The position numbers and the translations under genes are program-made. The notes under the pieces were generated by a model. It searched no databases. It was not told the DNA's origin and saw only the letters and a list, made by a program, of their open reading frames with translations. A stretch of DNA of 64,000 nucleotides from an uncultured Pelagibacteraceae bacterium. GTDB lineage: Bacteria; Pseudomonadota; Alphaproteobacteria; Pelagibacterales; Pelagibacteraceae. Shown here piece after piece: positions 1 to 64,000 of the stretch. Numbering within the stretch: the stretch's first letter is position 1; every line of letters begins with the position of its first letter. The DNA lies in NCBI GenBank assembly GCA_902524945.1, contig CABZFF010000002.1, positions 1-64,000 of the forward strand. Direction: 5' to 3'.

Positions 1-1
1 T

Positions 2-301
2 TATTTAATGATGGCTATAGAAATTATTTTAATTTTACTTTCAGTAAACGGAATAGGTTTTGAACTTCAAATGCTTCAAAACAGAATAACTATGTTTTTA
101 TTACATTTTTTATATTACATGCCTGTTATTTATTATTTAAGCAAAGATGAGATTTTTTATAATAATTCTATAAATAAAAGAAATTTGTCTGGAAAAGTTG
201 TGATTATTTTATATTATATATTTAACAAATATAAAAATTTATATTTATTATTTTTCACTTTTCTCATAATAGTTTTTTTAACTTTATCGATAAATATATG
301 A
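2..301 (+). CDS. C-terminal fragment of a multi-pass membrane protein (partial at left edge)
   Basis: The frame is open through the left edge, so the first in-window ATG is probably internal and this is the tail of a longer protein. The visible part has two or three hydrophobic segments separated by a short basic loop and ends in a hydrophobic helix. Its stop codon overlaps the ATG of the following dehydrogenase by four bases, which suggests one operon with the sugar-modification genes that follow. A polysaccharide polymerase, flippase or membrane glycosyltransferase would fit the context, but no diagnostic motif is visible. I do not recognise the family. Confidence 0.55.
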   Translation, partial: YLMMAIEIILILLSVNGIGFELQMLQNRITMFLLHFLYYMPVIYYLSKDEIFYNNSINKRNLSGKVVIILYYIFNKYKNLYLLFFTFLIIVFLTLSINI

Positions 302-1311
302 TTCAAAATTATTCTTTAAAATATATCAAACCTAGAAAATTAGTTTTTTATAGTTCACGGATAAATTTAAAAAAAAATGATGTATTAATCGAGGTAAAAA
401 GTTGTGGAGTTTGTGGTAGCGATCTCAAAATTTATAATGGTAAAAATAAAAGAGTAAAAAAAAATACAGTCATAGGGCACGAAATATCAGGTAAAATTAT
501 AAAAACACCAAAAAATCAAAACTATTTTAAAATTAATAGAAATATTGCTCTTGGGGCAGATATTGAAAATAAAAATAATAAAGACTTTGCTTTAGGACAT
601 GAAATTGATGGTGGTTTTCAAAAGTACCTTAAAATTAATTATAAACTTTTACTAAAAACTCCTCATTTTATAACTAAAAAAAAGATAGATTATGATTTAG
701 CTTCTTTAGCTGAGCCACTAGCATGTTGTCTCAATGGATTTGAACAAATTAATTTTAAATCAAATTATGATGTAGTAATTTTTGGCGCTGGAAGTATTGG
801 GCAAATAATAGCAAAATTAAGCGTTTATTTCAGATGTAGAAAAGTTTTTCTTATAGATAAGAATAAGTTCAAGTTAAAAAATGGAGTTAAAAATAAAAAA
901 ATAATAAAATTAAATTTTAATCAATTAAAAAAAAGAATTAGTAAAAATACTAATAAAAATAGAATAAAATTTATATTTGTAGCTTGTAGTTCTTTAAGTG
1001 CTCAAAAACAGGCAATAGATATTGCACAAAATGACTCAAGTATAAATTTTTTTGCAGGTTTAAAAAAAACGAGCGGAAAAGATCCAGTATTAAATATAAA
1101 TACGAATAGGATACATTATAAACAAATCAAGATTGTTGGTTCACACGGTTCTAAATTTAAACATCTTAAAAGGGCTGGTGATTTATTAATTAACAAAAAA
1201 ATCAAACTAAAAGATATAATTTCTCACGTTTTCAACATAAAAGATTATAGAAAAGCATTTCAAAAGTTAATTTCTGGAAATTCTCTTAAGATAATTATAA
1301 AACCTAACTAA
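298..1311 (+). CDS. Medium-chain zinc dehydrogenase lacking the structural-zinc loop
   Basis: Member of the medium-chain dehydrogenase/reductase family, which oxidises or reduces sugar alcohols and their phosphates with NAD(P). Catalytic zinc ligands are visible as Cys39 in the GVCGSD motif, His61-Glu62 (GHE) and Glu139 (AEP). A Rossmann motif GAGSIG lies at 163-168. The four-cysteine structural-zinc loop, expected near residues 85-105, is absent and replaced by an Asn/Lys-rich segment. It starts inside the previous stop codon (ATGA) and is followed six bases later by a pentulose-phosphate-epimerase homologue. Context suggests it works on a polyol or ketose phosphate for surface glycan synthesis. 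The substrate is inference. Length 337 residues is normal. Confidence 0.85.
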   Translation: MIQNYSLKYIKPRKLVFYSSRINLKKNDVLIEVKSCGVCGSDLKIYNGKNKRVKKNTVIGHEISGKIIKTPKNQNYFKINRNIALGADIENKNNKDFALGHEIDGGFQKYLKINYKLLLKTPHFITKKKIDYDLASLAEPLACCLNGFEQINFKSNYDVVIFGAGSIGQIIAKLSVYFRCRKVFLIDKNKFKLKNGVKNKKIIKLNFNQLKKRISKNTNKNRIKFIFVACSSLSAQKQAIDIAQNDSSINFFAGLKKTSGKDPVLNINTNRIHYKQIKIVGSHGSKFKHLKRAGDLLINKKIKLKDIISHVFNIKDYRKAFQKLISGNSLKIIIKPN

Positions 1312-1316
1312 AAGAC

Positions 1317-1991
1317 ATGTACAAAAATATAAAATTATCTGCAAGTTTAATGTGTGTTGATTGGCTTAATTTAAAAAGCCAAATATCCGATTTGGAAAGT
1401 AACGATATTGATTACATTCATTACGATATTGTGGATGGCAATTACGCTCCTGATTTTACAATGGGAACAACAATTATCGATACAGTGAGAGAGTTTACAA
1501 GATTACCAGGCCATTACCATTTGATGGTAGAAGAACCAATGAGGTTATTTGAAAATTTTAAACTCTCAAAAAATGAAATTTTTACTATTCACCAAGAAAC
1601 CTCAAAAAATTTACACAGAGACTTGATTGATATAAAAAAAAAATCTCAAGTAGCTGCCGCTATTTCTCCTGCGACACCTTTAGAGCATTTAGAATATGTT
1701 CTAGAGGAATTAGACAATGTTTTAGTATTAACAGTAAATCCTGGTTTTAAATCACAAAAAATGATACCACAAGTTATACGTAAAATTGATAGTCTCAAAA
1801 ATTTGATATCTAAAATGAGTTTAAAAACAACTATAACAGTTGATGGAAATGTAAACAGTAATACTATACCTGACTTTATAAAAGCAGGGTCAGAAATCCT
1901 TGTTTTAGGTTCTTCTGGACTTTTTAAAAAAGATCTTACTATCAAAAAAGCTGTAGAGGAAATTAAAGAGTCTATAGATAAAGTTTTATGA
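1317..1991 (+). CDS. Ribulose-phosphate 3-epimerase family protein
   Basis: A 224-residue TIM-barrel protein of the ribulose-phosphate 3-epimerase family, which epimerises ketose phosphates at C3. The expected active-site set is present: Ser10, His35 and Asp37 (H-x-D), His68 (HLM) and Asp176 (VDGNV). The phosphate-binding region reads VNPGF near 140 and LGSSGLF near 198. Several loops diverge from housekeeping Rpe, for example DGN in place of DGG. Its stop overlaps the start of the next isomerase gene by four bases. Placement among dehydrogenases and nucleotidyltransferases argues for a dedicated glycan-precursor enzyme (pentulose, tetrulose or allulose phosphate), though it could also serve as the cell's Rpe. 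I therefore assign no gene symbol. Confidence 0.85.
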   Translation: MYKNIKLSASLMCVDWLNLKSQISDLESNDIDYIHYDIVDGNYAPDFTMGTTIIDTVREFTRLPGHYHLMVEEPMRLFENFKLSKNEIFTIHQETSKNLHRDLIDIKKKSQVAAAISPATPLEHLEYVLEELDNVLVLTVNPGFKSQKMIPQVIRKIDSLKNLISKMSLKTTITVDGNVNSNTIPDFIKAGSEILVLGSSGLFKKDLTIKKAVEEIKESIDKVL

Positions 1992-2896
1992 TAAAAAATT
2001 CAATTAAGTTAAGTGTCAATACCGGTTTTGCTGTAAATAGAATTATAAGTAATGAAAGTTTTGTTCAATTTGTAAAGAATAATTTGAAAATCGAATATAT
2101 TCAACCAACCTCAGATTGGTTAAATTTATTTATGTCAGATAAATATACTTTAAAAAATATAAATAATCTTAATAAAATTTTAAATAAGTATGATATAAAA
2201 GTTAATAGTTGTTTCACCGGCGCATTCACACGACTTAATCACCTTGCTCATCCTGATAAGGATCAACAAAAACATTGGATAAGGTATTTTAAAAATTTTA
2301 TTGATTTAAGCATTGATCTTGGAGCAAATTATGTTGGAAGTCATTTAGGTATTCTTTCTTATGATGATAATAAAAAAAGAAATGATATTCTTACTAAAAG
2401 AGTTATAAGAAATTGGCACATTTTAGGTGAGTATGCTTTTAAAAAAAAATTGAAATCTTTAATATGGGAGCCAATGTCTATTTCAAGAGAATTTGGAGAA
2501 ACAATAAAAGAGTGTAAAAAAATACAAATTTTATTAAACAAGAAAAAACCTTCTAACTTTAAACTATGTCTTGACGTTGGTCATGGTGATATAAATTCAA
2601 AAAATAAAAAAGATTATGATCCTTATTATTGGCTTAATTCTTTTGTCAAAGAAAGCCCAGTAGTACATATAAAACAAGTTCACAAAGGTAGTTTTGGTCA
2701 TTTACCGTTTACAAAAAAAAATAATTCAAAGGGAATTATTGATGCTAAAAAAGTTATCAATATTATTCAAAAAAAAAAAGATGGGGATACCGAACTTGCA
2801 TTTGAGCTCTCATTTAAAGAAAGAGACCCAATAGATAAAAACTTGAAAAAAGATGTAATATCGTCAGTAAAATATTGGAAAAAGTTTCTTAATTGA
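1988..2896 (+). CDS. Xylose-isomerase-like TIM-barrel sugar (phosphate) isomerase/epimerase
   Basis: A 302-residue TIM-barrel protein of the sugar phosphate isomerase/epimerase (AP-endonuclease-2-like) superfamily. The metal tetrad can be read as Glu161 (WEP), Asp196/His199 (DVGHGD), His227 (VVHIKQ) and Glu273 (FELS). Members isomerise or epimerise ketoses or aldoses using a divalent metal. It is translationally coupled (ATGA) to the upstream epimerase, so the two probably act in consecutive steps on the same sugar phosphate. I cannot tell the substrate from sequence. It is not an endonuclease candidate on context. Confidence 0.82.
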   Translation: MIKNSIKLSVNTGFAVNRIISNESFVQFVKNNLKIEYIQPTSDWLNLFMSDKYTLKNINNLNKILNKYDIKVNSCFTGAFTRLNHLAHPDKDQQKHWIRYFKNFIDLSIDLGANYVGSHLGILSYDDNKKRNDILTKRVIRNWHILGEYAFKKKLKSLIWEPMSISREFGETIKECKKIQILLNKKKPSNFKLCLDVGHGDINSKNKKDYDPYYWLNSFVKESPVVHIKQVHKGSFGHLPFTKKNNSKGIIDAKKVINIIQKKKDGDTELAFELSFKERDPIDKNLKKDVISSVKYWKKFLN

Positions 2897-2911
2897 TTTT
2901 AAAAATCATTA

Positions 2912-3685
2912 ATGAATATAGTTATAACATGCGCTGGAAAATCAAATAGATTTAAAAAAGAAGGCATAAATACACCAAAATTTTTATTACCGCTTGGAGA
3001 AAGTACAGTAATTTCAAATATTTTAGATACTTATGATGATAATGATAATTTTCACTTAGTTATAACTAACAAACAGTTAGATCAAAATCCAAATTTAAAA
3101 TCTTATTTAAATGATTTAAAAAAGAACATTTATTTAAATATTATTAAAGACCATAACCTTGGTCCAACTTGTAGCGCTATACAAGCTAAAAGCTGTGAAT
3201 CAAAGAAAGATATTATAATTTCTTACTGTGATTTTTTAATAGATTGGGACTACAAAAAATTTAAAAGACAAATTTATGAATATGATTATGGAATTACTTC
3301 TTTTAAAGGATTTCATCCAAGTTCGTTTTCAGGCACCTTATATTGTTATCTAAAAGTAAAAAATAACCATATTATAAATCTCAGAGAAAAAAAATCTTTC
3401 ACTAAAATACCAAGTAATGAATTTGCATCTGCAGGATCATACTTTTTTAAAAACTTTGATCTATTTAAAGAGTATGCAAAAAAAGCAATTTATTCTAAAA
3501 AATTCAAAAAAGAATATGGAGAAATTTATACTTCCCTTCCTTATCTGATTCTTGTGAAAGAAAAAAAAGAAATTTTAAACTTTAAAGTTAATAAGTTTGT
3601 ATCTCTAGGAACCCCAAAAGACTATTATGAATATCTTAATTGGAAAAATTTTTTTCAATTAACAACTCATTCAAAAAATTTATGA
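2912..3685 (+). CDS. Sugar/polyol-phosphate nucleotidyltransferase, first of a tandem pair
   Basis: A 257-residue nucleotidyltransferase-fold protein. The N-terminal nucleotide-binding loop reads ITCAGKSNRF followed by TPKFLLPLGE, a variant of the usual G-x-G-x-R...PK signature. An SYCDF segment near residue 108 resembles the metal-binding acidic turn of the family. Such enzymes join NTP and a sugar- or polyol-1-phosphate, or another phospho-compound, to make an activated precursor. The last residues (YLNWKNFF) closely match the end of the next gene product, so the two appear to be diverged tandem copies. Nucleotide and substrate are unknown. Confidence 0.8.
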   Translation: MNIVITCAGKSNRFKKEGINTPKFLLPLGESTVISNILDTYDDNDNFHLVITNKQLDQNPNLKSYLNDLKKNIYLNIIKDHNLGPTCSAIQAKSCESKKDIIISYCDFLIDWDYKKFKRQIYEYDYGITSFKGFHPSSFSGTLYCYLKVKNNHIINLREKKSFTKIPSNEFASAGSYFFKNFDLFKEYAKKAIYSKKFKKEYGEIYTSLPYLILVKEKKEILNFKVNKFVSLGTPKDYYEYLNWKNFFQLTTHSKNL

Positions 3686-4431
3686 TAAAAAACTTAATGA
3701 TACCTATGGGAGGAATAGGAAAAAGATTTAAAAAAGAAAATTTTTCAACTATAAAACCTCTTATAATGATTGAAAAAAAAAGTATTTTAGAAGAGTCAAT
3801 TAAAGAGTTACCCGATGCAGGTAACAAAATAGCTATTTTAAATAAAAAAATATATAGTAAATATCCTATCTTTAGAAAAATTTTAGACAAAAATAATATT
3901 AAAAAATTTCTTTTAAATCAAAACACCTTAGGTCAGTCTGATACCTGCTATAAGGCAAAGAATATGATTAATGAAAAGGATGATCTTTTCATACACTCAT
4001 GCGACTATGTAATGAAATATTCTAATTCAAAATTTAAAAAACTGTGCTCTAATTGCGACGTTATTATTTTTACATACAAGCTCAAGTCATCATTAGTAAG
4101 CGATTATAATGATTACGCATATTGTAAAGAACAGAAGGGAAATGTTTTGAAAATTGTAGAAAAAAAAACTATTTCTAAATTCCCTCAAAACGATCAGATG
4201 GTAATCGGCACTTTCTGGTTCAAAAAGGCTTCAGATTTTTTCTTATCTCACGAAAGAGCATTAAAAAAAGAAAAATTTATAAATAATGAGCTTTATATTG
4301 CAAATAATATAAATGAATTGATTAAAAAACAAAAAAAAGTAAAAGTTTTTGAAGTTTTGTATTGGAAAAATTTAGGGGATTATTTTAGTTATAACCAGTA
4401 TATATATTGGAAAAATTTTTTTAAAATATAA
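3682..4431 (+). CDS. Sugar/polyol-phosphate nucleotidyltransferase, second of a tandem pair
   Basis: A 249-residue nucleotidyltransferase. I place the start at the ATG overlapping the upstream TGA (ATGA), because the glycine-rich loop IPMGGIGKRF begins only five residues later. An upstream in-frame ATG at 3640 would add 14 residues inside the previous gene. The loop and a following KPLIMI segment match the NTP-transferase fold. An HSCDYV turn parallels the CDF turn of its neighbour, and the protein ends in YIYWKNFF. It probably activates a different substrate of the same pathway, or forms a heteromer with the upstream paralogue. Both of these are inference. Confidence 0.8.
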   Translation: MIKNLMIPMGGIGKRFKKENFSTIKPLIMIEKKSILEESIKELPDAGNKIAILNKKIYSKYPIFRKILDKNNIKKFLLNQNTLGQSDTCYKAKNMINEKDDLFIHSCDYVMKYSNSKFKKLCSNCDVIIFTYKLKSSLVSDYNDYAYCKEQKGNVLKIVEKKTISKFPQNDQMVIGTFWFKKASDFFLSHERALKKEKFINNELYIANNINELIKKQKKVKVFEVLYWKNLGDYFSYNQYIYWKNFFKI

Positions 4432-4433
4432 TT

Positions 4434-5513
4434 ATGATAGCATTATCCCTTTTACAAAATAATAAATTAAAATTAATAAACAAAAAACTCTCAAAAAAAG
4501 TTCTTGCAAACCAGTGTAGAATAGAAATATTATATTCAGGAATATGTGCTTCTGATATACCGAGAGCCTTTGAGTCAATGGCATACAGATATCCTTTAAT
4601 TATGGGTCACGAATTTATTGGCAGAGTAATAACTGTAGGAGTTAAATGTAAAAATTTTGAAAAAGGGGACATTGTATCTGCTTTCCCTTTAATCCCTTGC
4701 TCAGCTCAAAATACTAAAAAAAGCTGTGTTTATTGCGACGAAAAAAAATATAATTTATGTGATAATTATGATTATTACGGCTCAAGAAGAGATGGCTCTT
4801 TTTGCGAAGTAATGGACGTTAATGAGTGGAATCTTTTTAAATTAAAAAAAAAACATAATCTAAAACTATATTCCCTAATTGAACCTACAGCTGTTTCATT
4901 CAATATAATTGAAAATTTGAAAAAAAATTTAGGGAATAAACTTGATATTTTAATTCTAGGAGCTGGCTACATTGGTCAAATAGTATCTAGAATATTAAGT
5001 AGTCAAGGTAAAAAAAATAATATTTATATTTTAGATAGAAATAAATTTAAGTTAGATTTTGTTAAAAAATATTCTTTTAAGCAAATTTTAGTTTCAAAAA
5101 AAAACTTTAAAAAAGAGAATTTAGTTTCACAATTAAAGTCCAAATTTGATATAGTTATTGAATCAACAGGTAAAGATACTAATTTTTTAAATGCTTTGAA
5201 TTTTGCTAAAAAAGACGGAACTGTAATTTATTCAGGAAATATAGATAAAAAATTAATATTTTCAAAAAATCAGGTTAGTGATATTTTGAGAAAACAATTA
5301 ACGATAAAAGGTATTTGGAATTCATCATTTAAATCTAAAATAGATAATTGGAAAAAATCAGAAAAATTTATATCTAATAATTATGGCATGGATCAATTAA
5401 TCACTCATGTGAGTGAATTAGATGGGGCTGCTGATTTGTTAAAAAATATCTATTTAAAAAAAAAGGGTAAAATAAAGAATAATTACTTAAAAGGTTTAAT
5501 TAAAAGTTTTTAA
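4434..5513 (+). CDS. Medium-chain zinc dehydrogenase with intact structural zinc site (polyol/sorbitol-dehydrogenase-like)
   Basis: A 359-residue medium-chain dehydrogenase. Catalytic zinc ligands are Cys38, His59-Glu60 (GHE) and Glu150. The structural zinc cysteines are present at about 89, 98, 101 and 109, unlike the other dehydrogenase at the start of this cassette. The NAD(P)-binding motif GAGYIG is at 176-181. It starts two bases after the preceding nucleotidyltransferase, so the two are co-transcribed. A ketose-phosphate to polyol-phosphate reduction coupled to nucleotide activation would parallel TarJ/TarI, but this is an analogy and not a homology claim. Its TAA shares a TTAA palindrome with the stop of the convergent membrane-protein gene. 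Confidence 0.85.
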   Translation: MIALSLLQNNKLKLINKKLSKKVLANQCRIEILYSGICASDIPRAFESMAYRYPLIMGHEFIGRVITVGVKCKNFEKGDIVSAFPLIPCSAQNTKKSCVYCDEKKYNLCDNYDYYGSRRDGSFCEVMDVNEWNLFKLKKKHNLKLYSLIEPTAVSFNIIENLKKNLGNKLDILILGAGYIGQIVSRILSSQGKKNNIYILDRNKFKLDFVKKYSFKQILVSKKNFKKENLVSQLKSKFDIVIESTGKDTNFLNALNFAKKDGTVIYSGNIDKKLIFSKNQVSDILRKQLTIKGIWNSSFKSKIDNWKKSEKFISNNYGMDQLITHVSELDGAADLLKNIYLKKKGKIKNNYLKGLIKSF

Positions 5514-6499
5514 ACTTTTTTTCTTTGTTGCGAAAAGAAATAAATTGAAGCAAATATAAGTGGAAGAAGCAATATTCTAACAGATATATTATTTAATGGA
5601 GTAGCTATAAAGAAAACTAAAAAATAAATTACCAACATTGCAAGCAACACTTTGTTCATTTGATCTGCTTTAATTAGGTAATAAAAAGCTAACCCAAAGG
5701 GAAGCAAAAAGTTTAAAATTGATATTTTAATTAATGAGATAATATTAATTCTGAAAATATTATGTAAATCTATATGACCTGTTTGATGTTCGAGAGGTAT
5801 GAAATATTTTGGATTAATAATACAACTTATAATATTAAAATTTAAAAATAAAAAAATCACTCCAGTAATAATATAAATTACTGCTAATTCTTTAAATTCT
5901 TTATTAAAAATAAGCCAACTTAATAATATTATAAATCCACTCTCCCGATTCAAGACCGCCAAAATACCAGAAATAGCAAATAGAACAATTTTTTTATTTT
6001 TACTTGCGTAAAGACACAAACTTAAAAAAAACATTTCAAAAATTGAATATGAATATTCAGACAGATAACTTTGAAAAACAAAAGTAATATATAATAAAAA
6101 AAGTAAAGTATATTGATGATTAAAAGAAAAAGTTCTGTTTAATATTATGAGTGTTAAAAAAATTACAAAACTGTGTAAAAAAATATTTACATAATATGGT
6201 AAAATATTGCTTACTTTTTCAGAGGCTAAAAATATTTTTTGTAAAAAAAGATCTTTTATCCACCTTACCTTATGTCTATCTGAAAATTGTCCTGTAATTT
6301 CACAATCTCTATTTAAAGAAGAATAGGTATCAGAAGAAGTTAATTTTTGAGAATAATTAATTTTTGCATTAAATTGGTCAAATTTTGTGTCCTCTAAATG
6401 TAAATGTATTTGGTTTACAAAAACTATACATAAAAAAAAGAAAATAATAGATCCTAAGATAAAATTTTTAATTTGATATTTTGAAAAAAAAGAATTCAT
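5510..6499 (-). CDS. Multi-pass membrane protein of unknown function
   Basis: A 329-residue protein with an N-terminal transmembrane helix, then a soluble stretch of about 70 residues (roughly 30-100) containing two cysteines, then about eight hydrophobic helices. The helix-rich body with short polar turns, and an Asn-Arg-Glu (NRES) turn near residue 185, resemble GT-C-type glycosyltransferases or polysaccharide polymerases. No catalytic motif is certain. It lies convergent to the polysaccharide cassette and is transcribed away from the small ORF at 6546. I do not recognise the family. A role in surface glycan assembly is inferred only from location. Confidence 0.7.
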   Translation of the reverse strand: MNSFFSKYQIKNFILGSIIFFFLCIVFVNQIHLHLEDTKFDQFNAKINYSQKLTSSDTYSSLNRDCEITGQFSDRHKVRWIKDLFLQKIFLASEKVSNILPYYVNIFLHSFVIFLTLIILNRTFSFNHQYTLLFLLYITFVFQSYLSEYSYSIFEMFFLSLCLYASKNKKIVLFAISGILAVLNRESGFIILLSWLIFNKEFKELAVIYIITGVIFLFLNFNIISCIINPKYFIPLEHQTGHIDLHNIFRINIISLIKISILNFLLPFGLAFYYLIKADQMNKVLLAMLVIYFLVFFIATPLNNISVRILLLPLIFASIYFFSQQRKKV

Positions 6500-6545
6500 A
6501 AGTATTAATTTTTATAAAAAGATTATATAAATAGCTACTAATAAA

Positions 6546-6665
6546 ATGATAGAATTTTTTAAAAAAAATAAAAGGTTAATATTTATAATATTAGTTATCG
6601 CTTTTATAGAATTAAGTGGATATGGGATACTAGCATCGCTATCTAGGTTACTTAACGCGCTCTAA
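6546..6665 (+). CDS. Putative 39-residue single-pass membrane protein
   Basis: An ATG at 6546 opens a 39-codon frame ending with TAA at 6663-6665. The product has a basic N-terminus (FKKNKR) and one hydrophobic stretch of about 20 residues, then a short polar tail (SRLLNAL). The frame fills most of the gap between two minus-strand genes. It ends by overlapping the end of ygfZ by 18 bases, the same arrangement as every other convergent pair in the window, which supports it being real. No ribosome-binding site is obvious, and an AT-rich divergent promoter region precedes it. No family is recognised. Confidence 0.5.
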   Translation: MIEFFKKNKRLIFIILVIAFIELSGYGILASLSRLLNAL

Positions 6666-7532
6666 AATTTTACATTCTTTATTGCTTGCTAATAATATTT
6701 TATCTTTAAAATCTTCAAGATTAGGTTCTAGAACTTTAATTAATCCAAAAGGGTAAGGTTGATCAATAAGTATTTTTCCTATTTTAATATTATTAAAAGT
6801 AATTTCATCACCAATATTTAATTTTTCAGTTGAAGATATGGGTAACAATCTTCTTCTAAGTTTATTTTTTAATTTCATCCTTGCAGTATTTTCTTGCCCT
6901 ACAAAACATCCTTTTTTAAAATCAATGGCCTTAAAAGCCTCAAAATTTGCTTCTAAACCAAACAATTGATCTTTTAAATTTACTAATCCCTTTTCAGGCA
7001 CTCCTAATTCATGAGCTAGAGAATAGTATTCTTTGCTGTCAATAATATTGAGACTTAGTTTTTTAATTGTTAAATAAAGTTTTTCCAGATTTGAGATCAT
7101 TCTTGCTCCTAAGTCTTTATTTCTTGGATCTAAAAAAAAAGGTGTATCTCTGTAAGTAATAGTATTTTCATTAGACTTTAATTCTTTTTGTAATTCTTGA
7201 AATTTTGAATCGTTTATTACTCCAATAACGAATTTAGAAGAAAAGTCCTCAATTTCAACTTTTGATCTTAATTTGTATTTTGATAAATCTTTTATTAGCT
7301 CTCTTGTGGAGCTCTCGCTACAGTCTAATAAGTATCCTCTATTATTATGAATTATAAAAAATTCATTCAAATATTTACCTTGAGGAGTCAACAAGGCTGC
7401 GAAAATAGAGTTTTTATTAGAAACTTTATTAATATCATTTGTAATTATATTTTGGAGAAAGTCTTTAGCATCTTCTCCACTTACTAAGATTACACCCCTT
7501 TTTTCTAAAATTACAACTTGATCTTTTTTCAT
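6648..7532 (-). CDS. ygfZ: YgfZ/IBA57-type folate-binding Fe-S assembly protein
   Basis: A 294-residue GcvT-related protein. The family signature K-G-C-[FY]-x-G-Q-E is present as KGCFVGQE at 207-214. The N-terminal half shows the GcvT fold (LQNIITNDI near 26-34 and LTPQGKYL near 48-55). The family binds tetrahydrofolate and supports maturation of some Fe-S enzymes, including the tRNA thiolation enzyme MiaB. The gene is divergent from pyrC across a 37-base AT-only gap that must hold both promoters. Length and motif are normal, so the assignment is firm. Confidence 0.93.
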   Translation of the reverse strand: MKKDQVVILEKRGVILVSGEDAKDFLQNIITNDINKVSNKNSIFAALLTPQGKYLNEFFIIHNNRGYLLDCSESSTRELIKDLSKYKLRSKVEIEDFSSKFVIGVINDSKFQELQKELKSNENTITYRDTPFFLDPRNKDLGARMISNLEKLYLTIKKLSLNIIDSKEYYSLAHELGVPEKGLVNLKDQLFGLEANFEAFKAIDFKKGCFVGQENTARMKLKNKLRRRLLPISSTEKLNIGDEITFNNIKIGKILIDQPYPFGLIKVLEPNLEDFKDKILLASNKECKILERVK

Positions 7533-7569
7533 AATTGTTACTTATACAATATATTATATATTATAAAAT

Positions 7570-8883
7570 ATGTCTGATAATTATAGTCTCATTATTAAAA
7601 ATGGATCCTGTTATATTGATGGTAATTTGATAAAATCTGATATTGGTTTAAATGAAAATAAAATTAAAAAGATAGGGAGTATAGAAGAAAATAATTCTAA
7701 AGTTTACGATGCATCTGGCAAAGTAGTTTTACCAGGAATCATAGACACTCAAGTACATTTTAGAGAACCTGGTTCTACTGACGCGGAAGATTTAGAAAGT
7801 GGAAGTAGAGCCGCAGTTCTTGGAGGAGTAACATCTTTGTTTGAGATGCCAAACACTAACCCTCCAACAGCAAATTTAGTTGAGTTTGAAAAAAAATTAC
7901 AAGCCGCAAAAAATAGGATGCATACTAATTATGCGTTTTATTTTGGAGCAACTCCACAAAATACTGAACAACTTGCTCAACTTAAAAATGTAGAAGGCTG
8001 TTGTGGAGTTAAACTTTTTGCAGGATCTTCGACAGGTAATCTGTTGGTGGACAAAGAAGCGGATATTGAAAAAGTGATTTCTAGTAGTGACAGGATAGTT
8101 TCAATTCACTCTGAGGATGAAGATATTATTAAATTAAGAAAAAAATTTATAAGACAAGGAGATGTGCACTCTCATCCTGAATGGAGAAATGTAGAATGTG
8201 CAATATCTTCGACTCGTAGAGTTGTAAAAATCGCAGAAAGATATAATAAAAAAATTCATGTCTTACATGTCACCACCAAAGAAGAGGTCGATTTTTTAGC
8301 TATGCACAAAAAAAATGTTACCTTTGAAATTACTCCTCAACATTTAACTCTGTATGCACCAGATTGTTACGATAAATTAGGCACTTACGCTCAAATGAAC
8401 CCGCCCTTAAGATCGAAAGATCATTATGATCGTCTGTGGGTTGCAATAAAAAACAATGTTGTAGATATCCTTGGGTCAGATCACGCTCCTCACTTAAAAA
8501 CAAATAAAGATAAAGAGTATCCGAATACTCCCTCGGGAATGCCAGGTGTTCAAACTATTTTTCCAGTTATGATTGATCATGTGAACAATGGAAAACTAGA
8601 GATAAATCAACTCATAAATTTAATGTGTGAAAATCCATGTAAAATTTTTGGGATTAAAAATAAAGGTTTTATTAAAGAGGGTTTTGATGCAGATTTGACG
8701 ATAGTTGACATGAATAAAGAAGTTACTATAAAGAATGAAATGATCGCTAGTAAATGTGGATGGACACCCTTTCACAATTATAAAGTAAAAGGTTTCCCTG
8801 TAGGAACAATCATAAACGGTATTTTAGTAATGTCTGAGGGAAAAATATTAGTAGAGTCTAAAGGGCTACCTTTAAAGTTTTAA
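7570..8883 (+). CDS. pyrC: Dihydroorotase (class I type)
   Basis: A 437-residue amidohydrolase that closes carbamoyl-aspartate to dihydroorotate in pyrimidine synthesis. Visible signatures are the substrate-binding FREPG at 64-68 after His63, MPNTNPPT near 95, the probable carboxylated-lysine region GVKLFAGS, metal histidines in SIHSED and HVLHVT, and SDHAPH. The usual metal motif H-x-H before FREPG is Q61-V-H63, so one canonical zinc ligand is replaced by Gln. I believe some alphaproteobacterial dihydroorotases share this form, but a non-pyrimidine cyclic amidohydrolase cannot be fully excluded. Convergent with prpE, overlapping by 12 bases. Confidence 0.88.
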   Translation: MSDNYSLIIKNGSCYIDGNLIKSDIGLNENKIKKIGSIEENNSKVYDASGKVVLPGIIDTQVHFREPGSTDAEDLESGSRAAVLGGVTSLFEMPNTNPPTANLVEFEKKLQAAKNRMHTNYAFYFGATPQNTEQLAQLKNVEGCCGVKLFAGSSTGNLLVDKEADIEKVISSSDRIVSIHSEDEDIIKLRKKFIRQGDVHSHPEWRNVECAISSTRRVVKIAERYNKKIHVLHVTTKEEVDFLAMHKKNVTFEITPQHLTLYAPDCYDKLGTYAQMNPPLRSKDHYDRLWVAIKNNVVDILGSDHAPHLKTNKDKEYPNTPSGMPGVQTIFPVMIDHVNNGKLEINQLINLMCENPCKIFGIKNKGFIKEGFDADLTIVDMNKEVTIKNEMIASKCGWTPFHNYKVKGFPVGTIINGILVMSEGKILVESKGLPLKF

Positions 8884-10770
8884 AATATTATTATCTTTTA
8901 AGTCCTGTTTTATTTCATCTAAAATAGCAGGATCATCTATAGTTGCTGGCATTTTATAAGGTTCATTATCTGCAATTTTTCTAACAGTTCCTCTAAGCAC
9001 TTTTCCTGATCTAGTTTTAGGCAATCTCTTTACTACAATTGCTATTTTAAATGCTGCAACAGGCCCAACTTTTTCTCTAACCATTTTTACACATTCACTA
9101 ATAATATCTTTTTTATCTTTGGTTACTCCTGCCTTAAGCGCTAGCAATCCAATTGGTATCTGACCTTTAAGTTTATCAGCTATTCCTATTACTGCACACT
9201 CTGCAACATTTGGATGTTCAGCTAAAACTTCCTCAATAGCCCCAGTTGATAGTCTATGGCCTGCAACATTGATAATATCGTCTGTTCTGGACATGATCCA
9301 AACATAACCATCTTCATCAATGTGTCCCGCATCATAAGTCTGATAATATCCTGGATAAGTTGTCATATAATTCTCTTTATATCTTTTATCCGCTCCCCAT
9401 AATGTTGGAAACGTTCCTGGAGGAAGAGGGAGCTTTACAACAATATCTCCCATTTTACCGGGACCTACTTCCTTACCTTCAGAATTTAAAACTTTTAAAT
9501 CATAGCCTGGAACTGGTTTAAAAGCTGATCCGTATTTAACAGGTAAATTTTCTATACCTGTACAACTTGAAGTTATTGCCCAACTTGTTTCAGTTTGCCA
9601 CCAATGATCGATTACAGGTGAGTTAGATAATTTTTCAAACCATTTTATTGTGTCAGGGTCAGCCCTTTCACCTGCAAGAAAAAGTTTATCAAACCTACTT
9701 AAATCGTATTTTTTAAAAAATTCTCCATTTGGATCCTCTTTTTTAATGGCTCTTATTGCTGTTGGTGCAGTAAAAAGAGATTTCACTTTGTGTTCTGAAA
9801 TTACTCTCCAAAAAACTCCTGCATCAGGAGTCCCTACCGGTTTTCCCTCAAACAAAACTGTCGTACATCCATAAAATAATGGACCATACACTATATATGA
9901 GTGTCCAACTATCCAACCAATATCACTTGCAGACCACCACACGTCCTCTGGTTTGATATTGTAAATGTTTTTCATAGTCCATTTTAATGCAACTATATGT
10001 CCACCTATATCACGAACTATTCCTTTTGGAAGACCTGTGGTTCCAGATGTATAAAGAATATAAGCGTAGTCATTTGCATTCATTTTTTCGCACTCAGCAG
10101 GCTTTACACCTTTGTGAGCATCGTTCCAGGTAATGTCAATTACAGGATTTAATTCTGCTTTATCCTTTTCTCTTTGAAAAATTATACATTTTTTTATTTT
10201 ATGATTTGCTAACTCCAACGCTTTATTAACTAAAGGTTTATAATAAACAGTCCGTCCAGGCTCATAGCCACAAGATGCGGTGACAAGTATTTTGGCTTTA
10301 GAGTCATCAATCCTACTTGCAAGTTCGTTTGCAGCAAAGCCACCGAATACAACTGAGTGAACTGCACCAATTCTTCCACATGCTAGCATAGCTACTACTG
10401 CCTCTGGAATCATAGGCATGTAGATTATAACTCTGTCACCTTTATTCACGCCTTGATTTTTTAAAACTCCAGCAAATAAAGCAACTTTTTCTTTCAACTG
10501 ATTATAAGTAATATTTTCTTTTGAACCAGTTATGGGGCTATCATAAATAATCGCAAGCTTTTCACCTTTTCCCTCATCGATATGTAAGTCCAAAGCATTA
10601 TAGCAGGTGTTTGTTTCTCCATCTTCGAACCATTTAAAGAAAGGAGGATTATCTGAATTTAAAATTTTTGATGGTTTTTTGTACCAAAATACATCATCTG
10701 AAATTTCTTTCCAAAAATCTTCTCGATTTTTGATAGATTTTTCATAAATTTCGTCATATTTTTGAGTCAA
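8872..10770 (-). CDS. prpE: Propionate-CoA ligase (propionyl-CoA synthetase)
   Basis: A 632-residue acyl-adenylate-forming enzyme of the acetyl/propionyl-CoA synthetase family. The AMP-binding signature YTSGTTGLPKG is at 240-250 and the catalytic lysine is in TRSGK at about 590. The N-terminal region (EIYEKSIK, NPPFFKWF, NTCYNALD, AIIYDSPITG) matches PrpE rather than Acs as I recall them. It converts propionate, and possibly acetate or acrylate, to the CoA ester, with ATP. The start is TTG at 10770-10768, supported by a run of seven G residues five bases upstream. Divergent from proteorhodopsin across a 228-base spacer. Confidence 0.9.
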   Translation of the reverse strand: MTQKYDEIYEKSIKNREDFWKEISDDVFWYKKPSKILNSDNPPFFKWFEDGETNTCYNALDLHIDEGKGEKLAIIYDSPITGSKENITYNQLKEKVALFAGVLKNQGVNKGDRVIIYMPMIPEAVVAMLACGRIGAVHSVVFGGFAANELASRIDDSKAKILVTASCGYEPGRTVYYKPLVNKALELANHKIKKCIIFQREKDKAELNPVIDITWNDAHKGVKPAECEKMNANDYAYILYTSGTTGLPKGIVRDIGGHIVALKWTMKNIYNIKPEDVWWSASDIGWIVGHSYIVYGPLFYGCTTVLFEGKPVGTPDAGVFWRVISEHKVKSLFTAPTAIRAIKKEDPNGEFFKKYDLSRFDKLFLAGERADPDTIKWFEKLSNSPVIDHWWQTETSWAITSSCTGIENLPVKYGSAFKPVPGYDLKVLNSEGKEVGPGKMGDIVVKLPLPPGTFPTLWGADKRYKENYMTTYPGYYQTYDAGHIDEDGYVWIMSRTDDIINVAGHRLSTGAIEEVLAEHPNVAECAVIGIADKLKGQIPIGLLALKAGVTKDKKDIISECVKMVREKVGPVAAFKIAIVVKRLPKTRSGKVLRGTVRKIADNEPYKMPATIDDPAILDEIKQDLKDNNILKL

Positions 10771-10775
10771 TCTTA

Positions 10776-10782
10776 CCCCCCC
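10776..10782 (-). promoter_or_regulatory. G7 tract serving as ribosome-binding site for prpE
   Basis: Seven consecutive G residues on the minus strand lie five bases before the TTG start of prpE. They include a GGGGG core that can pair with the anti-Shine-Dalgarno sequence. The tract decides the TTG start. In such an AT-rich genome a homopolymeric G run of this length is unusual and could vary in length. Confidence 0.5.
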
Positions 10783-10951
10783 AGTTTTTCTTAATTTTCG
10801 TGATTATTTCATAAATATCCCCAAAAAAAAATAGAAAATCCAATAAATATGCGGCTTTTTTGTAAAAAAAACACTTCACTGTAACTTTGTTTTTTACTAA
10901 TGTCCTTCACATATTATTCGGTGGTGAACTTATTTATCACTCGTCCGAGTA

Positions 10952-10965
10952 GTTTATATATAAAC
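10952..10965. promoter_or_regulatory. 14-bp perfect palindrome upstream of proteorhodopsin
   Basis: GTTTATATATAAAC is a perfect 14-base palindrome about 34 bases before the proteorhodopsin start. Its centre is TATATA and could be a -10 promoter element or an operator. The stretch after it is rich in AAAC repeats, which fits an unstructured 5' leader. The region upstream of it (10919-10950) also contains short inverted repeats, including ACTC/GAGT. The promoter role is inferred. Confidence 0.35.
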
Positions 10966-10985
10966 TAAACGAAAACTAAACAAAC

Positions 10986-10993
10986 GAGGGAGG
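10986..10993 (+). promoter_or_regulatory. Strong Shine-Dalgarno of proteorhodopsin
   Basis: GAGGGAGG lies five bases before the ATG at 10999, at optimal spacing. Most genes in this window lack a comparable site, so this marks proteorhodopsin as intended for high translation and fixes its start. Confidence 0.75.
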
Positions 10994-10998
10994 TTTTC

Positions 10999-11769
10999 AT
11001 GAGAAAATTAGGTCTATTTGCTTTAGCAGCTGTTGCCGTTTTAGGTATAACAAGCTCAGCTAACGCAGCGACTGCCATGTTACAAACAAATGATTTCGTT
11101 GGAATATCATTTTGGCTTGTATCAATGGGAATGATAGCGACAACTGTATTTTTCTTTGCAGAAAGAGGAACTGTTGCAGCATCATGGAGAACATCTTTAA
11201 CTGTAGCTGGACTTGTAACAGGTGTTGCATTTCTTCACTACATATACATGAGAGAAGTTTGGGTGAGTACAGGTGACTCTCCAACGGTATATAGATATAT
11301 CGATTGGTTAATCACAGTACCTCTTCAAATGATCGAATTCTATCTAATCTTGGCAGCTGTTAGAAAGGTGCCAACTTCTATATTCTGGAAGCTATTAATT
11401 GGTTCATTAGTAATGTTAATCGGTGGATACCTAGGTGAAGCTGGTTACATACAACCATTTGTAGGTTTCGTAATTGGAATGGCTGGATGGATTTACATCT
11501 TGTTTGAAATATTCTCAGGTGAAGCTGGAACAATGGCTGCCAAAGCTGGTAACAAAGCAATGGCAACTGCTTTCAGCGCTATGAGAATAATCGTAACTAT
11601 TGGTTGGGCGATTTATCCTTTAGGATATATTTTCGGTTACCTGACTGGTGGTGTTGATGCAAATGCTTTAAACGTAATATACAATTTAGCTGACTTTATT
11701 AACAAGATCGCTTTTGGTCTGGTTATCTGGGCAGCAGCAATGCAAAACACAAGATTATCTAGTAGATAA
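10999..11769 (+). CDS. Proteorhodopsin, light-driven proton pump, blue-absorbing type
   Basis: A 256-residue microbial rhodopsin. An N-terminal signal peptide (about residues 1-23, ending SANA) precedes seven transmembrane helices. Functional residues are all present: His80 (the counter-ion partner), Asp102 (proton acceptor, in RYIDW), Glu113 (proton donor, in QMIEFY) and Lys236 (retinal Schiff base, in FINKIAF). The spectral-tuning position equivalent to GPR residue 105 is Gln110, which in characterised proteorhodopsins gives blue absorption. No retinal-synthesis genes are in the window. Codon use looks GC-richer than the neighbours (more AAC, ATC, TTC), and with its strong ribosome-binding site and terminator this suggests high expression as a largely single-gene transcript. 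Confidence 0.97.
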   Translation: MRKLGLFALAAVAVLGITSSANAATAMLQTNDFVGISFWLVSMGMIATTVFFFAERGTVAASWRTSLTVAGLVTGVAFLHYIYMREVWVSTGDSPTVYRYIDWLITVPLQMIEFYLILAAVRKVPTSIFWKLLIGSLVMLIGGYLGEAGYIQPFVGFVIGMAGWIYILFEIFSGEAGTMAAKAGNKAMATAFSAMRIIVTIGWAIYPLGYIFGYLTGGVDANALNVIYNLADFINKIAFGLVIWAAAMQNTRLSSR

Positions 11770-11785
11770 AAGATAACTAACATTT

Positions 11786-11824
11786 AAAGGGCAGGTACAT
11801 TATGTGTACTTGCCCTTTTTTTTT
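11786..11824 (+). terminator. Rho-independent terminator after proteorhodopsin
   Basis: An 11-bp stem is formed by 11789-11799 and 11805-11815, with one G-U pair and a 5-base loop. It is flanked by an A run and followed by nine or more T residues. This is the strongest intrinsic terminator in the window. Only about 20 bases separate it from the next ORF, so downstream expression may depend on read-through or an embedded promoter. Confidence 0.92.
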
Positions 11825-11844
11825 ATACATTTATATTAAATAGC

Positions 11845-11979
11845 ATGGAAATATCTAAACCATACAAAGGAAAAGGCAGAAGAAAAATAAAGAAAATGCC
11901 ATTTACTGTAAAAGGCTATATTTTATACTATGCTTTTTTTTGGGTTGTAATAATCTCAATTTATTTAGCTTACTATTAA
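11845..11979 (+). CDS. Putative 44-residue single-pass membrane protein in the proteorhodopsin-ferredoxin interval
   Basis: An ATG at 11845 opens a 44-codon frame ending at TAA 11977-11979, three bases before the ferredoxin ATG. The product has a strongly basic, glycine-containing N-terminus (residues 5-23, about nine Lys/Arg). One hydrophobic and aromatic segment (residues 25-44, rich in Tyr, Phe and Trp) runs to the C-terminus, giving an inside-positive topology. It is too short for routine gene callers, yet it fills the gap exactly and is spaced for translational coupling with the ferredoxin. No family is recognised. Confidence 0.55.
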   Translation: MEISKPYKGKGRRKIKKMPFTVKGYILYYAFFWVVIISIYLAYY

Positions 11980-11982
11980 TTG

Positions 11983-12303
11983 ATGCCTAAAATTACCTAT
12001 AAAGATTTTCAAGGAGAAAAAAAAACTATAGAGGTTGATAACGGTTTGTCAGTAATGGAAGGAGCTATTCAAAATGACATTCCTGGAATCGATGCTGATT
12101 GTGGAGGATCAATGGCTTGTGCTACTTGCCATGTTTATGTCGAAGAAAAATGGTTTAACAAATTAGAAAAAGCAGAAGATGCAGAGGTTGATATGATTGA
12201 TATGGCATTTGAACCGAAAAAATATAGTAGATTAAGTTGTCAAATAATTATTAATGACGAGTTAGATGGTTTAGAAGTAACTACACCAGAAAAACAAACT
12301 TGA
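11983..12303 (+). CDS. [2Fe-2S] ferredoxin, adrenodoxin type
   Basis: A 106-residue ferredoxin. Cluster ligands are Cys40, Cys46, Cys49 (C-x5-C-x2-C in DCGGSMACATCH) and Cys86, the adrenodoxin/putidaredoxin arrangement. The ATG at 11983 is preferred to a TTG directly before it. It carries single electrons, presumably from the reductase encoded next, whose start overlaps its stop by one base. The acceptor is not evident: a P450, a Rieske oxygenase or Fe-S assembly are all possible. The ferredoxin and reductase following proteorhodopsin is a known SAR11 arrangement. Confidence 0.93.
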   Translation: MPKITYKDFQGEKKTIEVDNGLSVMEGAIQNDIPGIDADCGGSMACATCHVYVEEKWFNKLEKAEDAEVDMIDMAFEPKKYSRLSCQIIINDELDGLEVTTPEKQT

Positions 12304-13316
12304 TGAAAAAAACTGATGTAATAATTATTGGAGCAGGTCCAATAGGACTTTTTGCAGTTCATCAGTTAGGGATTAAAGGTCTTAAAGCAGTTGTTATTGA
12401 TAACCTTGATAAAGTAGGTGGACAATGTATTGAGCTTTATCCAGATAAACCAATTTATGATATTCCTGCAGTTCCAGAATGCACAGGTGAAGAGTTAACC
12501 AAAAGATTGCTTGAACAAATTAAACCATTTAAAACTGAAATATTTTTAGATGAAAGAGTAGATGAAGTCCGCCCAGAAAAGGAAAATTGGGTTGTAAAAA
12601 CAAATAATTCAAAAAAATTTATGGCTCCAAATATTATGATAGCAGGTGGAGTAGGCTCATTTGAACCAAGAAAAATTTCTTTAAAACAGGCAGAAAAACT
12701 TGAAGGAAAATCTGTATTTTATGCAGTAAGAAATAAAGAACATTTTAAAAATAAAAAAATTGCAATTTTCGGCGGAGGAGACTCAGCTCTAGATTGGGCC
12801 TTAGAGCTTTCAAAATATTCAAAAGTTACACTAGTGCACAGGAGAAATGAATTTAGAGGTGCGCAACATACTTTATCAGAATTAAGAAAATTAGAAAAAG
12901 CTGAAAAAGTTATAATTAAAACACCTTGTCAAATAATTTCTTTAGATAATGAAAAAGAATTAAAGTCTATTACAATTAAGTTTGATGATGGAAAAACAGA
13001 AACAATTCCGACTGATATAATGCTTGGGTTTTTCGGTTTGATAATGAAATTAGGTCCAATTGCTGAATGGGGCTTGAACATGGATAAAAAAACTATTGAG
13101 GTTAATCCAGAAAACTTTGAGACCAATAAAAAAGGTATATTTGCAGTTGGAGACATATGTTCTTACCCAGGAAAACTTAAATTAATCCTCTCAGGATTTC
13201 ATGAAGTAGCTTTAGCCTCAGTTGAGTGTTTTAAAAGGGCAAGGCCAAACGAAAAATTCAGGTTTGAGTTCACAACCTCTTCTAAATCAATACAAGAAAG
13301 ACTTGGAAAAAAATGA
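12303..13316 (+). CDS. Ferredoxin-NADP+ reductase, thioredoxin-reductase-like (type 2)
   Basis: A 337-residue two-domain flavoprotein. The FAD motif is GAGPIG at 10-15, and an NADP-binding motif GGGDSALDW lies near residue 157. The typical thioredoxin-reductase CxxC redox pair is absent and an ELYPDKPIYDIPA segment is present, which is diagnostic of the TrxR-like FNR2 subfamily. It probably passes electrons between NADPH and the adjacent ferredoxin. ATG at 12303 shares one base with the ferredoxin stop. A TTG one codon earlier is possible but unlikely. Older annotations often call this thioredoxin reductase. Confidence 0.9.
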   Translation: MKKTDVIIIGAGPIGLFAVHQLGIKGLKAVVIDNLDKVGGQCIELYPDKPIYDIPAVPECTGEELTKRLLEQIKPFKTEIFLDERVDEVRPEKENWVVKTNNSKKFMAPNIMIAGGVGSFEPRKISLKQAEKLEGKSVFYAVRNKEHFKNKKIAIFGGGDSALDWALELSKYSKVTLVHRRNEFRGAQHTLSELRKLEKAEKVIIKTPCQIISLDNEKELKSITIKFDDGKTETIPTDIMLGFFGLIMKLGPIAEWGLNMDKKTIEVNPENFETNKKGIFAVGDICSYPGKLKLILSGFHEVALASVECFKRARPNEKFRFEFTTSSKSIQERLGKK

Positions 13317-13939
13317 TTGAATTACTTACCGCCAATACTCCTAACGGTAAGAAAATATCTATTATGCTTGAGGAGATTAATTTTAAATATAAGGTAACAA
13401 CAGTAAATATAAACAGGGATGACCAATTTAAACCGGAATTCATCAAAATAAGTCCATTCAGAAAAACTCCTATAATTATAGATCATGATAATAATCAAAG
13501 TCTTTTCGAGTCAGGTGCAATATTAATGTATTTAGGTGTAAAAAGCGGAAAATTTTACGACGTCAAAAATAGAACCGTTATTAACCAATGGTTAATGAGC
13601 CAAATGGCCTACGTAGGTCCAATGTTAGGACAGCATCATCAATTCCATCACTATAATCCTGGAAAGAGTAAGTTTGGAGAAGAAAGATATTTTAAAATTT
13701 CTGAGAGAATTTACAATGAGTTAGACGAAAGACTTGAAGCATCTCGATTCTTAGCCGGCAATGATTATTCAATTGCAGATATTGCAACATTTCCCTGGAT
13801 AGCTAGACATGAATGGCATGATATTGGATTGAAAAACTTTAAAGGTTTAGCAAGATGGTATATAGAAATTTCTAATAGAAGAGCAGTGCAGAAAGGTTAT
13901 GATTTATTAAATAAAGGGGAAATTATTCCAAAAATTTAG
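13313..13939 (+). CDS. Glutathione S-transferase family protein
   Basis: A 208-residue GST with an N-terminal thioredoxin fold (TANTPNGKKISIML near residue 5-18, RKTPIIID near 51, FESGAILMYLG near 63) and an all-helical C-terminal domain. The NGKK active-site loop and the C-terminal motif SIADIATFPW resemble the Ure2-like/YfcG-YghU class, which favours disulfide-bond reduction over conjugation. Its ATG overlaps the FNR stop (ATGA), so it belongs to the ferredoxin-FNR operon. Convergent with dksA with a 4-base shared stop region (TTAG). Confidence 0.88.
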   Translation: MIELLTANTPNGKKISIMLEEINFKYKVTTVNINRDDQFKPEFIKISPFRKTPIIIDHDNNQSLFESGAILMYLGVKSGKFYDVKNRTVINQWLMSQMAYVGPMLGQHHQFHHYNPGKSKFGEERYFKISERIYNELDERLEASRFLAGNDYSIADIATFPWIARHEWHDIGLKNFKGLARWYIEISNRRAVQKGYDLLNKGEIIPKI

Positions 13940-14361
13940 TCATCTATGAAGATTTTTTCATCTCTCTCATGTCTTTCTTGAGCCTCAATTGAAAGTGTTG
14001 CTACTGGCCTTGCCATCAGTCTTTTCAAACCAATAGGTTCTCCAGTTTCTTCACAATAACCATAAGTTCCTTCTTTTATTCTTTGTAAAGCAGAATTAAT
14101 TTTTGAAATTAGTTTTCTACTTCTATTTAAAGCTTTCATTTCAACAGATTTGTCCGTGTACGAAGAAGCTTGATCAACTATATCTGCAGAAGACACATTA
14201 TCATCTGATGAGTTAAGCAAATTTCCTAAATTGTTTGATTTTATAATCTCTCTTTTCCAATTTAATAGTTCTTCGGTAAAGAATTTCTTATGTTTAGCAC
14301 ACATGTATTTTTCTTTAGAGTTAGGAGTATATTTTTTTAAACTATTTGTTTTTTTCGGCAT
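13936..14361 (-). CDS. dksA: DksA/TraR family RNA polymerase secondary-channel regulator, single-cysteine type
   Basis: A 141-residue DksA homologue. The coiled-coil tip acids are Asp60 and Asp63 (SADIVDQAS), and the globular region reads YGYCEETGEPIGLKRL...ARPVATLS. Only Cys103 remains of the four zinc cysteines of E. coli DksA, as expected for zinc-independent alphaproteobacterial forms. The family modulates rRNA and amino-acid promoters together with ppGpp. Ends on GST and is divergent from the glycosyltransferase gene across 73 bases. Confidence 0.9.
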   Translation of the reverse strand: MPKKTNSLKKYTPNSKEKYMCAKHKKFFTEELLNWKREIIKSNNLGNLLNSSDDNVSSADIVDQASSYTDKSVEMKALNRSRKLISKINSALQRIKEGTYGYCEETGEPIGLKRLMARPVATLSIEAQERHERDEKIFIDD

Positions 14362-14434
14362 TTTTAAGATTTCGGCGAGTATATGTTTGATTTTTGTCGT
14401 GTCAATAGCTTATAAATTGTAATAATTTCTTTAA

Positions 14435-15805
14435 ATGATAACAAAAAAAAACACTGCTAATTTATTTTATTCATTTTTACTTGTTCATCTGCTTCTTTGG
14501 ACTTTAATACCAGCTATTACTAATAAAAATTTACCGCTAGACACAATTGAAGCATTAGCTTGGGGAAGTAATTTAGATTGGGGTTTTAACAAACATCCCC
14601 CTTTTAGCGCTTTTGCGGTAGAGGTTTTTTATAGTTTTTTTGGTAATCAAGATTGGGCATATTATCTATTAAGCCAAATCTTTGTACTAACAGCATTTAT
14701 TCTAGTATTTAAATTAGCAAGAGATTTTTTCACTAACATACATTTAGCTTTTTTTTCAGTTTTGCTATTAGAGGGAATTTTCTTCTTTAATTTTACAACG
14801 CCAGAATTTAACGTAAATGTTTCACAAATGCCTTTTTGGGCACTTAGTATTTTTTTCACTTGGCGCTGTATTAAATATGATAAATTAATTGATTATATAT
14901 TACTTGGTATTTTTATTGGTATTGGGATTCTAACTAAATATCTTTTTTTGTACTTAGTTTTAGGAATAAAATTATTTTTCATTTATAATTTTTACAAAAA
15001 AAAAATAAAATCTTATAATTTTTTAATAAGTGGCCCAGTTGCACTATTAATAATTTTTCCTCATTTAATTTGGTTAGTCCAGAATGATTTTATTACTTTA
15101 ACCTACGGATTTCAAAGAACTGGAGGTATTGGAGATTATTTAGATCATTTGCTTTTTCCTTCTTTTTTTATATTAAAACAATTTATAATCTTAACACCTT
15201 TCTTAATTATGGTTTTCTTTTTAGTAGAAAAACTTAAATTTAAAAAAATTAAATTTAATGAAAAAATGGTTTTCTTGATTTTTACTTGTCTATTTCCAAT
15301 TTTTTTAATGATTTTAACTTCAATAATTATTGGTGCAAAATTAAGAACCATGTGGATGACACCTTTTTATTTATTTTTAGGCTTGTTATTCATGGAAATT
15401 TATAAAGACAAGATTAATTTAAAAAATCTGAAAAAGTTTTATATTTGTTTCTTATTCTTTTTTTTGCTTTCACCCATGCTTTATCTAACCGTTTCTTTAT
15501 ACGATGACACTAAAAGAACTGACTACGAAGGTAAAGAAATTGCAAGATTAGTTCAGAATAAATGGGATGAAAATTTTAGAAATAAAATAAAAGTTGTCGT
15601 TGGTGACGAGTGGTATGCAGGAAATTTATCTTATCATTTGTCCTCAAGACCAAAGTGGATTATTGATTTAAAAGAAAAAAAAGAAGATTTAAAATCAGAT
15701 GAAGGAGTTATTTATGCTGGGAATCCAAAAGTTTTAAAAAGAATTTGTCCTGGCGTATACGGAACTATAAGGCCTGTAGGTTATTGTATGATCGGAATAA
15801 GATGA
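14435..15805 (+). CDS. GT39-family (ArnT/PMT-like) membrane glycosyltransferase
   Basis: A 456-residue multi-pass protein with the N-terminal signature of lipid-linked-sugar glycosyltransferases. An acidic residue occurs in a periplasmic loop (LPLDTIEALAWG), followed by DWGFNKHPPFS. About ten hydrophobic helices follow, then a soluble C-terminal domain (from about residue 365). The family moves a sugar from a polyprenyl-phosphate donor to lipid A, protein or another acceptor at the outer face of the inner membrane. Its stop overlaps the start of a GT2 enzyme that probably makes the polyprenyl-linked donor. The acceptor is unknown. Confidence 0.87.
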   Translation: MITKKNTANLFYSFLLVHLLLWTLIPAITNKNLPLDTIEALAWGSNLDWGFNKHPPFSAFAVEVFYSFFGNQDWAYYLLSQIFVLTAFILVFKLARDFFTNIHLAFFSVLLLEGIFFFNFTTPEFNVNVSQMPFWALSIFFTWRCIKYDKLIDYILLGIFIGIGILTKYLFLYLVLGIKLFFIYNFYKKKIKSYNFLISGPVALLIIFPHLIWLVQNDFITLTYGFQRTGGIGDYLDHLLFPSFFILKQFIILTPFLIMVFFLVEKLKFKKIKFNEKMVFLIFTCLFPIFLMILTSIIIGAKLRTMWMTPFYLFLGLLFMEIYKDKINLKNLKKFYICFLFFFLLSPMLYLTVSLYDDTKRTDYEGKEIARLVQNKWDENFRNKIKVVVGDEWYAGNLSYHLSSRPKWIIDLKEKKEDLKSDEGVIYAGNPKVLKRICPGVYGTIRPVGYCMIGIR

Positions 15806-16674
15806 AAAAATTTATAATTATGATTCCTGTATATAATGACTGGGAGTCTTTAAAGAAATTAATCTCCGAAATTAATGAAAATATTGAAATTATTAAAAAC
15901 GTCCAAGTAGAGTGTTTAATTGTTAATGATGCTTCTACAATTAATCAACCCAAATTGAATAGACCAAAAAATATAAAGTCAATTAAAATTTTAAATATGA
16001 GAAAAAATCAAGGCCATGCAAGATGTAATGCATTTGGAATTAGATATATAATTCATAATGAAACATTTGATCACTTAATTTTGATGGATGGCGATGGAGA
16101 AGATCGTCCATCAGAGTTGGAGAGTTTAATAAAAAAGGGGTTAAAAAACCCTGATTATTCTGTAGTTGCAAAAAGAATTAAAAGATCCGAAGGATTATTT
16201 TTTCGATTTTTATATTCAATGCATAAATTTTTAACTTATCTCTTTACAGGAAAAAAAATTAATTTTGGTAATTATACTTGTCTTACTAATAAAGATGTAG
16301 AAATTATTTCCTCTAAACCTAGTTTATGGAGCAGCTATTCAGGTACAGTTAAAAAAAATCTAAGCAACCTTCTTGAAATAGACTCAATTAGAGGTATGAG
16401 ATACTTTGGACCCTCAAAAATGTCTTTGTTCAATTTGATTATTCATTCTTTTTCAATTATTGCAGTATTCAAATTACAAGCTTTGATTAGATCTTTTTTT
16501 ATAATTATAATTTTAGGATATTTAAATAAATTCTTCACTTTAGATTTAGTTTTTTTACAAATACCTGTGATCCTGTTTTGTATTATTATATTTTTAGTAT
16601 CTTTAAGAGAAAATGAAAAAGAATTATTAAAAAGCTCGGAAAATTTGATAAATATAAAAGAATTTAATAACTAA
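15802..16674 (+). CDS. GT2-family polyprenyl-phosphate glycosyltransferase with C-terminal membrane segments
   Basis: A 290-residue protein. I place the start at the ATG overlapping the upstream TGA, because the GT-A fold begins immediately (IIMIPVYNDW). The metal/nucleotide motif DGDGED lies near residue 94, and two to three hydrophobic helices end the protein. This is the architecture of DPM1/ArnC-like enzymes that load a sugar onto undecaprenyl phosphate. With the upstream GT39 protein it forms a two-gene charging and transfer module, as in ArnC/ArnT or gtrB/gtr systems. The sugar is unknown. An alternative in-frame ATG at 15745 lies inside the upstream gene and is disfavoured. Confidence 0.86.
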   Translation: MKKFIIMIPVYNDWESLKKLISEINENIEIIKNVQVECLIVNDASTINQPKLNRPKNIKSIKILNMRKNQGHARCNAFGIRYIIHNETFDHLILMDGDGEDRPSELESLIKKGLKNPDYSVVAKRIKRSEGLFFRFLYSMHKFLTYLFTGKKINFGNYTCLTNKDVEIISSKPSLWSSYSGTVKKNLSNLLEIDSIRGMRYFGPSKMSLFNLIIHSFSIIAVFKLQALIRSFFIIIILGYLNKFFTLDLVFLQIPVILFCIIIFLVSLRENEKELLKSSENLINIKEFNN

Positions 16675-16792
16675 AAGTTGTATTTTGAGTCTTTAATAGA
16701 ATCAAAAAGGAATCAAAAGGTGAACATTTGAAGGTGATTTTGATGACTTGTGGGTATGTTTAAATACGCGTAATGTATTTTGAATTTAAATT
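16675..16792. other. 118-base intergenic region with short repeats
   Basis: Between the GT2 gene and the isomerase gene. It contains near-identical direct repeats (AATCAAAAAGG then AATCAAAAGG), a repeated AGGTGA, and an inverted pair ATCAAAA (16712-16718) / TTTTGAT (16738-16744) enclosing the repeated GGTGA. No ORF of useful length is present. It probably holds the terminator of the upstream operon and the promoter of the next. No known RNA family is recognised. Confidence 0.35.
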
Positions 16793-17395
16793 ATGAAAGT
16801 AGAGTATTACTACAGTATTGCATCACCTTTTTCGTATTTAGCATTAGAAAGATTTTTATCTCTGGTAAAAAAATACAACCTCGAAATTGACGAAAAACCT
16901 GTTGATCTAGTAGGTGAAATTTTTTCAAATACAGGAGGTTTACCAGTTCCTAAAAGACACTCTTCAAGACAAAAGTATAGACTTATAGAAATAGATAGAA
17001 TTGCAAAAAAATTTAATGTTAAAATAAATAAACAGCCAAAATTTTTTCCTCCTTCGGACCCTCACCTGCCTGCAAAATTTGTTATAGCAGCTTGCAAAAA
17101 AGGAGATAAATTGAGATTTGGCAAGATGTGTTTAGAGTATATTTGGTCATTAGAAAAAGATATTTCAGATTACAAAATTCTTGAGGAAATTTGCGAAAAA
17201 TTAAAATTTAATTTTGAAGAAATGAAAAATTTAGCATTATCAGATGAAATTGATCTTAAGTATAAAAAAAATTCAAAAGACGCAATAGATAAAAATGTAT
17301 TTGGAGCACCATCTTATGTTCTCGAAAATGAAATATTTTGGGGTCAAGATAGACTTGAGTATCTAGAAGATGCTATAAAAAAAACTACAAATTAA
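16793..17395 (+). CDS. DsbA-fold 2-hydroxychromene-2-carboxylate isomerase family protein
   Basis: A 200-residue thioredoxin-fold protein related to the kappa GST/NahD isomerases. The N-terminal YYYSIASPFSYLA segment (residues 5-17) carries the active-site serine position used in place of the DsbA cysteines. FGAPSYVLENEIFWGQDRLEYL near the C-terminus is typical of the family. Many such proteins are glutathione-dependent isomerases of aromatic degradation, but in genomes without naphthalene pathways the substrate is unknown. No aromatic-catabolism genes are nearby. It is followed nine bases later by a glycerate kinase gene. Confidence 0.85.
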   Translation: MKVEYYYSIASPFSYLALERFLSLVKKYNLEIDEKPVDLVGEIFSNTGGLPVPKRHSSRQKYRLIEIDRIAKKFNVKINKQPKFFPPSDPHLPAKFVIAACKKGDKLRFGKMCLEYIWSLEKDISDYKILEEICEKLKFNFEEMKNLALSDEIDLKYKKNSKDAIDKNVFGAPSYVLENEIFWGQDRLEYLEDAIKKTTN

Positions 17396-17404
17396 AATTA
17401 AAAT

Positions 17405-18322
17405 ATGAAATTTAGTAGTTTTAAATATAAGAAAATTAAGAAAAAATATTTACATTTTCTCAAATCCCAGGAGGTAACATCAGAGCCATTCAGGAATAAA
17501 ATTGGCCAATTAAATAATTTTTATTTACCTTTAAGCGAATTTATCTACAGAAATTACTCAATAAATAAAAAAACAAAAATTATAGGTTTAACCGGAGGTC
17601 AAGGATCAGGAAAATCTACAATATCAAATATTCTTAAGATACTATTAAAAGAGGCCTATGGTTTAAATACAATAACTTTTTCAATTGATGACTTTTATAA
17701 AACTTATAAAGAGCGAAAAAAAATGTCAGAAAAAGTAAGCCCATTATTTCTAACAAGAGGAGTTCCTGGTACCCATGATACTAATTTATTATTTACCTGT
17801 TTAAAAAAAATAAAAAAATCAAACTTTAGTAAAATTTTAATTCCAAAATTTGATAAATCTATCGATGATAGATTGCCAAAAAAAAATTGGCAAAAAGTAG
17901 AAAAAAAACAAGATATAGTTATATTTGAAGGTTGGTGCGTCGGAGTAACACCGCAAAAAGAAAAAGATTTAATAGTACCTATAAATGAATTAGAAAAATA
18001 TGAAGATAAAAAAAGAATTTGGAGAACAAAAGTAAATACAGAATTAAAAAATATATATAAAAATATTTTTAAGTTAATTAATATTTCTATTTTTTTGAAA
18101 GTACCTAGTTTTTCACATGTATTTAAGTGGAGATTATTACAAGAAAAAAAATTGAGCGTAACATCAAAAGGAAAAAAAATAATGAATAAAACCCAAATAA
18201 AAAATTTTATAATGTTTTATGAAAGACTTACTAAGCATATGTTAAAAAACTTTGGTAAAAGTGCGGACTCTATTATTAAAATAGATGAAAAGCACAGACT
18301 CAAATCAATTAGGTTTAATTAG
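17405..18322 (+). CDS. D-glycerate 3-kinase (GLYK type)
   Basis: A 305-residue P-loop kinase. The Walker A motif GGQGSGKST is at 64-72, followed by SIDDFYKT, and the segment RGVPGTHD lies near residue 120. These are hallmarks of the plant/fungal-type D-glycerate 3-kinase family, also found in alpha- and cyanobacteria. It phosphorylates D-glycerate to 3-phosphoglycerate, returning C2/photorespiratory-type or serine-derived glycerate to central metabolism. The next gene begins directly after its stop codon. Phosphoribulokinase/uridine-kinase relatives share the fold, but the RGVPGTHD segment favours glycerate kinase. Confidence 0.85.
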   Translation: MKFSSFKYKKIKKKYLHFLKSQEVTSEPFRNKIGQLNNFYLPLSEFIYRNYSINKKTKIIGLTGGQGSGKSTISNILKILLKEAYGLNTITFSIDDFYKTYKERKKMSEKVSPLFLTRGVPGTHDTNLLFTCLKKIKKSNFSKILIPKFDKSIDDRLPKKNWQKVEKKQDIVIFEGWCVGVTPQKEKDLIVPINELEKYEDKKRIWRTKVNTELKNIYKNIFKLINISIFLKVPSFSHVFKWRLLQEKKLSVTSKGKKIMNKTQIKNFIMFYERLTKHMLKNFGKSADSIIKIDEKHRLKSIRFN

Positions 18323-19612
18323 ATGAAAAAAATATTTGTTATATTTTTTCAATTTTTATATTTTTCAAGTTTAAATGCAGATATTAATTTTAATTACTAT
18401 CTTAATAAGGCAATGGAAAATAATCTTCAACTTAACGCAGAAAGAAAAAATTTAGAGTCAGCAAAACAGAGTAAAAATATTTCTAGAAGTGAATTTTTAC
18501 CAAGTATTAGTATTTCTGGAGATCAGACTAGTACTACCTCAACAAATCAAGTCAATAAAAGCGGCACAAACTTAGCAGACTCAAATTTAGACTCCGAAAG
18601 TAAAACTATAACATTGGAGCAAAAAATTTTTTCTGGTTTTAAAGGTATTAATACATTTAAAAAAACTGAATTAGAAAACCAAAAAGCTAGTTTAGCACTG
18701 AGACAAACCGAACAACAAACCATATTAGATACTGCTGATGCTTATTTTGACTTTATATACAAATCTAAAAATGAGAATTTTAATAATGCAAACGTTAATT
18801 TATTTGAGAGACAAGTTGAGTCAGATAACGCAAGATTACAAAAAGGAGAAATAACTCTTACTGATCTAGCTCAATCAGAATCTTCTTTAGCAGGTGCTCG
18901 TGCTAAACTAATTAAAGCAAAGACAGAACTACTTTCTTCTAAAACTAACTTTCAAAGGGTCACTAGTGAAAAAACACCAGATTATAAAAGTTTAAATCAG
19001 AATGTCTTTTTAGATTTACCTAATTCTCTAGACTCTGCTTTACAATTAGCTGATTTAAATAATTTGAGACTTTTAATTTCAAAATTAGATTACGAAATAT
19101 CACTTAAGAAATCAAATATTGAAAAAGCCAGACTGTCACCTTCAGCTTCAATAAAAGTTTCAAAATCTGAAAATAAAGATTTTAGTTCAACAATAGACGA
19201 AAGAGATGATGAAACTGTAAAAGCAACTATTACCTGGCCTTTAATAAAAGGAGGAGAAAATATTTCTTCTATTAAAAAATCCTCTTATGATAAACAACGC
19301 TCAAAACTACTTTTACAAGATACTAAAAATTTAATAAATATAGAGACCTCTAACGCTTGGTCTCAATTTCAGTCTTCAAAAAGTGTTCTTGAAGCAACTA
19401 GAGCACAGCTTAAAGCTGCAGAAATTGCAAATGAGGGTATTACTTTAGAGTATGATTCTGGTAATACTAGAACAACTCTGGAGCTCATCCAATCTAGAAG
19501 CCTTCTATTGGATGCTAGAATATCATTTGCTCGCGCTGAAAGGGACTTTGTAGTCTCTCAATTTGAACTTGCCAAAAAAATAGGAACACTGTCTGTAAAA
19601 TCCCTTAAATAA
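18323..19612 (+). CDS. tolC: TolC-family outer-membrane efflux protein
   Basis: A 429-residue protein with a signal peptide (residues 1-19, cleavage after SSLNA). Two repeated halves of long alpha-helical, Gln/Ser/Ala-rich sequence follow, the pattern of the TolC beta-barrel plus alpha-barrel. TolC trimers connect inner-membrane ABC or RND exporters to the outside for type I secretion and drug efflux. The gene begins directly after the glycerate kinase stop. No inner-membrane partner or membrane-fusion gene is adjacent, so it probably serves systems encoded elsewhere. Confidence 0.88.
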   Translation: MKKIFVIFFQFLYFSSLNADINFNYYLNKAMENNLQLNAERKNLESAKQSKNISRSEFLPSISISGDQTSTTSTNQVNKSGTNLADSNLDSESKTITLEQKIFSGFKGINTFKKTELENQKASLALRQTEQQTILDTADAYFDFIYKSKNENFNNANVNLFERQVESDNARLQKGEITLTDLAQSESSLAGARAKLIKAKTELLSSKTNFQRVTSEKTPDYKSLNQNVFLDLPNSLDSALQLADLNNLRLLISKLDYEISLKKSNIEKARLSPSASIKVSKSENKDFSSTIDERDDETVKATITWPLIKGGENISSIKKSSYDKQRSKLLLQDTKNLINIETSNAWSQFQSSKSVLEATRAQLKAAEIANEGITLEYDSGNTRTTLELIQSRSLLLDARISFARAERDFVVSQFELAKKIGTLSVKSLK

Positions 19613-19638
19613 ACGCTTTTTTTAAGGAGATATTTTAA

Positions 19639-19656
19639 GTTCTTGATAAAAAGAAC
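19639..19656. promoter_or_regulatory. Inverted repeat upstream of recA, candidate operator
   Basis: GTTCTT-N6-AAGAAC is a perfect 6-bp inverted repeat about 50 bases before the recA ATG. It contains the GTTC/GAAC half-site elements used by several LexA boxes, although the spacing differs from the alphaproteobacterial GTTC-N7-GTTC form. It could alternatively be a small hairpin in the tail of the tolC transcript. Low certainty. Confidence 0.3.
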
Positions 19657-19707
19657 AAAATGTGTACATTTAAACTATCGATTCGAACAAAAAAAAGGAT
19701 AAATAAA

Positions 19708-20811
19708 ATGACAAAAAATAACTTAAAAGTCGTAAAATCTGACAATAAAAAACAGCAGGAATTAAAAGAAAAAAACAAGTCTTTAGAGGCAGCTATAAGC
19801 CAAATTGATCAAAATTTCGGTAAAGGCTCTGTAATGAGACTTGGACAGCAACAAGCGCTAGACGTAGAGGCTATTTCAACAGGCTCACTTAGTTTAGACT
19901 TAGCTTTAGGAATTGGCGGTCTACCAAAAGGTAGAATTATTGAGATATATGGCCCAGAATCATCAGGCAAAACAACCCTTGCATTACAAGTAGTTGCTGA
20001 AGCTCAAAAAGCAGGTGGTATATGTGCATTTGTAGACGCTGAACACGCAATGGACCCAGTATATGCTAAAAAATTAGGCGTTAAAACTGAGGAATTACTA
20101 ATATCCCAACCTGATACTGGAGAGCAAGCTTTAGAAATAACTGATACTTTAATAAAATCAGGTTCAGTTTCTGTTTTGGTAGTTGACTCAGTGGCGGCTT
20201 TAACTCCAAAAGCTGAACTGGAAGGAGAAATGGGAGATCACCATGTTGGATTACAATCAAGATTAATGAGCCAAGCTTTAAGAAAAATTACAGGTTCTGT
20301 ATCTAAATCTAACACAATGGTAATATTTATAAATCAAATTAGAATGAAGATTGGTGTAATGTTTGGTAATCCTGAAACAACATCTGGAGGAAATGCTCTT
20401 AAATTTTATTCATCAGTTAGAATGGATATAAGAAGAATAGGAGCTATTAAAGAAAAAGATCAAATTATTGGAAACTCTACTAGAGTAAAAGTAATTAAAA
20501 ATAAAGTTGCTCCGCCATTCAAAGTTGTAGAATTTGATTTAATGTATGGAAAAGGAATAAGCAAACTAGGTGAGCTTATTGATTTAGGTACCAAAGCAGC
20601 CGTTGTAGAAAAATCAGGTGCTTGGTATGCGTACAAAGGTGAAAAAATAGGACAAGGTAGAGAAAATGCTAAAATTTACCTTCAAAAAAATCCAAATGTT
20701 GCTGCGGAAATAGAGAAAATTATAAGGGATGAAGCTTCAGCAATTAGTAAAGAGCTAGAGGGTAATCCTTCAGCAAACGAAAAAATTAGCGACAAGAAAG
20801 AAGAAGAATAA
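19708..20811 (+). CDS. recA: Recombinase A
   Basis: A 367-residue RecA. Walker A GPESSGKT is at 82-89. The typical segments [26 protein letters not shown] and the Glu/Lys-rich acidic tail are present. It forms ATP-dependent filaments on single-stranded DNA for homologous recombination and repair. I chose the ATG at 19708 (preceded by AAAGGAT), which gives the normal N-terminus. An in-frame ATG at 19660 would add 16 residues of non-conserved sequence. A candidate operator precedes the gene and a hairpin follows it. Confidence 0.97.
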
Positions 20812-20829
20812 ATCTTCTGCCATCATTTC

Positions 20830-20858
20830 AACGGGGGGTTTAACCTAAACCTCCCGTT
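20830..20858 (+). terminator. Stem-loop after recA
   Basis: A 13-bp stem is formed by 20830-20842 and 20846-20858, with one G-U pair and a 3-base loop, and a core of six G residues. It is followed only by TTCTC rather than a clear T run, so it may terminate weakly or protect the 3' end. It lies 18 bases after the recA stop. Confidence 0.6.
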
Positions 20859-20880
20859 TCTCATGAAATCTCAACTTTTA

Positions 20881-20923
20881 ATTGATTTAATCAATATTTG
20901 GTAGATAAAAATTTTATACCAAA
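20881..20923. promoter_or_regulatory. Two adjacent palindromes upstream of aldehyde dehydrogenase
   Basis: ATTGAT-TTA-ATCAAT occupies 20881-20895. TTTGGTA at 20897-20903 pairs with TACCAAA at 20917-20923. Both lie between the recA stem-loop and the aldehyde dehydrogenase start and are candidate operator or leader structures. The gene itself has a good ribosome-binding site (AAAAGGGGG). No regulator gene lies nearby. Confidence 0.3.
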
Positions 20924-20985
20924 AATAAATATGTACAATTTAGCTCAAATTGGTTTTAATTAAGAATTAATAAAAAGGGGGAAAA

Positions 20986-22539
20986 ATGAGTACACAACAA
21001 GCAAAAAACTCGAACGTGTCTTCAGCTTTAGATACCTCTCATTTAAAAGTTAAATTTCCATTTAAAGCAAAATACGGTAACTTTATTAATGGTAAATTTG
21101 TAGAACCAAAGTCAGGCAAATATTTTGATAATGTTAGCCCGATAAATAATGAGAAAATCTGTTCAGTTGCACGATCGAATGAAAAAGACGTAGAGGCAGC
21201 ATTAGATGCAGCTCACGCGGCTTTCCTTGAATGGGGAAAAACAGACATCACTACTAGGTCAAATATTTTGTATAAGATAGCTGATGTCCTTGAAAAAAAT
21301 CTAAATTTATTAGCTACGGCTGAGTGTTTAGATAATGGTAAACCAATTAGAGAATGTATGGCAGCAGATCTACCTCTAGTGATAGATCATTGGAGATATT
21401 TTGCTGGAGTTATAAGAGCCGAAGAAGGTTCAGTGGCTGAAATAAGCAACTCTCAATACTCATACAATATACCAGAACCACTAGGGGTGGTTGGTCAAAT
21501 AGTTCCATGGAATTTCCCATTATTAATGGCAACATGGAAACTTGCACCAGCTTTGGCTGCAGGAAACTGTTCAGTTCTTAAACCAGCTGAACAAACACCA
21601 GCATCAATCATGGTTATGATGGAACTTATTGGAGACTTATTGCCTCCAGGAGTAGTAAACATTGTAAGTGGTTACGGTTTAGAAGCAGGTAAGCCTTTAG
21701 CATCATCAAAAAGAGTTGCTAAAGTTGCTTTCACAGGTGAAACAACAACTGGAAGATTAATAATGCAGTATGCTGCACAAAACATAATTCCAATTACCTT
21801 GGAATTAGGCGGCAAATCTCCAAACATATTTTTCGAGGACATTATGAATAAAGATGATGATTTCTTAGATAAATGTGTTGAAGGTTTTGTGATGTTCAAC
21901 CTAAACCAAGGTGAGGTATGTACTTGCCCAAGCAGAGCGTTAGTTCAAGAGTCTATATATGATAAATTTATGGAAAGATGCATCAAAAGAACTAAAGCAG
22001 TTGTTCAAGACAACCCTTTAAAAATGGAAACTATGATCGGAGCGCAAGCTTCTGTAGAACAAATGGAGAAGATAAAATCTTACCTTGATCTAGGAAAAAA
22101 AGAAGGAGCTAAAGTTCTTACAGGAGGAAGCGTTGGAAAACTTAATAGTGGATTGGAAAAAGGAAATTATATTCAACCAACTATTTTTGAAGCTAAAAAC
22201 GATATGCGTATTTCGCAAGAAGAAATTTTTGGCCCGGTTGTTTCTGTAATTAAATTTAAAGATGAAGCAGACGCATTGAGAATTGCGAATGACACTCTTT
22301 ATGGTTTAGGAGCAGGTGTTTGGACTAGAAATGGGAATATTGCTTATAGAATGGGAAGAGCTATACAAGCAGGAATAGTATGGACAAATTGTTATCATGC
22401 TTATCCAGCTCACTCGCCATTTGGTGGTTATAAACAGTCTGGAGTGGGTAGAGAAACACATAAGATGATGCTTAATCACTATAGGCAAAACAAAAATCTT
22501 CATGTTTCTTACGCAGAAAAGAAATTGGGATTCTTTTAA
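20986..22539 (+). CDS. NAD(P)-dependent aldehyde dehydrogenase (AcoD/ExaC-like)
   Basis: A 517-residue aldehyde dehydrogenase. The catalytic Cys312 lies in GEVCTCPSR, the general-base Glu273 in [10 protein letters not shown], and the cofactor loop in FTGETTTGR near 249. Overall length and the Cys-Thr-Cys active site match the acetaldehyde dehydrogenase AcoD/ExaC group, which oxidises short-chain aldehydes to acids. The DUF779 gene directly downstream commonly accompanies this group. In SAR11 it could serve alcohol or volatile-organic-compound oxidation; that is inference. Upstream palindromes suggest regulation. Confidence 0.92.
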
Positions 22540-22554
22540 ACAATAATATATACT

Positions 22555-22579
22555 GGCCCATGATTCTAAATCATGGGCC
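22555..22579. promoter_or_regulatory. Perfect 11-bp hairpin between aldehyde dehydrogenase and DUF779 genes
   Basis: GGCCCATGATT pairs perfectly with AATCATGGGCC around a CTA loop. It is GC-rich for this genome and not followed by a T tract, so it is probably not a classical terminator. It contains an in-frame ATG (22573) and ends 11 bases before the preferred DUF779 start. It may be an mRNA-stability or translation-control element, or an operator. Confidence 0.6.
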
Positions 22580-22590
22580 GAACATTAAAA

Positions 22591-22947
22591 ATGAAAGTAT
22601 CTGCAACTCAATCAGCATTAAATCTAATATCTAAACTTCAGGAAAAATATGGTGAGAAACTAATGTTTCATCAATCTGGAGGATGTTGTGATGGTAGCGC
22701 TCCTATGTGTTTTCAAGAAGGCGAGTTTCCTTTAGGTGAAAACGATATAAAACTGGGTGAAATAGGGGGTGTACCTTTTTATATGAATGGTGATCAATAT
22801 GAAAAATGGAAACATACAGATCTTACAATTGACGCTGTTAATGGAATTGGAGGTATGTTTTCCCTTGATAATGGAACAGGGCAAAGATTTTTAACAAAAT
22901 CTGAAATTTGTGTTGTAGTAGATAACGAAAAAAAAGCTACAAATTAA
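22591..22947 (+). CDS. DUF779 protein, aldehyde-dehydrogenase-associated
   Basis: A protein of 118 residues from the ATG at 22591. An ATG at 22573 would add six residues but lies inside a perfect hairpin, so I prefer the later one. It has the DUF779 cysteine motif GGCCDGSAPMC near residues 28-38, suggestive of metal or redox chemistry, and a LGEIGGVPFYM segment. The family repeatedly sits beside AcoD/ExaC-type aldehyde dehydrogenases and its biochemical role is not established to my knowledge. It probably supports that enzyme. Confidence 0.87.
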   Translation: MKVSATQSALNLISKLQEKYGEKLMFHQSGGCCDGSAPMCFQEGEFPLGENDIKLGEIGGVPFYMNGDQYEKWKHTDLTIDAVNGIGGMFSLDNGTGQRFLTKSEICVVVDNEKKATN

Positions 22948-22990
22948 TCTCTTTATAGACAAGTTCTTAAATATCTGTATTTAATTAAAT

Positions 22991-25666
22991 ATGGGCCAAA
23001 TTTTACTTACTGATGTTAGAAAAAAATTCTTAGATTATTTTGAAAAAAATAATCATAAAATTGTGGATTCCAGCAATCTAGTTCCAAATAATGACCCAAC
23101 TCTAATGTTCACCAACTCGGGTATGGTTCAATTTAAGAATGTTTTTACCGGTTTAGAAAAAAGAGATTACGAAAAAGCTACAACTTCTCAAAAGTGTGTT
23201 AGAGCAGGAGGTAAACATAATGATTTGGAAAACGTGGGATATACACCAAGACATCATACTTTTTTTGAAATGTTAGGAAATTTTTCTTTCGGGGATTATT
23301 TCAAAGAGCAAGCAATTATTCATGCGTGGCACTTATTAACTAAGGATTTTGAATTACCCAAAGAAAAACTTTGTGTAACAGTTTTTCATGAGGATGAAGA
23401 GTCATTTAAACTTTGGAAAAAAATAGCAGGTTTAAGTGAAAACAAAATAATAAAAATATCAACTTCAGATAACTTTTGGTCAATGGGAGACACTGGTCCA
23501 TGTGGACCTTGTTCAGAAATTTTTTATGATCATGGTGAAAAATTAAAAGGGGGACCGCCAGGAAGTCCAGATGAAGAAGGAGATAGATTTATTGAGATAT
23601 GGAATCTAGTATTCATGCAGTATGAACAAATAACGAAAGATAAAAGAATAAATTTACCTAAACCATCAGTAGACACTGGAATGGGGCTTGAAAGAATGAC
23701 GGCTGTTCTTCAAGGGACCCATGATAATTATAAGATTGATCACTTTAAAAAAATTATGACCGCATCTTCTGATTTATTGAATTCACCTATAAATGAGTCA
23801 ACTATTGCAAGTCACAGAGTTATTGCGGATCATTTAAGAGCTAGCAGCTTTTTAATTGCTGAGGGAATATTGCCTTCAAACGAAGGCCGAGGATACGTTT
23901 TAAGAAGAATTATGAGACGTGGGATGAGACACGCTCATTCCTTAGGAAGTAAAGATCCTGTTTTTTATAAGTTATTTGATATTTTATTAAATGAAATGAA
24001 AAGTAGTTACTCCGAATTAATTACTGGTAAAGAATTAATAATTGAGACTTTAAAAAATGAGGAAGAAAAATTTTCCTCTCTTTTAGAACGAGGAATGAAA
24101 ATACTTGATGAGAATTTAACTAAAGTCAAAAATAAAATCTTTCCTGGATCAATAGCATTCAAATTATATGATACTTATGGTTTCCCTTTAGACCTAACCG
24201 CCGACATTTTAAAAGGAAAGGGAATTAAAGTAGATTATGCTGATTTTGAAAAGGAGATGGAAAAAAGTAAAGCTCTTGCGCGAGCTAATTGGAAAGGGTC
24301 AGGAGATAAGTCTGTCGAGGAAAGATGGTTTAAAACAAGACAAGAAATAAGTCCAACTGAATTTTTAGGTTATGAATTCGATAAAGCGGAGGGAATTGTT
24401 ATTAAAATTTCAAAAGATGGTAAATTTGTAGACTCAGCTAACACTAGAGATGAGGTAGAAGTTATAACAAATCAAACCCCTTTTTATGGAGAGTCAGGAG
24501 GTCAAGTTGGTGACCAGGGTTATATTTTTAATTCAGATTGTAAAATAAAAATCAATGATACCCAAAAAAAAATGGGTGACTTATTTGTTCATTTTGGAAA
24601 AATTGAAAAAGGTTCAATTTCAATTGGGCAAAACGTTAATTTAGAAATAGATGTTTTAAAAAGAAATAACTCTAAAGCTTATCATTCAGCAACTCATTTA
24701 TTACATGAGTCATTAAGAAGAACTTTAGGTAAACATGTCACTCAAAAGGGTTCGTTGGTTTCACCAGATAGGCTAAGATTTGATTTTAGTCATAATAAGC
24801 CTATTGAAAAAGAGGAGTTGAAAAAAATAAATGGTATTGTAAACGAAATTGTAGCTGGTTCTACTGATGTTCAAACAAGAATAATGACTCCAAAAGAAGC
24901 AGTAAGCATGGGCGCATTGGCATTGTTTGGAGAAAAATATGGCGAAGAAGTGAGAGTGGTTTTTATGGGAAAGGATAATAACGGTTTTTTCTCTACAGAA
25001 TTGTGTGGAGGCACTCATGTCAAAAATACTAAAGAGGTTGGTAAATTTAAAGTTATAAGTCAGTCTTCAATCGCCTCAGGAGTTAGGAGGGTCGAGGCGT
25101 TAAGAGATAGTCAATTAGAAGATTATGAGAAAACACAAAAAAAAAATAAATCACAAAAAGAGTTGGATTTGAAAGATGAAATAACTTTAATTAAAAAGAA
25201 ATTACAAAAACTTAAAATAAAGCCAGATTATAAAGATAATTTAGATTTAACGGAAAACTTAAAAAATCTAAACAAACAGTTTAATAAATTAAAAATTGAA
25301 AACATCAAAAAAGATAAAAATAAAAATATAATACAGGATAAAAAAATTGGAGATATATTAATTCGAGAGCAAGTTTTGAAAGATTTTCCTCCTAAAGAAT
25401 TAAGAGGAATTATTGATCAAGGAAAAAAAGAGATCAAATCAGGTGTCATAATAAGTATCTCTACTTTTGAGGGTAAAGTAGGAGTCGCTATAGGAGTTTC
25501 TCGAGATCTTACGACTAAATTTAATGCTGTTACACTTGTTAAGACTGCATCTGAAATTTTAGGAGGAAAAGGTGGAGGAGGAAGAAAAGATTTTGCTCAA
25601 GCTGGCGGTGTCGATCAAAGTAAAATTGAACAAGTTTTCCAAGTAGTCAGAAAAAAGTTTAATTAA
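22991..25666 (+). CDS. alaS: Alanine-tRNA ligase
   Basis: An 891-residue class II synthetase. The catalytic domain starts with the usual [16 protein letters not shown] segment and includes [13 protein letters not shown], then [13 protein letters not shown]. The editing domain has the zinc motifs HSATHLLH and CGGTHV. The C-terminal DHHA1-type C-Ala domain ends in the glycine-rich [16 protein letters not shown]. It charges tRNA-Ala and edits Ser- and Gly-tRNA. It is convergent with icd and the coding ends overlap by eight bases. Confidence 0.97.
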
Positions 25667-26873
25667 GTTTTTTCTTTAAATTTCCATCTATAGCCTCTAA
25701 AAATTGATGGGTGCTTAAATATTTTGATGATTTATCAATCAGGATAGCAAGGTCTTTCGTCATTGAACCGCTTTCTACAGTTTCAACACAAACTTTTTCA
25801 AGAGATGAAGCAAACTTAATAAGTTGATTATTATTATCTAATTTACCTCTGTGAGATAAACCTCTGGTCCAAGCAAAAATTGAGGCTATTGGATTTGTAG
25901 AAGTTTCTTTTCCTTGTTGATGCATCCTGTAGTGTCTAGTTACTGTTCCGTGAGCAGCTTCTGACTCAACAGTTTTTCCATCTGGTGTCATTAATACGCT
26001 TGTCATTAATCCTAAAGAACCAAACCCTTGAGCTACTGTATCTGATTGAACATCACCGTCATAGTTTTTACAAGCCCAAACGTAACCTCCATTCCACTTC
26101 ATAGCACATGCTACCATGTCATCAATTAATCTATGTTCGTAAGAAATTTTCGCTGAGTCAAATTTGCTTTTAAATTCTTTTTCAAAAATTTCTTGAAATA
26201 AATCTTTAAAACGACCATCGTACGCCTTTAAGATTGTATTTTTAGTTGATAAATAAACAGGCCATTTTCTAACTAAACCATAATTCATACACGCTCTAGC
26301 AAAATTTTTAATAGAGTCATCTAGATTGTACATAGCTAAAGCTGTGCCTGGCCCAGAAAAATTAAATACTTCGAATTCTTTTTTATCTTTACCATCTTTT
26401 GATGTCCATTTTACTTCCATCTTTCCCTCTCCAGGGATCAAAAAATCAGTTGCACGATATTGATCACCAAAAGCGTGTCTTCCAATTACTATTGGCCGAG
26501 TCCATCCGGGAACTAATTTCGGAACATTTTTACAAATAATTGGTTCCCTAAATACTGTTCCACCTAAAATATTTCGAATGGTTCCATTAGGAGATCTCCA
26601 CATTTTTTTAAGTTTAAATTCCTCAACCCTTGCTTCATCGGGTGTGATAGTTGCACACTTAACACCAACACCGTGTTGATTAATGGCATTAGCAGCATCA
26701 ATAGTAATCTGGTCGTCTGTTTTATCCCGACTTTCCATCCCTAAATCGTAGTATTTTAAGTCTATTTCTAAATAAGGTTTGATTAACTTATCTTTAATAA
26801 AAGACCAAATAATTCTGGTCATTTCGTCACCGTCTAGCTCTACTACAGGATTTTTTACTTTAATTTTTGCCAT
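25659..26873 (-). CDS. icd: Isocitrate dehydrogenase (NADP+), dimeric eukaryote-like type
   Basis: A 404-residue enzyme of the homodimeric NADP-IDH subfamily shared by alphaproteobacteria and mitochondria. Signatures are [14 protein letters not shown] near 18-31, the substrate loop [41 protein letters not shown], and [12 protein letters not shown]. It makes 2-oxoglutarate and NADPH in the TCA cycle. The start is ATG, and the gene is divergent from psd across 64 bases. Confidence 0.96.
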
Positions 26874-26937
26874 AAAATATAGATTGATTAACTGTGATTT
26901 TTATACATATTAAGAAAATATTATCAAACTATTAATT

Positions 26938-27588
26938 ATGTTTAATACAATATTCCCAAAAATACACAAGGAAGGCTATAAATTTTTAGCAATTTCTATC
27001 TTAGCTACGTTCATAGCACTATTTATCTCAAATTTTTTTGGTATTTTATTTATAATAATTACAATATGGGTTTATTATTTCTTTAGAGATCCAGAACGCT
27101 TTTCAATTAATGACGATGCTTACTTAGTAAGTCCAGCCGATGGTCTTATAACTGATATTTCAGAGAGATCTGGACCTGAAGAATTAAGATTAGAAAATAC
27201 AACGTATACAAAAGTAAGTGTTTTTATGAATGTTTTTAATTGTCATGTAAATAGAATACCTACTTCTGGAAAAGTTGAAGAAATATATTATAAACCAGGA
27301 AAATTTTTGAATGCCTCTTTAGATAAAGCTAGCGAAGAAAATGAGAGAAATTATTTTAAAATTAAAGCAAAAAAAAATGGCGAAGAAATTGTAATTGTTC
27401 AAATAGCAGGGTTGATTGCAAGAAGGATTGTTTGTGAAGTTGAGCAAGGACAAGAACTAAAACAAGGTGACAGAGTTGGAATGATAAGATTTGGAAGCAG
27501 AGTTGATATTTATTTTAAAAACAAAAAAGTAGTAGCTAAACTAGGTCAAAATGTAATTGCTGGAGAAAGTTTATTAGCATCAGAATAA
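26938..27588 (+). CDS. psd: Phosphatidylserine decarboxylase proenzyme, short type
   Basis: A 216-residue proenzyme. Two N-terminal hydrophobic helices (about residues 17-48) are followed by FFRDPER and SPADG. The self-cleavage site that generates the pyruvoyl group is Gly186-Ser187 in RFGSRVD. The HVNRIP segment contains the conserved histidine. It makes phosphatidylethanolamine at the inner membrane. Its TAA overlaps the ATG of pssA by one base, so substrate synthesis and decarboxylation are translationally coupled. Confidence 0.95.
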   Translation: MFNTIFPKIHKEGYKFLAISILATFIALFISNFFGILFIIITIWVYYFFRDPERFSINDDAYLVSPADGLITDISERSGPEELRLENTTYTKVSVFMNVFNCHVNRIPTSGKVEEIYYKPGKFLNASLDKASEENERNYFKIKAKKNGEEIVIVQIAGLIARRIVCEVEQGQELKQGDRVGMIRFGSRVDIYFKNKKVVAKLGQNVIAGESLLASE

Positions 27589-28379
27589 TGGAGCAAAATA
27601 AAAAATTTAAATTAGTATCCTCAAAAAAAACCAGATACCTTCTACCTAATATTCTCACTTTGGGTGGCGTATGTCTTGGAATAAGTTCCATAAAATTTTC
27701 AATAGACGGCAACTTTAGTCTTGCTGTAACATTAATTTTACTCTCTGCAATATTAGATGCCTTAGATGGTAGAGTAGCAAGACTTATAAATGCAACTTCA
27801 GATTTTGGCAAAGAATTAGACTCTTTAACAGACTTTGTTAGTTTTGGCATAGCTCCAGTCTTAATTTTGTATTTTTGGAATCTTAATACATACGGTAAAC
27901 TTGGATGGGCAATTGCTTTAATCTATTCTGTTTGCTGTGTTCTTAGATTAGCAAGATTTAACCTTACAAAAATTGAAAATCAACAAGAGTGGAAAAATAA
28001 TTTTTTTGAGGGCATACCTTCCCCCGCAGGAGGTCTTATTATATTAATGCCATTAATTTACGAATTAACTGATATAAATTTAGATTTAAACATCAGAAGC
28101 TTAACTCCATTCCTAACAATATTTATTGCTTTGTTGTTAGTAAGTAAAATTCCTACACCCTCTCTAAAAAAAATTTCAATTTCATCTAAAACTACAGTTT
28201 TTCTTTTATTGGCAATAGGAATAATTTTTATTGCTTTATTATTTTACACTTTTGAAACCCTTTTAATTTTGTGTTTTTTTTATATATTATCCATACCTAT
28301 CAGTATTTTAATTTTTAAAAAGCAACAAAAAAAATACTTAACAAAAATATCAGATGAAGATCATGAAGATATTTTGTAA
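27588..28379 (+). CDS. pssA: CDP-diacylglycerol-serine O-phosphatidyltransferase
   Basis: A 263-residue integral membrane CDP-alcohol phosphatidyltransferase. The motif D-G-x2-A-R-x8-G-x3-D-x3-D is seen at Asp60 to Asp82 (DGRVAR...GKELDSLTD). About seven to eight hydrophobic helices follow. It converts CDP-diacylglycerol and serine to phosphatidylserine, the substrate of Psd encoded just upstream. The stop overlaps the start of rlmE by one base. Confidence 0.95.
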   Translation: MEQNKKFKLVSSKKTRYLLPNILTLGGVCLGISSIKFSIDGNFSLAVTLILLSAILDALDGRVARLINATSDFGKELDSLTDFVSFGIAPVLILYFWNLNTYGKLGWAIALIYSVCCVLRLARFNLTKIENQQEWKNNFFEGIPSPAGGLIILMPLIYELTDINLDLNIRSLTPFLTIFIALLLVSKIPTPSLKKISISSKTTVFLLLAIGIIFIALLFYTFETLLILCFFYILSIPISILIFKKQQKKYLTKISDEDHEDIL

Positions 28380-29005
28380 TGAAAAAGTCTAAAAGAGTAA
28401 AAAAAAGCAATACTTGGAAAATTAAACAACATAGGGATCAATTTTTTAAAAAATCGAAAGCTCTCGGTTATAGATCTAGAGCTTCATTTAAATTAATTGA
28501 ATTGAATAATAAATATAAATTTCTTAAAAAAAATACAAATTTATTGGATTTGGGGTCCAGCCCAGGTGGTTGGTCGCAGGTAGCTAGTAAAATAATTACC
28601 AGTGGAAAGATTTTATCTATCGATATTAATAATATGAAACCAATTGAAAATGTTAAATTTTTGAACTGTGATATTTTTGATCCAGTAACTAAAGATAGAA
28701 TTGATAATTATTTTAATGGAAATTTAGATGTTATAATTTCTGATATGGCCGCAGATACAACAGGTAACAAATCCCTCGATTCTATTAGAACAAATCAACT
28801 TTGTGCAGAAGTAATAAATTTTTCATCAAAAATCCTAAAAAACAATGGGGTTTTTGTCTCAAAGCTATTTATGGGGGAAGATTTTATTGAGGTGAGTAAT
28901 TTAGCAAAATCTTTATTTAAAAATGTAAATTTTTTTAAACCTGAAGCAAGTAGAAGTGAATCTAAAGAAACTTATTTACATTGTAAAATTATAAAGACTT
29001 TATAA
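28379..29005 (+). CDS. rlmE: 23S rRNA (uridine-2'-O)-methyltransferase RlmE/FtsJ
   Basis: A 208-residue SAM-dependent methyltransferase. The region GYRSRASFKLIEL near 33-45 carries the catalytic lysine, LDLGSSPGGWSQVA near 57-70 binds SAM, and ISDMAADTTG near 120 and the terminal RSESKETYL carry the remaining K-D-K-E residues. It methylates U2552 of 23S rRNA late in 50S assembly. A Lys-rich N-terminus fits RNA binding. It is coupled to pssA. Confidence 0.95.
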   Translation: MKKSKRVKKSNTWKIKQHRDQFFKKSKALGYRSRASFKLIELNNKYKFLKKNTNLLDLGSSPGGWSQVASKIITSGKILSIDINNMKPIENVKFLNCDIFDPVTKDRIDNYFNGNLDVIISDMAADTTGNKSLDSIRTNQLCAEVINFSSKILKNNGVFVSKLFMGEDFIEVSNLAKSLFKNVNFFKPEASRSESKETYLHCKIIKTL

Positions 29006-29031
29006 TTCTTAAAAATTGTATATAAGTTTAT

Positions 29032-30111
29032 ATGGTAACAATTAAAGAGTCTTTAACTTTTGATGATGTTCTTTTGCTTCCGAGATACTCTAATGTTCTA
29101 CCCACAGAAACGGATATTTCTCTAAATTTAACAAAGAAAATTTATTTAAAAGTACCGTTTTTATCTTCTGCGATGGATACTGTAACGGAGGCAAAAATGG
29201 CTATAGCGATTGCAAAAGCTGGAGGAATAGGAATTATTCATAGAAATTTAAATATTAAAGAACAGTCAATAGAAATTAGGAAAGTTAAAAAAAAAAAATT
29301 ATTTGTTGGTGGGGCAGTTGGCACAAGTAAAGAAGATTTTAATAGAGCTTACTCCCTTATAGATAATGGGTGTGATTTAATCGTAATTGATACTGCTCAC
29401 GGACATAGCAAAAAAGTATTGGATACTTTAATCAAGTTAAAAAAAAAAAATAAAAATGTTTCACTTTGCGTTGGAAATATTGCAACTAAAGAAGCTGCTA
29501 AAAGATTATATAACTCTGGCGCCGATATAATCAAAGTTGGTATTGGACCTGGTTCAATTTGTACGACAAGAATGGTTGCTGGTATTGGTGTTCCCCAAAT
29601 ATCTGCTATTATGGAAGTAAAAAGCGCTCTTAAAAATAAAAAAGTAAAGATTATTTCTGATGGCGGAATAAAATTTTCTGGAGATATTGCTAAAGCTTTA
29701 GCCGCTGGAGCAGATGCGATTATGATGGGTTCAATTTTTGCCGGGACTGATGAGAGTCCAGGAAAAAAATTTAAAGTTAAAGGTAAAATTTATAAACAAT
29801 ATAGAGGAATGGGTTCCATAGGTGCCATGTCTTCAGGTTCAGCAAATAGATACTTTCAAAAAAATTTCAAAGATAAATCAAAATTTGTACCCGAGGGAGT
29901 AGAGGGAAGAGTGGAGTATAAAGGAAGAGTGTCAGAAATTATATATCAGTTACAAGGTGGACTACGGTCCTCAATGGGGTATATAGGTGCTAAAAATTTG
30001 AGCCAAATATCAAAAAATGGCAAATTTATTAAAATTACGAAAGCTGGATTCTATGAGAGTATGGTACATAGTGTTGAAATGACTCAAAAAACAATTAATT
30101 ATAAATTATGA
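29032..30111 (+). CDS. guaB: IMP dehydrogenase without CBS (Bateman) domains
   Basis: A 359-residue enzyme that oxidises IMP to XMP with NAD+, the first step toward GMP. The catalytic loop GPGSICTTRMVAGIGVPQ is intact, as are the opening FDDVLLLPRYSNVLP, SSAMDTVTE, and the C-terminal RGMGSIGAM and QLQGGLRSSMGY. The usual CBS pair (about 110-120 residues) that normally interrupts the barrel is cleanly missing. IEIRKVKKKK near residue 81-90 runs straight into FVGGAVG. The gene is coupled (ATGA) to a TPR protein and then guaA. Confidence 0.95.
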   Translation: MVTIKESLTFDDVLLLPRYSNVLPTETDISLNLTKKIYLKVPFLSSAMDTVTEAKMAIAIAKAGGIGIIHRNLNIKEQSIEIRKVKKKKLFVGGAVGTSKEDFNRAYSLIDNGCDLIVIDTAHGHSKKVLDTLIKLKKKNKNVSLCVGNIATKEAAKRLYNSGADIIKVGIGPGSICTTRMVAGIGVPQISAIMEVKSALKNKKVKIISDGGIKFSGDIAKALAAGADAIMMGSIFAGTDESPGKKFKVKGKIYKQYRGMGSIGAMSSGSANRYFQKNFKDKSKFVPEGVEGRVEYKGRVSEIIYQLQGGLRSSMGYIGAKNLSQISKNGKFIKITKAGFYESMVHSVEMTQKTINYKL

Positions 30112-30530
30112 TACTACGGTTTATTAAATTTATTTTGATAATAATTATCTTATCAAATTCAGTTTACGCGAATACAAATTTTTTTGAAGAGGGATTTAAT
30201 CTTTTCAAAAAAAAGAAATTTAATGAGGCAAAATTTAAATTTGAACAAGATATAGTTTTTAATCCAAAAAATGAAATGTCATATTTATTTTTATCTAAAA
30301 TATTTAACAATTTTAATAAAAAAAAATTAGAAGAACAAAACTTAAACACTGTTATTTTACTCAATCCAGAAAATGAGGAAGCCATTTATAACTTAGCAAA
30401 ACTGAAACTTGATACATCAGACTACTTAAAAAGCAGAGAACTCAATGAAAAACTATCGAACCTATGTAAAAAATTTTGTAAAGAAAGTAAAAACTTAAAA
30501 AAAGAAATTGAAAATTTATCAAAGAAATAA
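30108..30530 (+). CDS. Small secreted TPR-like protein between guaB and guaA
   Basis: A 140-residue protein with an N-terminal signal peptide (about residues 1-21, ending VYA). Two to three tetratricopeptide-like helical pairs follow (GFNLFKKKKFNEAKFKFEQD, a VLLNPENEEAIYNLAKLKL-type repeat). TPRs mediate protein contacts, here in the periplasm or attached to the membrane. It begins inside the guaB stop and ends one base before the guaA ATG, so it is inserted into the guanine operon with no spacing. Function unknown. No lipobox is seen. Confidence 0.75.
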   Translation: MILRFIKFILIIIILSNSVYANTNFFEEGFNLFKKKKFNEAKFKFEQDIVFNPKNEMSYLFLSKIFNNFNKKKLEEQNLNTVILLNPENEEAIYNLAKLKLDTSDYLKSRELNEKLSNLCKKFCKESKNLKKEIENLSKK

Positions 30531-32090
30531 ATGCAATTTCAAAATAGCAAAGAACGAGTTTTAATTGTTGATTTTGGGTCTCAAGTAACAAAATTAATTG
30601 CAAGAAGAATTAGAGAATTAGGCGTTTATTCTGAAGTAATTACACCAAAAGAAATTAACAAATTACAAGATTATAATAAAGTAAAAGGTATAATTCTCTC
30701 TGGAGGTCCATCATCTGTAACAGGAAAAAAATTTGAAAGTATTCCAAAAAAAATATTTTCTTTAAAAATTCCAATTCTTGGCATTTGTTACGGATTACAA
30801 TTAATTGCTAAATTGTTCGGAGGAAAAATTAAATCTTCAAAAAAAAAGAGAGAGTTTGGAAGAGCTTACTTGTATAAAAAAAAAAATTCACTTCTCACTA
30901 AAAACTTTTTCAAACCAAAAAAGATTGTGTGGATGAGCCATGAAGATGCAGTTGTCAAGTTACCGAAGAAATTTAAATCTGTAGGATATACTAAAAATTC
31001 AAAGTTAACAATTATTGAAAATACTAAAGAAAAGATATACGGGGTTCAATTTCATCCTGAAGTAACACATACAGAAAATGGTATACAAATTTTCAGAAAT
31101 TTTTTGTTTTCAATTTGCAAAATAAAAAAAAGTTGGAACATTTTTTCTCAAAAAACTAGACTTATAAATAATATAAGGAAAACCGTAAAAAAAAATAAAG
31201 TAATTTGTGCCTTATCTGGCGGAGTAGATAGCAGTGTAGTTGCACTACTTATTCATCAAGCTATCAAAAAAAATTTGATTTGTTTAATGGTAGATACGGG
31301 ACTAATGAGAAAAAATGAATTTAAGTATACCTATCATATTTTTAAAAAAAAATATAAATTAAACGTTAAATTAATTGAAGCATCAAATATCTTTTTAAAT
31401 AGGTTAAAAAATATTTCAAATCCTGAAAAAAAAAGGAAAATAATTGGAAATTTATTCATTAAAATTTTTGAAAAGGAGTCAAAAAAATTCAAAAATGTAA
31501 AATTTTTAGCGCAGGGAACATTATATCCAGATATAATTGAAAGTAGATCTTCTTCAGGAAGTAAAACTTCTAAAATAAAATCCCACCATAATGTGGGTGG
31601 TTTACCGAAAAAAATGAATTTAAAACTTATTGAGCCTCTTAAAGAATTTTTCAAGGATGAAGTTAGGGTTTTAGGAGATACTTTAGGATTATCAAAAAAC
31701 ATAACCAACAGACATCCATTTCCGGGCCCTGGTTTAGGAATAAGAATTGTTGGCAATATAACTAAAGAGAAAATAAAAATGCTTCAGGAAGCAGATCATA
31801 TTTATATTAATGAACTAAAAAAAAGCAAGCTTTACAATAAGATTTGGCAAGCATATGCTGCACTATTGCCCATCAAAACAGTTGGAGTTATGGGGGACTC
31901 AAGAACTTATGAATATACTTGTTTATTACGGGCTGTGACATCAGAAGACGGTATGACTGCCGATTACTACAATTTACCAAAAGAGTTTTTAGATAAAATC
32001 ACAAATAAAATTATAAATAATGTAAAAGGTATAAATAGAATAGTTTATGATATAAGCTCAAAACCTCCAAGTACAATAGAATTAGAATAA
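30531..32090 (+). CDS. guaA: GMP synthase (glutamine-hydrolysing)
   Basis: A 519-residue two-domain enzyme. The N-terminal class I amidotransferase has nucleophile Cys86 in GICYGLQL and the [10 protein letters not shown] histidine-glutamate pair. The ATP-pyrophosphatase domain has the P-loop LSGGVDSSV near residue 228. The C-terminal dimerisation domain ends in the typical SSKPPSTIE. It converts XMP to GMP with glutamine and ATP and follows guaB in the same operon. It starts directly after the TPR gene stop. Confidence 0.97.
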
Positions 32091-32100
32091 TTATTGATCA

Positions 32101-32892
32101 ATGAACCAAAAAATAAAAAAGATTTTAAATAAAAAAAATAAATCAAAAATAGTAAGTTTGACCGCTTACTCGAAAAATATTGCAAAGATTTTAGATAATT
32201 ATTGTGATTTAATTTTAGTGGGAGATTCCATGGCAAATGTTTTATATGGTGAAAATGATACTCATAAAATTACATTAGAAAATATCATTCAACATACTAA
32301 AAGTGTAAAAAAAGGGATTAAAAAATCTCTTCTTGTAGTAGATATGCCAATAGGATCTTACAAAAATAAAAAAATAGCAAAGAAAAATGCTAAATTAGTT
32401 AAACGTCTAACTAACTGCGATGCAATAAAATTAGAAAGTAATAATAAAAATTTTAACATCATTAAAGAGTTGGTAAGGATAAAAATTCCTGTAATGGGGC
32501 ACATAGGGTATACACCTCAATTTAAAAAAAAATTTAAAATTGAAGGTGACACCCCATTTAAGATTAAAAAACTTTTGAAGGAAGCAAAACTTATTGAAAA
32601 AGCTGGTGCGTTTGCAATTGTATTAGAATGTATTGCTCCTCATGCATCTAAAATTATAACAAAAGAGCTTTCTATACCTACTATCGGGATCGGTTCCTCT
32701 ATAAATTGCGACGGCCAAATATTAGTTACTGATGACATGCTTGGATTAAGCGGATTTTATCCAAAATTTGTTAAAAAATATATAACCTTAGATAGAATAA
32801 TTGAAAAAGCTGTAAAAAAATATACTAAAGATGTTAAAATTAAAAGTTTTCCCTCAACAAAAAATTATTTAAATGGAAGAAAATATAAATAA
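32101..32892 (+). CDS. panB: 3-methyl-2-oxobutanoate hydroxymethyltransferase
   Basis: A 263-residue TIM-barrel enzyme for the first committed step of pantothenate synthesis: 5,10-methylene-THF plus ketoisovalerate gives ketopantoate. Visible family motifs are LTAYSKNIAKILD, VGDSMANVLYG with the metal-binding Asp, DMPIGSY, and GHIGYTPQ. The C-terminal region is Lys-rich. The last 20 bases overlap the start of the following membrane-protein gene. No panC is in the window. Confidence 0.94.
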   Translation: MNQKIKKILNKKNKSKIVSLTAYSKNIAKILDNYCDLILVGDSMANVLYGENDTHKITLENIIQHTKSVKKGIKKSLLVVDMPIGSYKNKKIAKKNAKLVKRLTNCDAIKLESNNKNFNIIKELVRIKIPVMGHIGYTPQFKKKFKIEGDTPFKIKKLLKEAKLIEKAGAFAIVLECIAPHASKIITKELSIPTIGIGSSINCDGQILVTDDMLGLSGFYPKFVKKYITLDRIIEKAVKKYTKDVKIKSFPSTKNYLNGRKYK

Positions 32893-33382
32893 AAAATTGG
32901 TACTTAAAGATAAATTTTTTTCTTTTTTGGAAAAAAATAAGCTCAAGCTAATAATATTATTTTTTTTGGTTTTAATATCAATGTCTTTGATTTTTTTTTT
33001 AAAAATAAAAGAAAATAAAAAAGATATTTTGATATCTGAAAAATATATACAAGCAGGTATCTATTTAACAAACGAAAAAAAAAAAGAATCTAAGCAGATT
33101 TTAGAAGAAATTATTTTATCTGATAATAATTTTTACAAAATTTTAGCATTAAATACGTTATTAGAAAAAGATTTAGAAGATAATAATGAAAAAATTTTAA
33201 ATTATTTTAGAATTGTAGAAAAATCAGTGAAAGAAAAAGAAATAAAAGACCTTATTACACTTAAAAAAGCACTTTATCTATTAAAAAACTCAAATATTGA
33301 AGCTGGTGAAAAGTTGCTTAAGGCTTTAATAAATTCTGAGTCAAAATTAAAATTTTTAGCGAAAGAAATTTTATCTGATTAA
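32873..33382 (+). CDS. Membrane-anchored YfgM-like protein
   Basis: A 169-residue protein with one transmembrane helix (about residues 24-44) after a short basic cytoplasmic N-terminus, then a helical, charged periplasmic domain with TPR-like repeats. The pattern and its position directly before a BamB-like lipoprotein match the YfgM/tetratricopeptide protein found with bamB in many proteobacteria. YfgM associates with the Sec translocon and periplasmic chaperones in E. coli. Sequence similarity is weak, so this rests on architecture and synteny. Confidence 0.65.
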   Translation: MEENINKKLVLKDKFFSFLEKNKLKLIILFFLVLISMSLIFFLKIKENKKDILISEKYIQAGIYLTNEKKKESKQILEEIILSDNNFYKILALNTLLEKDLEDNNEKILNYFRIVEKSVKEKEIKDLITLKKALYLLKNSNIEAGEKLLKALINSESKLKFLAKEILSD

Positions 33383-33397
33383 ATAAATTTTAACTTG

Positions 33398-34723
33398 ATG
33401 AAGACATTATTTTTAATTTTAATTTTTTTTATTACACAAAGTTGTTCGTTTGATAATAAGTCAGGTATCTGGAATAATGAAAATGTTATTTCTGATAAAG
33501 AGATAGACTCTTTTAATGAATTTAAAAAATTATCATCTGATAACAAAATTTTCAATGAAAATATACCTGTAAAAAAAGATTTTAACTTTGAATTAATTCA
33601 AATTTTAAAAAACCAAGACTGGTCAGATATATTTTATGATTCAACAAATAATTTAAAAAATTTTAGTTTTAACGAAACAAATAACTTAACGTTTAAAAGT
33701 AAAAAACTAACACGAAATAGAATAAATAATTATATTTTATATAAAGATCAAAAAATAGTTGCCTGGGATGAAGAGGGAAATATTATAATTTTTTCAATAA
33801 AAAAAAACAAAATATTAAAAAAATTTAATTTTTATAAGAAAAAATTTAAAAAACTGAAAAAAAAACTTAATATCATTCTACAGGATGACACTTTATACGT
33901 TTCAGACAATTTAGGTTATTTGTATGCTTTAAATTATAAAAATTATAATGTTTTATGGGCTAAAAACTATAAGATACCATTTCGATCTAATATTAAAATA
34001 ATAAAAAATAAATTAGTTGCAGCAAATCAAAATAACGATCTTATTTTTTTTGATAAAAATTCAGGAGAAAAACTAAATATTATTCCAACAGAGGAAACTA
34101 CAGTTAAAAACGAGTTTATAAATAGTGTTTCATTTTACAAAGAAATATTATTTTTCTTAAATACATACGGGAGCTTGTATTCAATTAATACAGATAGTAT
34201 GAGAATAAATTGGTTTATAAATTTAAACCAGACAACAGATATTAATCCTAGTAATTTGTTTTATGGAAGTGATTTAGTAATAAATAAAAATTATGTGGTA
34301 ATCTCATCTAATGATTTTACTTATATAATAAATATAAATGATGGAACAATAATTAATAAATTAAATTTTTCCTTCAAAGTTAAACCATTAATAATTAATA
34401 AATATCTTTTTTTGGTAACAAAAAATAATTACTTGATATCGTGGGATCTTAAAAGAAATAAGATTATTTATTCGTATAATATAAATCAAAAAATCGCCGA
34501 TTTCTTAAATATTCAAAAAAAGAAAATAAATGTAAAAAATATAATGATGATAAATAGTAAATTATTTGTATTTCTGAATAACTCTTATATTTTAAAATTT
34601 TCTGTAAAAGGCAGTTTAGAAGAAATAAATAAAATGCCGTCAAAAATTAATACCAATCCAATATTTGCTAATGATCAAATGTTATTTATAAGTCACAAAA
34701 ATCAAATTAATATTTTAAATTAA
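33398..34723 (+). CDS. BamB-like PQQ-repeat beta-propeller lipoprotein
   Basis: A 441-residue protein. The signal peptide ends in a lipobox (FITQSC, Cys17), so the mature protein is a lipoprotein. It is followed by repeating beta-propeller blades with Trp-containing turns (for example YNVLWAKNY, MRINWFINL, NYLISWDL). BamB is an accessory subunit of the Bam complex that inserts outer-membrane proteins. I use the ATG at 33398 rather than the TTG immediately before it. Divergence makes bamB probable but not certain, and no der gene follows. Shares a TTAA double stop with purF. Confidence 0.75.
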   Translation: MKTLFLILIFFITQSCSFDNKSGIWNNENVISDKEIDSFNEFKKLSSDNKIFNENIPVKKDFNFELIQILKNQDWSDIFYDSTNNLKNFSFNETNNLTFKSKKLTRNRINNYILYKDQKIVAWDEEGNIIIFSIKKNKILKKFNFYKKKFKKLKKKLNIILQDDTLYVSDNLGYLYALNYKNYNVLWAKNYKIPFRSNIKIIKNKLVAANQNNDLIFFDKNSGEKLNIIPTEETTVKNEFINSVSFYKEILFFLNTYGSLYSINTDSMRINWFINLNQTTDINPSNLFYGSDLVINKNYVVISSNDFTYIININDGTIINKLNFSFKVKPLIINKYLFLVTKNNYLISWDLKRNKIIYSYNINQKIADFLNIQKKKINVKNIMMINSKLFVFLNNSYILKFSVKGSLEEINKMPSKINTNPIFANDQMLFISHKNQINILN

Positions 34724-36171
34724 TTAGATGATTTGCCGCTTAAAAGTGAAAGTTGCTTTACTTTAAGACCTTCCAAATTATCATATGGTTTTAATGGATA
34801 TTCACCGGTAAAATAATGATCACAAAATTGTGGGTAATTAATATTTCTTTTTTCACCTATCAGGGCTTTATATAAACCATCAAGACTTAGAAATTTTAAA
34901 CTATTTGCTTTTATGTAATTACACATATCTTTTATGCTTTTGTTGTGTGCAAGTAACTCTTCTTTTGTTGGCATATCTACGCCATAAAAATCAGGAAATC
35001 GAATTTCAGGACACGCTATTCTCACATGAATTTCTCTGGCTCCTGACTCATAAAGCATTTTAACAATTTTATGGCAAGTAGTTCCTCTAACAAGAGAATC
35101 ATCTATTAAGATTATTGACTTATTTTTCACAGTGGTCTTTGTTGGGCTAAGTTTTAATTTTACACCCAAACTTCTTATATTTTGTGTTGGTTCAATAAAA
35201 GTTCTTCCGACGTAATGATTTCTAATCAAACCTAATTCAAATCTTCTTTTCGATTGCTCAGCATACCCAAGAGCAGCTGGAACACCAGAGTCAGGAACAG
35301 GGATAACTAAATCAGCTTTTAAATCTGTCTCTTTTGCGAGCTCTGCACCTAATCTTTTTCTATATTCGTAAGCACACTCTCCATTAATTAAACTATCAGG
35401 CCTAGCAAAGTAAATATACTCAAATATACAAGGCCTTGGTTTTTGATTAGGAAAAGGCTTTACACTTTTTAAATTATTATTCTCTATTATTACAATTTCT
35501 CCATTTTCTACTTCTCTTACAAAAGTTGCACCTACAATATCTAGTGCACAACTTTCAGATGCGAAAATATAAGAATCTTTTAACTTTCCAATTACTAAAG
35601 GTCGTATTCCGATTGGATCTCTTACACCAACAAGTTTTTTATTTGTCATCAAAATTAAAGCATAACCTCCTTGAATTTGGAATAGAGCATCAATTAGCCT
35701 ATCTAAAAATTTGTCTCTTTTTGATTTTGCGATTAATTGGACGATAGTTTCAGTATCACTAGTAGTTCTAAAAATAGCACCTTCTTTTACTAAACTTTCT
35801 CTTAATAATAATGCATTTGTTAAATTTCCATTATGGGCAACACTTAAACCTCCCATGTGCAAATCAGCAAAAAATGGTTGGATGTTCCTTAAAGAAGTTT
35901 CACCGGTGGTTGAGTAACGATTATGACCTATAGCAGATTCTCCTGGCAGTTTTTTTAAAGTTTCTTGGTCGGTAAAATGATCTCCTACTAAACCATGTCT
36001 CTTCTCGGAGTGATAACTTTTTCCATCAAAGGAAACTATTCCGCATCCTTCTTGTCCTCTGTGTTGAAGTGCATGCAGACCTAAAGCAACTAATGCTGAG
36101 GAGTCCTGGTGATTTGATATTCCAAAAATACCACACTCCTCCCTTAATTTATCATTTTTAAATTTTTTCAA
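34720..36171 (-). CDS. purF: Amidophosphoribosyltransferase
   Basis: A 483-residue enzyme for the first step of purine synthesis: PRPP plus glutamine gives phosphoribosylamine. Cys13 (EECGIFGI) is the Ntn nucleophile after removal of a 12-residue propeptide. The PRPP-binding loop is IILIDDSLVRGTT. The start is TTG at 36171-36169, needed because no ATG or GTG precedes the nucleophile at suitable spacing. It overlaps the end of cvpA by 14 bases, consistent with translational coupling. The order cvpA-purF is widespread in proteobacteria. Confidence 0.95.
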   Translation of the reverse strand: MKKFKNDKLREECGIFGISNHQDSSALVALGLHALQHRGQEGCGIVSFDGKSYHSEKRHGLVGDHFTDQETLKKLPGESAIGHNRYSTTGETSLRNIQPFFADLHMGGLSVAHNGNLTNALLLRESLVKEGAIFRTTSDTETIVQLIAKSKRDKFLDRLIDALFQIQGGYALILMTNKKLVGVRDPIGIRPLVIGKLKDSYIFASESCALDIVGATFVREVENGEIVIIENNNLKSVKPFPNQKPRPCIFEYIYFARPDSLINGECAYEYRKRLGAELAKETDLKADLVIPVPDSGVPAALGYAEQSKRRFELGLIRNHYVGRTFIEPTQNIRSLGVKLKLSPTKTTVKNKSIILIDDSLVRGTTCHKIVKMLYESGAREIHVRIACPEIRFPDFYGVDMPTKEELLAHNKSIKDMCNYIKANSLKFLSLDGLYKALIGEKRNINYPQFCDHYFTGEYPLKPYDNLEGLKVKQLSLLSGKSSN

Positions 36172-36706
36172 TTTTTTCTTTCGTGTCTAAAAAGTCTTCA
36201 CTTGATGGAAATTCTTCAATTAAAATAATACTACCTTTATTAATTAAATTAAAAGAAAAAGCCTTATCTGCCGATATACCCCAATTTTGATGAGGATAAA
36301 ACCAATTTAAAATGGAAAATAAACATACTGACACAACATAACCCTTGAAAAAGCCGAAAATTAAACCAAATGATTTATCAATTGATCCTACACCAGTCCA
36401 AGTAATTGCTCTTCCAAGAGATTTTCCAATTAATATCACTATGAATAAAGATGTTATGAAAATTACTACTCCTAAACCAATATTATTTATAAATTCTGAC
36501 TCTATATATTCACCAACAAATGGTTGAAGTTTTGGGACCAAGATAATTGTAATAATCACTGAAAGCACCCATTTCATAAAAGAGATCAAGCTTAAGGAAA
36601 AACCCTTTAAAAAACATTGGATAATACAATAAAGAAATATTAATGAAACTACAGTGTCAAAAAAATTTAAATTATCAACTATACTCTCCCATAAGTTAAT
36701 AATCAT
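36158..36706 (-). CDS. cvpA: CvpA family membrane protein
   Basis: A 182-residue protein with four hydrophobic helices. It opens with the family-typical FDTVVSLIFLYCIIQCFLKG segment and has LGRAITWTGVGSIDKSFG near residue 92. CvpA proteins sit in the inner membrane and are needed for envelope robustness and colicin V production in E. coli; their biochemical role is unsettled. The gene is coupled to the upstream RND exporter gene (4-base overlap) and to purF downstream. Confidence 0.88.
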   Translation of the reverse strand: MIINLWESIVDNLNFFDTVVSLIFLYCIIQCFLKGFSLSLISFMKWVLSVIITIILVPKLQPFVGEYIESEFINNIGLGVVIFITSLFIVILIGKSLGRAITWTGVGSIDKSFGLIFGFFKGYVVSVCLFSILNWFYPHQNWGISADKAFSFNLINKGSIILIEEFPSSEDFLDTKEKIEKI

Positions 36707-39189
36707 GTAATTTTTTGACTTTCTTCACCAAATGGTTTGAACAAAAGAAGCAATTTTGGAAGTAAAGTTAGAACTGATATCATCGCAAGTAACATGGCAA
36801 TACCAGTAAATATTCCAAAATAAATAGTAGGAATAAAATTTGATAAAATCAATATTGAAAAACCAAAAACAATTGTTATTGAAGTATTAAAAATCGCAAC
36901 ACCTACGGTATCATGACATTTATCTAATGTTTGATTATAGTTGTTTATTTTTTTAAATTCTTCTCTAAATCTATAAATATAATGAATACTATTATCTACT
37001 GCTATTCCGATTGTTATGGCTGCAATAGTAATTGTCATCATGTCTAGAGGTATTTTTTTTAAACCTATTATTCCTAAAATAAAAAAAGCAGCTATAAAAT
37101 TCGGAACTACTCCAATAATAGACAGAATGACGTTTCTAAATAAAATCAGAAACATTCCAAAAATACCAATCATGACTATTCCCAAAGTCAAAATTTGAGA
37201 TTTAAATAAACTTTGTAAAAGATTATTAAATAAAATTAGGACGCCTGTTAATTTATATTCCTCCTTATCAAAACCTAAATTTACGTGTAAATCAGTCTCT
37301 ATTTTTTTTATTAAATCATTTCGACGCAAGTCTTCTAATGAGTCCTTGATTCTTACAGATATTCTTGCCTCGTCTTTTTCAACAGATATATATGGTGAAA
37401 CAATCTCTTTTTTTATTTCTAAGGGGATTTTACTATACAAAACAGCTATTTCTAAGCTTTGTAAATCTTTTTTATTTAAATCCTCAGCTACCCTTAATAT
37501 TGATCCAAAAGATAATACTTTTCCTATTTCAGGAAGCGAGTCTAAATAGTCGTGAACTTTTAAAATTTTATCCATTTTGTCTCTAGTAAACCAATATTTT
37601 GACTTATCCTCATTTTTTTCAATATCTTCCTCCCATTCAGAAAATTCATCATCTTCCAAAATATTTCCACTCTCTTTCTGTTTGATTGGAAATTTTAAAA
37701 TTATATTTAAAGGGGTAGTGCCTCCAAGTTCATCATCTATAATTTTCATACCTTTATAAATTTCAGTCTCTTTATCAAAGTAATTTATAAAACTATTCTC
37801 TACCTCTAATTTTGAGATACCAATCAAACTCGCTATAATAATAGAAATGTATGTTCCAAAAAGAAGAATATTACTTTTTTTTGCAATCGTACCAAGAATA
37901 GATGTAATTAAAGACTTTTCAGTTTCTCTCACATTAACTTCATTTTCTAAAGAAAAAATACTTAATAGCGAAGGTAAAACAAAAAATGTTACGATAAATG
38001 ATACTAATAATCCTAAAGTCATCATCCACCCAAAATCAATAATAGGTTTTATCCCACTGAATATTAAAGAGAGAAAAGCACATATAGTTGTTAACACAGT
38101 ATAAAGAATTGGAAGTACCATTTTCTTACTTGTTTCCAAAATAACATCATTTTTATTCATATTAGAATAATCTTTATTCATTTGTAAAAATCTAACAGTA
38201 AAATGTATATTCATAGCCATATTTAGAATAAGCATTAGGGCAATAAAATTTGAAGAAATAACAGTAACCTTCCAACCGATATAACCTAAAAGGCCAATCA
38301 TAATAATTACAGATGTAGCACATCCTAATAGAGGCATCATCACCCACTTTATATTTCTAAAAATGAACCATAAAGTAATAACAATAAAAATAAAAACACC
38401 AATACCAAATACGATAATGTCATTTTTAATAAAACTCATCATGTCATCGGCAATCATTGGAATTCCACCTAAATGAATTTTAGCATTTTCCCCATATTTA
38501 TTTATTACATCTCTGATTTCGTTTATGTTTTGATGGTTTCTAATGTTGTAAAGATTTTTATATTCTTCATATTCTTCTAGAAAATTTTTATAATTCGACT
38601 TTTCCTCTTTCGTTAAACCAACTTCTTCAATCTGATTAAAATATTTGTCTTTTATTTTAATATATTCACTTAGTCTTTCATCTTTTTTTAAATAAACTAC
38701 TATCCCAGAAGTTTTGCCATCCTCACTTATGACGTAATTTTTATAAATTGGACTGTTTACAATTTCCTCAAAACCTCTTCTCTTATCAATTTCTGGGTAC
38801 GATAAAGTTTTGTAATTTTTAAGTCTGTCCATTAAACTTTCATCTGTACTTTTTAACAACGGGACATCAATAACTGTTATAACGCTATCAACCCAAGTTA
38901 ATTTTTCAATTTTTGATTTTAAAAGTTGTAAATTTAAAATAGTTTCTTTTTCCGTAAAACTTGATACTGGAGTGTAAGTAAGAACTAAAAAATCTTTAGA
39001 TCCATATCTTTCGTTTACTTCTCTTAAATATTTTAGATCTTTATCGCCCTCTAAAAGCAATGCGTCTGAAGAAGCGTCTAAATTGAAATTTTTTGATTGA
39101 TATAAGGAAAAAAGAACTGTTAAAGAGATTAAAAAAAGAGTTATTTTTGAAAAATCTGTTACTAATTTTTTATATATTTTAGACCACAT
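36703..39189 (-). CDS. RND/MMPL superfamily exporter
   Basis: An 828-residue protein with two tandem halves. Each has one transmembrane helix, a large periplasmic domain (about residues 35-245 and 460-650), and a block of five helices. This is the RND/MMPL layout with sterol-sensing-domain-like helices. The second block contains ITIGIAVDNSIHYIYRFREE, and the motif IAVDxxIHxxxRxRE is typical of the proton-relay region. Related proteins export lipids such as hopanoids (HpnN) or other hydrophobic compounds. The substrate is unknown here. It occupies the place between dnaB and cvpA that alr and radA hold in many alphaproteobacteria. Confidence 0.87.
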   Translation of the reverse strand: MWSKIYKKLVTDFSKITLFLISLTVLFSLYQSKNFNLDASSDALLLEGDKDLKYLREVNERYGSKDFLVLTYTPVSSFTEKETILNLQLLKSKIEKLTWVDSVITVIDVPLLKSTDESLMDRLKNYKTLSYPEIDKRRGFEEIVNSPIYKNYVISEDGKTSGIVVYLKKDERLSEYIKIKDKYFNQIEEVGLTKEEKSNYKNFLEEYEEYKNLYNIRNHQNINEIRDVINKYGENAKIHLGGIPMIADDMMSFIKNDIIVFGIGVFIFIVITLWFIFRNIKWVMMPLLGCATSVIIMIGLLGYIGWKVTVISSNFIALMLILNMAMNIHFTVRFLQMNKDYSNMNKNDVILETSKKMVLPILYTVLTTICAFLSLIFSGIKPIIDFGWMMTLGLLVSFIVTFFVLPSLLSIFSLENEVNVRETEKSLITSILGTIAKKSNILLFGTYISIIIASLIGISKLEVENSFINYFDKETEIYKGMKIIDDELGGTTPLNIILKFPIKQKESGNILEDDEFSEWEEDIEKNEDKSKYWFTRDKMDKILKVHDYLDSLPEIGKVLSFGSILRVAEDLNKKDLQSLEIAVLYSKIPLEIKKEIVSPYISVEKDEARISVRIKDSLEDLRRNDLIKKIETDLHVNLGFDKEEYKLTGVLILFNNLLQSLFKSQILTLGIVMIGIFGMFLILFRNVILSIIGVVPNFIAAFFILGIIGLKKIPLDMMTITIAAITIGIAVDNSIHYIYRFREEFKKINNYNQTLDKCHDTVGVAIFNTSITIVFGFSILILSNFIPTIYFGIFTGIAMLLAMISVLTLLPKLLLLFKPFGEESQKIT

Positions 39190-39242
39190 CCGAATAATTC
39201 AGATATATCTTAATTTTTTTATAACTAAAGAAGAATTTAGAC

Positions 39243-40670
39243 CTAATTTTTGCTTAAATCTTTAAATTTTGTATATATTCCCTCAAACTCAACTTTTACC
39301 GTGCCTGTAGGTCCATGTCTTTGTTTACCTAAAATAATATCTGCTAAGCCGTTTACATCATTCATTTTAGATTGCCACTCAGCGTGCTCTATGGAGCCTA
39401 ATTTTGGTTGTTTTCTTTCTAAATAATATGCTTCTCTGTAAACAAACATTACAACATCTGCGTCTTGTTCAATTGACCCGGACTCTCTTAGGTCAGCTAA
39501 TTGCGGTTGCTTATCATCTCTTTGCTCAACAGCTCTAGAAAGTTGTGAAAGTGCTAAAACAGGAACACTTAGCTCTTTTGCTAATGCTTTTAATCCCTGA
39601 GTAATTTCAGAAATTTCTTGTACACGACCCTCATTTTTACTTACATTAGACCTCATTAATTGGATATAATCTACTACAATTAAACTTAATCCAAACAACC
39701 TCTTTATTCTTCTTGCTCTATTACTTAACGTTGCAATAGTAATAGCTGGCGTCTCATCAATAAATAGTGGTAAGTTATAAATATTCCTAGATGCCTCAAT
39801 ATATCTATTTATTTCTTCTTCAGTGACTTTTCCTTTTCTAATATCATCAGATTTTATTTTTGCTTGTTCAGATAAAATCCTTGTAGAAAGTTGCTCTGAT
39901 GACATTTCAAGTGAAAAAAAAGCTACAGACGATTTTTCTTGTTTCGAAAGAATATTTTGCGCTGCATTATAAGCTATATTAGTTGCTAAAGCAGTTTTAC
40001 CCATTGATGGTCTCCCTGCAATTATAATTAAATCAGATTTATGTAATCCTCCTAATTTTTGATCTAAATCAGTTAAACCAGTTGGAACACCAACAACACC
40101 TTGATCACTTTTCATTGCTAAAGTCGCCATTTGGATAGTTTGATCTAATGCTTGATTAAACTTTAAAAAAGATTGAGAAAAACTTCCTCTTTCTGCAAGA
40201 TCAAATAAGGACTTTTCTGTGCTTTCGATAATATTTTCTGCATTTTGATCTTGATTGCTAGCATTTAATGTATCTGCAGATAATTTATCTGAAATCAAAA
40301 CAAGTTCTCTTCGTAAATACATTTCATGAATTATCTTTGCATAATCAATAGCTTGTTTAGCTGATCCTGAAAATCTAGTAAGTTTTACTAAATATTCAGT
40401 GCCACCAACTTCATTTAACATATTATCTTTTTCAAAATAATTTTTAAGAGTAATAGGATTTGCAATCATTCCTTTATTATTTAACTTTTCTATTACTTCA
40501 TAAATTTTGATATGCGCAGGATCATAAAAAATAGTCGAGTCCACAATCGTAGAAATTTCATCAATTATATCATTATTAACTAAGATAGACCCTATTAATG
40601 ATTGCTCGGCCTCTATGTTCGCAGGCTGCTTACTATTTACAGTTTCTTTTATAGATTTAATTTCTTCCAC
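39243..40670 (-). CDS. dnaB: Replicative DNA helicase
   Basis: A 475-residue DnaB. The N-terminal primase-interaction domain starts at about residue 17 (ANIEAEQSLIGSIL). The RecA-like ATPase has Walker A GRPSMGKTA near 219. Walker B (LIVVDYIQLM) and the arginine finger region (GKQRHGPTG) follow. It unwinds DNA ahead of the fork as a hexamer. The start is GTG at 40670-40668. It lies downstream of rplI in the classic rpsF-rpsR-rplI-dnaB order, with a 74-base gap. Confidence 0.96.
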   Translation of the reverse strand: MEEIKSIKETVNSKQPANIEAEQSLIGSILVNNDIIDEISTIVDSTIFYDPAHIKIYEVIEKLNNKGMIANPITLKNYFEKDNMLNEVGGTEYLVKLTRFSGSAKQAIDYAKIIHEMYLRRELVLISDKLSADTLNASNQDQNAENIIESTEKSLFDLAERGSFSQSFLKFNQALDQTIQMATLAMKSDQGVVGVPTGLTDLDQKLGGLHKSDLIIIAGRPSMGKTALATNIAYNAAQNILSKQEKSSVAFFSLEMSSEQLSTRILSEQAKIKSDDIRKGKVTEEEINRYIEASRNIYNLPLFIDETPAITIATLSNRARRIKRLFGLSLIVVDYIQLMRSNVSKNEGRVQEISEITQGLKALAKELSVPVLALSQLSRAVEQRDDKQPQLADLRESGSIEQDADVVMFVYREAYYLERKQPKLGSIEHAEWQSKMNDVNGLADIILGKQRHGPTGTVKVEFEGIYTKFKDLSKN

Positions 40671-40744
40671 AAAACTATTCTAAGTCAATGAGGTTATTGA
40701 TAAAGAGAAAAGTTACACACTTAAATCTTTACTCTGTGGAAAAG

Positions 40745-41200
40745 TTATTTTGATTGAATCTTATCTATTTTTATTAAAATATTAGCTTTTACGTCAGAGT
40801 GAAAATTAATAATTGCTTTAAATGAGCCAATTTTATTTAGATCCTCTTTTAAAATTATTTGCGAGGGTGCAACCTCGGCATTTATTTTTTCTTTTATATG
40901 ACTAGAGATCTCTTTGGGCTTAATTGAACCATAAAGATCGCCATTTTCTTTACTTTCTTTATTAAAAAAAAATGTTTTATTGTTTACCAGTTTTGCGATT
41001 GATTTGAATTTATTTTTTAATTCATTATTTTTTTTATTTAATTCATCCTTTTTTTTATTTACAAACTCTTCATTGTCTTTATTGAATCTTAATGCCTTTC
41101 CTTGTTTGAGTAGAAAATTTCTCCCATACCCATTTTTAACTCTCACCTTGTCACCAACATTGCCTAAGTTAAGTATATTTTCTAATAAAATTATTTCCAT
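40745..41200 (-). CDS. rplI: 50S ribosomal protein bL9
   Basis: A 151-residue bL9. The N-terminal rRNA-binding domain reads MEIILLENILNLGNVGDKVRVKNGYGRNFLL-like (the family signature G-x2-V-x-V-x2-GYxRNFL-x-P). A long Lys-rich connecting helix follows, then a C-terminal domain from about residue 85. The gene is transcribed after rpsR with no gap. Confidence 0.96.
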   Translation of the reverse strand: MEIILLENILNLGNVGDKVRVKNGYGRNFLLKQGKALRFNKDNEEFVNKKKDELNKKNNELKNKFKSIAKLVNNKTFFFNKESKENGDLYGSIKPKEISSHIKEKINAEVAPSQIILKEDLNKIGSFKAIINFHSDVKANILIKIDKIQSK

Positions 41201-41473
41201 CTAAATTAATCCTAATATTTTTGCTTTTTTAATTTCCCTGTTCAGTTTTTTCTGTTTTCCATACGAAACAGATGTTATTTTTGAAGAAATAATTTTTCCA
41301 TTATCAGATACATATTTTCTTAACAAATTAATATTTTTGTAATCTATTACTGGAGCATTTTTGATTGATAGAGGACACTTTTTACCAAACTTATTATCAT
41401 TTTTTTGAAAAAGACTTAATTTATTTAATGAACTTGGGCTTTTTTTATTAAATTTTTTATTTTTTCTCTTCAT
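41201..41473 (-). CDS. rpsR: 30S ribosomal protein bS18
   Basis: A 90-residue bS18. A Lys/Asn-rich N-terminal extension of about 35 residues precedes the conserved core (IDYKNINLLRKYVSDNGKI, then ITSVSYGKQKKLNREIKKA), which pairs with bS6 on the 30S platform. It sits between rpsF and rplI, five bases after rpsF and abutting rplI. Confidence 0.95.
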   Translation of the reverse strand: MKRKNKKFNKKSPSSLNKLSLFQKNDNKFGKKCPLSIKNAPVIDYKNINLLRKYVSDNGKIISSKITSVSYGKQKKLNREIKKAKILGLI

Positions 41474-41478
41474 TATTA

Positions 41479-41802
41479 TTATTTATCTTTTTTAAAAAAT
41501 TCATTTTTAACATCTAATTTTTTATACTTAACTGTTAAATGTCTAATAATAGAGCTGTCCACTTTAATTTTTTTTTCAATTTCACCTAAAGTTGAGTTAT
41601 TACCTTCAAATTTATAATGAATATAAAATCCCTTTTTACAGTTTTTTATCTTTTGTGCTAAATTTATTAATCCCCATTCTTCAATTTTTACAACCTTGCC
41701 TGAGGTTTTAATGATTATATCATTATATTTATCTTTAATTGCCTTTAATTCTTTTGCAGCTAAATCCTGTCTAGCAACTATTGTATTTTCGTAAAAAGCC
41801 AT
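41479..41802 (-). CDS. rpsF: 30S ribosomal protein bS6
   Basis: A 107-residue bS6. The ferredoxin-like fold is visible, with YENTIVARQDL at the start, the conserved EWGLINLAQKIKNCKKGFY segment near 42-60, and IIRHLTVKYKKL near the end. It is the first gene of the rpsF-rpsR-rplI-dnaB cluster and binds bS18. Promoters for it and for the divergent fabD must lie in the 101-base gap 41803-41903. Confidence 0.95.
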   Translation of the reverse strand: MAFYENTIVARQDLAAKELKAIKDKYNDIIIKTSGKVVKIEEWGLINLAQKIKNCKKGFYIHYKFEGNNSTLGEIEKKIKVDSSIIRHLTVKYKKLDVKNEFFKKDK

Positions 41803-41903
41803 TGTTTTCTGTTAATTTATCTTCAAAAATAATTTGTAAATTCTGGTTTATACTATAATGAAGAATTATAGCAATACTAATATTTTATAATAAATAGTAC
41901 AAA
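41803..41903. promoter_or_regulatory. Divergent promoter region between rpsF and fabD
   Basis: A 101-base AT-rich gap separates two divergent essential operons, so it must contain promoters in both directions (inference). TATACTATAATG near 41850-41861 is the best -10-like sequence for fabD. No structured ribosomal-protein leader was recognised. Confidence 0.4.
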
Positions 41904-42845
41904 ATGAGTGTTTTATTATTCCCAGGTCAGGGATCGCAATCAGTTGGAATGGGATCCGAATTTTATGATAATTTTGAAATAGTAAAAAAAATATTTCAAC
42001 AAGCAGACGAAAAATTAAAACTTCCTATTTCAAAAATAATTCTTAAAGGCCCTGAAGAAGATTTACAGCTGACAAAAAATACTCAACCCGCAATATTAAC
42101 TGTAAGTTACTCAATTTTTAAAGTATTAACAAAAGAATTCAATTTTGATTTAAAGAATTTCAAATATTTTGCAGGACACTCTTTAGGAGAATACTGTGCT
42201 TTAGTTTGTGCCGGTTCTTTAGATTTTAATGACGCGTTGTATTTACTTCACGAGAGAGGAAAATCAATGCAAGAAGCAGTTCCATTAGGTGAAGGTAAAA
42301 TGTTAGCCATACTTGGTGCAAAAGTCGAGGATGTTAAAGAAATGATTAAAAATTTAAAGAATCAAAAAGGTATTTGTGAAATAGCCAACGACAATGCTGA
42401 AGGTCAAGTGATTGTGAGTGGCGATAAAATTACTATCAATTTATTTCAAAATTTTTTAAAAGAAAAAAAAATAAAATCAATACCTTTGAAAGTTAGTGCA
42501 CCATTTCATTGCTCTCTTATGAAAAAGGCAGCTAACAACATGAGAGAAAAAATATTAAATACAGAATTCCAAAAACCTGTTTTTGAAATAATAAATAATG
42601 TTACAGCTGTACCAGTTATTGAGCCAAAAAAAATAAAAGATCTCTTGATTAGCCAAATTTGTGCTACAGTAAAATGGCGTGAAAGCCTGATTCATATGTC
42701 AAATTCTGGAATTAATAATTATGTTGAAATAGGTCCTGGAAAAGTTTTAACTGGAATGGTAAAAAGAACAATTAAAAATTCTAAATGCTTTTCAATCAAC
42801 TCAATAGCTGATATTAAAAATTTGAAAAATGAACTTAAAAAATAA
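41904..42845 (+). CDS. fabD: Malonyl-CoA:ACP S-malonyltransferase
   Basis: A 313-residue acyltransferase. The nucleophile Ser93 lies in GHSLGEYCAL, the oxyanion region is FPGQGSQSVGMG at 6-17, and the catalytic histidine is in SAPFHCSLM. It loads malonyl groups onto ACP for fatty-acid synthesis. The next gene, fabG, starts within its last codons (17-base overlap), and acpP follows. Confidence 0.96.
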   Translation: MSVLLFPGQGSQSVGMGSEFYDNFEIVKKIFQQADEKLKLPISKIILKGPEEDLQLTKNTQPAILTVSYSIFKVLTKEFNFDLKNFKYFAGHSLGEYCALVCAGSLDFNDALYLLHERGKSMQEAVPLGEGKMLAILGAKVEDVKEMIKNLKNQKGICEIANDNAEGQVIVSGDKITINLFQNFLKEKKIKSIPLKVSAPFHCSLMKKAANNMREKILNTEFQKPVFEIINNVTAVPVIEPKKIKDLLISQICATVKWRESLIHMSNSGINNYVEIGPGKVLTGMVKRTIKNSKCFSINSIADIKNLKNELKK

Positions 42846-43560
42846 AAAAGTATTAATAACAGGAGCAACAGGTGGAATAGGGAGCTTCTTAGTTGAAAAA
42901 TTTGATAATTTTGGTTCCATTATTTTAGCAACAGGAACTAACCACGAGAAACTTCAAGGTCTAAAAAGTAAATTTAAAAATATAATTACAGAGAGTTTTA
43001 AGTTAGATCGGCATGAAAAAATTGAAGAATTTATTGAAAAAGTTGATAAAAAACTCGATGGTATAGACATTCTTGTAAATAATGCCGGGATTACTCTGGA
43101 CAATTTATCTATAAGACTAACACAAGAAAATTGGAAAAAAGTTTTGGATATTAATTTAACTTCAACCTTTTTAATGTGTAAGTTTGTTATCAAGAAAATG
43201 CTAAAAAAAAAATATGGAAAGATAATAAATGTTACATCTATCGTTGGACATACTGGAAACTTAGGCCAGGCCAATTACGCTGCGTCAAAAGCTGGAATTA
43301 TAGCGTTCTCAAAAAGTCTAGCGATTGAGTACGCAAAGAAAAATATAAATATTAATTGTGTCTCACCAGGTTTCATAAAAACTGAGATGACTGATAAGAT
43401 TAATGAAGAGTTTAAAAAAACATTAATAAGTAAAATTCCATCTGGGTGTCTTGGTACAGGAGAAGACGTTTCAAATTGTGTTGCTTTTTTAGCTTCCGAT
43501 ATGGCCAATTACATCAACGGCGAAACCATACATGTTAATGGTGGAATGTATATGGCTTGA
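42829..43560 (+). CDS. fabG: 3-oxoacyl-ACP reductase
   Basis: A 243-residue short-chain dehydrogenase. The NADPH-binding motif TGATGGIG is at about 10-17, NNAG near 84-87, and the catalytic Ser, Tyr and Lys are in NVTSIVG and YAASKAG. It reduces beta-ketoacyl-ACP in the elongation cycle. It lies between fabD and acpP in the conserved order. Confidence 0.96.
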   Translation: MNLKNKKVLITGATGGIGSFLVEKFDNFGSIILATGTNHEKLQGLKSKFKNIITESFKLDRHEKIEEFIEKVDKKLDGIDILVNNAGITLDNLSIRLTQENWKKVLDINLTSTFLMCKFVIKKMLKKKYGKIINVTSIVGHTGNLGQANYAASKAGIIAFSKSLAIEYAKKNININCVSPGFIKTEMTDKINEEFKKTLISKIPSGCLGTGEDVSNCVAFLASDMANYINGETIHVNGGMYMA

Positions 43561-43609
43561 CAATTCTGATTAATCATCTAATAAGAAATTATAATCATGA
43601 AAGGAATTC

Positions 43610-43849
43610 ATGTCAGAAGATATAAAAGCTAAAATTAAAAAGATAGTAGCAGATCACTTAGGTATCGAGGAAGAAAAAGTGACTGAGGAAGCAAGTTTTA
43701 TCGATGATTTAGGAGCAGATAGTTTAGATACAGTTGAATTAGTAATGGCATTTGAGGAAGAATTTGGATCAGAAATTTCTGATAGTGAAGCGGAGAAAAT
43801 CTTAACTGTTGGTGATGCAATCAAATTCATCGAAAGTAAGTCTAGCTAA
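43610..43849 (+). CDS. acpP: Acyl carrier protein
   Basis: A 79-residue acidic ACP. The phosphopantetheine attachment site is Ser38 in [20 protein letters not shown] good ribosome-binding site (AAAGGA) precedes the start. It carries acyl intermediates in fatty-acid synthesis. The usual next gene, fabF, is not found here; the following gene is gmk. Confidence 0.98.
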
Positions 43850-43890
43850 AAAACTTATTTATTTTTTTAATGAGTAATGGAGAGAATATA

Positions 43891-44466
43891 ATGTTAATAT
43901 TATCATCTCCCTCTGGTGCTGGAAAAACGACTTTAACGAAAAAAATTCAACAAAAATATCCTAACTTCAAAATATCAGTCTCTCTTACCACAAGAACACC
44001 GCGTTCAAACGAGGTTAATGGTGTAGACTATCATTTTGTTTCGAAGAAAAAATTTGAAGAATTAATAAATAAAAATAAATTTTATGAATATGCAAAAATT
44101 TTCGGGAATTACTATGGCACATTAAAAGAAAATGTAGATAAGGTAATTAAAAATAACGATATTTTATTTGATATTGATTGGCAAGGAACAAAACAACTTT
44201 CAAAATTCAAAAATTTAAAATTAATAAAGATTTATTTAATTACGGATAACAAAGAAGAATTGAAAAATAGATTAATAAAAAGGAACCAGAATACTAATGA
44301 TGAAATAGAAAAAAGATTTAAATGTTTCGATGAGGATATCAAACATTGGTGCGATTATGATTATATTATTGTCAATAAAAATTTAGATATATGCTTTAAA
44401 CAAATAGAGAGCATAATCAGTGTATCCAAGTCAAATTTTGTTATTTCTTCTCGTACAATTCAGTAA
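43891..44466 (+). CDS. gmk: Guanylate kinase
   Basis: A 191-residue P-loop kinase from the ATG at 43891. I prefer this to the in-frame ATG at 43870 because GGAGAG at 43879-43884 gives a well-spaced ribosome-binding site and the P-loop LSSPSGAGKTT then sits at the normal N-terminal position. Other motifs are SVSLTTRTPRSNEVNGVDYHFV and the lid region. It converts GMP to GDP. Its 3' end overlaps convergent rsmA by 26 bases, the longest such overlap in the window. Confidence 0.93.
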   Translation: MLILSSPSGAGKTTLTKKIQQKYPNFKISVSLTTRTPRSNEVNGVDYHFVSKKKFEELINKNKFYEYAKIFGNYYGTLKENVDKVIKNNDILFDIDWQGTKQLSKFKNLKLIKIYLITDNKEELKNRLIKRNQNTNDEIEKRFKCFDEDIKHWCDYDYIIVNKNLDICFKQIESIISVSKSNFVISSRTIQ

Positions 44467-45220
44467 TTTTATAGTAAGTTTCAGGTTTAATTTGAGCTGG
44501 TCTTAAGTTTAATTTTAATTCTCTTAAATTTTCTATTTCATACTTATTTAAAATTTTATTGATATTTTTTCTTATCATCTTTCTTTTATTTGAAAAAAGG
44601 ATATTAGTAATTTTTTCTAAATTTTTTAAATTATCAATTTTATAATTCATATTTTTTTTCGGGAGAAAATGAACTACCATTGAAATCACCCTTGGTTTAG
44701 GAGAAAAACAATTTTCTGAAACTAAAAATTTTTTCAATACTTTTAATCTAAAATAAGTCAATATTGACAATCTCCCATAATTAGGAGATGGGAATTTACT
44801 TATAATTTTTTCACCTAACTCTTTTTGAAACATAAATATTACATCAGTGTATCCCACTGGCCAAATTTTTAATATTTTAACTAATATTTGAGAAGAAATA
44901 TTGTATGGTAAATTACCAAATATTATTGAGTGTTTTTTAAGAATATCTATGACATTAAAATTTAAAATATCATCATTATAAATTTTAACTGAATGAATCT
45001 TTGAATATTTTTTTTTCAAATATTCAAATAATTTTCTATCTTTTTCAATCAAATATAAACTTTTTGGACTTTTGTTTAAAATTTCATCGGTAAGAGCACC
45101 TTTTCCAGGCCCTATCTCTATAACATTCTTATTTTTAATGTCTGCTAAGTTTACAATCTTTTTAATTACATTTTTATCGATCAGAAAATTTTGTCCAAGC
45201 GATTTTTTAAAAAAACTCAT
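44441..45220 (-). CDS. rsmA: 16S rRNA (adenine1518/1519-N6)-dimethyltransferase
   Basis: A 259-residue KsgA-type methyltransferase. KSLGQNFLIDKNVI opens the protein, the SAM site is EIGPGKGALTDEIL near 36-49, and the catalytic motif is FGNLPYNISSQIL near 97. It dimethylates two adjacent adenines near the 3' end of 16S rRNA. Its ATG overlaps the pdxA stop (ATGA), continuing the lptF-lptG-lptD-surA-pdxA-rsmA operon. Confidence 0.96.
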   Translation of the reverse strand: MSFFKKSLGQNFLIDKNVIKKIVNLADIKNKNVIEIGPGKGALTDEILNKSPKSLYLIEKDRKLFEYLKKKYSKIHSVKIYNDDILNFNVIDILKKHSIIFGNLPYNISSQILVKILKIWPVGYTDVIFMFQKELGEKIISKFPSPNYGRLSILTYFRLKVLKKFLVSENCFSPKPRVISMVVHFLPKKNMNYKIDNLKNLEKITNILFSNKRKMIRKNINKILNKYEIENLRELKLNLRPAQIKPETYYKITELYEKK

Positions 45221-46182
45221 TTTTTAAATCTATCGATAAAATTAATACATTTGATTAAACTTCTTGGATTCGCTTTATTTTTTTTAATTAAATTTTTAGC
45301 TGTTCCGTGATCAGGTGAAACTCTTAAATACTTTAATCCTAATGTTACATTAATTGCATCAAATTTAAAAATGCTTTTGAAAGGCGCTAAAACTTGGTCA
45401 TGATACATTCCAACCAATACATCATATTTCTTGTAATCTTTTATGAAAACCGTATCAGCGATTAATGGTCCATTTATGTCAATGTTAGAATTTTTCATTT
45501 TTCTAATACTTGGTATAATTATTTTTTTTTCTTCTGAATTTTTCCTATACTCTGCATTATGAGGATTAAGGCCTAGTAATCCAATTTTAGGTTTTCTTTT
45601 CTTAACTTTTTTATACCAGTTATTAATAGTATTAACTTTACTAATTATTGTTTTTGAAACAATTTTACTTGAAATATTTTTGATATCAATGTGAGTTGTT
45701 AAAGGACTGACTGAGAGAGAATTATTGTATATCAACATAGCTTCACTGTTATCTTGTAATCCACATTTTGAAGCTAAATACTCTGTTACACCATAACCTT
45801 TTTTATTAATGAGTTTTTTATCAATTGCGCAATTTATAAGACCTGTAACATCGTTTTTTAGAGCTAATTTATGACCGAGATTTAAAGATTTTATAATAAA
45901 TTTAGTAGTAGCATTTTTAGGTGTTTTAAAAGAGTCTTTAAACTTAAAATTTATATCAATAATTTTTAGACATTTTACAGTGCTTGTGTCACTAATTTCT
46001 TTTACCTTTTTTATTCTTATATAATATTTTAATTTTTTAAATTGTTCACGAATTAAGTTGTAATTTGCTATTAAAAATATTCTTTTTTTTTGAGAGTTAT
46101 TTAGTTTTTTCCAAGTTTTATAAATTATCTCTGAATTTATACTATTTGGATCTCCGCTTAGCAAAATTATTTTATTTTTCAT
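45217..46182 (-). CDS. pdxA: 4-hydroxythreonine-4-phosphate dehydrogenase
   Basis: A 321-residue enzyme of vitamin B6 synthesis. Family motifs are GDPNSINSEI at the start, LGHKLALKNDVTGLINCAIDKK, LGLNPHNAE near 205, and GMYHDQVLAPFK near 258, which contains the metal-binding histidines. The terminal RVSPDHGTA segment is typical. It oxidises 4-phosphohydroxythreonine before ring closure by PdxJ. It overlaps surA by 11 bases upstream and rsmA by four bases downstream. Confidence 0.94.
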   Translation of the reverse strand: MKNKIILLSGDPNSINSEIIYKTWKKLNNSQKKRIFLIANYNLIREQFKKLKYYIRIKKVKEISDTSTVKCLKIIDINFKFKDSFKTPKNATTKFIIKSLNLGHKLALKNDVTGLINCAIDKKLINKKGYGVTEYLASKCGLQDNSEAMLIYNNSLSVSPLTTHIDIKNISSKIVSKTIISKVNTINNWYKKVKKRKPKIGLLGLNPHNAEYRKNSEEKKIIIPSIRKMKNSNIDINGPLIADTVFIKDYKKYDVLVGMYHDQVLAPFKSIFKFDAINVTLGLKYLRVSPDHGTAKNLIKKNKANPRSLIKCINFIDRFKK

Positions 46183-47107
46183 AATATTCTATCAAAATTG
46201 TGTTTCTTAATTTCGACAAATAGCTCCTAGAGTGTAAATTAAATAGTTCATTTTTTTTCTGGTTTATTAATCGTTCTTTTAATTTTTGTATATTAATATC
46301 TTCTACCTTTGAGATCCTTTTATCGTTTAATTTTAAAACAAGAATATTATTTTGTACTTTTATTGGAATAGAAATGTCACCAACTTCCATTTTATTTACT
46401 ATTTCAAAAATTTGCCTAGATAATGATTTTGAGTTTATCCAGCCTAAATATCCTTTTTTTTGTTTAGTAGATGAAATGCTTTTTTTGAATGCTATTGTCT
46501 CGAAACCATTTTGTTTAATTTCGTTTGATAAATTTGTAAAAATTTCATTTACAGATTTTTTTTCATCTTTTAAAATTTCAATTTCTGAAAGATTGAATTC
46601 TATAATATTTGAATTATTTTTTATAGCATTTGCGAGATCGTTATTAATAATACTTTCATCGAATTGAATTTTTTTCGAAAAAGTATTATAGATTAGTTCT
46701 TGCCATCGAGTTTCAACTTCAATTTCATTTAAAAATAACTCAAAGTCTAAATTGTTTTTTTCAAATTTTTTTTCTAGATCAAATATATTCTCTGAGGTAA
46801 TTGACTTTAAATAGTTATTAATAATTTTTTGATCCGCTTTAATGTTATACTTTTTTAATTCAATTTCTTTTAATTGTAACTGAATTAATGATTCTAACGA
46901 ACTTCTTTTTAATCTATCAATATTTTTTTGATTAATTTCTTCGTTGGTAAAAAACAATGTTCTTAGTATTTTATTTCTTATCTCATAAGTTGTAATAATT
47001 TCATTTTCGACTTTAAGAACTATTTTGTTTTCAATTTTTGCAAAAACTTTTTGAAAAAAACTTATCATACATAATGATAAGAAAATTATAAAATAAATTT
47101 TCTTCAT
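46172..47107 (-). CDS. surA: SurA-like periplasmic peptidyl-prolyl isomerase/chaperone
   Basis: A 311-residue protein with a signal peptide (about residues 1-23, ending VFA). An N-terminal SurA chaperone domain (ENKIVLKVENEIITTYEI) is followed by one parvulin-type rotamase domain near residues 170-275. E. coli SurA has two rotamase domains; a single one is common in alphaproteobacteria. It escorts outer-membrane proteins such as LptD, encoded immediately upstream in transcription, with a 4-base overlap. Similarity is modest, so the name rests partly on context. Confidence 0.85.
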   Translation of the reverse strand: MKKIYFIIFLSLCMISFFQKVFAKIENKIVLKVENEIITTYEIRNKILRTLFFTNEEINQKNIDRLKRSSLESLIQLQLKEIELKKYNIKADQKIINNYLKSITSENIFDLEKKFEKNNLDFELFLNEIEVETRWQELIYNTFSKKIQFDESIINNDLANAIKNNSNIIEFNLSEIEILKDEKKSVNEIFTNLSNEIKQNGFETIAFKKSISSTKQKKGYLGWINSKSLSRQIFEIVNKMEVGDISIPIKVQNNILVLKLNDKRISKVEDINIQKLKERLINQKKNELFNLHSRSYLSKLRNTILIEYYEK

Positions 47108-49500
47108 TGACTCATTGTTGGTGAGTTAATACTTCCAAAGGGCACCAAAGTAATTTTAAACATTATTGAATTCTCTGACTCAATTTCAGAGTCATTATAA
47201 AACTCTCTTCTATAAACTAAACCTGCTTTTAAACAATCGTTTATATATTCATAGCTTAAATTGTAATATTCTGCTGAATTAGTAATCAAGTCTCGTTTTG
47301 TCTCAAATGATATTAAACCGTTTTTTTGGTTATTATAATCAATTTTAGTTTTGAAATAATCTAAATTACCTATGTGTTTTTTCTCTTGTAAGTAACTAAA
47401 GTCAAAATCAACAGAACCAAAGTTGATTTTAGATCCTATCTCATTATAATTTAAATCATTGTAATTTTGATCTAAAGCAAAATTATAATTAATCTTAAAT
47501 TTGTTATTTAAATTTAAATTAGCTGACCCAACTAAATCAGAGAGTTTTTCATCTAAGCTTGTTTTTGAAGCCATTTTTTTATTTTCTTTTTCATTGATAA
47601 TCTGGGCTACAGAAAAATCATAACTGCTGTAATTAGTTTTCATTTTATAATCAAAACCCAAAGTGCCGCTAATTCCAGTTTCGTAATTGTTTGAATTGTC
47701 TAATCTATTCAAGCTAAACGCTTTTATCGGGTCTAGTCTAGAACCAGAGTCTTCTTTTCTCATGCTACCTGGCGACAATCTTAGCAATACTTTAGGGGTT
47801 AGTAATTGTGTTGAATTATTTATGTTTTTTTCTAAATTCAATTTAGAAAATAACCCTAAGGCACCAAAAAATTCGCTTGTGGTATCATCCTTGTATAAAT
47901 TTACATTTTTGGTTTCATAATTTATATTTCTTAAATTACCTAAGACCTTTGTGTTAAAACCTAATTGAGAATTAATATCCTTCGAACTCCAATTAAAGTC
48001 GTTTATAAAGAAATTTTCAAGTTTATTGGTTTCATAATTATGAACTTTTAAATTAGATTGGAAATCTAAATTACCGTATCTTTCACTATTGAAAAGATTT
48101 TTGTCTAAAGTAATTTCTGGCAAAATATATTCATATTTATCTTCATAATCCTCTTTTAAAGTTTCGAAAATACTGGCATTTAACCCAAAAAATAGATCAT
48201 CTTTTTCGTGAGTAAAGTCTATGGAATTTTCTAAAGTATCACTATTATAATCTACTAAGTTTGATTTAATTTTATAAAGCTTTAAATATTTATCATTAGA
48301 TGTGTTTTGAACAGACATTCTAAAAGTGTTATCAGACTCAGCTTCACCTTTAAAATTTTTTACAATTTTTGAAAAAAAATGAGATTTCTGACCGGGTTTT
48401 TTAGTTGGTGATATTTTTTTGTAGCCTTCGGTAAATCCAAAGTCTGTTAAAAAATTAAAAGTTTTAAACACTTGATGGTATTCACCCAAGAAAAGAGGAT
48501 TTTCAGACCCATAAATTCTACTGGTTAAAGTAAAGTTTTTATCTTTATTAATTGCAAAGAAATAAGGTATTGATACGCCTTCACCTAAATTCTTTGAGCT
48601 AGAAATTGACGCTGGCAGAAATCCTGATCTTCTATCTACAGTAGGGTCTGGATGTGATAATTTAGGAAAATAAAAGATTGGAATGTCATATATTTTTACA
48701 ACTGCATTATTATAGTAAATTGTTTTTTTTTTATTATCATGAAGCATTTCAGAAGCTTGGATAGACCATGGAGGACACTTATCATTTTTCCTATAATCGC
48801 AAAGAGTAAAAATACTTTTATTAAATGAGTTTTTATTCTGATTTATTTTGATAGTATTAGCAAATACTCTTGGTTTGTTTCTTTTATCAATCTTAAAATC
48901 ATTTTGGTTAAAGAAAGTCTTTATGTCTGTTCCTAGTATTTCTTTCTTTTTGGTATCTATATATATTTGAGAAAATTCGTAAGAATTATCATTCTTATCC
49001 TTTATTTTAATTAAACCAATAGATTTAAAAATATTCTTTTCGATAATATATTCAAAATTTTGTAAATAAATAAAATTATTTTCTAGGTCTTGAATAACAG
49101 ATTTTTCTTTTGAATAAATTATTCTTTTATCATTATCTAGAATTATATTTTTTCCGTTAATAACATATTTATCAGTAGTTATTATTTTTGCTGGTCCAAC
49201 TGTTTTAAAAATCTTATTTTTTTCAGAGTATTCTGCATAATTTGTTTCGATAAAATTATTTTTGTTATCTTTAGCTAAAACATTTTCTTTTATAATTAAA
49301 GTACCGTTATTTTTATCATATTTTACGTAATCGCTATTTATTGTTTTTTCTTTAGTTTTCACAACTACTTCATTTTCAAAGATAGATGTTACTTTATCTT
49401 TATCTAAAATTATATTTTTTGCTTCTATAAATACATTTTCAGCGATTGAATGGGTGCAAAATAAAAAATATAAAACAATTAAAATAAAATTATTTTTCAT
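47104..49500 (-). CDS. lptD: LPS-assembly outer-membrane protein LptD
   Basis: A 798-residue protein with a signal peptide (ending SIA, about residue 19) and an N-terminal OstA/LptA-like beta-jellyroll (about 25-200) of short beta repeats. A long C-terminal beta-barrel contains the WSIQASEMLHD, PIFYFPKLSHPDPTVDRRSGFL and GVSIPYFFAI signatures. It inserts LPS into the outer leaflet together with LptE. Placement with lptF, lptG and surA is the normal alphaproteobacterial arrangement and indicates this organism exports LPS. Confidence 0.94.
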   Translation of the reverse strand: MKNNFILIVLYFLFCTHSIAENVFIEAKNIILDKDKVTSIFENEVVVKTKEKTINSDYVKYDKNNGTLIIKENVLAKDNKNNFIETNYAEYSEKNKIFKTVGPAKIITTDKYVINGKNIILDNDKRIIYSKEKSVIQDLENNFIYLQNFEYIIEKNIFKSIGLIKIKDKNDNSYEFSQIYIDTKKKEILGTDIKTFFNQNDFKIDKRNKPRVFANTIKINQNKNSFNKSIFTLCDYRKNDKCPPWSIQASEMLHDNKKKTIYYNNAVVKIYDIPIFYFPKLSHPDPTVDRRSGFLPASISSSKNLGEGVSIPYFFAINKDKNFTLTSRIYGSENPLFLGEYHQVFKTFNFLTDFGFTEGYKKISPTKKPGQKSHFFSKIVKNFKGEAESDNTFRMSVQNTSNDKYLKLYKIKSNLVDYNSDTLENSIDFTHEKDDLFFGLNASIFETLKEDYEDKYEYILPEITLDKNLFNSERYGNLDFQSNLKVHNYETNKLENFFINDFNWSSKDINSQLGFNTKVLGNLRNINYETKNVNLYKDDTTSEFFGALGLFSKLNLEKNINNSTQLLTPKVLLRLSPGSMRKEDSGSRLDPIKAFSLNRLDNSNNYETGISGTLGFDYKMKTNYSSYDFSVAQIINEKENKKMASKTSLDEKLSDLVGSANLNLNNKFKINYNFALDQNYNDLNYNEIGSKINFGSVDFDFSYLQEKKHIGNLDYFKTKIDYNNQKNGLISFETKRDLITNSAEYYNLSYEYINDCLKAGLVYRREFYNDSEIESENSIMFKITLVPFGSINSPTMSQ

Positions 49501-50578
49501 TTATTTGAAGAACTCCTATGAATGTAAACAAACTTAAAGCTATAACTGGTGACCATATAGCAAGAACTAGAGGTATTCTATCTGTCTGACCCAAAGCTAT
49601 AGATAGATCTTTAAAATAATAAACAAAGACACTTATTATTAAGCCTAACACTATAAACTTAAGATTGTCAGACCTCTTCAAAGTGTACATTGTTACAATT
49701 GCAGCAAGAGAAGTCATTAAGAACAACAAGAAAGGCAAAGTTAGCATAGTGTGCAGGCTTTGATTGAGAAATCTTTTATTATAGCCATTATTGAGCAAAT
49801 TTTCATAGTCCGTAATAAGATCTAAAAAAGAAATTGTATCTGCGTTGTTAAAAAGACTATTTATTTTTTCATAATTATAAATAGACGTTATCTCGAAATT
49901 TTCTAAATTTCTTTTTTTAAATATTCCATCTTTAATTTTAAAAATAGTAACGTCATTCAATCTCCATCTATTAGACTCAACATTTACATTTTTTGAGAAA
50001 ATTTTTTCATCTAAATTAAAATTTTTATCAAAGTGAAATATGGTTACATCAACTAAATTAAATCCTTCAGGCCGAAGTGCTGTAATAACTCTTTGACCAT
50101 TTTTTAAGTTTTCTTTAATCCATAAACCATTCGAATTATAAGTAACTAAATGGTCAATGTCTCTAGCATATCTAGATTTAGTTTGTTCGTAATATTTTAC
50201 CATTGAAGAAGTAACCGGACTTACAATGAATAAAATAAGTAAACCAACAATAAAAGATGAACAGGCAAGAATAAAAAAAATTTTTAAATTTGAAAATCCA
50301 AAAACTTTAAGAGTTAGAAGATCTTTATTATTTCTAATTTTAACCATAAACCACATACTTGCAACAAAAATTATAAAAGGAAGTAGTTTTATTATTATAC
50401 TAGGAACAAATATGCTAGTAAGCATCAACGGCAAAAATAAATTTACTGTTTCGTTTTTAAAAAATTCAATTTCTTCAAATAAATTTAAGATTATTCCAAA
50501 TGCATAAATTACCAGAATCACTATTAAAAGCGTTTTAAGAAAGTTTCGAAGAAGATAGTAAATTAAAACTTTGTTCAT
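49490..50578 (-). CDS. lptG: LPS export system permease LptG
   Basis: A 362-residue YjgP/YjgQ permease with three N-terminal helices, a periplasmic jellyroll (about 135-265) and three C-terminal helices. I set the start at the ATG at 50578, which overlaps the lptF stop (ATGA) and gives the usual MNKVLIYYLLRNFLKT opening. A longer frame to 50665 would add 29 residues from within lptF. It pairs with LptF and LptB to extract LPS from the inner membrane. Overlaps lptD by 11 bases. Confidence 0.92.
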   Translation of the reverse strand: MNKVLIYYLLRNFLKTLLIVILVIYAFGIILNLFEEIEFFKNETVNLFLPLMLTSIFVPSIIIKLLPFIIFVASMWFMVKIRNNKDLLTLKVFGFSNLKIFFILACSSFIVGLLILFIVSPVTSSMVKYYEQTKSRYARDIDHLVTYNSNGLWIKENLKNGQRVITALRPEGFNLVDVTIFHFDKNFNLDEKIFSKNVNVESNRWRLNDVTIFKIKDGIFKKRNLENFEITSIYNYEKINSLFNNADTISFLDLITDYENLLNNGYNKRFLNQSLHTMLTLPFLLFLMTSLAAIVTMYTLKRSDNLKFIVLGLIISVFVYYFKDLSIALGQTDRIPLVLAIWSPVIALSLFTFIGVLQINEK

Positions 50579-51699
50579 GTTTTTCTCAATTCTTTTGAAA
50601 ATTTTAGTTTTAAAAATAAATAAAATGTTATCAATAAAGCAAAGGGTGTTGCAATATATAGCCATCTAAGAAAATCATTTAATCCAGTATATCTTATTAT
50701 TAGTTCTGTGAATAAAAGAATTGAAAATGAATAAATAAAAATCGAAATTTTATTCATATATATTTTTTGATTTTTAAATAAAAGAAATGAACAAATAAGT
50801 GTTATCACAGGTATATAAAACGGCATTACTAACCTTCTTATTAAAATAGGTAAAATCTCTTTATTAGAATCTTTCTTGCATATTTCCATATCTGGCCTAT
50901 CTGAAAAAAAACAACCTAATAATTTAAAGGTATTTGTTTCTTGTAATTTTGGACTTTTTATTGTTGTTGTTACCAAATCACTTAAATCGATATTGAGTTG
51001 CTCAAACTTAATAAATTCACTTTCAGTTTTATTGGTTTTTGTTGAAATGATCTGACCATTAAATAATAACATTTTTCTTAAATCAATCATTCCTTTTTCA
51101 GCTATAATAGTTGTACTGCTAGAGTCGGTACTATCACTAGATAAATTTTTTAGATTATTTCCACTGTCATGTAAAAATATATTCTCAATTTCATTATTAA
51201 TCTTTTTATCAACAATAAATGTAAAACCCTTGAATGAATCTGTAAATTGTTGAGATCTTATAGTTGGCAAAAAGGAATTAAACTGGTCTTTACTCAAAAG
51301 GTGTCTTGATTTATTAAGCGCTAGTGGAGTAAGCAAAATTGAAAAGACAATGTAAAAAATAAAAATAAATAGTGAAACGTATAAAAATAAGTTTACTACC
51401 TCAATTTTTCTTACTCCAGATGTCCACAAAATAACAAATTCACTATCGTCTAAATGTTTTAAAATAAAAATAATTAATGAAAGTAGAAATGCTAATGGGA
51501 TAAATTTAGGAGCAATTCCAAAAAGATTTAAAAATGAGTATTGAAAATAAGTAAAAACTGGGTACCCATTATCTACAATTAAATCTAAAAAATTAACCGC
51601 TCTGACTGTAAGAGCTATTAAAGATAATCCGAACAAAATAACTAAAAAAGTTTTTAGAATTTCTACAAAAAAATTGCGATAAATTTTATTATTAAGCAT
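50575..51699 (-). CDS. lptF: LPS export system permease LptF
   Basis: A 374-residue YjgP/YjgQ-family permease: LNNKIYRNFFVEILKTFLVI at the N-terminus, DLIVDNGYP after helix 1, LASKSRHLLS-like loop (ALNKSRHLLSKDQ), a periplasmic domain of about 160 residues and three C-terminal helices. It is the first gene of the lptF-lptG-lptD-surA-pdxA-rsmA run and is divergent from pepA. The ATPase LptB is not in the window. Confidence 0.92.
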   Translation of the reverse strand: MLNNKIYRNFFVEILKTFLVILFGLSLIALTVRAVNFLDLIVDNGYPVFTYFQYSFLNLFGIAPKFIPLAFLLSLIIFILKHLDDSEFVILWTSGVRKIEVVNLFLYVSLFIFIFYIVFSILLTPLALNKSRHLLSKDQFNSFLPTIRSQQFTDSFKGFTFIVDKKINNEIENIFLHDSGNNLKNLSSDSTDSSSTTIIAEKGMIDLRKMLLFNGQIISTKTNKTESEFIKFEQLNIDLSDLVTTTIKSPKLQETNTFKLLGCFFSDRPDMEICKKDSNKEILPILIRRLVMPFYIPVITLICSFLLFKNQKIYMNKISIFIYSFSILLFTELIIRYTGLNDFLRWLYIATPFALLITFYLFLKLKFSKELRKT

Positions 51700-51835
51700 A
51701 TGTTTTTTTGGTATATAAATAATTCATCCATCAAATAAATTCAACTTTTGAGTGAACAATGATAAATTTACCGTTGAAATCTAACATATTTGGTCATATA
51801 TACCATTCAAACGCTTAATTAATAATCAAATATAT
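51700..51835. promoter_or_regulatory. Divergent promoter region between lptF and pepA
   Basis: A 136-base AT-rich spacer between divergent operons. It contains a near-palindrome around GGTCATATATACC (about 51812-51824) that could include a -10 element for pepA. No RNA structure was recognised. Promoter content is inferred from gene orientation. Confidence 0.35.
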
Positions 51836-53293
51836 ATGACTATAAAAATAAATTATTTTAACGCTTTTAAAAATAAAAAAATTTCACACATTGTGATTTT
51901 TGTAAATGAAAAATTTAATACAAATAACATTAAAAAGTTCATTTCAAACAGTGAGCTTTTGTATATTAACGATATTTTAAAAACTAGCGACGTTAAAAAA
52001 AATCTACAAATTTTTGAAATAAACTCGAAGAGAAAAATAGTATTAGTATCAATTAAAAACAATATTAAAACTTCTGACGTGGAAAGTTTAGGGGCTGAAT
52101 TTTACGGATGTATTAATCAAAGAAAAGATAGTCAGTATATAATAGCAGCAGATAGCATAATAAGTAAAATTAATAATTTTCTGGGATACTTTCTACATGG
52201 AGTGAAACTAAAATCCTATGAATTTAAAAAATATAAATCAAAAAAGGAAAAAAGATTAATTACATTGAGTGTGACTGGGATAAAAAATAAACCATCTATT
52301 TCAACTCAATTAAGATTTAAGGCTTTAGAGGAAGGAACTTTTTATGCTAGGGATTTAGTTTCAGAGCCTGGAAATATTTTACACCCAGATGAATACGCAA
52401 GAAGATTAAACTCTCTTAAAAAGGATGGTCTGAAAATAAATATCTATGACGAAAAAAAATTAAAAAAACTTGGAATGTATTCTTTACTTGGAGTTGGCCA
52501 GGGAAGTGTCAGAGGTTCTTATTTAGTTACAATGGAATGGAATGGACTCAGAAACAATTCAAAACCAGTTGCATTTGTAGGCAAAGGGGTTTGTTTTGAT
52601 ACTGGAGGTTATTCATTAAAACCAGCAAAATTTATGGAAGACATGACTTATGATATGGCTGGTTCAGCCGCCGTCGTAGGTTTGATGAAAAACTTAGCCT
52701 TGAGAAAAGCAAAAATAAATGCCGTTGGGGTTGTTGGTCTTGTAGAGAATATGGTAAGTGGAAATGCTCAAAGACCTGGAGATATCGTAAAGTCTTATAG
52801 TGGAAAAACAATTGAAATATTAAATACTGATGCAGAGGGGCGATTAGTTTTAGCTGATGCTTTAACTTTTACAGAAAAAAAATTTAAACCAAGATTTATA
52901 ATTGATTTAGCTACTTTGACAGGAGCTATAATAGTTTGTCTAGGATCCGAATATGCTGGATTATTTTCCAATGATGATAAATTATCAAAACAAATTTTTA
53001 ATGCAGGTGAAAATGTTGAAGAAAAAGTTTGGAGAATGCCTTTGCACAAAAATTACGATAAACTAATGAACTCTAAAAATGCTGATGTTCAAAATATTAA
53101 TTATGTTGGTGGAGCAGGCTCAACAACTGCAGCACAATTTTTGCAAAGATTTATTTTGAACAAAACTCCTTGGGCGCATTTAGACATTGCTGGTATGGCA
53201 TTCTCAAAATACGGAGGAGCATTGAATTCAGGCGGGGCGACAGGATTTGGCGTAAGATTATTGAATCAACTTATCGAAGATAATTATGAATAA
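51836..53293 (+). CDS. pepA: Leucyl aminopeptidase (M17)
   Basis: A 485-residue M17 metallopeptidase with an N-terminal macro-like domain (about 1-150) and a catalytic domain. The metal-binding signature NTDAEGRLVLADAL is complete, as are VGKGVCFDTGGYSLKP and YDMAGSAAVVGLM. It removes N-terminal residues from peptides, and in some bacteria PepA also binds DNA. It overlaps the ndk start by eight bases. The common neighbour holC (Pol III chi) is absent between them. Confidence 0.95.
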   Translation: MTIKINYFNAFKNKKISHIVIFVNEKFNTNNIKKFISNSELLYINDILKTSDVKKNLQIFEINSKRKIVLVSIKNNIKTSDVESLGAEFYGCINQRKDSQYIIAADSIISKINNFLGYFLHGVKLKSYEFKKYKSKKEKRLITLSVTGIKNKPSISTQLRFKALEEGTFYARDLVSEPGNILHPDEYARRLNSLKKDGLKINIYDEKKLKKLGMYSLLGVGQGSVRGSYLVTMEWNGLRNNSKPVAFVGKGVCFDTGGYSLKPAKFMEDMTYDMAGSAAVVGLMKNLALRKAKINAVGVVGLVENMVSGNAQRPGDIVKSYSGKTIEILNTDAEGRLVLADALTFTEKKFKPRFIIDLATLTGAIIVCLGSEYAGLFSNDDKLSKQIFNAGENVEEKVWRMPLHKNYDKLMNSKNADVQNINYVGGAGSTTAAQFLQRFILNKTPWAHLDIAGMAFSKYGGALNSGGATGFGVRLLNQLIEDNYE

Positions 53294-53696
53294 AATTGAA
53301 CAAACCTTATCAATTATAAAACCTGATGCTGTCGAGAGAAACTTAACAGATGAAATAAAAAATTTTTTTATTAACAACAAATTAAAAATAAAAGACAGTA
53401 AAAAAATTCATGTTACCAAAGATGAAGCTGCAGAATTTTACAGGGTACATCAAACAAAACCATTTTATAATGATTTATGTTCTTATTTGTCTTCAGGACC
53501 AATTGTTGTGATGATTTTAGAGGGAGATAATGCCATACTTTTAAATAGAAAATTAATGGGAGCGACAGATCCAAAAAATGCTGAAGAAAATACAATCAGA
53601 AAAAAGTATGGTATTTCAATAGATAAAAATTCAGTTCATGGTTCAGACTCTATTGATAACGCAAAAAAAGAAATTAAATTTTTTTTTAAAAATTAA
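53286..53696 (+). CDS. ndk: Nucleoside diphosphate kinase
   Basis: A 136-residue enzyme. The phospho-accepting histidine lies in NSVHGSDS, and the N-terminal TLSIIKPDAVERNL and MGATDPKNAEENTIRKKYG segments are canonical. It equilibrates NDPs and NTPs. It starts within the last codons of pepA and shares a TTAA double stop with purN. Confidence 0.97.
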   Translation: MNKIEQTLSIIKPDAVERNLTDEIKNFFINNKLKIKDSKKIHVTKDEAAEFYRVHQTKPFYNDLCSYLSSGPIVVMILEGDNAILLNRKLMGATDPKNAEENTIRKKYGISIDKNSVHGSDSIDNAKKEIKFFFKN

Positions 53697-54256
53697 TTAT
53701 ATCTATAGATTTTAATTATAGCTTCTGGAAAAGCTAGATATTCTTGAATTTGTGTTTTACGTTTAATAATAATCTCATTATCATTTTTGTTAATGTAAAA
53801 ATATTTTTGTGAAATAATATTACCATCATCTAGTTTTTCACTAACATAATGAACAGTACATCCTGTTTTAATCTCTTTATTTTCTAATATTCTTGAAAAA
53901 GTATTCAATCCTTTGAATTTAGGAAGTAAAGATGGATGAATATTAATTATTATTTTTTTATAATTATTTAGAAATTTTTTAGATAAAATTTTCATATAAC
54001 CTGCTAAACAAATTAAAGAAATTTTATATTTTTTTAAATATAATAAAATTTTATTCTCAAAATTTCTTTTCTTTGTATCAATTATTAAAAGAGGAATAGA
54101 ATTTTTTTTTGCGTGTAGTATTCCCTCCGAGTTGGGATTATTACATACTACGAGATTAATACTAATAGGAAAATTATATTCTCTAGATTTTTTAATTAAA
54201 TTTTTTAAATTTGAACCTTTCCCAGATATAAAAATACTTGCTCTTTTTTTTACCAT
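53693..54256 (-). CDS. purN: Phosphoribosylglycinamide formyltransferase
   Basis: A 187-residue folate-dependent formyltransferase. The catalytic Asn and His lie in NIHPSLLPKFKG and the Asp in LDDGNIISQ. ISGKGSNLKNLI at the N-terminus binds the phosphate. It adds the first formyl group in purine synthesis. It follows purM with a 7-base overlap. Confidence 0.95.
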   Translation of the reverse strand: MVKKRASIFISGKGSNLKNLIKKSREYNFPISINLVVCNNPNSEGILHAKKNSIPLLIIDTKKRNFENKILLYLKKYKISLICLAGYMKILSKKFLNNYKKIIINIHPSLLPKFKGLNTFSRILENKEIKTGCTVHYVSEKLDDGNIISQKYFYINKNDNEIIIKRKTQIQEYLAFPEAIIKIYRYN

Positions 54257-55278
54257 TTTACGGAGTTTCTCAAGAAAACTTTTGTTTTATTTTTCGTAAT
54301 AGTTCCAATTTCGTAAGGTTGATATTTTTTTGAAAAACATTTTTTAATTTTATTTATGTTAATTTTTGGAGCAATTATACAAAATCCAATTCCACAATTA
54401 AAAGTTTTTAGCATTTCTTTTTCGGTAATTCTGTTTTGTTTTATCCATTTAAAAATTTTTTTTACTTTTATCTTACTTAAATCAATATTAAGTGAAAGAT
54501 TTTCTGGAACTGACCTAAGTAAATTTTCAATTAACCCGCCTCCAGTAATATGTGCTGCAGAATTTATCAAACTCATATTAGCTAATTTTAATATTTCCCT
54601 AGTATATATTTTGGTTGGTTTTAAAAGTTCTTTTCTTAAATAATTATTTATTTTATTATTTTTTAATATTGTTCTTATCAAGGAGTAACCATTTGAATGA
54701 ATACCATTAGAAGGAATAGCTAAAACAATATCTTTATCTTTCACTTTTTTTTTACTTAATATTTTTTTTTTTGAAACAATTCCTACACTAAAACCCGCGA
54801 TATCAAATTTATCAAACGAATATGTGCCTGGCATTTCTGCAGTTTCGCCACCAACAAGTTTACAATCTGCCAATTCACAACCTTTAAAAATACCACTTAA
54901 AATACTTTTTGTTTTTTTTAAATTTAATTTTCCAACAGCAATATAGTCTAAAAAAAACAATGGTTTTGCACCCTGAACTATCAAATCATTTACACACATA
55001 GCTACTAAATCAATTCCTATTGTATTAAATTTTTTGAATTTATTTGCTAACTCTAATTTTGTTCCTACTCCGTCAGTACAAGAAACAATTACTGGATCTT
55101 TAATCTTAGAATTGCTCAAATCATAAAGAGAACCGAATCCCCCAATTATATCTGCATCTTTTGAATATTTCCTTTTTTTGACATTTTTCCCCGATACTTT
55201 TGATATGTGATTTACCAACTTATTAGCTAATGAAATGTTCACACCACTTTTTTTGTAACTATTTTGTATTTTTTTCAT
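54250..55278 (-). CDS. purM: Phosphoribosylformylglycinamidine cyclo-ligase
   Basis: A 342-residue AIR synthetase. Family motifs are SYKKSGVNI at the N-terminus, GGFGSLYDL, VSCTDGVGTKLELA, GGETAEMPGTY and HITGGGLIENL. It closes the imidazole ring in purine synthesis. The gene is divergent from the DUF2066-like gene across a very short gap (about 23 bases to the chosen start). Confidence 0.96.
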   Translation of the reverse strand: MKKIQNSYKKSGVNISLANKLVNHISKVSGKNVKKRKYSKDADIIGGFGSLYDLSNSKIKDPVIVSCTDGVGTKLELANKFKKFNTIGIDLVAMCVNDLIVQGAKPLFFLDYIAVGKLNLKKTKSILSGIFKGCELADCKLVGGETAEMPGTYSFDKFDIAGFSVGIVSKKKILSKKKVKDKDIVLAIPSNGIHSNGYSLIRTILKNNKINNYLRKELLKPTKIYTREILKLANMSLINSAAHITGGGLIENLLRSVPENLSLNIDLSKIKVKKIFKWIKQNRITEKEMLKTFNCGIGFCIIAPKININKIKKCFSKKYQPYEIGTITKNKTKVFLRNSVKW

Positions 55279-55301
55279 TTATAAGAATGATTATTAGTTT
55301 T

Positions 55302-56345
55302 ATGAAATTTTTTAAATTAATATTTTTAATTTTAGTTATTTTCAGTAAAACTGGAAATGTTTTATCGTCCGAGAGTATTTTTAATGTTAATAATATAGAG
55401 GTTGTAAAAAAAACAAATGTTTCCAACAAAGAATTAACTAATCAAGCTATTCTAAAGGGATTTAATGATCTTAAAAAAAAATTGCTACTAAAGGAGGATA
55501 TTAATAAATTATCTTCATTAAATATTTCTGAAATTAATGACTTGGTATCTTATTATCAAATTCTAAGATTAGATAATCAAGAAAATAAAAAAAATACTCT
55601 CAAATTTAATATATTTTTTGACAAAGAAAAAATGCACAAATTATTCTATAGTAAAAATATTTCATATTCAGAAATATCAAAAAGAGAATTTTATTTGTTA
55701 CCATTACTAAAAATAAACGACGAGATTTTTATTTTCAACCGAAATTTTTTTTATGAAAAATGGAATGAAATTACCGATAATGAATTAATCGAAATGATTT
55801 TACCTCTAGAAAATATAGAGCTGGTACAATATATTAATTCAAATAAAAATAATTTATTCGACTTAGATTTAAGAAACATATTTCAAGAGTATACAAATAA
55901 AAATCTAGCATTAGTTTTTATAGATGAAACAGACTCAAATGAGGGAAAAATTTACATTAGAACAAAAATTCTATCAAAAAATATTGATAAAAATTTGATC
56001 GTAAAAAAAATTCCGGATAAAAACATATATTATGAAGAAATTGTTAAATCTGTAAATAATGAAATAATTGATATTATTAAGTCACAGAATTTAGTGGATG
56101 TTAGAACTCCATCATTCCTTAATGTAAAACTTTTCACAGATAAAAAAAATAATTTAGCAGAATTGAATAGAAGATTCAAAAATGTAGGATTAATTGAGAA
56201 ATTTTTTGTCCAAGAATTAAATCACGATTATATTTTACTAAAGATAAAATACCTAGGTAAGCTAGAAAAGATCATTAACCAGCTTCAAGATCAAAAAATA
56301 ATTCTTAGATTAATGAATGAGCAATGGAGTATCAAAATCTTATAA
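55302..56345 (+). CDS. Secreted DUF2066-like protein
   Basis: A 347-residue protein starting at the ATG at 55302, which gives a clean signal peptide (KFFKLIFLILVIFSKTGNVLS). The ATG at 55287 is also possible, but 55230 would run into purM. The rest is mixed alpha/beta with no catalytic motif. Position upstream of an Hda-type gene and beside purM is where DUF2066 proteins occur in alphaproteobacteria. The family call rests on that synteny and on overall layout. Function unknown. Its TAA shares one base with the next ATG. Confidence 0.65.
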   Translation: MKFFKLIFLILVIFSKTGNVLSSESIFNVNNIEVVKKTNVSNKELTNQAILKGFNDLKKKLLLKEDINKLSSLNISEINDLVSYYQILRLDNQENKKNTLKFNIFFDKEKMHKLFYSKNISYSEISKREFYLLPLLKINDEIFIFNRNFFYEKWNEITDNELIEMILPLENIELVQYINSNKNNLFDLDLRNIFQEYTNKNLALVFIDETDSNEGKIYIRTKILSKNIDKNLIVKKIPDKNIYYEEIVKSVNNEIIDIIKSQNLVDVRTPSFLNVKLFTDKKNNLAELNRRFKNVGLIEKFFVQELNHDYILLKIKYLGKLEKIINQLQDQKIILRLMNEQWSIKIL

Positions 56346-57007
56346 TGAGTCAATTAGTATTTAAATTTCCATTTAAGACAAAATACTATGAACAAGATTT
56401 TTATGTTTCTAGTAATAACTTTTCTGCTTATAAATTAATTGAAAGCTGGCCGAATTGGTCAGGGAAATGGTTGAATATCTATGGTGCCTCTGGCTCTGGA
56501 AAAACACACCTATCCAAAATACTAGGAAAAAAAATCGATAAAACAAAAATAATAGATGAACAAAATATTAATGATTTAACAATACAAAATTTAAATAATT
56601 ATGAGTGTTTGATTATCGATAATTTTAAAAATCTTATTGAAGAAAAAATATTATATTCAATTCTAAATCAATCTAAACAACTTGATAACTTTGTAGTGAT
56701 AAATAGTATTTTACCAATTAAAAAAAATTTGTTTAACTTAAAAGATTTACAGTCTAGAGCTAATAGCTTTGTTCTTATAGGTATTGATCTCCCAACTGAT
56801 GATCTCTTGGAGGTAATAATTTCAAAATCTTTATCTGAGAGACAGATAAAACTTAATCCAAAAATAACAGAATATATAATTAAAAATGTTGAAAGATCCT
56901 ATGAAAAAATCTTTAAATTATTAAGGGATATAGATGAATTGTCTTTATCTTCTGGAAAATCAATTAATATTAATCTAATAAAAAAAGTATTAGAAAAAAA
57001 TGAATAA
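56345..57007 (+). CDS. hda: DnaA-related regulatory protein (Hda/HdaA type)
   Basis: A 220-residue DnaA AAA+-like ATPase without a DNA-binding domain. Opening MSQLVFKFPFKTKYYEQDFYV resembles the short clamp-binding N-terminus of HdaA. Walker A is YGASGSGKTHLSK near 49-61, and Walker B is the CLIIDNF segment. A sensor region RANSFVLIGIDLP follows. Such proteins act with the beta clamp to promote hydrolysis of DnaA-bound ATP and limit re-initiation. I use the ATG at 56345, which overlaps the previous stop. Overlaps aspS by eight bases. Confidence 0.88.
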   Translation: MSQLVFKFPFKTKYYEQDFYVSSNNFSAYKLIESWPNWSGKWLNIYGASGSGKTHLSKILGKKIDKTKIIDEQNINDLTIQNLNNYECLIIDNFKNLIEEKILYSILNQSKQLDNFVVINSILPIKKNLFNLKDLQSRANSFVLIGIDLPTDDLLEVIISKSLSERQIKLNPKITEYIIKNVERSYEKIFKLLRDIDELSLSSGKSININLIKKVLEKNE

Positions 57008-58790
57008 ATATAGAACTCATAATTGTATAGAATTAAGTGAAAAAGAAATTAATAAAGTTGTAACATTATCTGGATGGCTTCATCGCAAAAGAGATCATGG
57101 GAATTTGTTATTTATTGATTTAAGAGATCATTTTGGAATTACTCAATGTGTTATTGAAAACAATAACAAATTTTTTCCAATTTTAGAAAGCACAAAACCC
57201 GAGTCAGTTTTAAAAATTTCAGGTAAAGTAGTCAAAAGATCTGAGGGTACAGAGAATAAAGATTTGAAAACTGGAAAAATAGAAGTAACTATTCAATCAG
57301 TAGAAATTTTATCCGACTCAAAAGAATTACCCATCCCTGTTTTTGGTGAGCAAGAATACCCAGAAGATTTAAGGTTAAAATTCAGATTCCTTGATTTAAG
57401 AAGAGAGGAAATGCACAAAAATATAATTTTAAGATCAAAAGTAATCTCTTTTATTAGATCTGAAATGCTAAAATTAGGTTTTTTAGAATATCAAACTCCA
57501 ATTTTAACTTCCTCTAGTCCTGAAGGAGCCAGAGATTTTTTAGTTCCGAGTAGATTAAACCCTGGGAAATTTTATGCTCTACCGCAGGCTCCACAACAAT
57601 TTAAACAATTAATTATGGTATCAGGTTTTGATAAATACTTTCAAATTGCTCCATGTTTTAGAGATGAGGATGCAAGGGCAGATAGAAGCCCTGGAGAATT
57701 TTATCAGTTAGACCTAGAAATGTCATTTGTAGAACAAGAGGATATCTTTCAAGTAGTGGAAAAGCTAATGATTAATGTTTTCAAAAATTTTTCTAAAAAA
57801 AAAATCACCTTCTCTAAATTTCCAAGAATATCATTTTATGACTCTTTAATGAAATATGGAACAGATAAACCTGATTTGAGAAATCCTCTAATTATTAATG
57901 AAATTACAAATATTTTTACACGAGATGATGTCACCTTTTCTATTTTTAAAAAATTAGTCAAAAAAGGAAGTAAGGTAAAAGCAATAATAACAAAAAATAC
58001 AAAAGATAAACCAAGAAGTTTTTTTGATAATATTGATAAATGGGCAAAAGAAAATGGGGCTTCAGGATTAGCATATTTTACTTTTGAAAAAGATAGCAAA
58101 ATTAGTGGCAAAGGACCAATTGGAAAGTTTTTTAGTGAAAATGCTTTAAAAGAGATAATGAAAATTTGCAACGCATCGGTAGGAGATAGTATATTTTTAG
58201 CATGTGGAGAAGAAAAAGAGATGACCAAATTTTTATCAATTGCAAGAAATAAAATTGGAAAAGATTTAAATTTAATTAATGAAAACGAATTTGCATTCTG
58301 TTGGATTGTTGATTACCCAATGTTCGAATTGGACGAAAAAACAAATAAAATTATTTTTAGCCACAACCCTTTCTCTATGCCTCAAGGAAAAATTGATGAA
58401 TTAAATTATGATAATCCTCTAGAGATTAAAGCATATCAATACGACATAGTTTGTAATGGAGTCGAGCTTTCTTCAGGAGCAATAAGAAACCATATACCTA
58501 AATTAATGTACAAATTATTTTCTGTTGCAGGATATAGCAAAAAAGATGTTGATCAAAAATTTAGCGGTATGATTAACGCTCTAAGCTACGGTGCACCACC
58601 GCACGGCGGAATTGCACCTGGAGTAGATCGAATTATAATGTTGTTAGCTGGAAAACAGAACATAAGAGAAGTAACGCTATTTCCAATGAATCAAAATGCT
58701 CAAGACTTAATGATGAAAGCTCCTGCAAAAGTAGAGGAAAAACATTTAAAAGAGCTATCTTTAAAAATTGATGTTAAAAATAAAAATTAA
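57000..58790 (+). CDS. aspS: Aspartate-tRNA ligase
   Basis: A 596-residue class IIb synthetase of bacterial length. It has the OB-fold anticodon domain ([23 protein letters not shown]), motif 2 ([25 protein letters not shown]), the GAD insertion domain (about 285-415) and motif 3 ([14 protein letters not shown]). In organisms with GatCAB such enzymes are often non-discriminating for Asn-tRNA. Which type this is cannot be read here. Shares a TTAA double stop with the NrdJ-like gene. Confidence 0.96.
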
Positions 58791-59599
58791 TTTTTAGTCT
58801 TAAGGTTGATTCTTACATCAGATAAATCTATTAATTTTTCCTCTAAATTACTTCTCACAAAGCCTTTAGAAGTTATATTCTTCACGATATTAAGAATCCT
58901 GTCATCACCAGCCTCACCATCAACAGTCTTTGTGCTCGCAATTGAAGGAGTATGAGCCAATTCCTCTTTACCAAGATAAGAAATTGCTAATTCTCTAAAT
59001 ACATAATCCAAAATTGATGAAGCGCTTAAAATTCTGTCGTTACCTATTACGTTACCAGAGGGTTCAAACTTGGTATCTATAAAAGCGTCAACATATTCTT
59101 CAAGAGGAACACCGTATTGTAAACCTAACGATATCGCTATCGCGAAGTTATTCATCATAGCTTTAACTAATTCACCCTCTTTATTGGTATCAATAAATAT
59201 CTCACCAATTTTACCATCCTCATACTCACCCGTATGCAGGTAAACTTTATGATCACCAATCTGTGCTTTTTGAATATAACCTTTCCGTCTATCGGGCATT
59301 TTAAATCGAGAATTATTTTTTACTTTTAAATTGTTATTTCTCTCTAAATTTTTTGATTTAATTAATTTATTTTCAATATTTTCAGAAATAGAGTGATCTA
59401 TCTTAATTTTTTTGTCATTTTTCTTATTAGAATCACCTATCTTTTTAGTTTTTCTATTATTTAGTTTAACGTCTATTACTTCTACTTTACCGTCATTTCT
59501 TTGATCTATTTTTGCAAGCTCTTTATCATTTAAATCATCCAAAGCATGAACAGTTTTGAACGTACAAGTATAGTAAGTTTCGACAATAAATTTTTTCAT
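58787..59599 (-). CDS. Stand-alone NrdJ C-terminal (TSCPD-type) domain protein
   Basis: A 270-residue protein in three parts. Residues 1-55 form an unfamiliar domain ([36 protein letters not shown]). Residues 56-100 are a Lys/Asn-rich linker. Residues 101-218 ([69 protein letters not shown]) closely match my memory of the C-terminal region of alphaproteobacterial adenosylcobalamin-dependent ribonucleotide reductase NrdJ. No reductase catalytic domain is encoded here. It may be a regulatory or structural protein that captured this domain, or a remnant of a lost NrdJ. The reading frame is intact and the sequence conserved, favouring function. Confidence 0.8.
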
Positions 59600-59696
59600 A
59601 TATCTGGCAAGTCTATATTGAACATATATATAAAATATTATAAGTGTCTATTGTATAATGATACAATTTAAAATTGTGTGGATTTAAAATTTCATA
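59600..59696. promoter_or_regulatory. Divergent promoter region between NrdJ-like and NDUFA12 genes
   Basis: A 97-base AT-rich spacer between divergent genes. It includes ATTGTATAATGATACAATT (about 59649-59667), an inverted repeat (ATTGTAT / ATACAAT) overlapping a TATAAT -10-like box. Dual promoter function is inferred. Confidence 0.4.
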
Positions 59697-60056
59697 ATGA
59701 GCTTAAAAGTAATTTTTACTTGGTGGAACAAACAAACGTTTGGAACTTTTCTAAAAACGTTATTTACAGGTAAATTGGTCGGAACAGATGAATTCGGCAA
59801 TAAATATTATAAAAATAAAAAAGATGAAAGATGGGTAATTTATTCAAACGATGTTGAGGCAACAAAAATTACATCAGAATGGTACTTGTGGATGCATCAT
59901 ACTATTAACAAAATTCCAGACTATAAAGAACTAAAAAAATATTCTTGGCAAAAAAAACATAAAGAAAATAAAACAGGAACTAAAGAGAGTTTTAGACCCA
60001 TAAAAATTAAAAAAGATAATATTAAAAAAAAATATGAAACTTGGAAAAAAAACTAA
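59697..60056 (+). CDS. NADH:ubiquinone oxidoreductase accessory subunit, NDUFA12/B17.2 family
   Basis: A 119-residue basic protein. The family signature is visible: FTWWNKQTFGT at the N-terminus, KLVGTDEFGNKYYKNK near 28-43, RWVIYSNDVEATKITSEWYLWMHHTINKIP near 47-76, and a final Trp-rich segment. This accessory complex I subunit is shared by alphaproteobacteria and mitochondria and is usually encoded apart from the nuo operon, as here. Its last 23 bases overlap the next gene. Confidence 0.93.
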   Translation: MSLKVIFTWWNKQTFGTFLKTLFTGKLVGTDEFGNKYYKNKKDERWVIYSNDVEATKITSEWYLWMHHTINKIPDYKELKKYSWQKKHKENKTGTKESFRPIKIKKDNIKKKYETWKKN

Positions 60057-60540
60057 CTGGATATTAATAATTTTTTTATCCTTAATTTCTAAAACGTTTG
60101 CACAAGATGAAATTACTAGCTCTCAACTACTCAATATTGAAAATATACAACCAAGTTTTGAAGAGATCGATGAAAAAAATGAAAATTTTACCAGCCTCAA
60201 AAAAATTAAAGCAAAAAAGAAAAAAACAAAATTATCTTCCTCATCTCACGCAATTTTAATCGGCTTAGATAAAATCACCGCTAAATCTTCAAAAATAATT
60301 GTAAACTTAAATGAAATTAAAAAATTTGGTCCTTTGGAAATAAAAATTTTAAAATGCGGTCAGGTAAAAGCAAATAATAAGATCAACGATGTTGCATACA
60401 TGCAAGTAAAAGACCTTACGAAAAATGAGAATGAAAAAGTTTACATATTTAATGGTTGGACATTCTCATCTGACCCAAGTTTAAAACCATTTGATCATGC
60501 TATATATGATTTACAATTATTAAATTGTTATAATGCTTAA
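60034..60540 (+). CDS. Secreted DUF2155 protein
   Basis: A 168-residue protein with a signal peptide (about residues 1-23, ending TFA), a charged linker, and a C-terminal DUF2155 domain. That domain contains LIGLDKITAKSSKI, a lone Cys near 113, and the signature IFNGWTFSSDPSLKPFDHAIYDLQLLNC. The family is typical of alphaproteobacteria and often follows the NDUFA12 homologue. Function is unknown; an envelope role is likely from the signal peptide. Shares a TTAA double stop with accC. Confidence 0.9.
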   Translation: MKLGKKTNWILIIFLSLISKTFAQDEITSSQLLNIENIQPSFEEIDEKNENFTSLKKIKAKKKKTKLSSSSHAILIGLDKITAKSSKIIVNLNEIKKFGPLEIKILKCGQVKANNKINDVAYMQVKDLTKNENEKVYIFNGWTFSSDPSLKPFDHAIYDLQLLNCYNA

Positions 60541-61874
60541 TAAAATTTTTCTTTTCCTAGCCAATTAGTATCAAAATCTGAGTTTATGAATTTTTTGTGG
60601 TTTAATATTTTTTTGTGCAAATCAATTGTAGTGGTAATACCCTCAAGTACAAACTCATCAAGAGATCTTATGGTCCTTTGAATAGCTTCTTTTCTATTTC
60701 TGCCTTTACAAATTACCTTGGCGATTAAACTGTCATAATAAGGAGTTATCTTGCATCCTTGAAAAATTGAACCATCAACTCTTGTCCTGAAACCAGATGG
60801 TTGGTGACAAACACTTATAGTTCCTGGACTTGGTTGAAAATTTAAAGCAGGATCCTCAGCATTAATTCTACATTCAATCGAATGACCTCTTGGGTTAATA
60901 TCACTTTGTTTAAGAGCCGTATCACCAGTGTAGGCTATCCACAATTGTTCTTTAACAATATCAATTCCAGTCTGAACCTCTGTAACAGGATGTTCAACTT
61001 GAACTCTGGTATTCATTTCTAAAAAATAAAATTTTCCGCTTTCATAGATAAATTCTACTGTGCCAGCTCCCTCATAATTAATTTGCTCGACCATTTTGAC
61101 AGTTTTATCTAATAAACTTTTTCTTTGCTCATCTGAAATTACTGGGCTTGGAGTCTCTTCAATAAGTTTTTGGTGCCGCCTTTGGACAGAACAATCTCGC
61201 TCACCTAAATGAACTGTTCTATTTTTTCCAGACATTATTTGTACCTCAATGTGTCTTGGATTTTTAAAATATTTTTCAATATAAAGATCATCGTTACCAA
61301 AAAATTTTTTTGCTTCAGTTTTTGCTGTCAAAAATAATTCTTCAAGTTTATTTTCTTCCTCAACAATTTTCATTCCTTTACCCCCACCTCCACCAGCAGC
61401 TTTTATTAGAATTGGATAACCTATTTCTTTACATACTGTTTTTGCCTCAGAAAAAGATTTTACTGCTCCTTCTGATCCTTCAATAACAGGCAAACCAAAT
61501 TTTTTTGCAATTTTTTTTGCTTCAATTTTGTCTCCCATTTTTGAAATAATTTCAGCTCTTGGGCCGACAAACTTAATTCCATGTTTATTTACTATTTCAG
61601 AGAATTTAGCATTTTCTGACAAAAAACCGTACCCAGGGTGAATTGCCTCCGCTCCAGTTAAATCTACGGCTGACATAATTGAGGAAATATTTAAATAACT
61701 ATTTTGAGGTTGATGAGAACCTATACAAACACTTTCATCAGCTAATCTTACATGCATCGCATCCGAGTCAACGTTTGAATGAACTGCGACTGTGTTTATT
61801 CCCCATTCTTTACAAGCTCGGATTATCCTAACTGCTATTTCACCTCTGTTAGCAATCAAAACTTTTTTAAACAT
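60537..61874 (-). CDS. accC: Biotin carboxylase subunit of acetyl-CoA carboxylase
   Basis: A 445-residue ATP-grasp enzyme. Motifs include KVLIANRGEIAVRIIRAC at the start, HPGYGFLSENA, the glycine-rich ATP lid KAAGGGGGKGMK near 159-170, and EMNTRVQVEHPVTE near 289. It carboxylates the biotin of AccB using bicarbonate and ATP, for malonyl-CoA synthesis. It lies four bases downstream of accB. Confidence 0.97.
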   Translation of the reverse strand: MFKKVLIANRGEIAVRIIRACKEWGINTVAVHSNVDSDAMHVRLADESVCIGSHQPQNSYLNISSIMSAVDLTGAEAIHPGYGFLSENAKFSEIVNKHGIKFVGPRAEIISKMGDKIEAKKIAKKFGLPVIEGSEGAVKSFSEAKTVCKEIGYPILIKAAGGGGGKGMKIVEEENKLEELFLTAKTEAKKFFGNDDLYIEKYFKNPRHIEVQIMSGKNRTVHLGERDCSVQRRHQKLIEETPSPVISDEQRKSLLDKTVKMVEQINYEGAGTVEFIYESGKFYFLEMNTRVQVEHPVTEVQTGIDIVKEQLWIAYTGDTALKQSDINPRGHSIECRINAEDPALNFQPSPGTISVCHQPSGFRTRVDGSIFQGCKITPYYDSLIAKVICKGRNRKEAIQRTIRSLDEFVLEGITTTIDLHKKILNHKKFINSDFDTNWLGKEKFY

Positions 61875-61878
61875 CTTT

Positions 61879-62304
61879 TTATTTTAGAAGAATTAATGTC
61901 TGGCCAAATTCTACAGGTTGACCGTCTTCAACAAGAATTTTTTTTACTTCACCATCACTAGTCGAGGGGACATGGTTCATTGTTTTCATGGCCTCTACTA
62001 TCATGATTGTTTGACCTTTTTTAATTTTGTCTCCTACGTTTACAAATTTTTTTGCGCCTGGCTCGGGAGCTAGATATGCTGTTCCTATTATTGGTGATTT
62101 TACTCTTATACCGTCACCGTCGTCTGAATTTTTTAAAACTGCTTTATTTGGAGAAACAACTGCACTTGTGATTGGAGCCTCTATTGTTTTCGATGCTCTG
62201 GAGACTTTAATTCTTGTTTGGCCTTCTTGATATTCAAGTTCAGTCAAATTAAAATCTTTTAAATTTTCAACTAACTCTTTTATTAATTTTTTATCAATTT
62301 TCAT
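61879..62304 (-). CDS. accB: Biotin carboxyl carrier protein
   Basis: A 141-residue BCCP. The C-terminal biotinyl domain has the lysine in VEAMKTMNHVPS, the alphaproteobacterial form of the EAMKM motif. The N-terminal part (KLIKELVENLKDFNLTELEYQEG) and a flexible middle segment are standard. It works with accC directly downstream and overlaps the end of aroQ by 11 bases. Confidence 0.96.
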   Translation of the reverse strand: MKIDKKLIKELVENLKDFNLTELEYQEGQTRIKVSRASKTIEAPITSAVVSPNKAVLKNSDDGDGIRVKSPIIGTAYLAPEPGAKKFVNVGDKIKKGQTIMIVEAMKTMNHVPSTSDGEVKKILVEDGQPVEFGQTLILLK

Positions 62305-62740
62305 TTTTATATAAATTTTTCATTGCTTTTAAGGCCATTATATATCCTTCAGAGCCAAAACCACAAATTATACCCTTAGCAACTTTACTTATAAGCGATT
62401 TATGTCTGAAATCTTCTCTATTATAAATGTTACTTATATGCAATTCAATAATAGGTATTTTAAGTATTTTTAAAGCATCATGGATTGCTACAGATGTATG
62501 AGTGTATCCACCTGCGTTAATAATCAATCCGTCATGGTCATTTCTTGAATTTTGTATTTTTTCTATAATTTCACCCTCAATATTTGACTGGAATAGCGTT
62601 AACTTAAAATTGTTTTTTTTAGCAAATTCCATACAAATTTTTTCAATATCTTTAAGTGTAAAATTTCCATATTGATTTTTTTCTCTTTCACCTAAAAGGT
62701 TGAGATTTGGGCCATTAACAATTATAATTTTTTTCATCAT
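62294..62740 (-). CDS. aroQ: 3-dehydroquinate dehydratase, type II
   Basis: A 148-residue type II dehydroquinase. The motif IVNGPNLNLLGEREKNQYG at 6-24 carries the catalytic Arg and Tyr; INAGGYTHTSVAI and IELHISNIYNREDFR supply the Asn and His residues. It acts in the shikimate pathway. Order aroQ-accB-accC is common in proteobacteria. Two adjacent ATG codons begin the gene and either could be used. Confidence 0.96.
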   Translation of the reverse strand: MMKKIIIVNGPNLNLLGEREKNQYGNFTLKDIEKICMEFAKKNNFKLTLFQSNIEGEIIEKIQNSRNDHDGLIINAGGYTHTSVAIHDALKILKIPIIELHISNIYNREDFRHKSLISKVAKGIICGFGSEGYIMALKAMKNLYKNEN

Positions 62741-62771
62741 ACTTTAATTATTACCATTGATTAACTGAATT

Positions 62772-62975
62772 ATGGCAAAAATACAATTAAATGGAAAAAA
62801 AATTACAATTAGATCAAATTTTTCGATATTAGATCTCTTGAAGAAATACAAGTTAGATAATAAAAAAATTGCTATTGAATATAATGGTTCGATTTTACCA
62901 AAAATAAAGTATAAAAAAAAATATTTAAAAAATAACGATAAAGTTGAAATAGTGCATTTTATTGGTGGAGGATAG
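62772..62975 (+). CDS. thiS: Sulfur carrier protein ThiS
   Basis: A 67-residue ubiquitin-fold protein ending in IGGG, so it has the C-terminal Gly-Gly required for adenylation and thiocarboxylation. [13 protein letters not shown] at the start is typical. It donates sulfur to thiazole formation by ThiG. Its last glycine codons (GGTGGAGGA) also form the ribosome-binding site of thiG. Confidence 0.92.
62967..62971 (+). promoter_or_regulatory. thiG ribosome-binding site embedded in the thiS diglycine codons
   Basis: GGAGG within the final Gly codons of thiS lies five bases before TTG at 62977. This spacing is the main reason for choosing that TTG as the thiG start over upstream alternative codons at 62962 and 62965. 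Confidence 0.6.
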
Positions 62976-62976
62976 T

Positions 62977-63747
62977 TTGAGAAAAGATATTTTTAAAGTT
63001 GCTAATTTAAAATTAAAGTCAAGATTAATTGTAGGCACTGGAAAGTACAAAAGTTTTTTTGAGACAGCAAAAGCTATTGAAGCTTCAGGAGCCGACATGG
63101 TTACAGTAGCAGTAAGAAGAGTGAATATTACAAATAAAAAAAAACCAATTTTAACTGACTATTTAAAAAAAAAAATTATACTTTTACCTAATACAGCGGG
63201 ATGCTTTAATTCTAAGGAAGCTTTAAGAACTTTAAGATTAGCGAGGGAGATGGGTGGATGGAAACTGGTAAAATTAGAAGTTTTAGGAGATAGAAAAACT
63301 CTTTTTCCAAATATGATAGAAACTTTAAATTCAACAAAAATCTTAGTTAAAGAGGGATTTAAAGTAATGGTTTATTGTTCTGACGATCCATTGTTTGCTA
63401 AACAGTTAGAAGATTATGGGGCATCAGCAATAATGCCTTTAGCATCTCCGATAGGTTCTGGTTTAGGTCTTCAAAACAAAATAAATATTTCAATTATAGT
63501 TCAACAATCTAAGATACCAGTAATAGTTGATGCTGGGATTGGTACAGCCTCTGATGCTACTATTGCTATGGAATTGGGTTGTGATGGAGTTCTAATAAAC
63601 ACGGCTATAGCAAAAGCTAGTAAACCTATATTGATGGCAAAAGCATTTAGAGATGCAGTTATATCAGGAAGGAACTCTTTTTTGGCTGGAAGAATGAAAA
63701 AAAGGAAGTATGCAAATCCAAGTTCTACTTTTAAAGGACTTATCTAA
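62977..63747 (+). CDS. thiG: Thiazole synthase
   Basis: A 256-residue TIM-barrel enzyme from the TTG at 62977, one base after the thiS stop. An earlier TTG or GTG would add five residues but ignores the GGAGG site. Family motifs are [11 protein letters not shown], the Schiff-base region [41 protein letters not shown] and [18 protein letters not shown]. It condenses deoxyxylulose phosphate, dehydroglycine and the ThiS thiocarboxylate. The source of dehydroglycine (ThiO or ThiH) is not in the window. The 3' end overlaps the convergent gene by eight bases. Confidence 0.95.
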
Positions 63748-64000
63748 CTATTTTTTTTCTTCGGACCCAAAGTGTACGTAAGTTTTTTTTAATTTTTGGT
63801 TTTTTAGTTTCTCTCTTATTTTTTTTGACAACTTTTTTTTCTTTTAAATCTCTTTTAGGATTTTTAAATTCTACGATATTATTTATATTTTCAAAAACAT
63901 TTAGTACTTTTTTGGTTCTATTAATTAATTCAATCTTATATTCAGGGATAATTAAATTTTCTTTTGAAACAATCTCAATCTTAAATTGATATTTTTTTTC
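63740..64000 (-). CDS. C-terminal part of a Lys-rich protein of unknown function (partial at right edge)
   Basis: On the minus strand a frame is open from the right edge to TAA at 63742-63740, giving 86 residues. The first half looks like a beta-rich segment ([20 protein letters not shown]). The second half is strongly basic (many Lys/Arg) and ends [11 protein letters not shown]. Overlap of its end with thiG follows the pattern of all other convergent pairs here and supports a real gene. Start and family are not visible. Confidence 0.5.

Follow-up and report, generated by a model that had tools for sequence, protein, structure and literature searches.

Gene content and boundaries of the locus

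Six co-directional open reading frames occupy positions 298-5513 of the window, the whole 64,000-nucleotide stretch of DNA that was analysed, and neighbouring frames either overlap or lie no more than 16 bp apart. The coordinates (apart from the start of NT2), direction and families given for these genes in the initial annotation were confirmed, the families being assigned to the six proteins from Pfam, NCBIfam and PDB. Base 1 of the window is also the first base of contig C2, so that the cassette is interrupted by a gap in the assembly. The other half is found at the edge of contig C6, which encodes a GT2 of the polyprenyl-phosphate type, a small phosphodiesterase resembling GDPD and the N-terminal part of a membrane protein. 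The features are as follows.

1..301 (open reading frame 8-301), + strand: C-terminal fragment (memC) of the module's membrane protein, 'mem', by comparison with an intact homologue
298..1311, + strand: ADH1, an MDR zinc dehydrogenase; catalytic-zinc residues C36/H61/E62 kept in module copies
1317..1991, + strand: Rpe/AlsE-like ketose-phosphate 3-epimerase; Ribul_P_3_epim (PF00834), 176 bits
1988..2896, + strand: EryC-like TIM-barrel epimerase (AP_endonuc_2); PDB 4k3z, E=1e-58, residues 6-299
2912..3685, + strand: NT1, a sugar nucleotidyltransferase; RmlA/GalU fold, NTP transferase match
3682..4431, + strand: NT2, a second sugar nucleotidyltransferase; ATGA overlap with the NT1 stop
4434..5513, + strand: ADH2, an MDR zinc dehydrogenase nearest to galactitol-1-phosphate 5-dehydrogenase
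5510..6499, - strand: membrane protein weakly similar to the cell-surface glycopolymer family NF046093 of NCBIfam (29.6 bits, where the curated cut-off is 150)
6648..7532, - strand: ygfZ-like core gene that bounds the insertion on the right; in relatives it lies about 0.26 kb from nadA
C6:2-652, - strand: N-terminal 217 amino acids of mem (memN), the assembly gap, of about 0.2 kb, falling inside this gene

On an intact homologue of 363 amino acids at locus L005, fragment memC covers residues 267-364 and memN covers residues 26-177. This split membrane gene, together with nadA synteny, joins the C6 half to the C2 half, and the double nucleotidyltransferase (in the window), the small GDPD and the GT2 (at the C6 edge) form one locus. 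The initial view that the six genes make up a complete route was too narrow, as GT2, GDPD and membrane proteins also belong to it. Comparison with five genomes of the same genus shows that the whole unit has been inserted between nadA and ygfZ. The membrane protein at 5510..6499 lies inside the inserted segment, none was detected near nadA/ygfZ in the five relatives, and it is a possible candidate for a membrane glycosyltransferase of the module. PADLOC gave only weak, irrelevant E1-E2 matches.

Enzymes of the cassette

The EryC-like protein is homologous to the tetrulose-4-phosphate racemase of Brucella, and Brucella EryC (4k3z) is its nearest solved relative. The motifs WEPMS-REFGET, HIKQ and ELSFKER are common to the two, and the protein is a member of the EryC family. 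The known substrate of the Brucella enzyme, 3-tetrulose-4-phosphate, is a 1-phospho-2-ketose, and we propose the module EryC to be a putative 1-phospho-ketose 3-epimerase. Relatives of EryC were found neither in viruses by the viral scan nor in phages by tblastn.

Likeness of ADH2 to GatD, and of EryC to an erythritol-operon enzyme, could be taken to indicate a catabolic polyol operon of the erythritol or galactitol type. An EryC homologue is indeed common to the module and to erythritol catabolism in Brucella and Rhizobium (EryABCD-HI), but EryA, EryB, EryD, EryH and EryI are missing from the module. The FGGY kinase, EryB-like dehydrogenase and regulator found beside eryC in the annotated operons L195 and L196 are absent from the cassette and, unlike annotated erythritol operons, the module has no transporter. 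Nucleotidyltransferases, on the other hand, are always present, as are GT2 and GDPD where contigs allow. The module EryC shares 35% identity with erythritol EryC over nearly its full length, and its copies form their own clade on a long branch, apart from the catabolic EryC of erythritol operons (support 100/100). A catabolic role is accordingly most improbable, and erythritol catabolism is rejected.

The Rpe-like gene is a second copy, the housekeeping rpe being located at C4:32065-32658. It had been described as retaining all active-site residues. This holds for the catalytic S10, H35, D37, H68 and D176, which are kept across 16 module copies, but not for the methionine that follows D37 in canonical Rpe. 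The catalytic-zinc ligands are conserved in both MDR dehydrogenases. ADH1 is proposed as a putative polyol-phosphate/ketose-1-phosphate dehydrogenase, its position of attack being a guess, and ADH2 as a putative ketose-5-phosphate 2-reductase.

NT2 starts at ATG 3682 and not at TTG 3640. NT1 and NT2 are separate genes here and a single fused NT1-NT2 protein in most relatives. The NT1 structure (pLDDT 93.6) has the sugar-1-phosphate nucleotidyltransferase fold of RmlA, GalU and GlmU, and is nearest to NTP_transferase-type enzymes. Matches to IspD (PF01128) in the genome are confined to contigs C8 and C3, with none in the cassette, and the earlier comparison of these nucleotidyltransferases to TarI is not upheld. 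The GDPD retains HR..E.D..H..K and the GDPD fold, and the GT2 is similar to ArnC and other polyprenyl-phosphate glycosyltransferases.

Two forms of one module

Gene content, the shared core, the per-locus exclusion of two enzyme sets and the nadA insertion were computed, as were the family and fold assignments. A scan seeded with NT1 alone recovered the same gene set in 17 further genomes of about ten phyla, archaea included, and because the same genes recur together in these genomes, the grouping of the six is far beyond chance. Of the 21 gene pairs, 20 have correlated distances, and module copies adjoin a glycosyltransferase across the phyla, with GT2 and GDPD wherever contigs allow. These results, like the separate EryC clade, support the suggested biosynthetic cassette, inherited as a unit, for an activated surface-glycan sugar or polyol.

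The SAR11 form, here called type B, consists of mem, ADH1, Rpe, EryC, NT1, NT2 and ADH2 (C2) with GT2 and GDPD (C6). It has the NT1-NT2/GT2/GDPD core in common with a commoner type A, in which a phosphoribulokinase, a HAD protein resembling ribulose-1,5-bisphosphate (RuBP) 5-phosphatase and a class II aldolase stand in place of ADH1, Rpe, EryC and ADH2. None of the 82 loci having either set has both. One MAG (CANQCO01) carries type A and type B loci (L050, L106) on different contigs, which may mean that the two products differ or that the bin is mixed. The type A kinase is a phosphoribulokinase in 12 of 15 cases (212 bits against a curated cut-off of 236) and is fused to a GT-C-like membrane domain with weak ALG3/GT87 matches. 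For the HAD protein, RuBP 5-phosphatase is the best-matching family in the scanned members listed (20 of 20), with 168 bits against NCBI's curated cut-off of 330.

In Yersinia proxima the type A module is isolated, lying next to hut-like genes with no other polysaccharide genes recognised. Further carriers of type A are Acidovorax (L110) and the culturable, non-pathogenic Hirschia baltica and Azospirillum. Among 5,426 E. coli genomes its nucleotidyltransferase occurs on two plasmids only, and there is thus no link to serotype. Type A genes are also present on large viral contigs, and the one contig inspected in detail carries phage genes; the NCLDV capsid family was not matched on these contigs, though the control matched nowhere either.

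The module resembles GtrABC-type O-antigen glycosylation in its polyprenyl-phosphate-type GT2, its GT-C-like membrane protein, its GtrA-like flippase (type A) and its nature as a compact, mobile, lineage-specific island, but it carries its own precursor pathway. GtrA is confined to type A and a few type B loci, and none was recognised in the SAR11 form. It is very doubtful that the product is a glycolipid head group or soluble glycoside instead of a surface polysaccharide. SAR11 bacteria are streamlined and remodel their lipids, which counts in favour of this idea, as does the fact that lipid-derived diesters are substrates of GDPD-family enzymes; the GtrA and GT-C proteins of most type A loci, and the GT-C-like proteins of type B, suit undecaprenyl-phosphate-linked surface decoration.

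As is proposed for the module, the CDP-6-D-glucitol/CDP-D-mannitol pathway (HS5.18-HS5.17 of Campylobacter, Mnp1-Mnp2 of S. pneumoniae; PMC10918830) starts from a ketose phosphate, on which a nucleotidyltransferase and an oxidoreductase work to produce an open-chain sugar in activated form for a capsule. The module differs in having two nucleotidyltransferases, usually fused, additional Rpe and EryC epimerases, GDPD and GT2, and reductases that are dispensable in type A; both cassette oxidoreductases are MDR zinc dehydrogenases, with no SDR in the cassette. TarI/TarJ, which make CDP-ribitol, likewise pair a nucleotidyltransferase with an MDR-family dehydrogenase in a surface-polymer context, but the module's nucleotidyltransferases are RmlA/GalU-like, and the module has one more dehydrogenase as well as a putative epimerase of 1-phospho-ketoses.

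A route to CDP-pentitol or another polyol phosphate, of the TarIJ or CDP-glucitol kind, would rely on the ADHs for the reduction of a ketose phosphate and on one nucleotidyltransferase for a CDP-polyol that serves phosphodiester-linked repeats, with EryC and Rpe setting stereochemistry only. The HS5.18/HS5.17 and Mnp1/Mnp2 pairs demonstrate that such chemistry on open-chain ketose phosphates exists (PMC10918830), and polyol phosphodiesters are conceivable substrates for the GDPD. We nevertheless regard this route as rather unlikely, since type A has no reductases yet keeps the same nucleotidyltransferases, GT2 and GDPD, the nucleotidyltransferases fall outside the IspD/TarI family, and activation of a 5-phosphate would leave EryC without an evident function.

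A proposed route and its significance

With roughly even confidence, we propose that type B is a mobile gtr-like surface-decoration module that converts a pentulose phosphate into an undescribed nucleotide-linked activated ketopentose or pentitol donor. We infer every reaction given below and the order of the steps, as well as the stereochemistry, the chain length of the substrate, the nucleotide and the acceptor. The Rpe-like enzyme would convert D-ribulose-5-phosphate to D-xylulose-5-phosphate, which ADH2 could reduce at C2 to a pentitol-5-phosphate. Oxidation by ADH1 at the carbon adjoining the phosphate would then yield, after renumbering, a 2-keto-pentose-1-phosphate, a 1-phospho-ketose that EryC could epimerise at C3. 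NT1/NT2 might carry out nucleotidyl transfer, with a phosphodiester intermediate handled by GDPD. GT2 would pass the residue to undecaprenyl phosphate for flipping, and membrane GT-C proteins would place it on the surface glycan in a gtr-like manner.

In type A the phosphoribulokinase would form RuBP from ribulose-5-phosphate and the phosphatase would release ribulose-1-phosphate, the same kind of intermediate, while an enzyme of class II aldolase fold stands where type B has an epimerase. RuBP 5-phosphatase has been shown to give ribulose-1-phosphate (PMC9700705). The haloarchaeal non-carboxylating pentose bisphosphate pathway (PMC9700705) likewise unites a trio made up of RuBP formation, RuBP 5-phosphatase and an enzyme of the class II aldolase family, but in type A RuBP would arise via phosphoribulokinase, amid nucleotidyltransferases, GT2, GDPD and GtrA, and the SAR11 type B is without the trio.

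Since the ketose carbonyl of the EryC substrate adjoins the phosphate, and the type A kinase and HAD would lead to ribulose-1-phosphate, both sets point to a 1-phospho-pentulose derived from D-ribulose-5-phosphate. This is probably the module intermediate; of the 'pentulose or tetrulose' phosphate first put forward as starting material, the type A kinase and HAD favour the former. The known substrate of EryC has four carbons and Rpe/AlsE relatives use five or six, a discrepancy in chain length that counts against our preferred explanation. EryC and the Rpe-like enzyme could, alternatively, interconvert a tetrulose phosphate prior to its reduction to erythritol or threitol phosphate and activation. 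Tetrulose phosphate is the known substrate of the nearest characterised relative, EryC; this four-carbon product is still unlikely, given that the type A enzymes point to pentuloses, that the module EryC forms a long-branched clade and that no erythrose-4-phosphate isomerase like EryH or EryI was recognised among the module genes.

The pentulose route outlined above does not explain the need for two nucleotidyltransferases or a GDPD. Another possibility, which we consider decidedly unlikely, is an anomerically activated ketofuranose donor. One nucleotidyltransferase would activate a pentulose at its 1-phosphate; from the diester so formed, GDPD would produce the anomeric 2-phosphate by way of a 1,2-cyclic phosphate, leaving the other nucleotidyltransferase to make an NDP-(C2)-ketose for GT2. 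If true, this would account for two nucleotidyltransferases and a phosphodiesterase always being kept together, and would supply a source of pentulofuranose residues, for example xylulofuranose, whose donor was not found described. A link to known xylulofuranose glycans was considered and set aside: Yersinia enterocolitica O:10 has L-xylulofuranose, yet its published O-antigen cluster is without the module, and although chlorovirus glycans bear xylulofuranose, no link to the viral type A contigs is claimed, given the unmatched NCLDV capsid and the phage genes on the contig inspected.

The gene combination was not found described in the open-access literature searched, and we could not find a description of two interchangeable biochemical versions of such a module. 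One precursor-plus-transfer module recurs in about ten phyla, comprising bacteria and DPANN archaea, and parts of it occur in large phages; its two biochemical forms are built around a constant core. This natural swap of enzyme sets strongly hints at an activated sugar not yet described, and it would place phosphoribulokinase and RuBP phosphatase in glycan synthesis. The module offers a route, open to testing, by which surface glycans could acquire ketopentose or pentitol residues. Such islands differ among closely related SAR11 bacteria, in which the module is a candidate determinant of phage recognition.

Gene content and genomic position of the module

All six open reading frames claimed in the initial annotation were found at their positions in an ORF check of the window:

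298-1311, dehydrogenase ADH1
1317-1991, Rpe-like protein
1988-2896, EryC-like protein
2912-3685, nucleotidyltransferase NT1
from ATG 3682, nucleotidyltransferase NT2, whose start codon overlaps the stop of NT1 as ATGA
4434-5513, dehydrogenase ADH2

TTG 3640 was rejected as the NT2 start, being an ORF-calling artefact. The third protein, previously called a metal TIM-barrel isomerase, can now be named a homologue of Brucella EryC, with which it aligns over its whole length (PDB 4k3z, E=1e-58); this PDB entry labels EryC a dehydrogenase, and later work terms it a tetrulose-4-P racemase (PMC11508834, PMC5992420). The Rpe-like gene is an extra copy, since a separate and higher-scoring housekeeping rpe lies on contig C4.

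Base 1 of the window is base 1 of contig C2, and the contig end cuts the cassette. When the genome was queried with proteins of the SAR11 relative AG-325-I05 (L044), whose cluster is intact, the absent partners were located at the very start of contig C6:

C6:639-1340, minus strand, GT2
C6:1393-2007, plus strand, GDPD-like protein, followed by nadA and nadC
C6:2-652, minus strand, membrane protein, N-terminal part (217 aa)
window 1-301, C-terminus of the membrane protein

The two membrane-protein pieces correspond in alignment to residues 26-177 and 267-364, respectively, of an intact 363-aa homologue in G187, a SAR11 genome of another genus, so that the gap is ~0.2 kb and falls within this gene. 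From the split gene and nadA-ygfZ synteny in relatives, C2 and C6 are probably adjacent, head to head, with ~0.2 kb missing. Five same-genus genomes have ~0.26 kb between nadA and ygfZ/pyrC/acyl-CoA synthetase/proteorhodopsin, and here the module is placed exactly between nadA and ygfZ. G187 has the same six-gene order, also beside nadA, from which GMC oxidoreductase and class III aminotransferase genes separate it (L005:7538-10750); in L044 the module adjoins a folD-like gene. The module is rare in the order, EryC being present in 2 of 397 sampled Pelagibacterales genomes. The unit first described stands as a real biosynthetic module, although it is larger than six genes, with GT2, GDPD and the N-terminal part of the membrane protein on C6.

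Elsewhere in the window, a proteorhodopsin-like gene precedes ferredoxin and ferredoxin-NADP reductase-like genes (10999-13316), and at 14435-16674 the genes for a PMT-type membrane glycosyltransferase and a GT2 overlap, possibly a second surface-glycan pair.

Distribution and two forms

With NT1 as the only seed, 84,980 species genomes were scanned and 80 loci retained, on which reference proteins were then mapped. The constant core comprises a double NT (usually fused), a GT2 of ~235 aa, a GDPD of ~195 aa and often GtrA. In type B (17/80 loci) ADH1, Rpe, EryC and ADH2 accompany this core, and loci on sufficiently long contigs have every member (L044, L045, L046, L048, L051, L052, L058, L062, L068); its hosts are SAR11, other Alphaproteobacteria, SAR86, Bacteroidetes, Bdellovibrionales, Gastranaerophilales, Schekmanbacteria, Planctomycetes, Aenigmatarchaeota, Woesearchaeota and Micrarchaeota. 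In type A (56/80, to which plasmid and class-search loci were added) a phosphoribulokinase/uridine kinase, a HAD protein and a class II aldolase replace that set. Seven loci, several of them short, have neither. No published description of either form was found in the open-access literature searched.

Both gene sets were never found in one locus among the scan, plasmid and class-search loci. The Gastranaerophilales MAG CANQCO01 (Lapin-005 bin11) has one locus of each type (L050, L106) on different contigs; exclusion therefore holds per locus and is not proven per genome, and the idea that both types make the same product is weakened, unless the bin is mixed.

The 33-kb E. coli IncR plasmid p5-S1-CAM-01-A carries a complete type A module near IS26 (L007, 6022-14984). 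Among 5,426 complete E. coli genomes the NT gene of this module occurs in only 2, plasmid-borne in both. Phage contigs of up to 318 kb hold varying combinations of the type A kinase-like gene, class II aldolase, GDPD-like gene and fused NT1-NT2 (L133, L135, L138, L144, L148, L151, L157, L159, L160, L161); one carries T4-like genes such as phoH, and another is Synechococcus phage Bellamy.

Membership of a known catabolic operon, or genes not inherited together, had been named as grounds against the cassette. Neither is borne out, because 20 of the 21 gene pairs show correlated protein distances (r 0.27-0.83; p <= 0.034), Rpe-GDPD being the exception, and a branch with 100/100 support divides module EryC copies from catabolic EryC.

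Proposed precursor routes

The type A kinase is a C-terminal phosphoribulokinase domain (12/15 copies; PDB phosphoribulokinases, E ~1e-40). Its fusion partner, at the N-terminus, is a GT-C-like membrane domain that weakly matches ALG3/GT87 (e.g. L111:13345-15420), an unusual combination. The HAD protein matches ribulose-1,5-bisphosphate 5-phosphatase in 20/20 copies, with scores under the curated cut-off; the haloarchaeal enzyme yields ribulose-1-P, next handled by a FucA-type class II aldolase (PMC9700705). On these grounds type A would run from Ru5P through RuBP to ribulose-1-P. Its aldolase-fold protein retains E92 and the metal-site histidines H106, H108 and H169.

Independently of type A, the known EryC substrate 3-tetrulose-4-P is, when renumbered, a 1-phospho-2-ketose, and the nearest characterised relative of ADH2 acts at the non-phosphorylated end of a polyol phosphate. 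In type B, C2 of a pentulose-5-P would be reduced to give a pentitol-5-P, which would be oxidised at C4 to a pentulose-1-P, the phosphate unmoved. A 1-phospho-pentulose is therefore the intermediate suggested by both forms, a route that we rate about as likely as not and that is drawn from homology, its stereochemistry and chain length being provisional.

Proposed activation, transfer and product

The predicted NT1 structure is of high confidence (pLDDT 93.6) and matches 4evw best, followed by GalU, GlmU and RmlA structures, which sets it apart from TarI/IspD. Both NT1 and NT2 conserve the nucleotide-binding signature G-x-x-x-RF ... K and the C-D metal motif, and on our reading of the sequences the second metal aspartate, usual before G-T-P, appears to be replaced in both domains. 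The GDPD is probably an active phosphodiesterase-fold enzyme, as it retains H6, R7, E24, D26, H38 and K64 and its predicted structure is matched by GDPD structures in the PDB (7e0v). One NT could activate the pentulose 1-phosphate, the GDPD then convert this diester through a 1,2-cyclic phosphate to the 2-phosphate, and the second NT form an NDP-(C2)-ketose; we consider this scheme improbable.

The GT2 is similar to the polyprenyl-phosphate transferases ArnC and PpgS, the core is accompanied by GtrA or GT-C proteins, and in Yersinia proxima type A forms an island adjoining hut-like genes, all of which suits a self-contained decoration module. The module is real, biosynthetic and co-inherited; its core is defined, and its two precursor sets can stand in for each other. 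Its product is likely to be a sugar or polyol in activated form, destined for a surface glycan.
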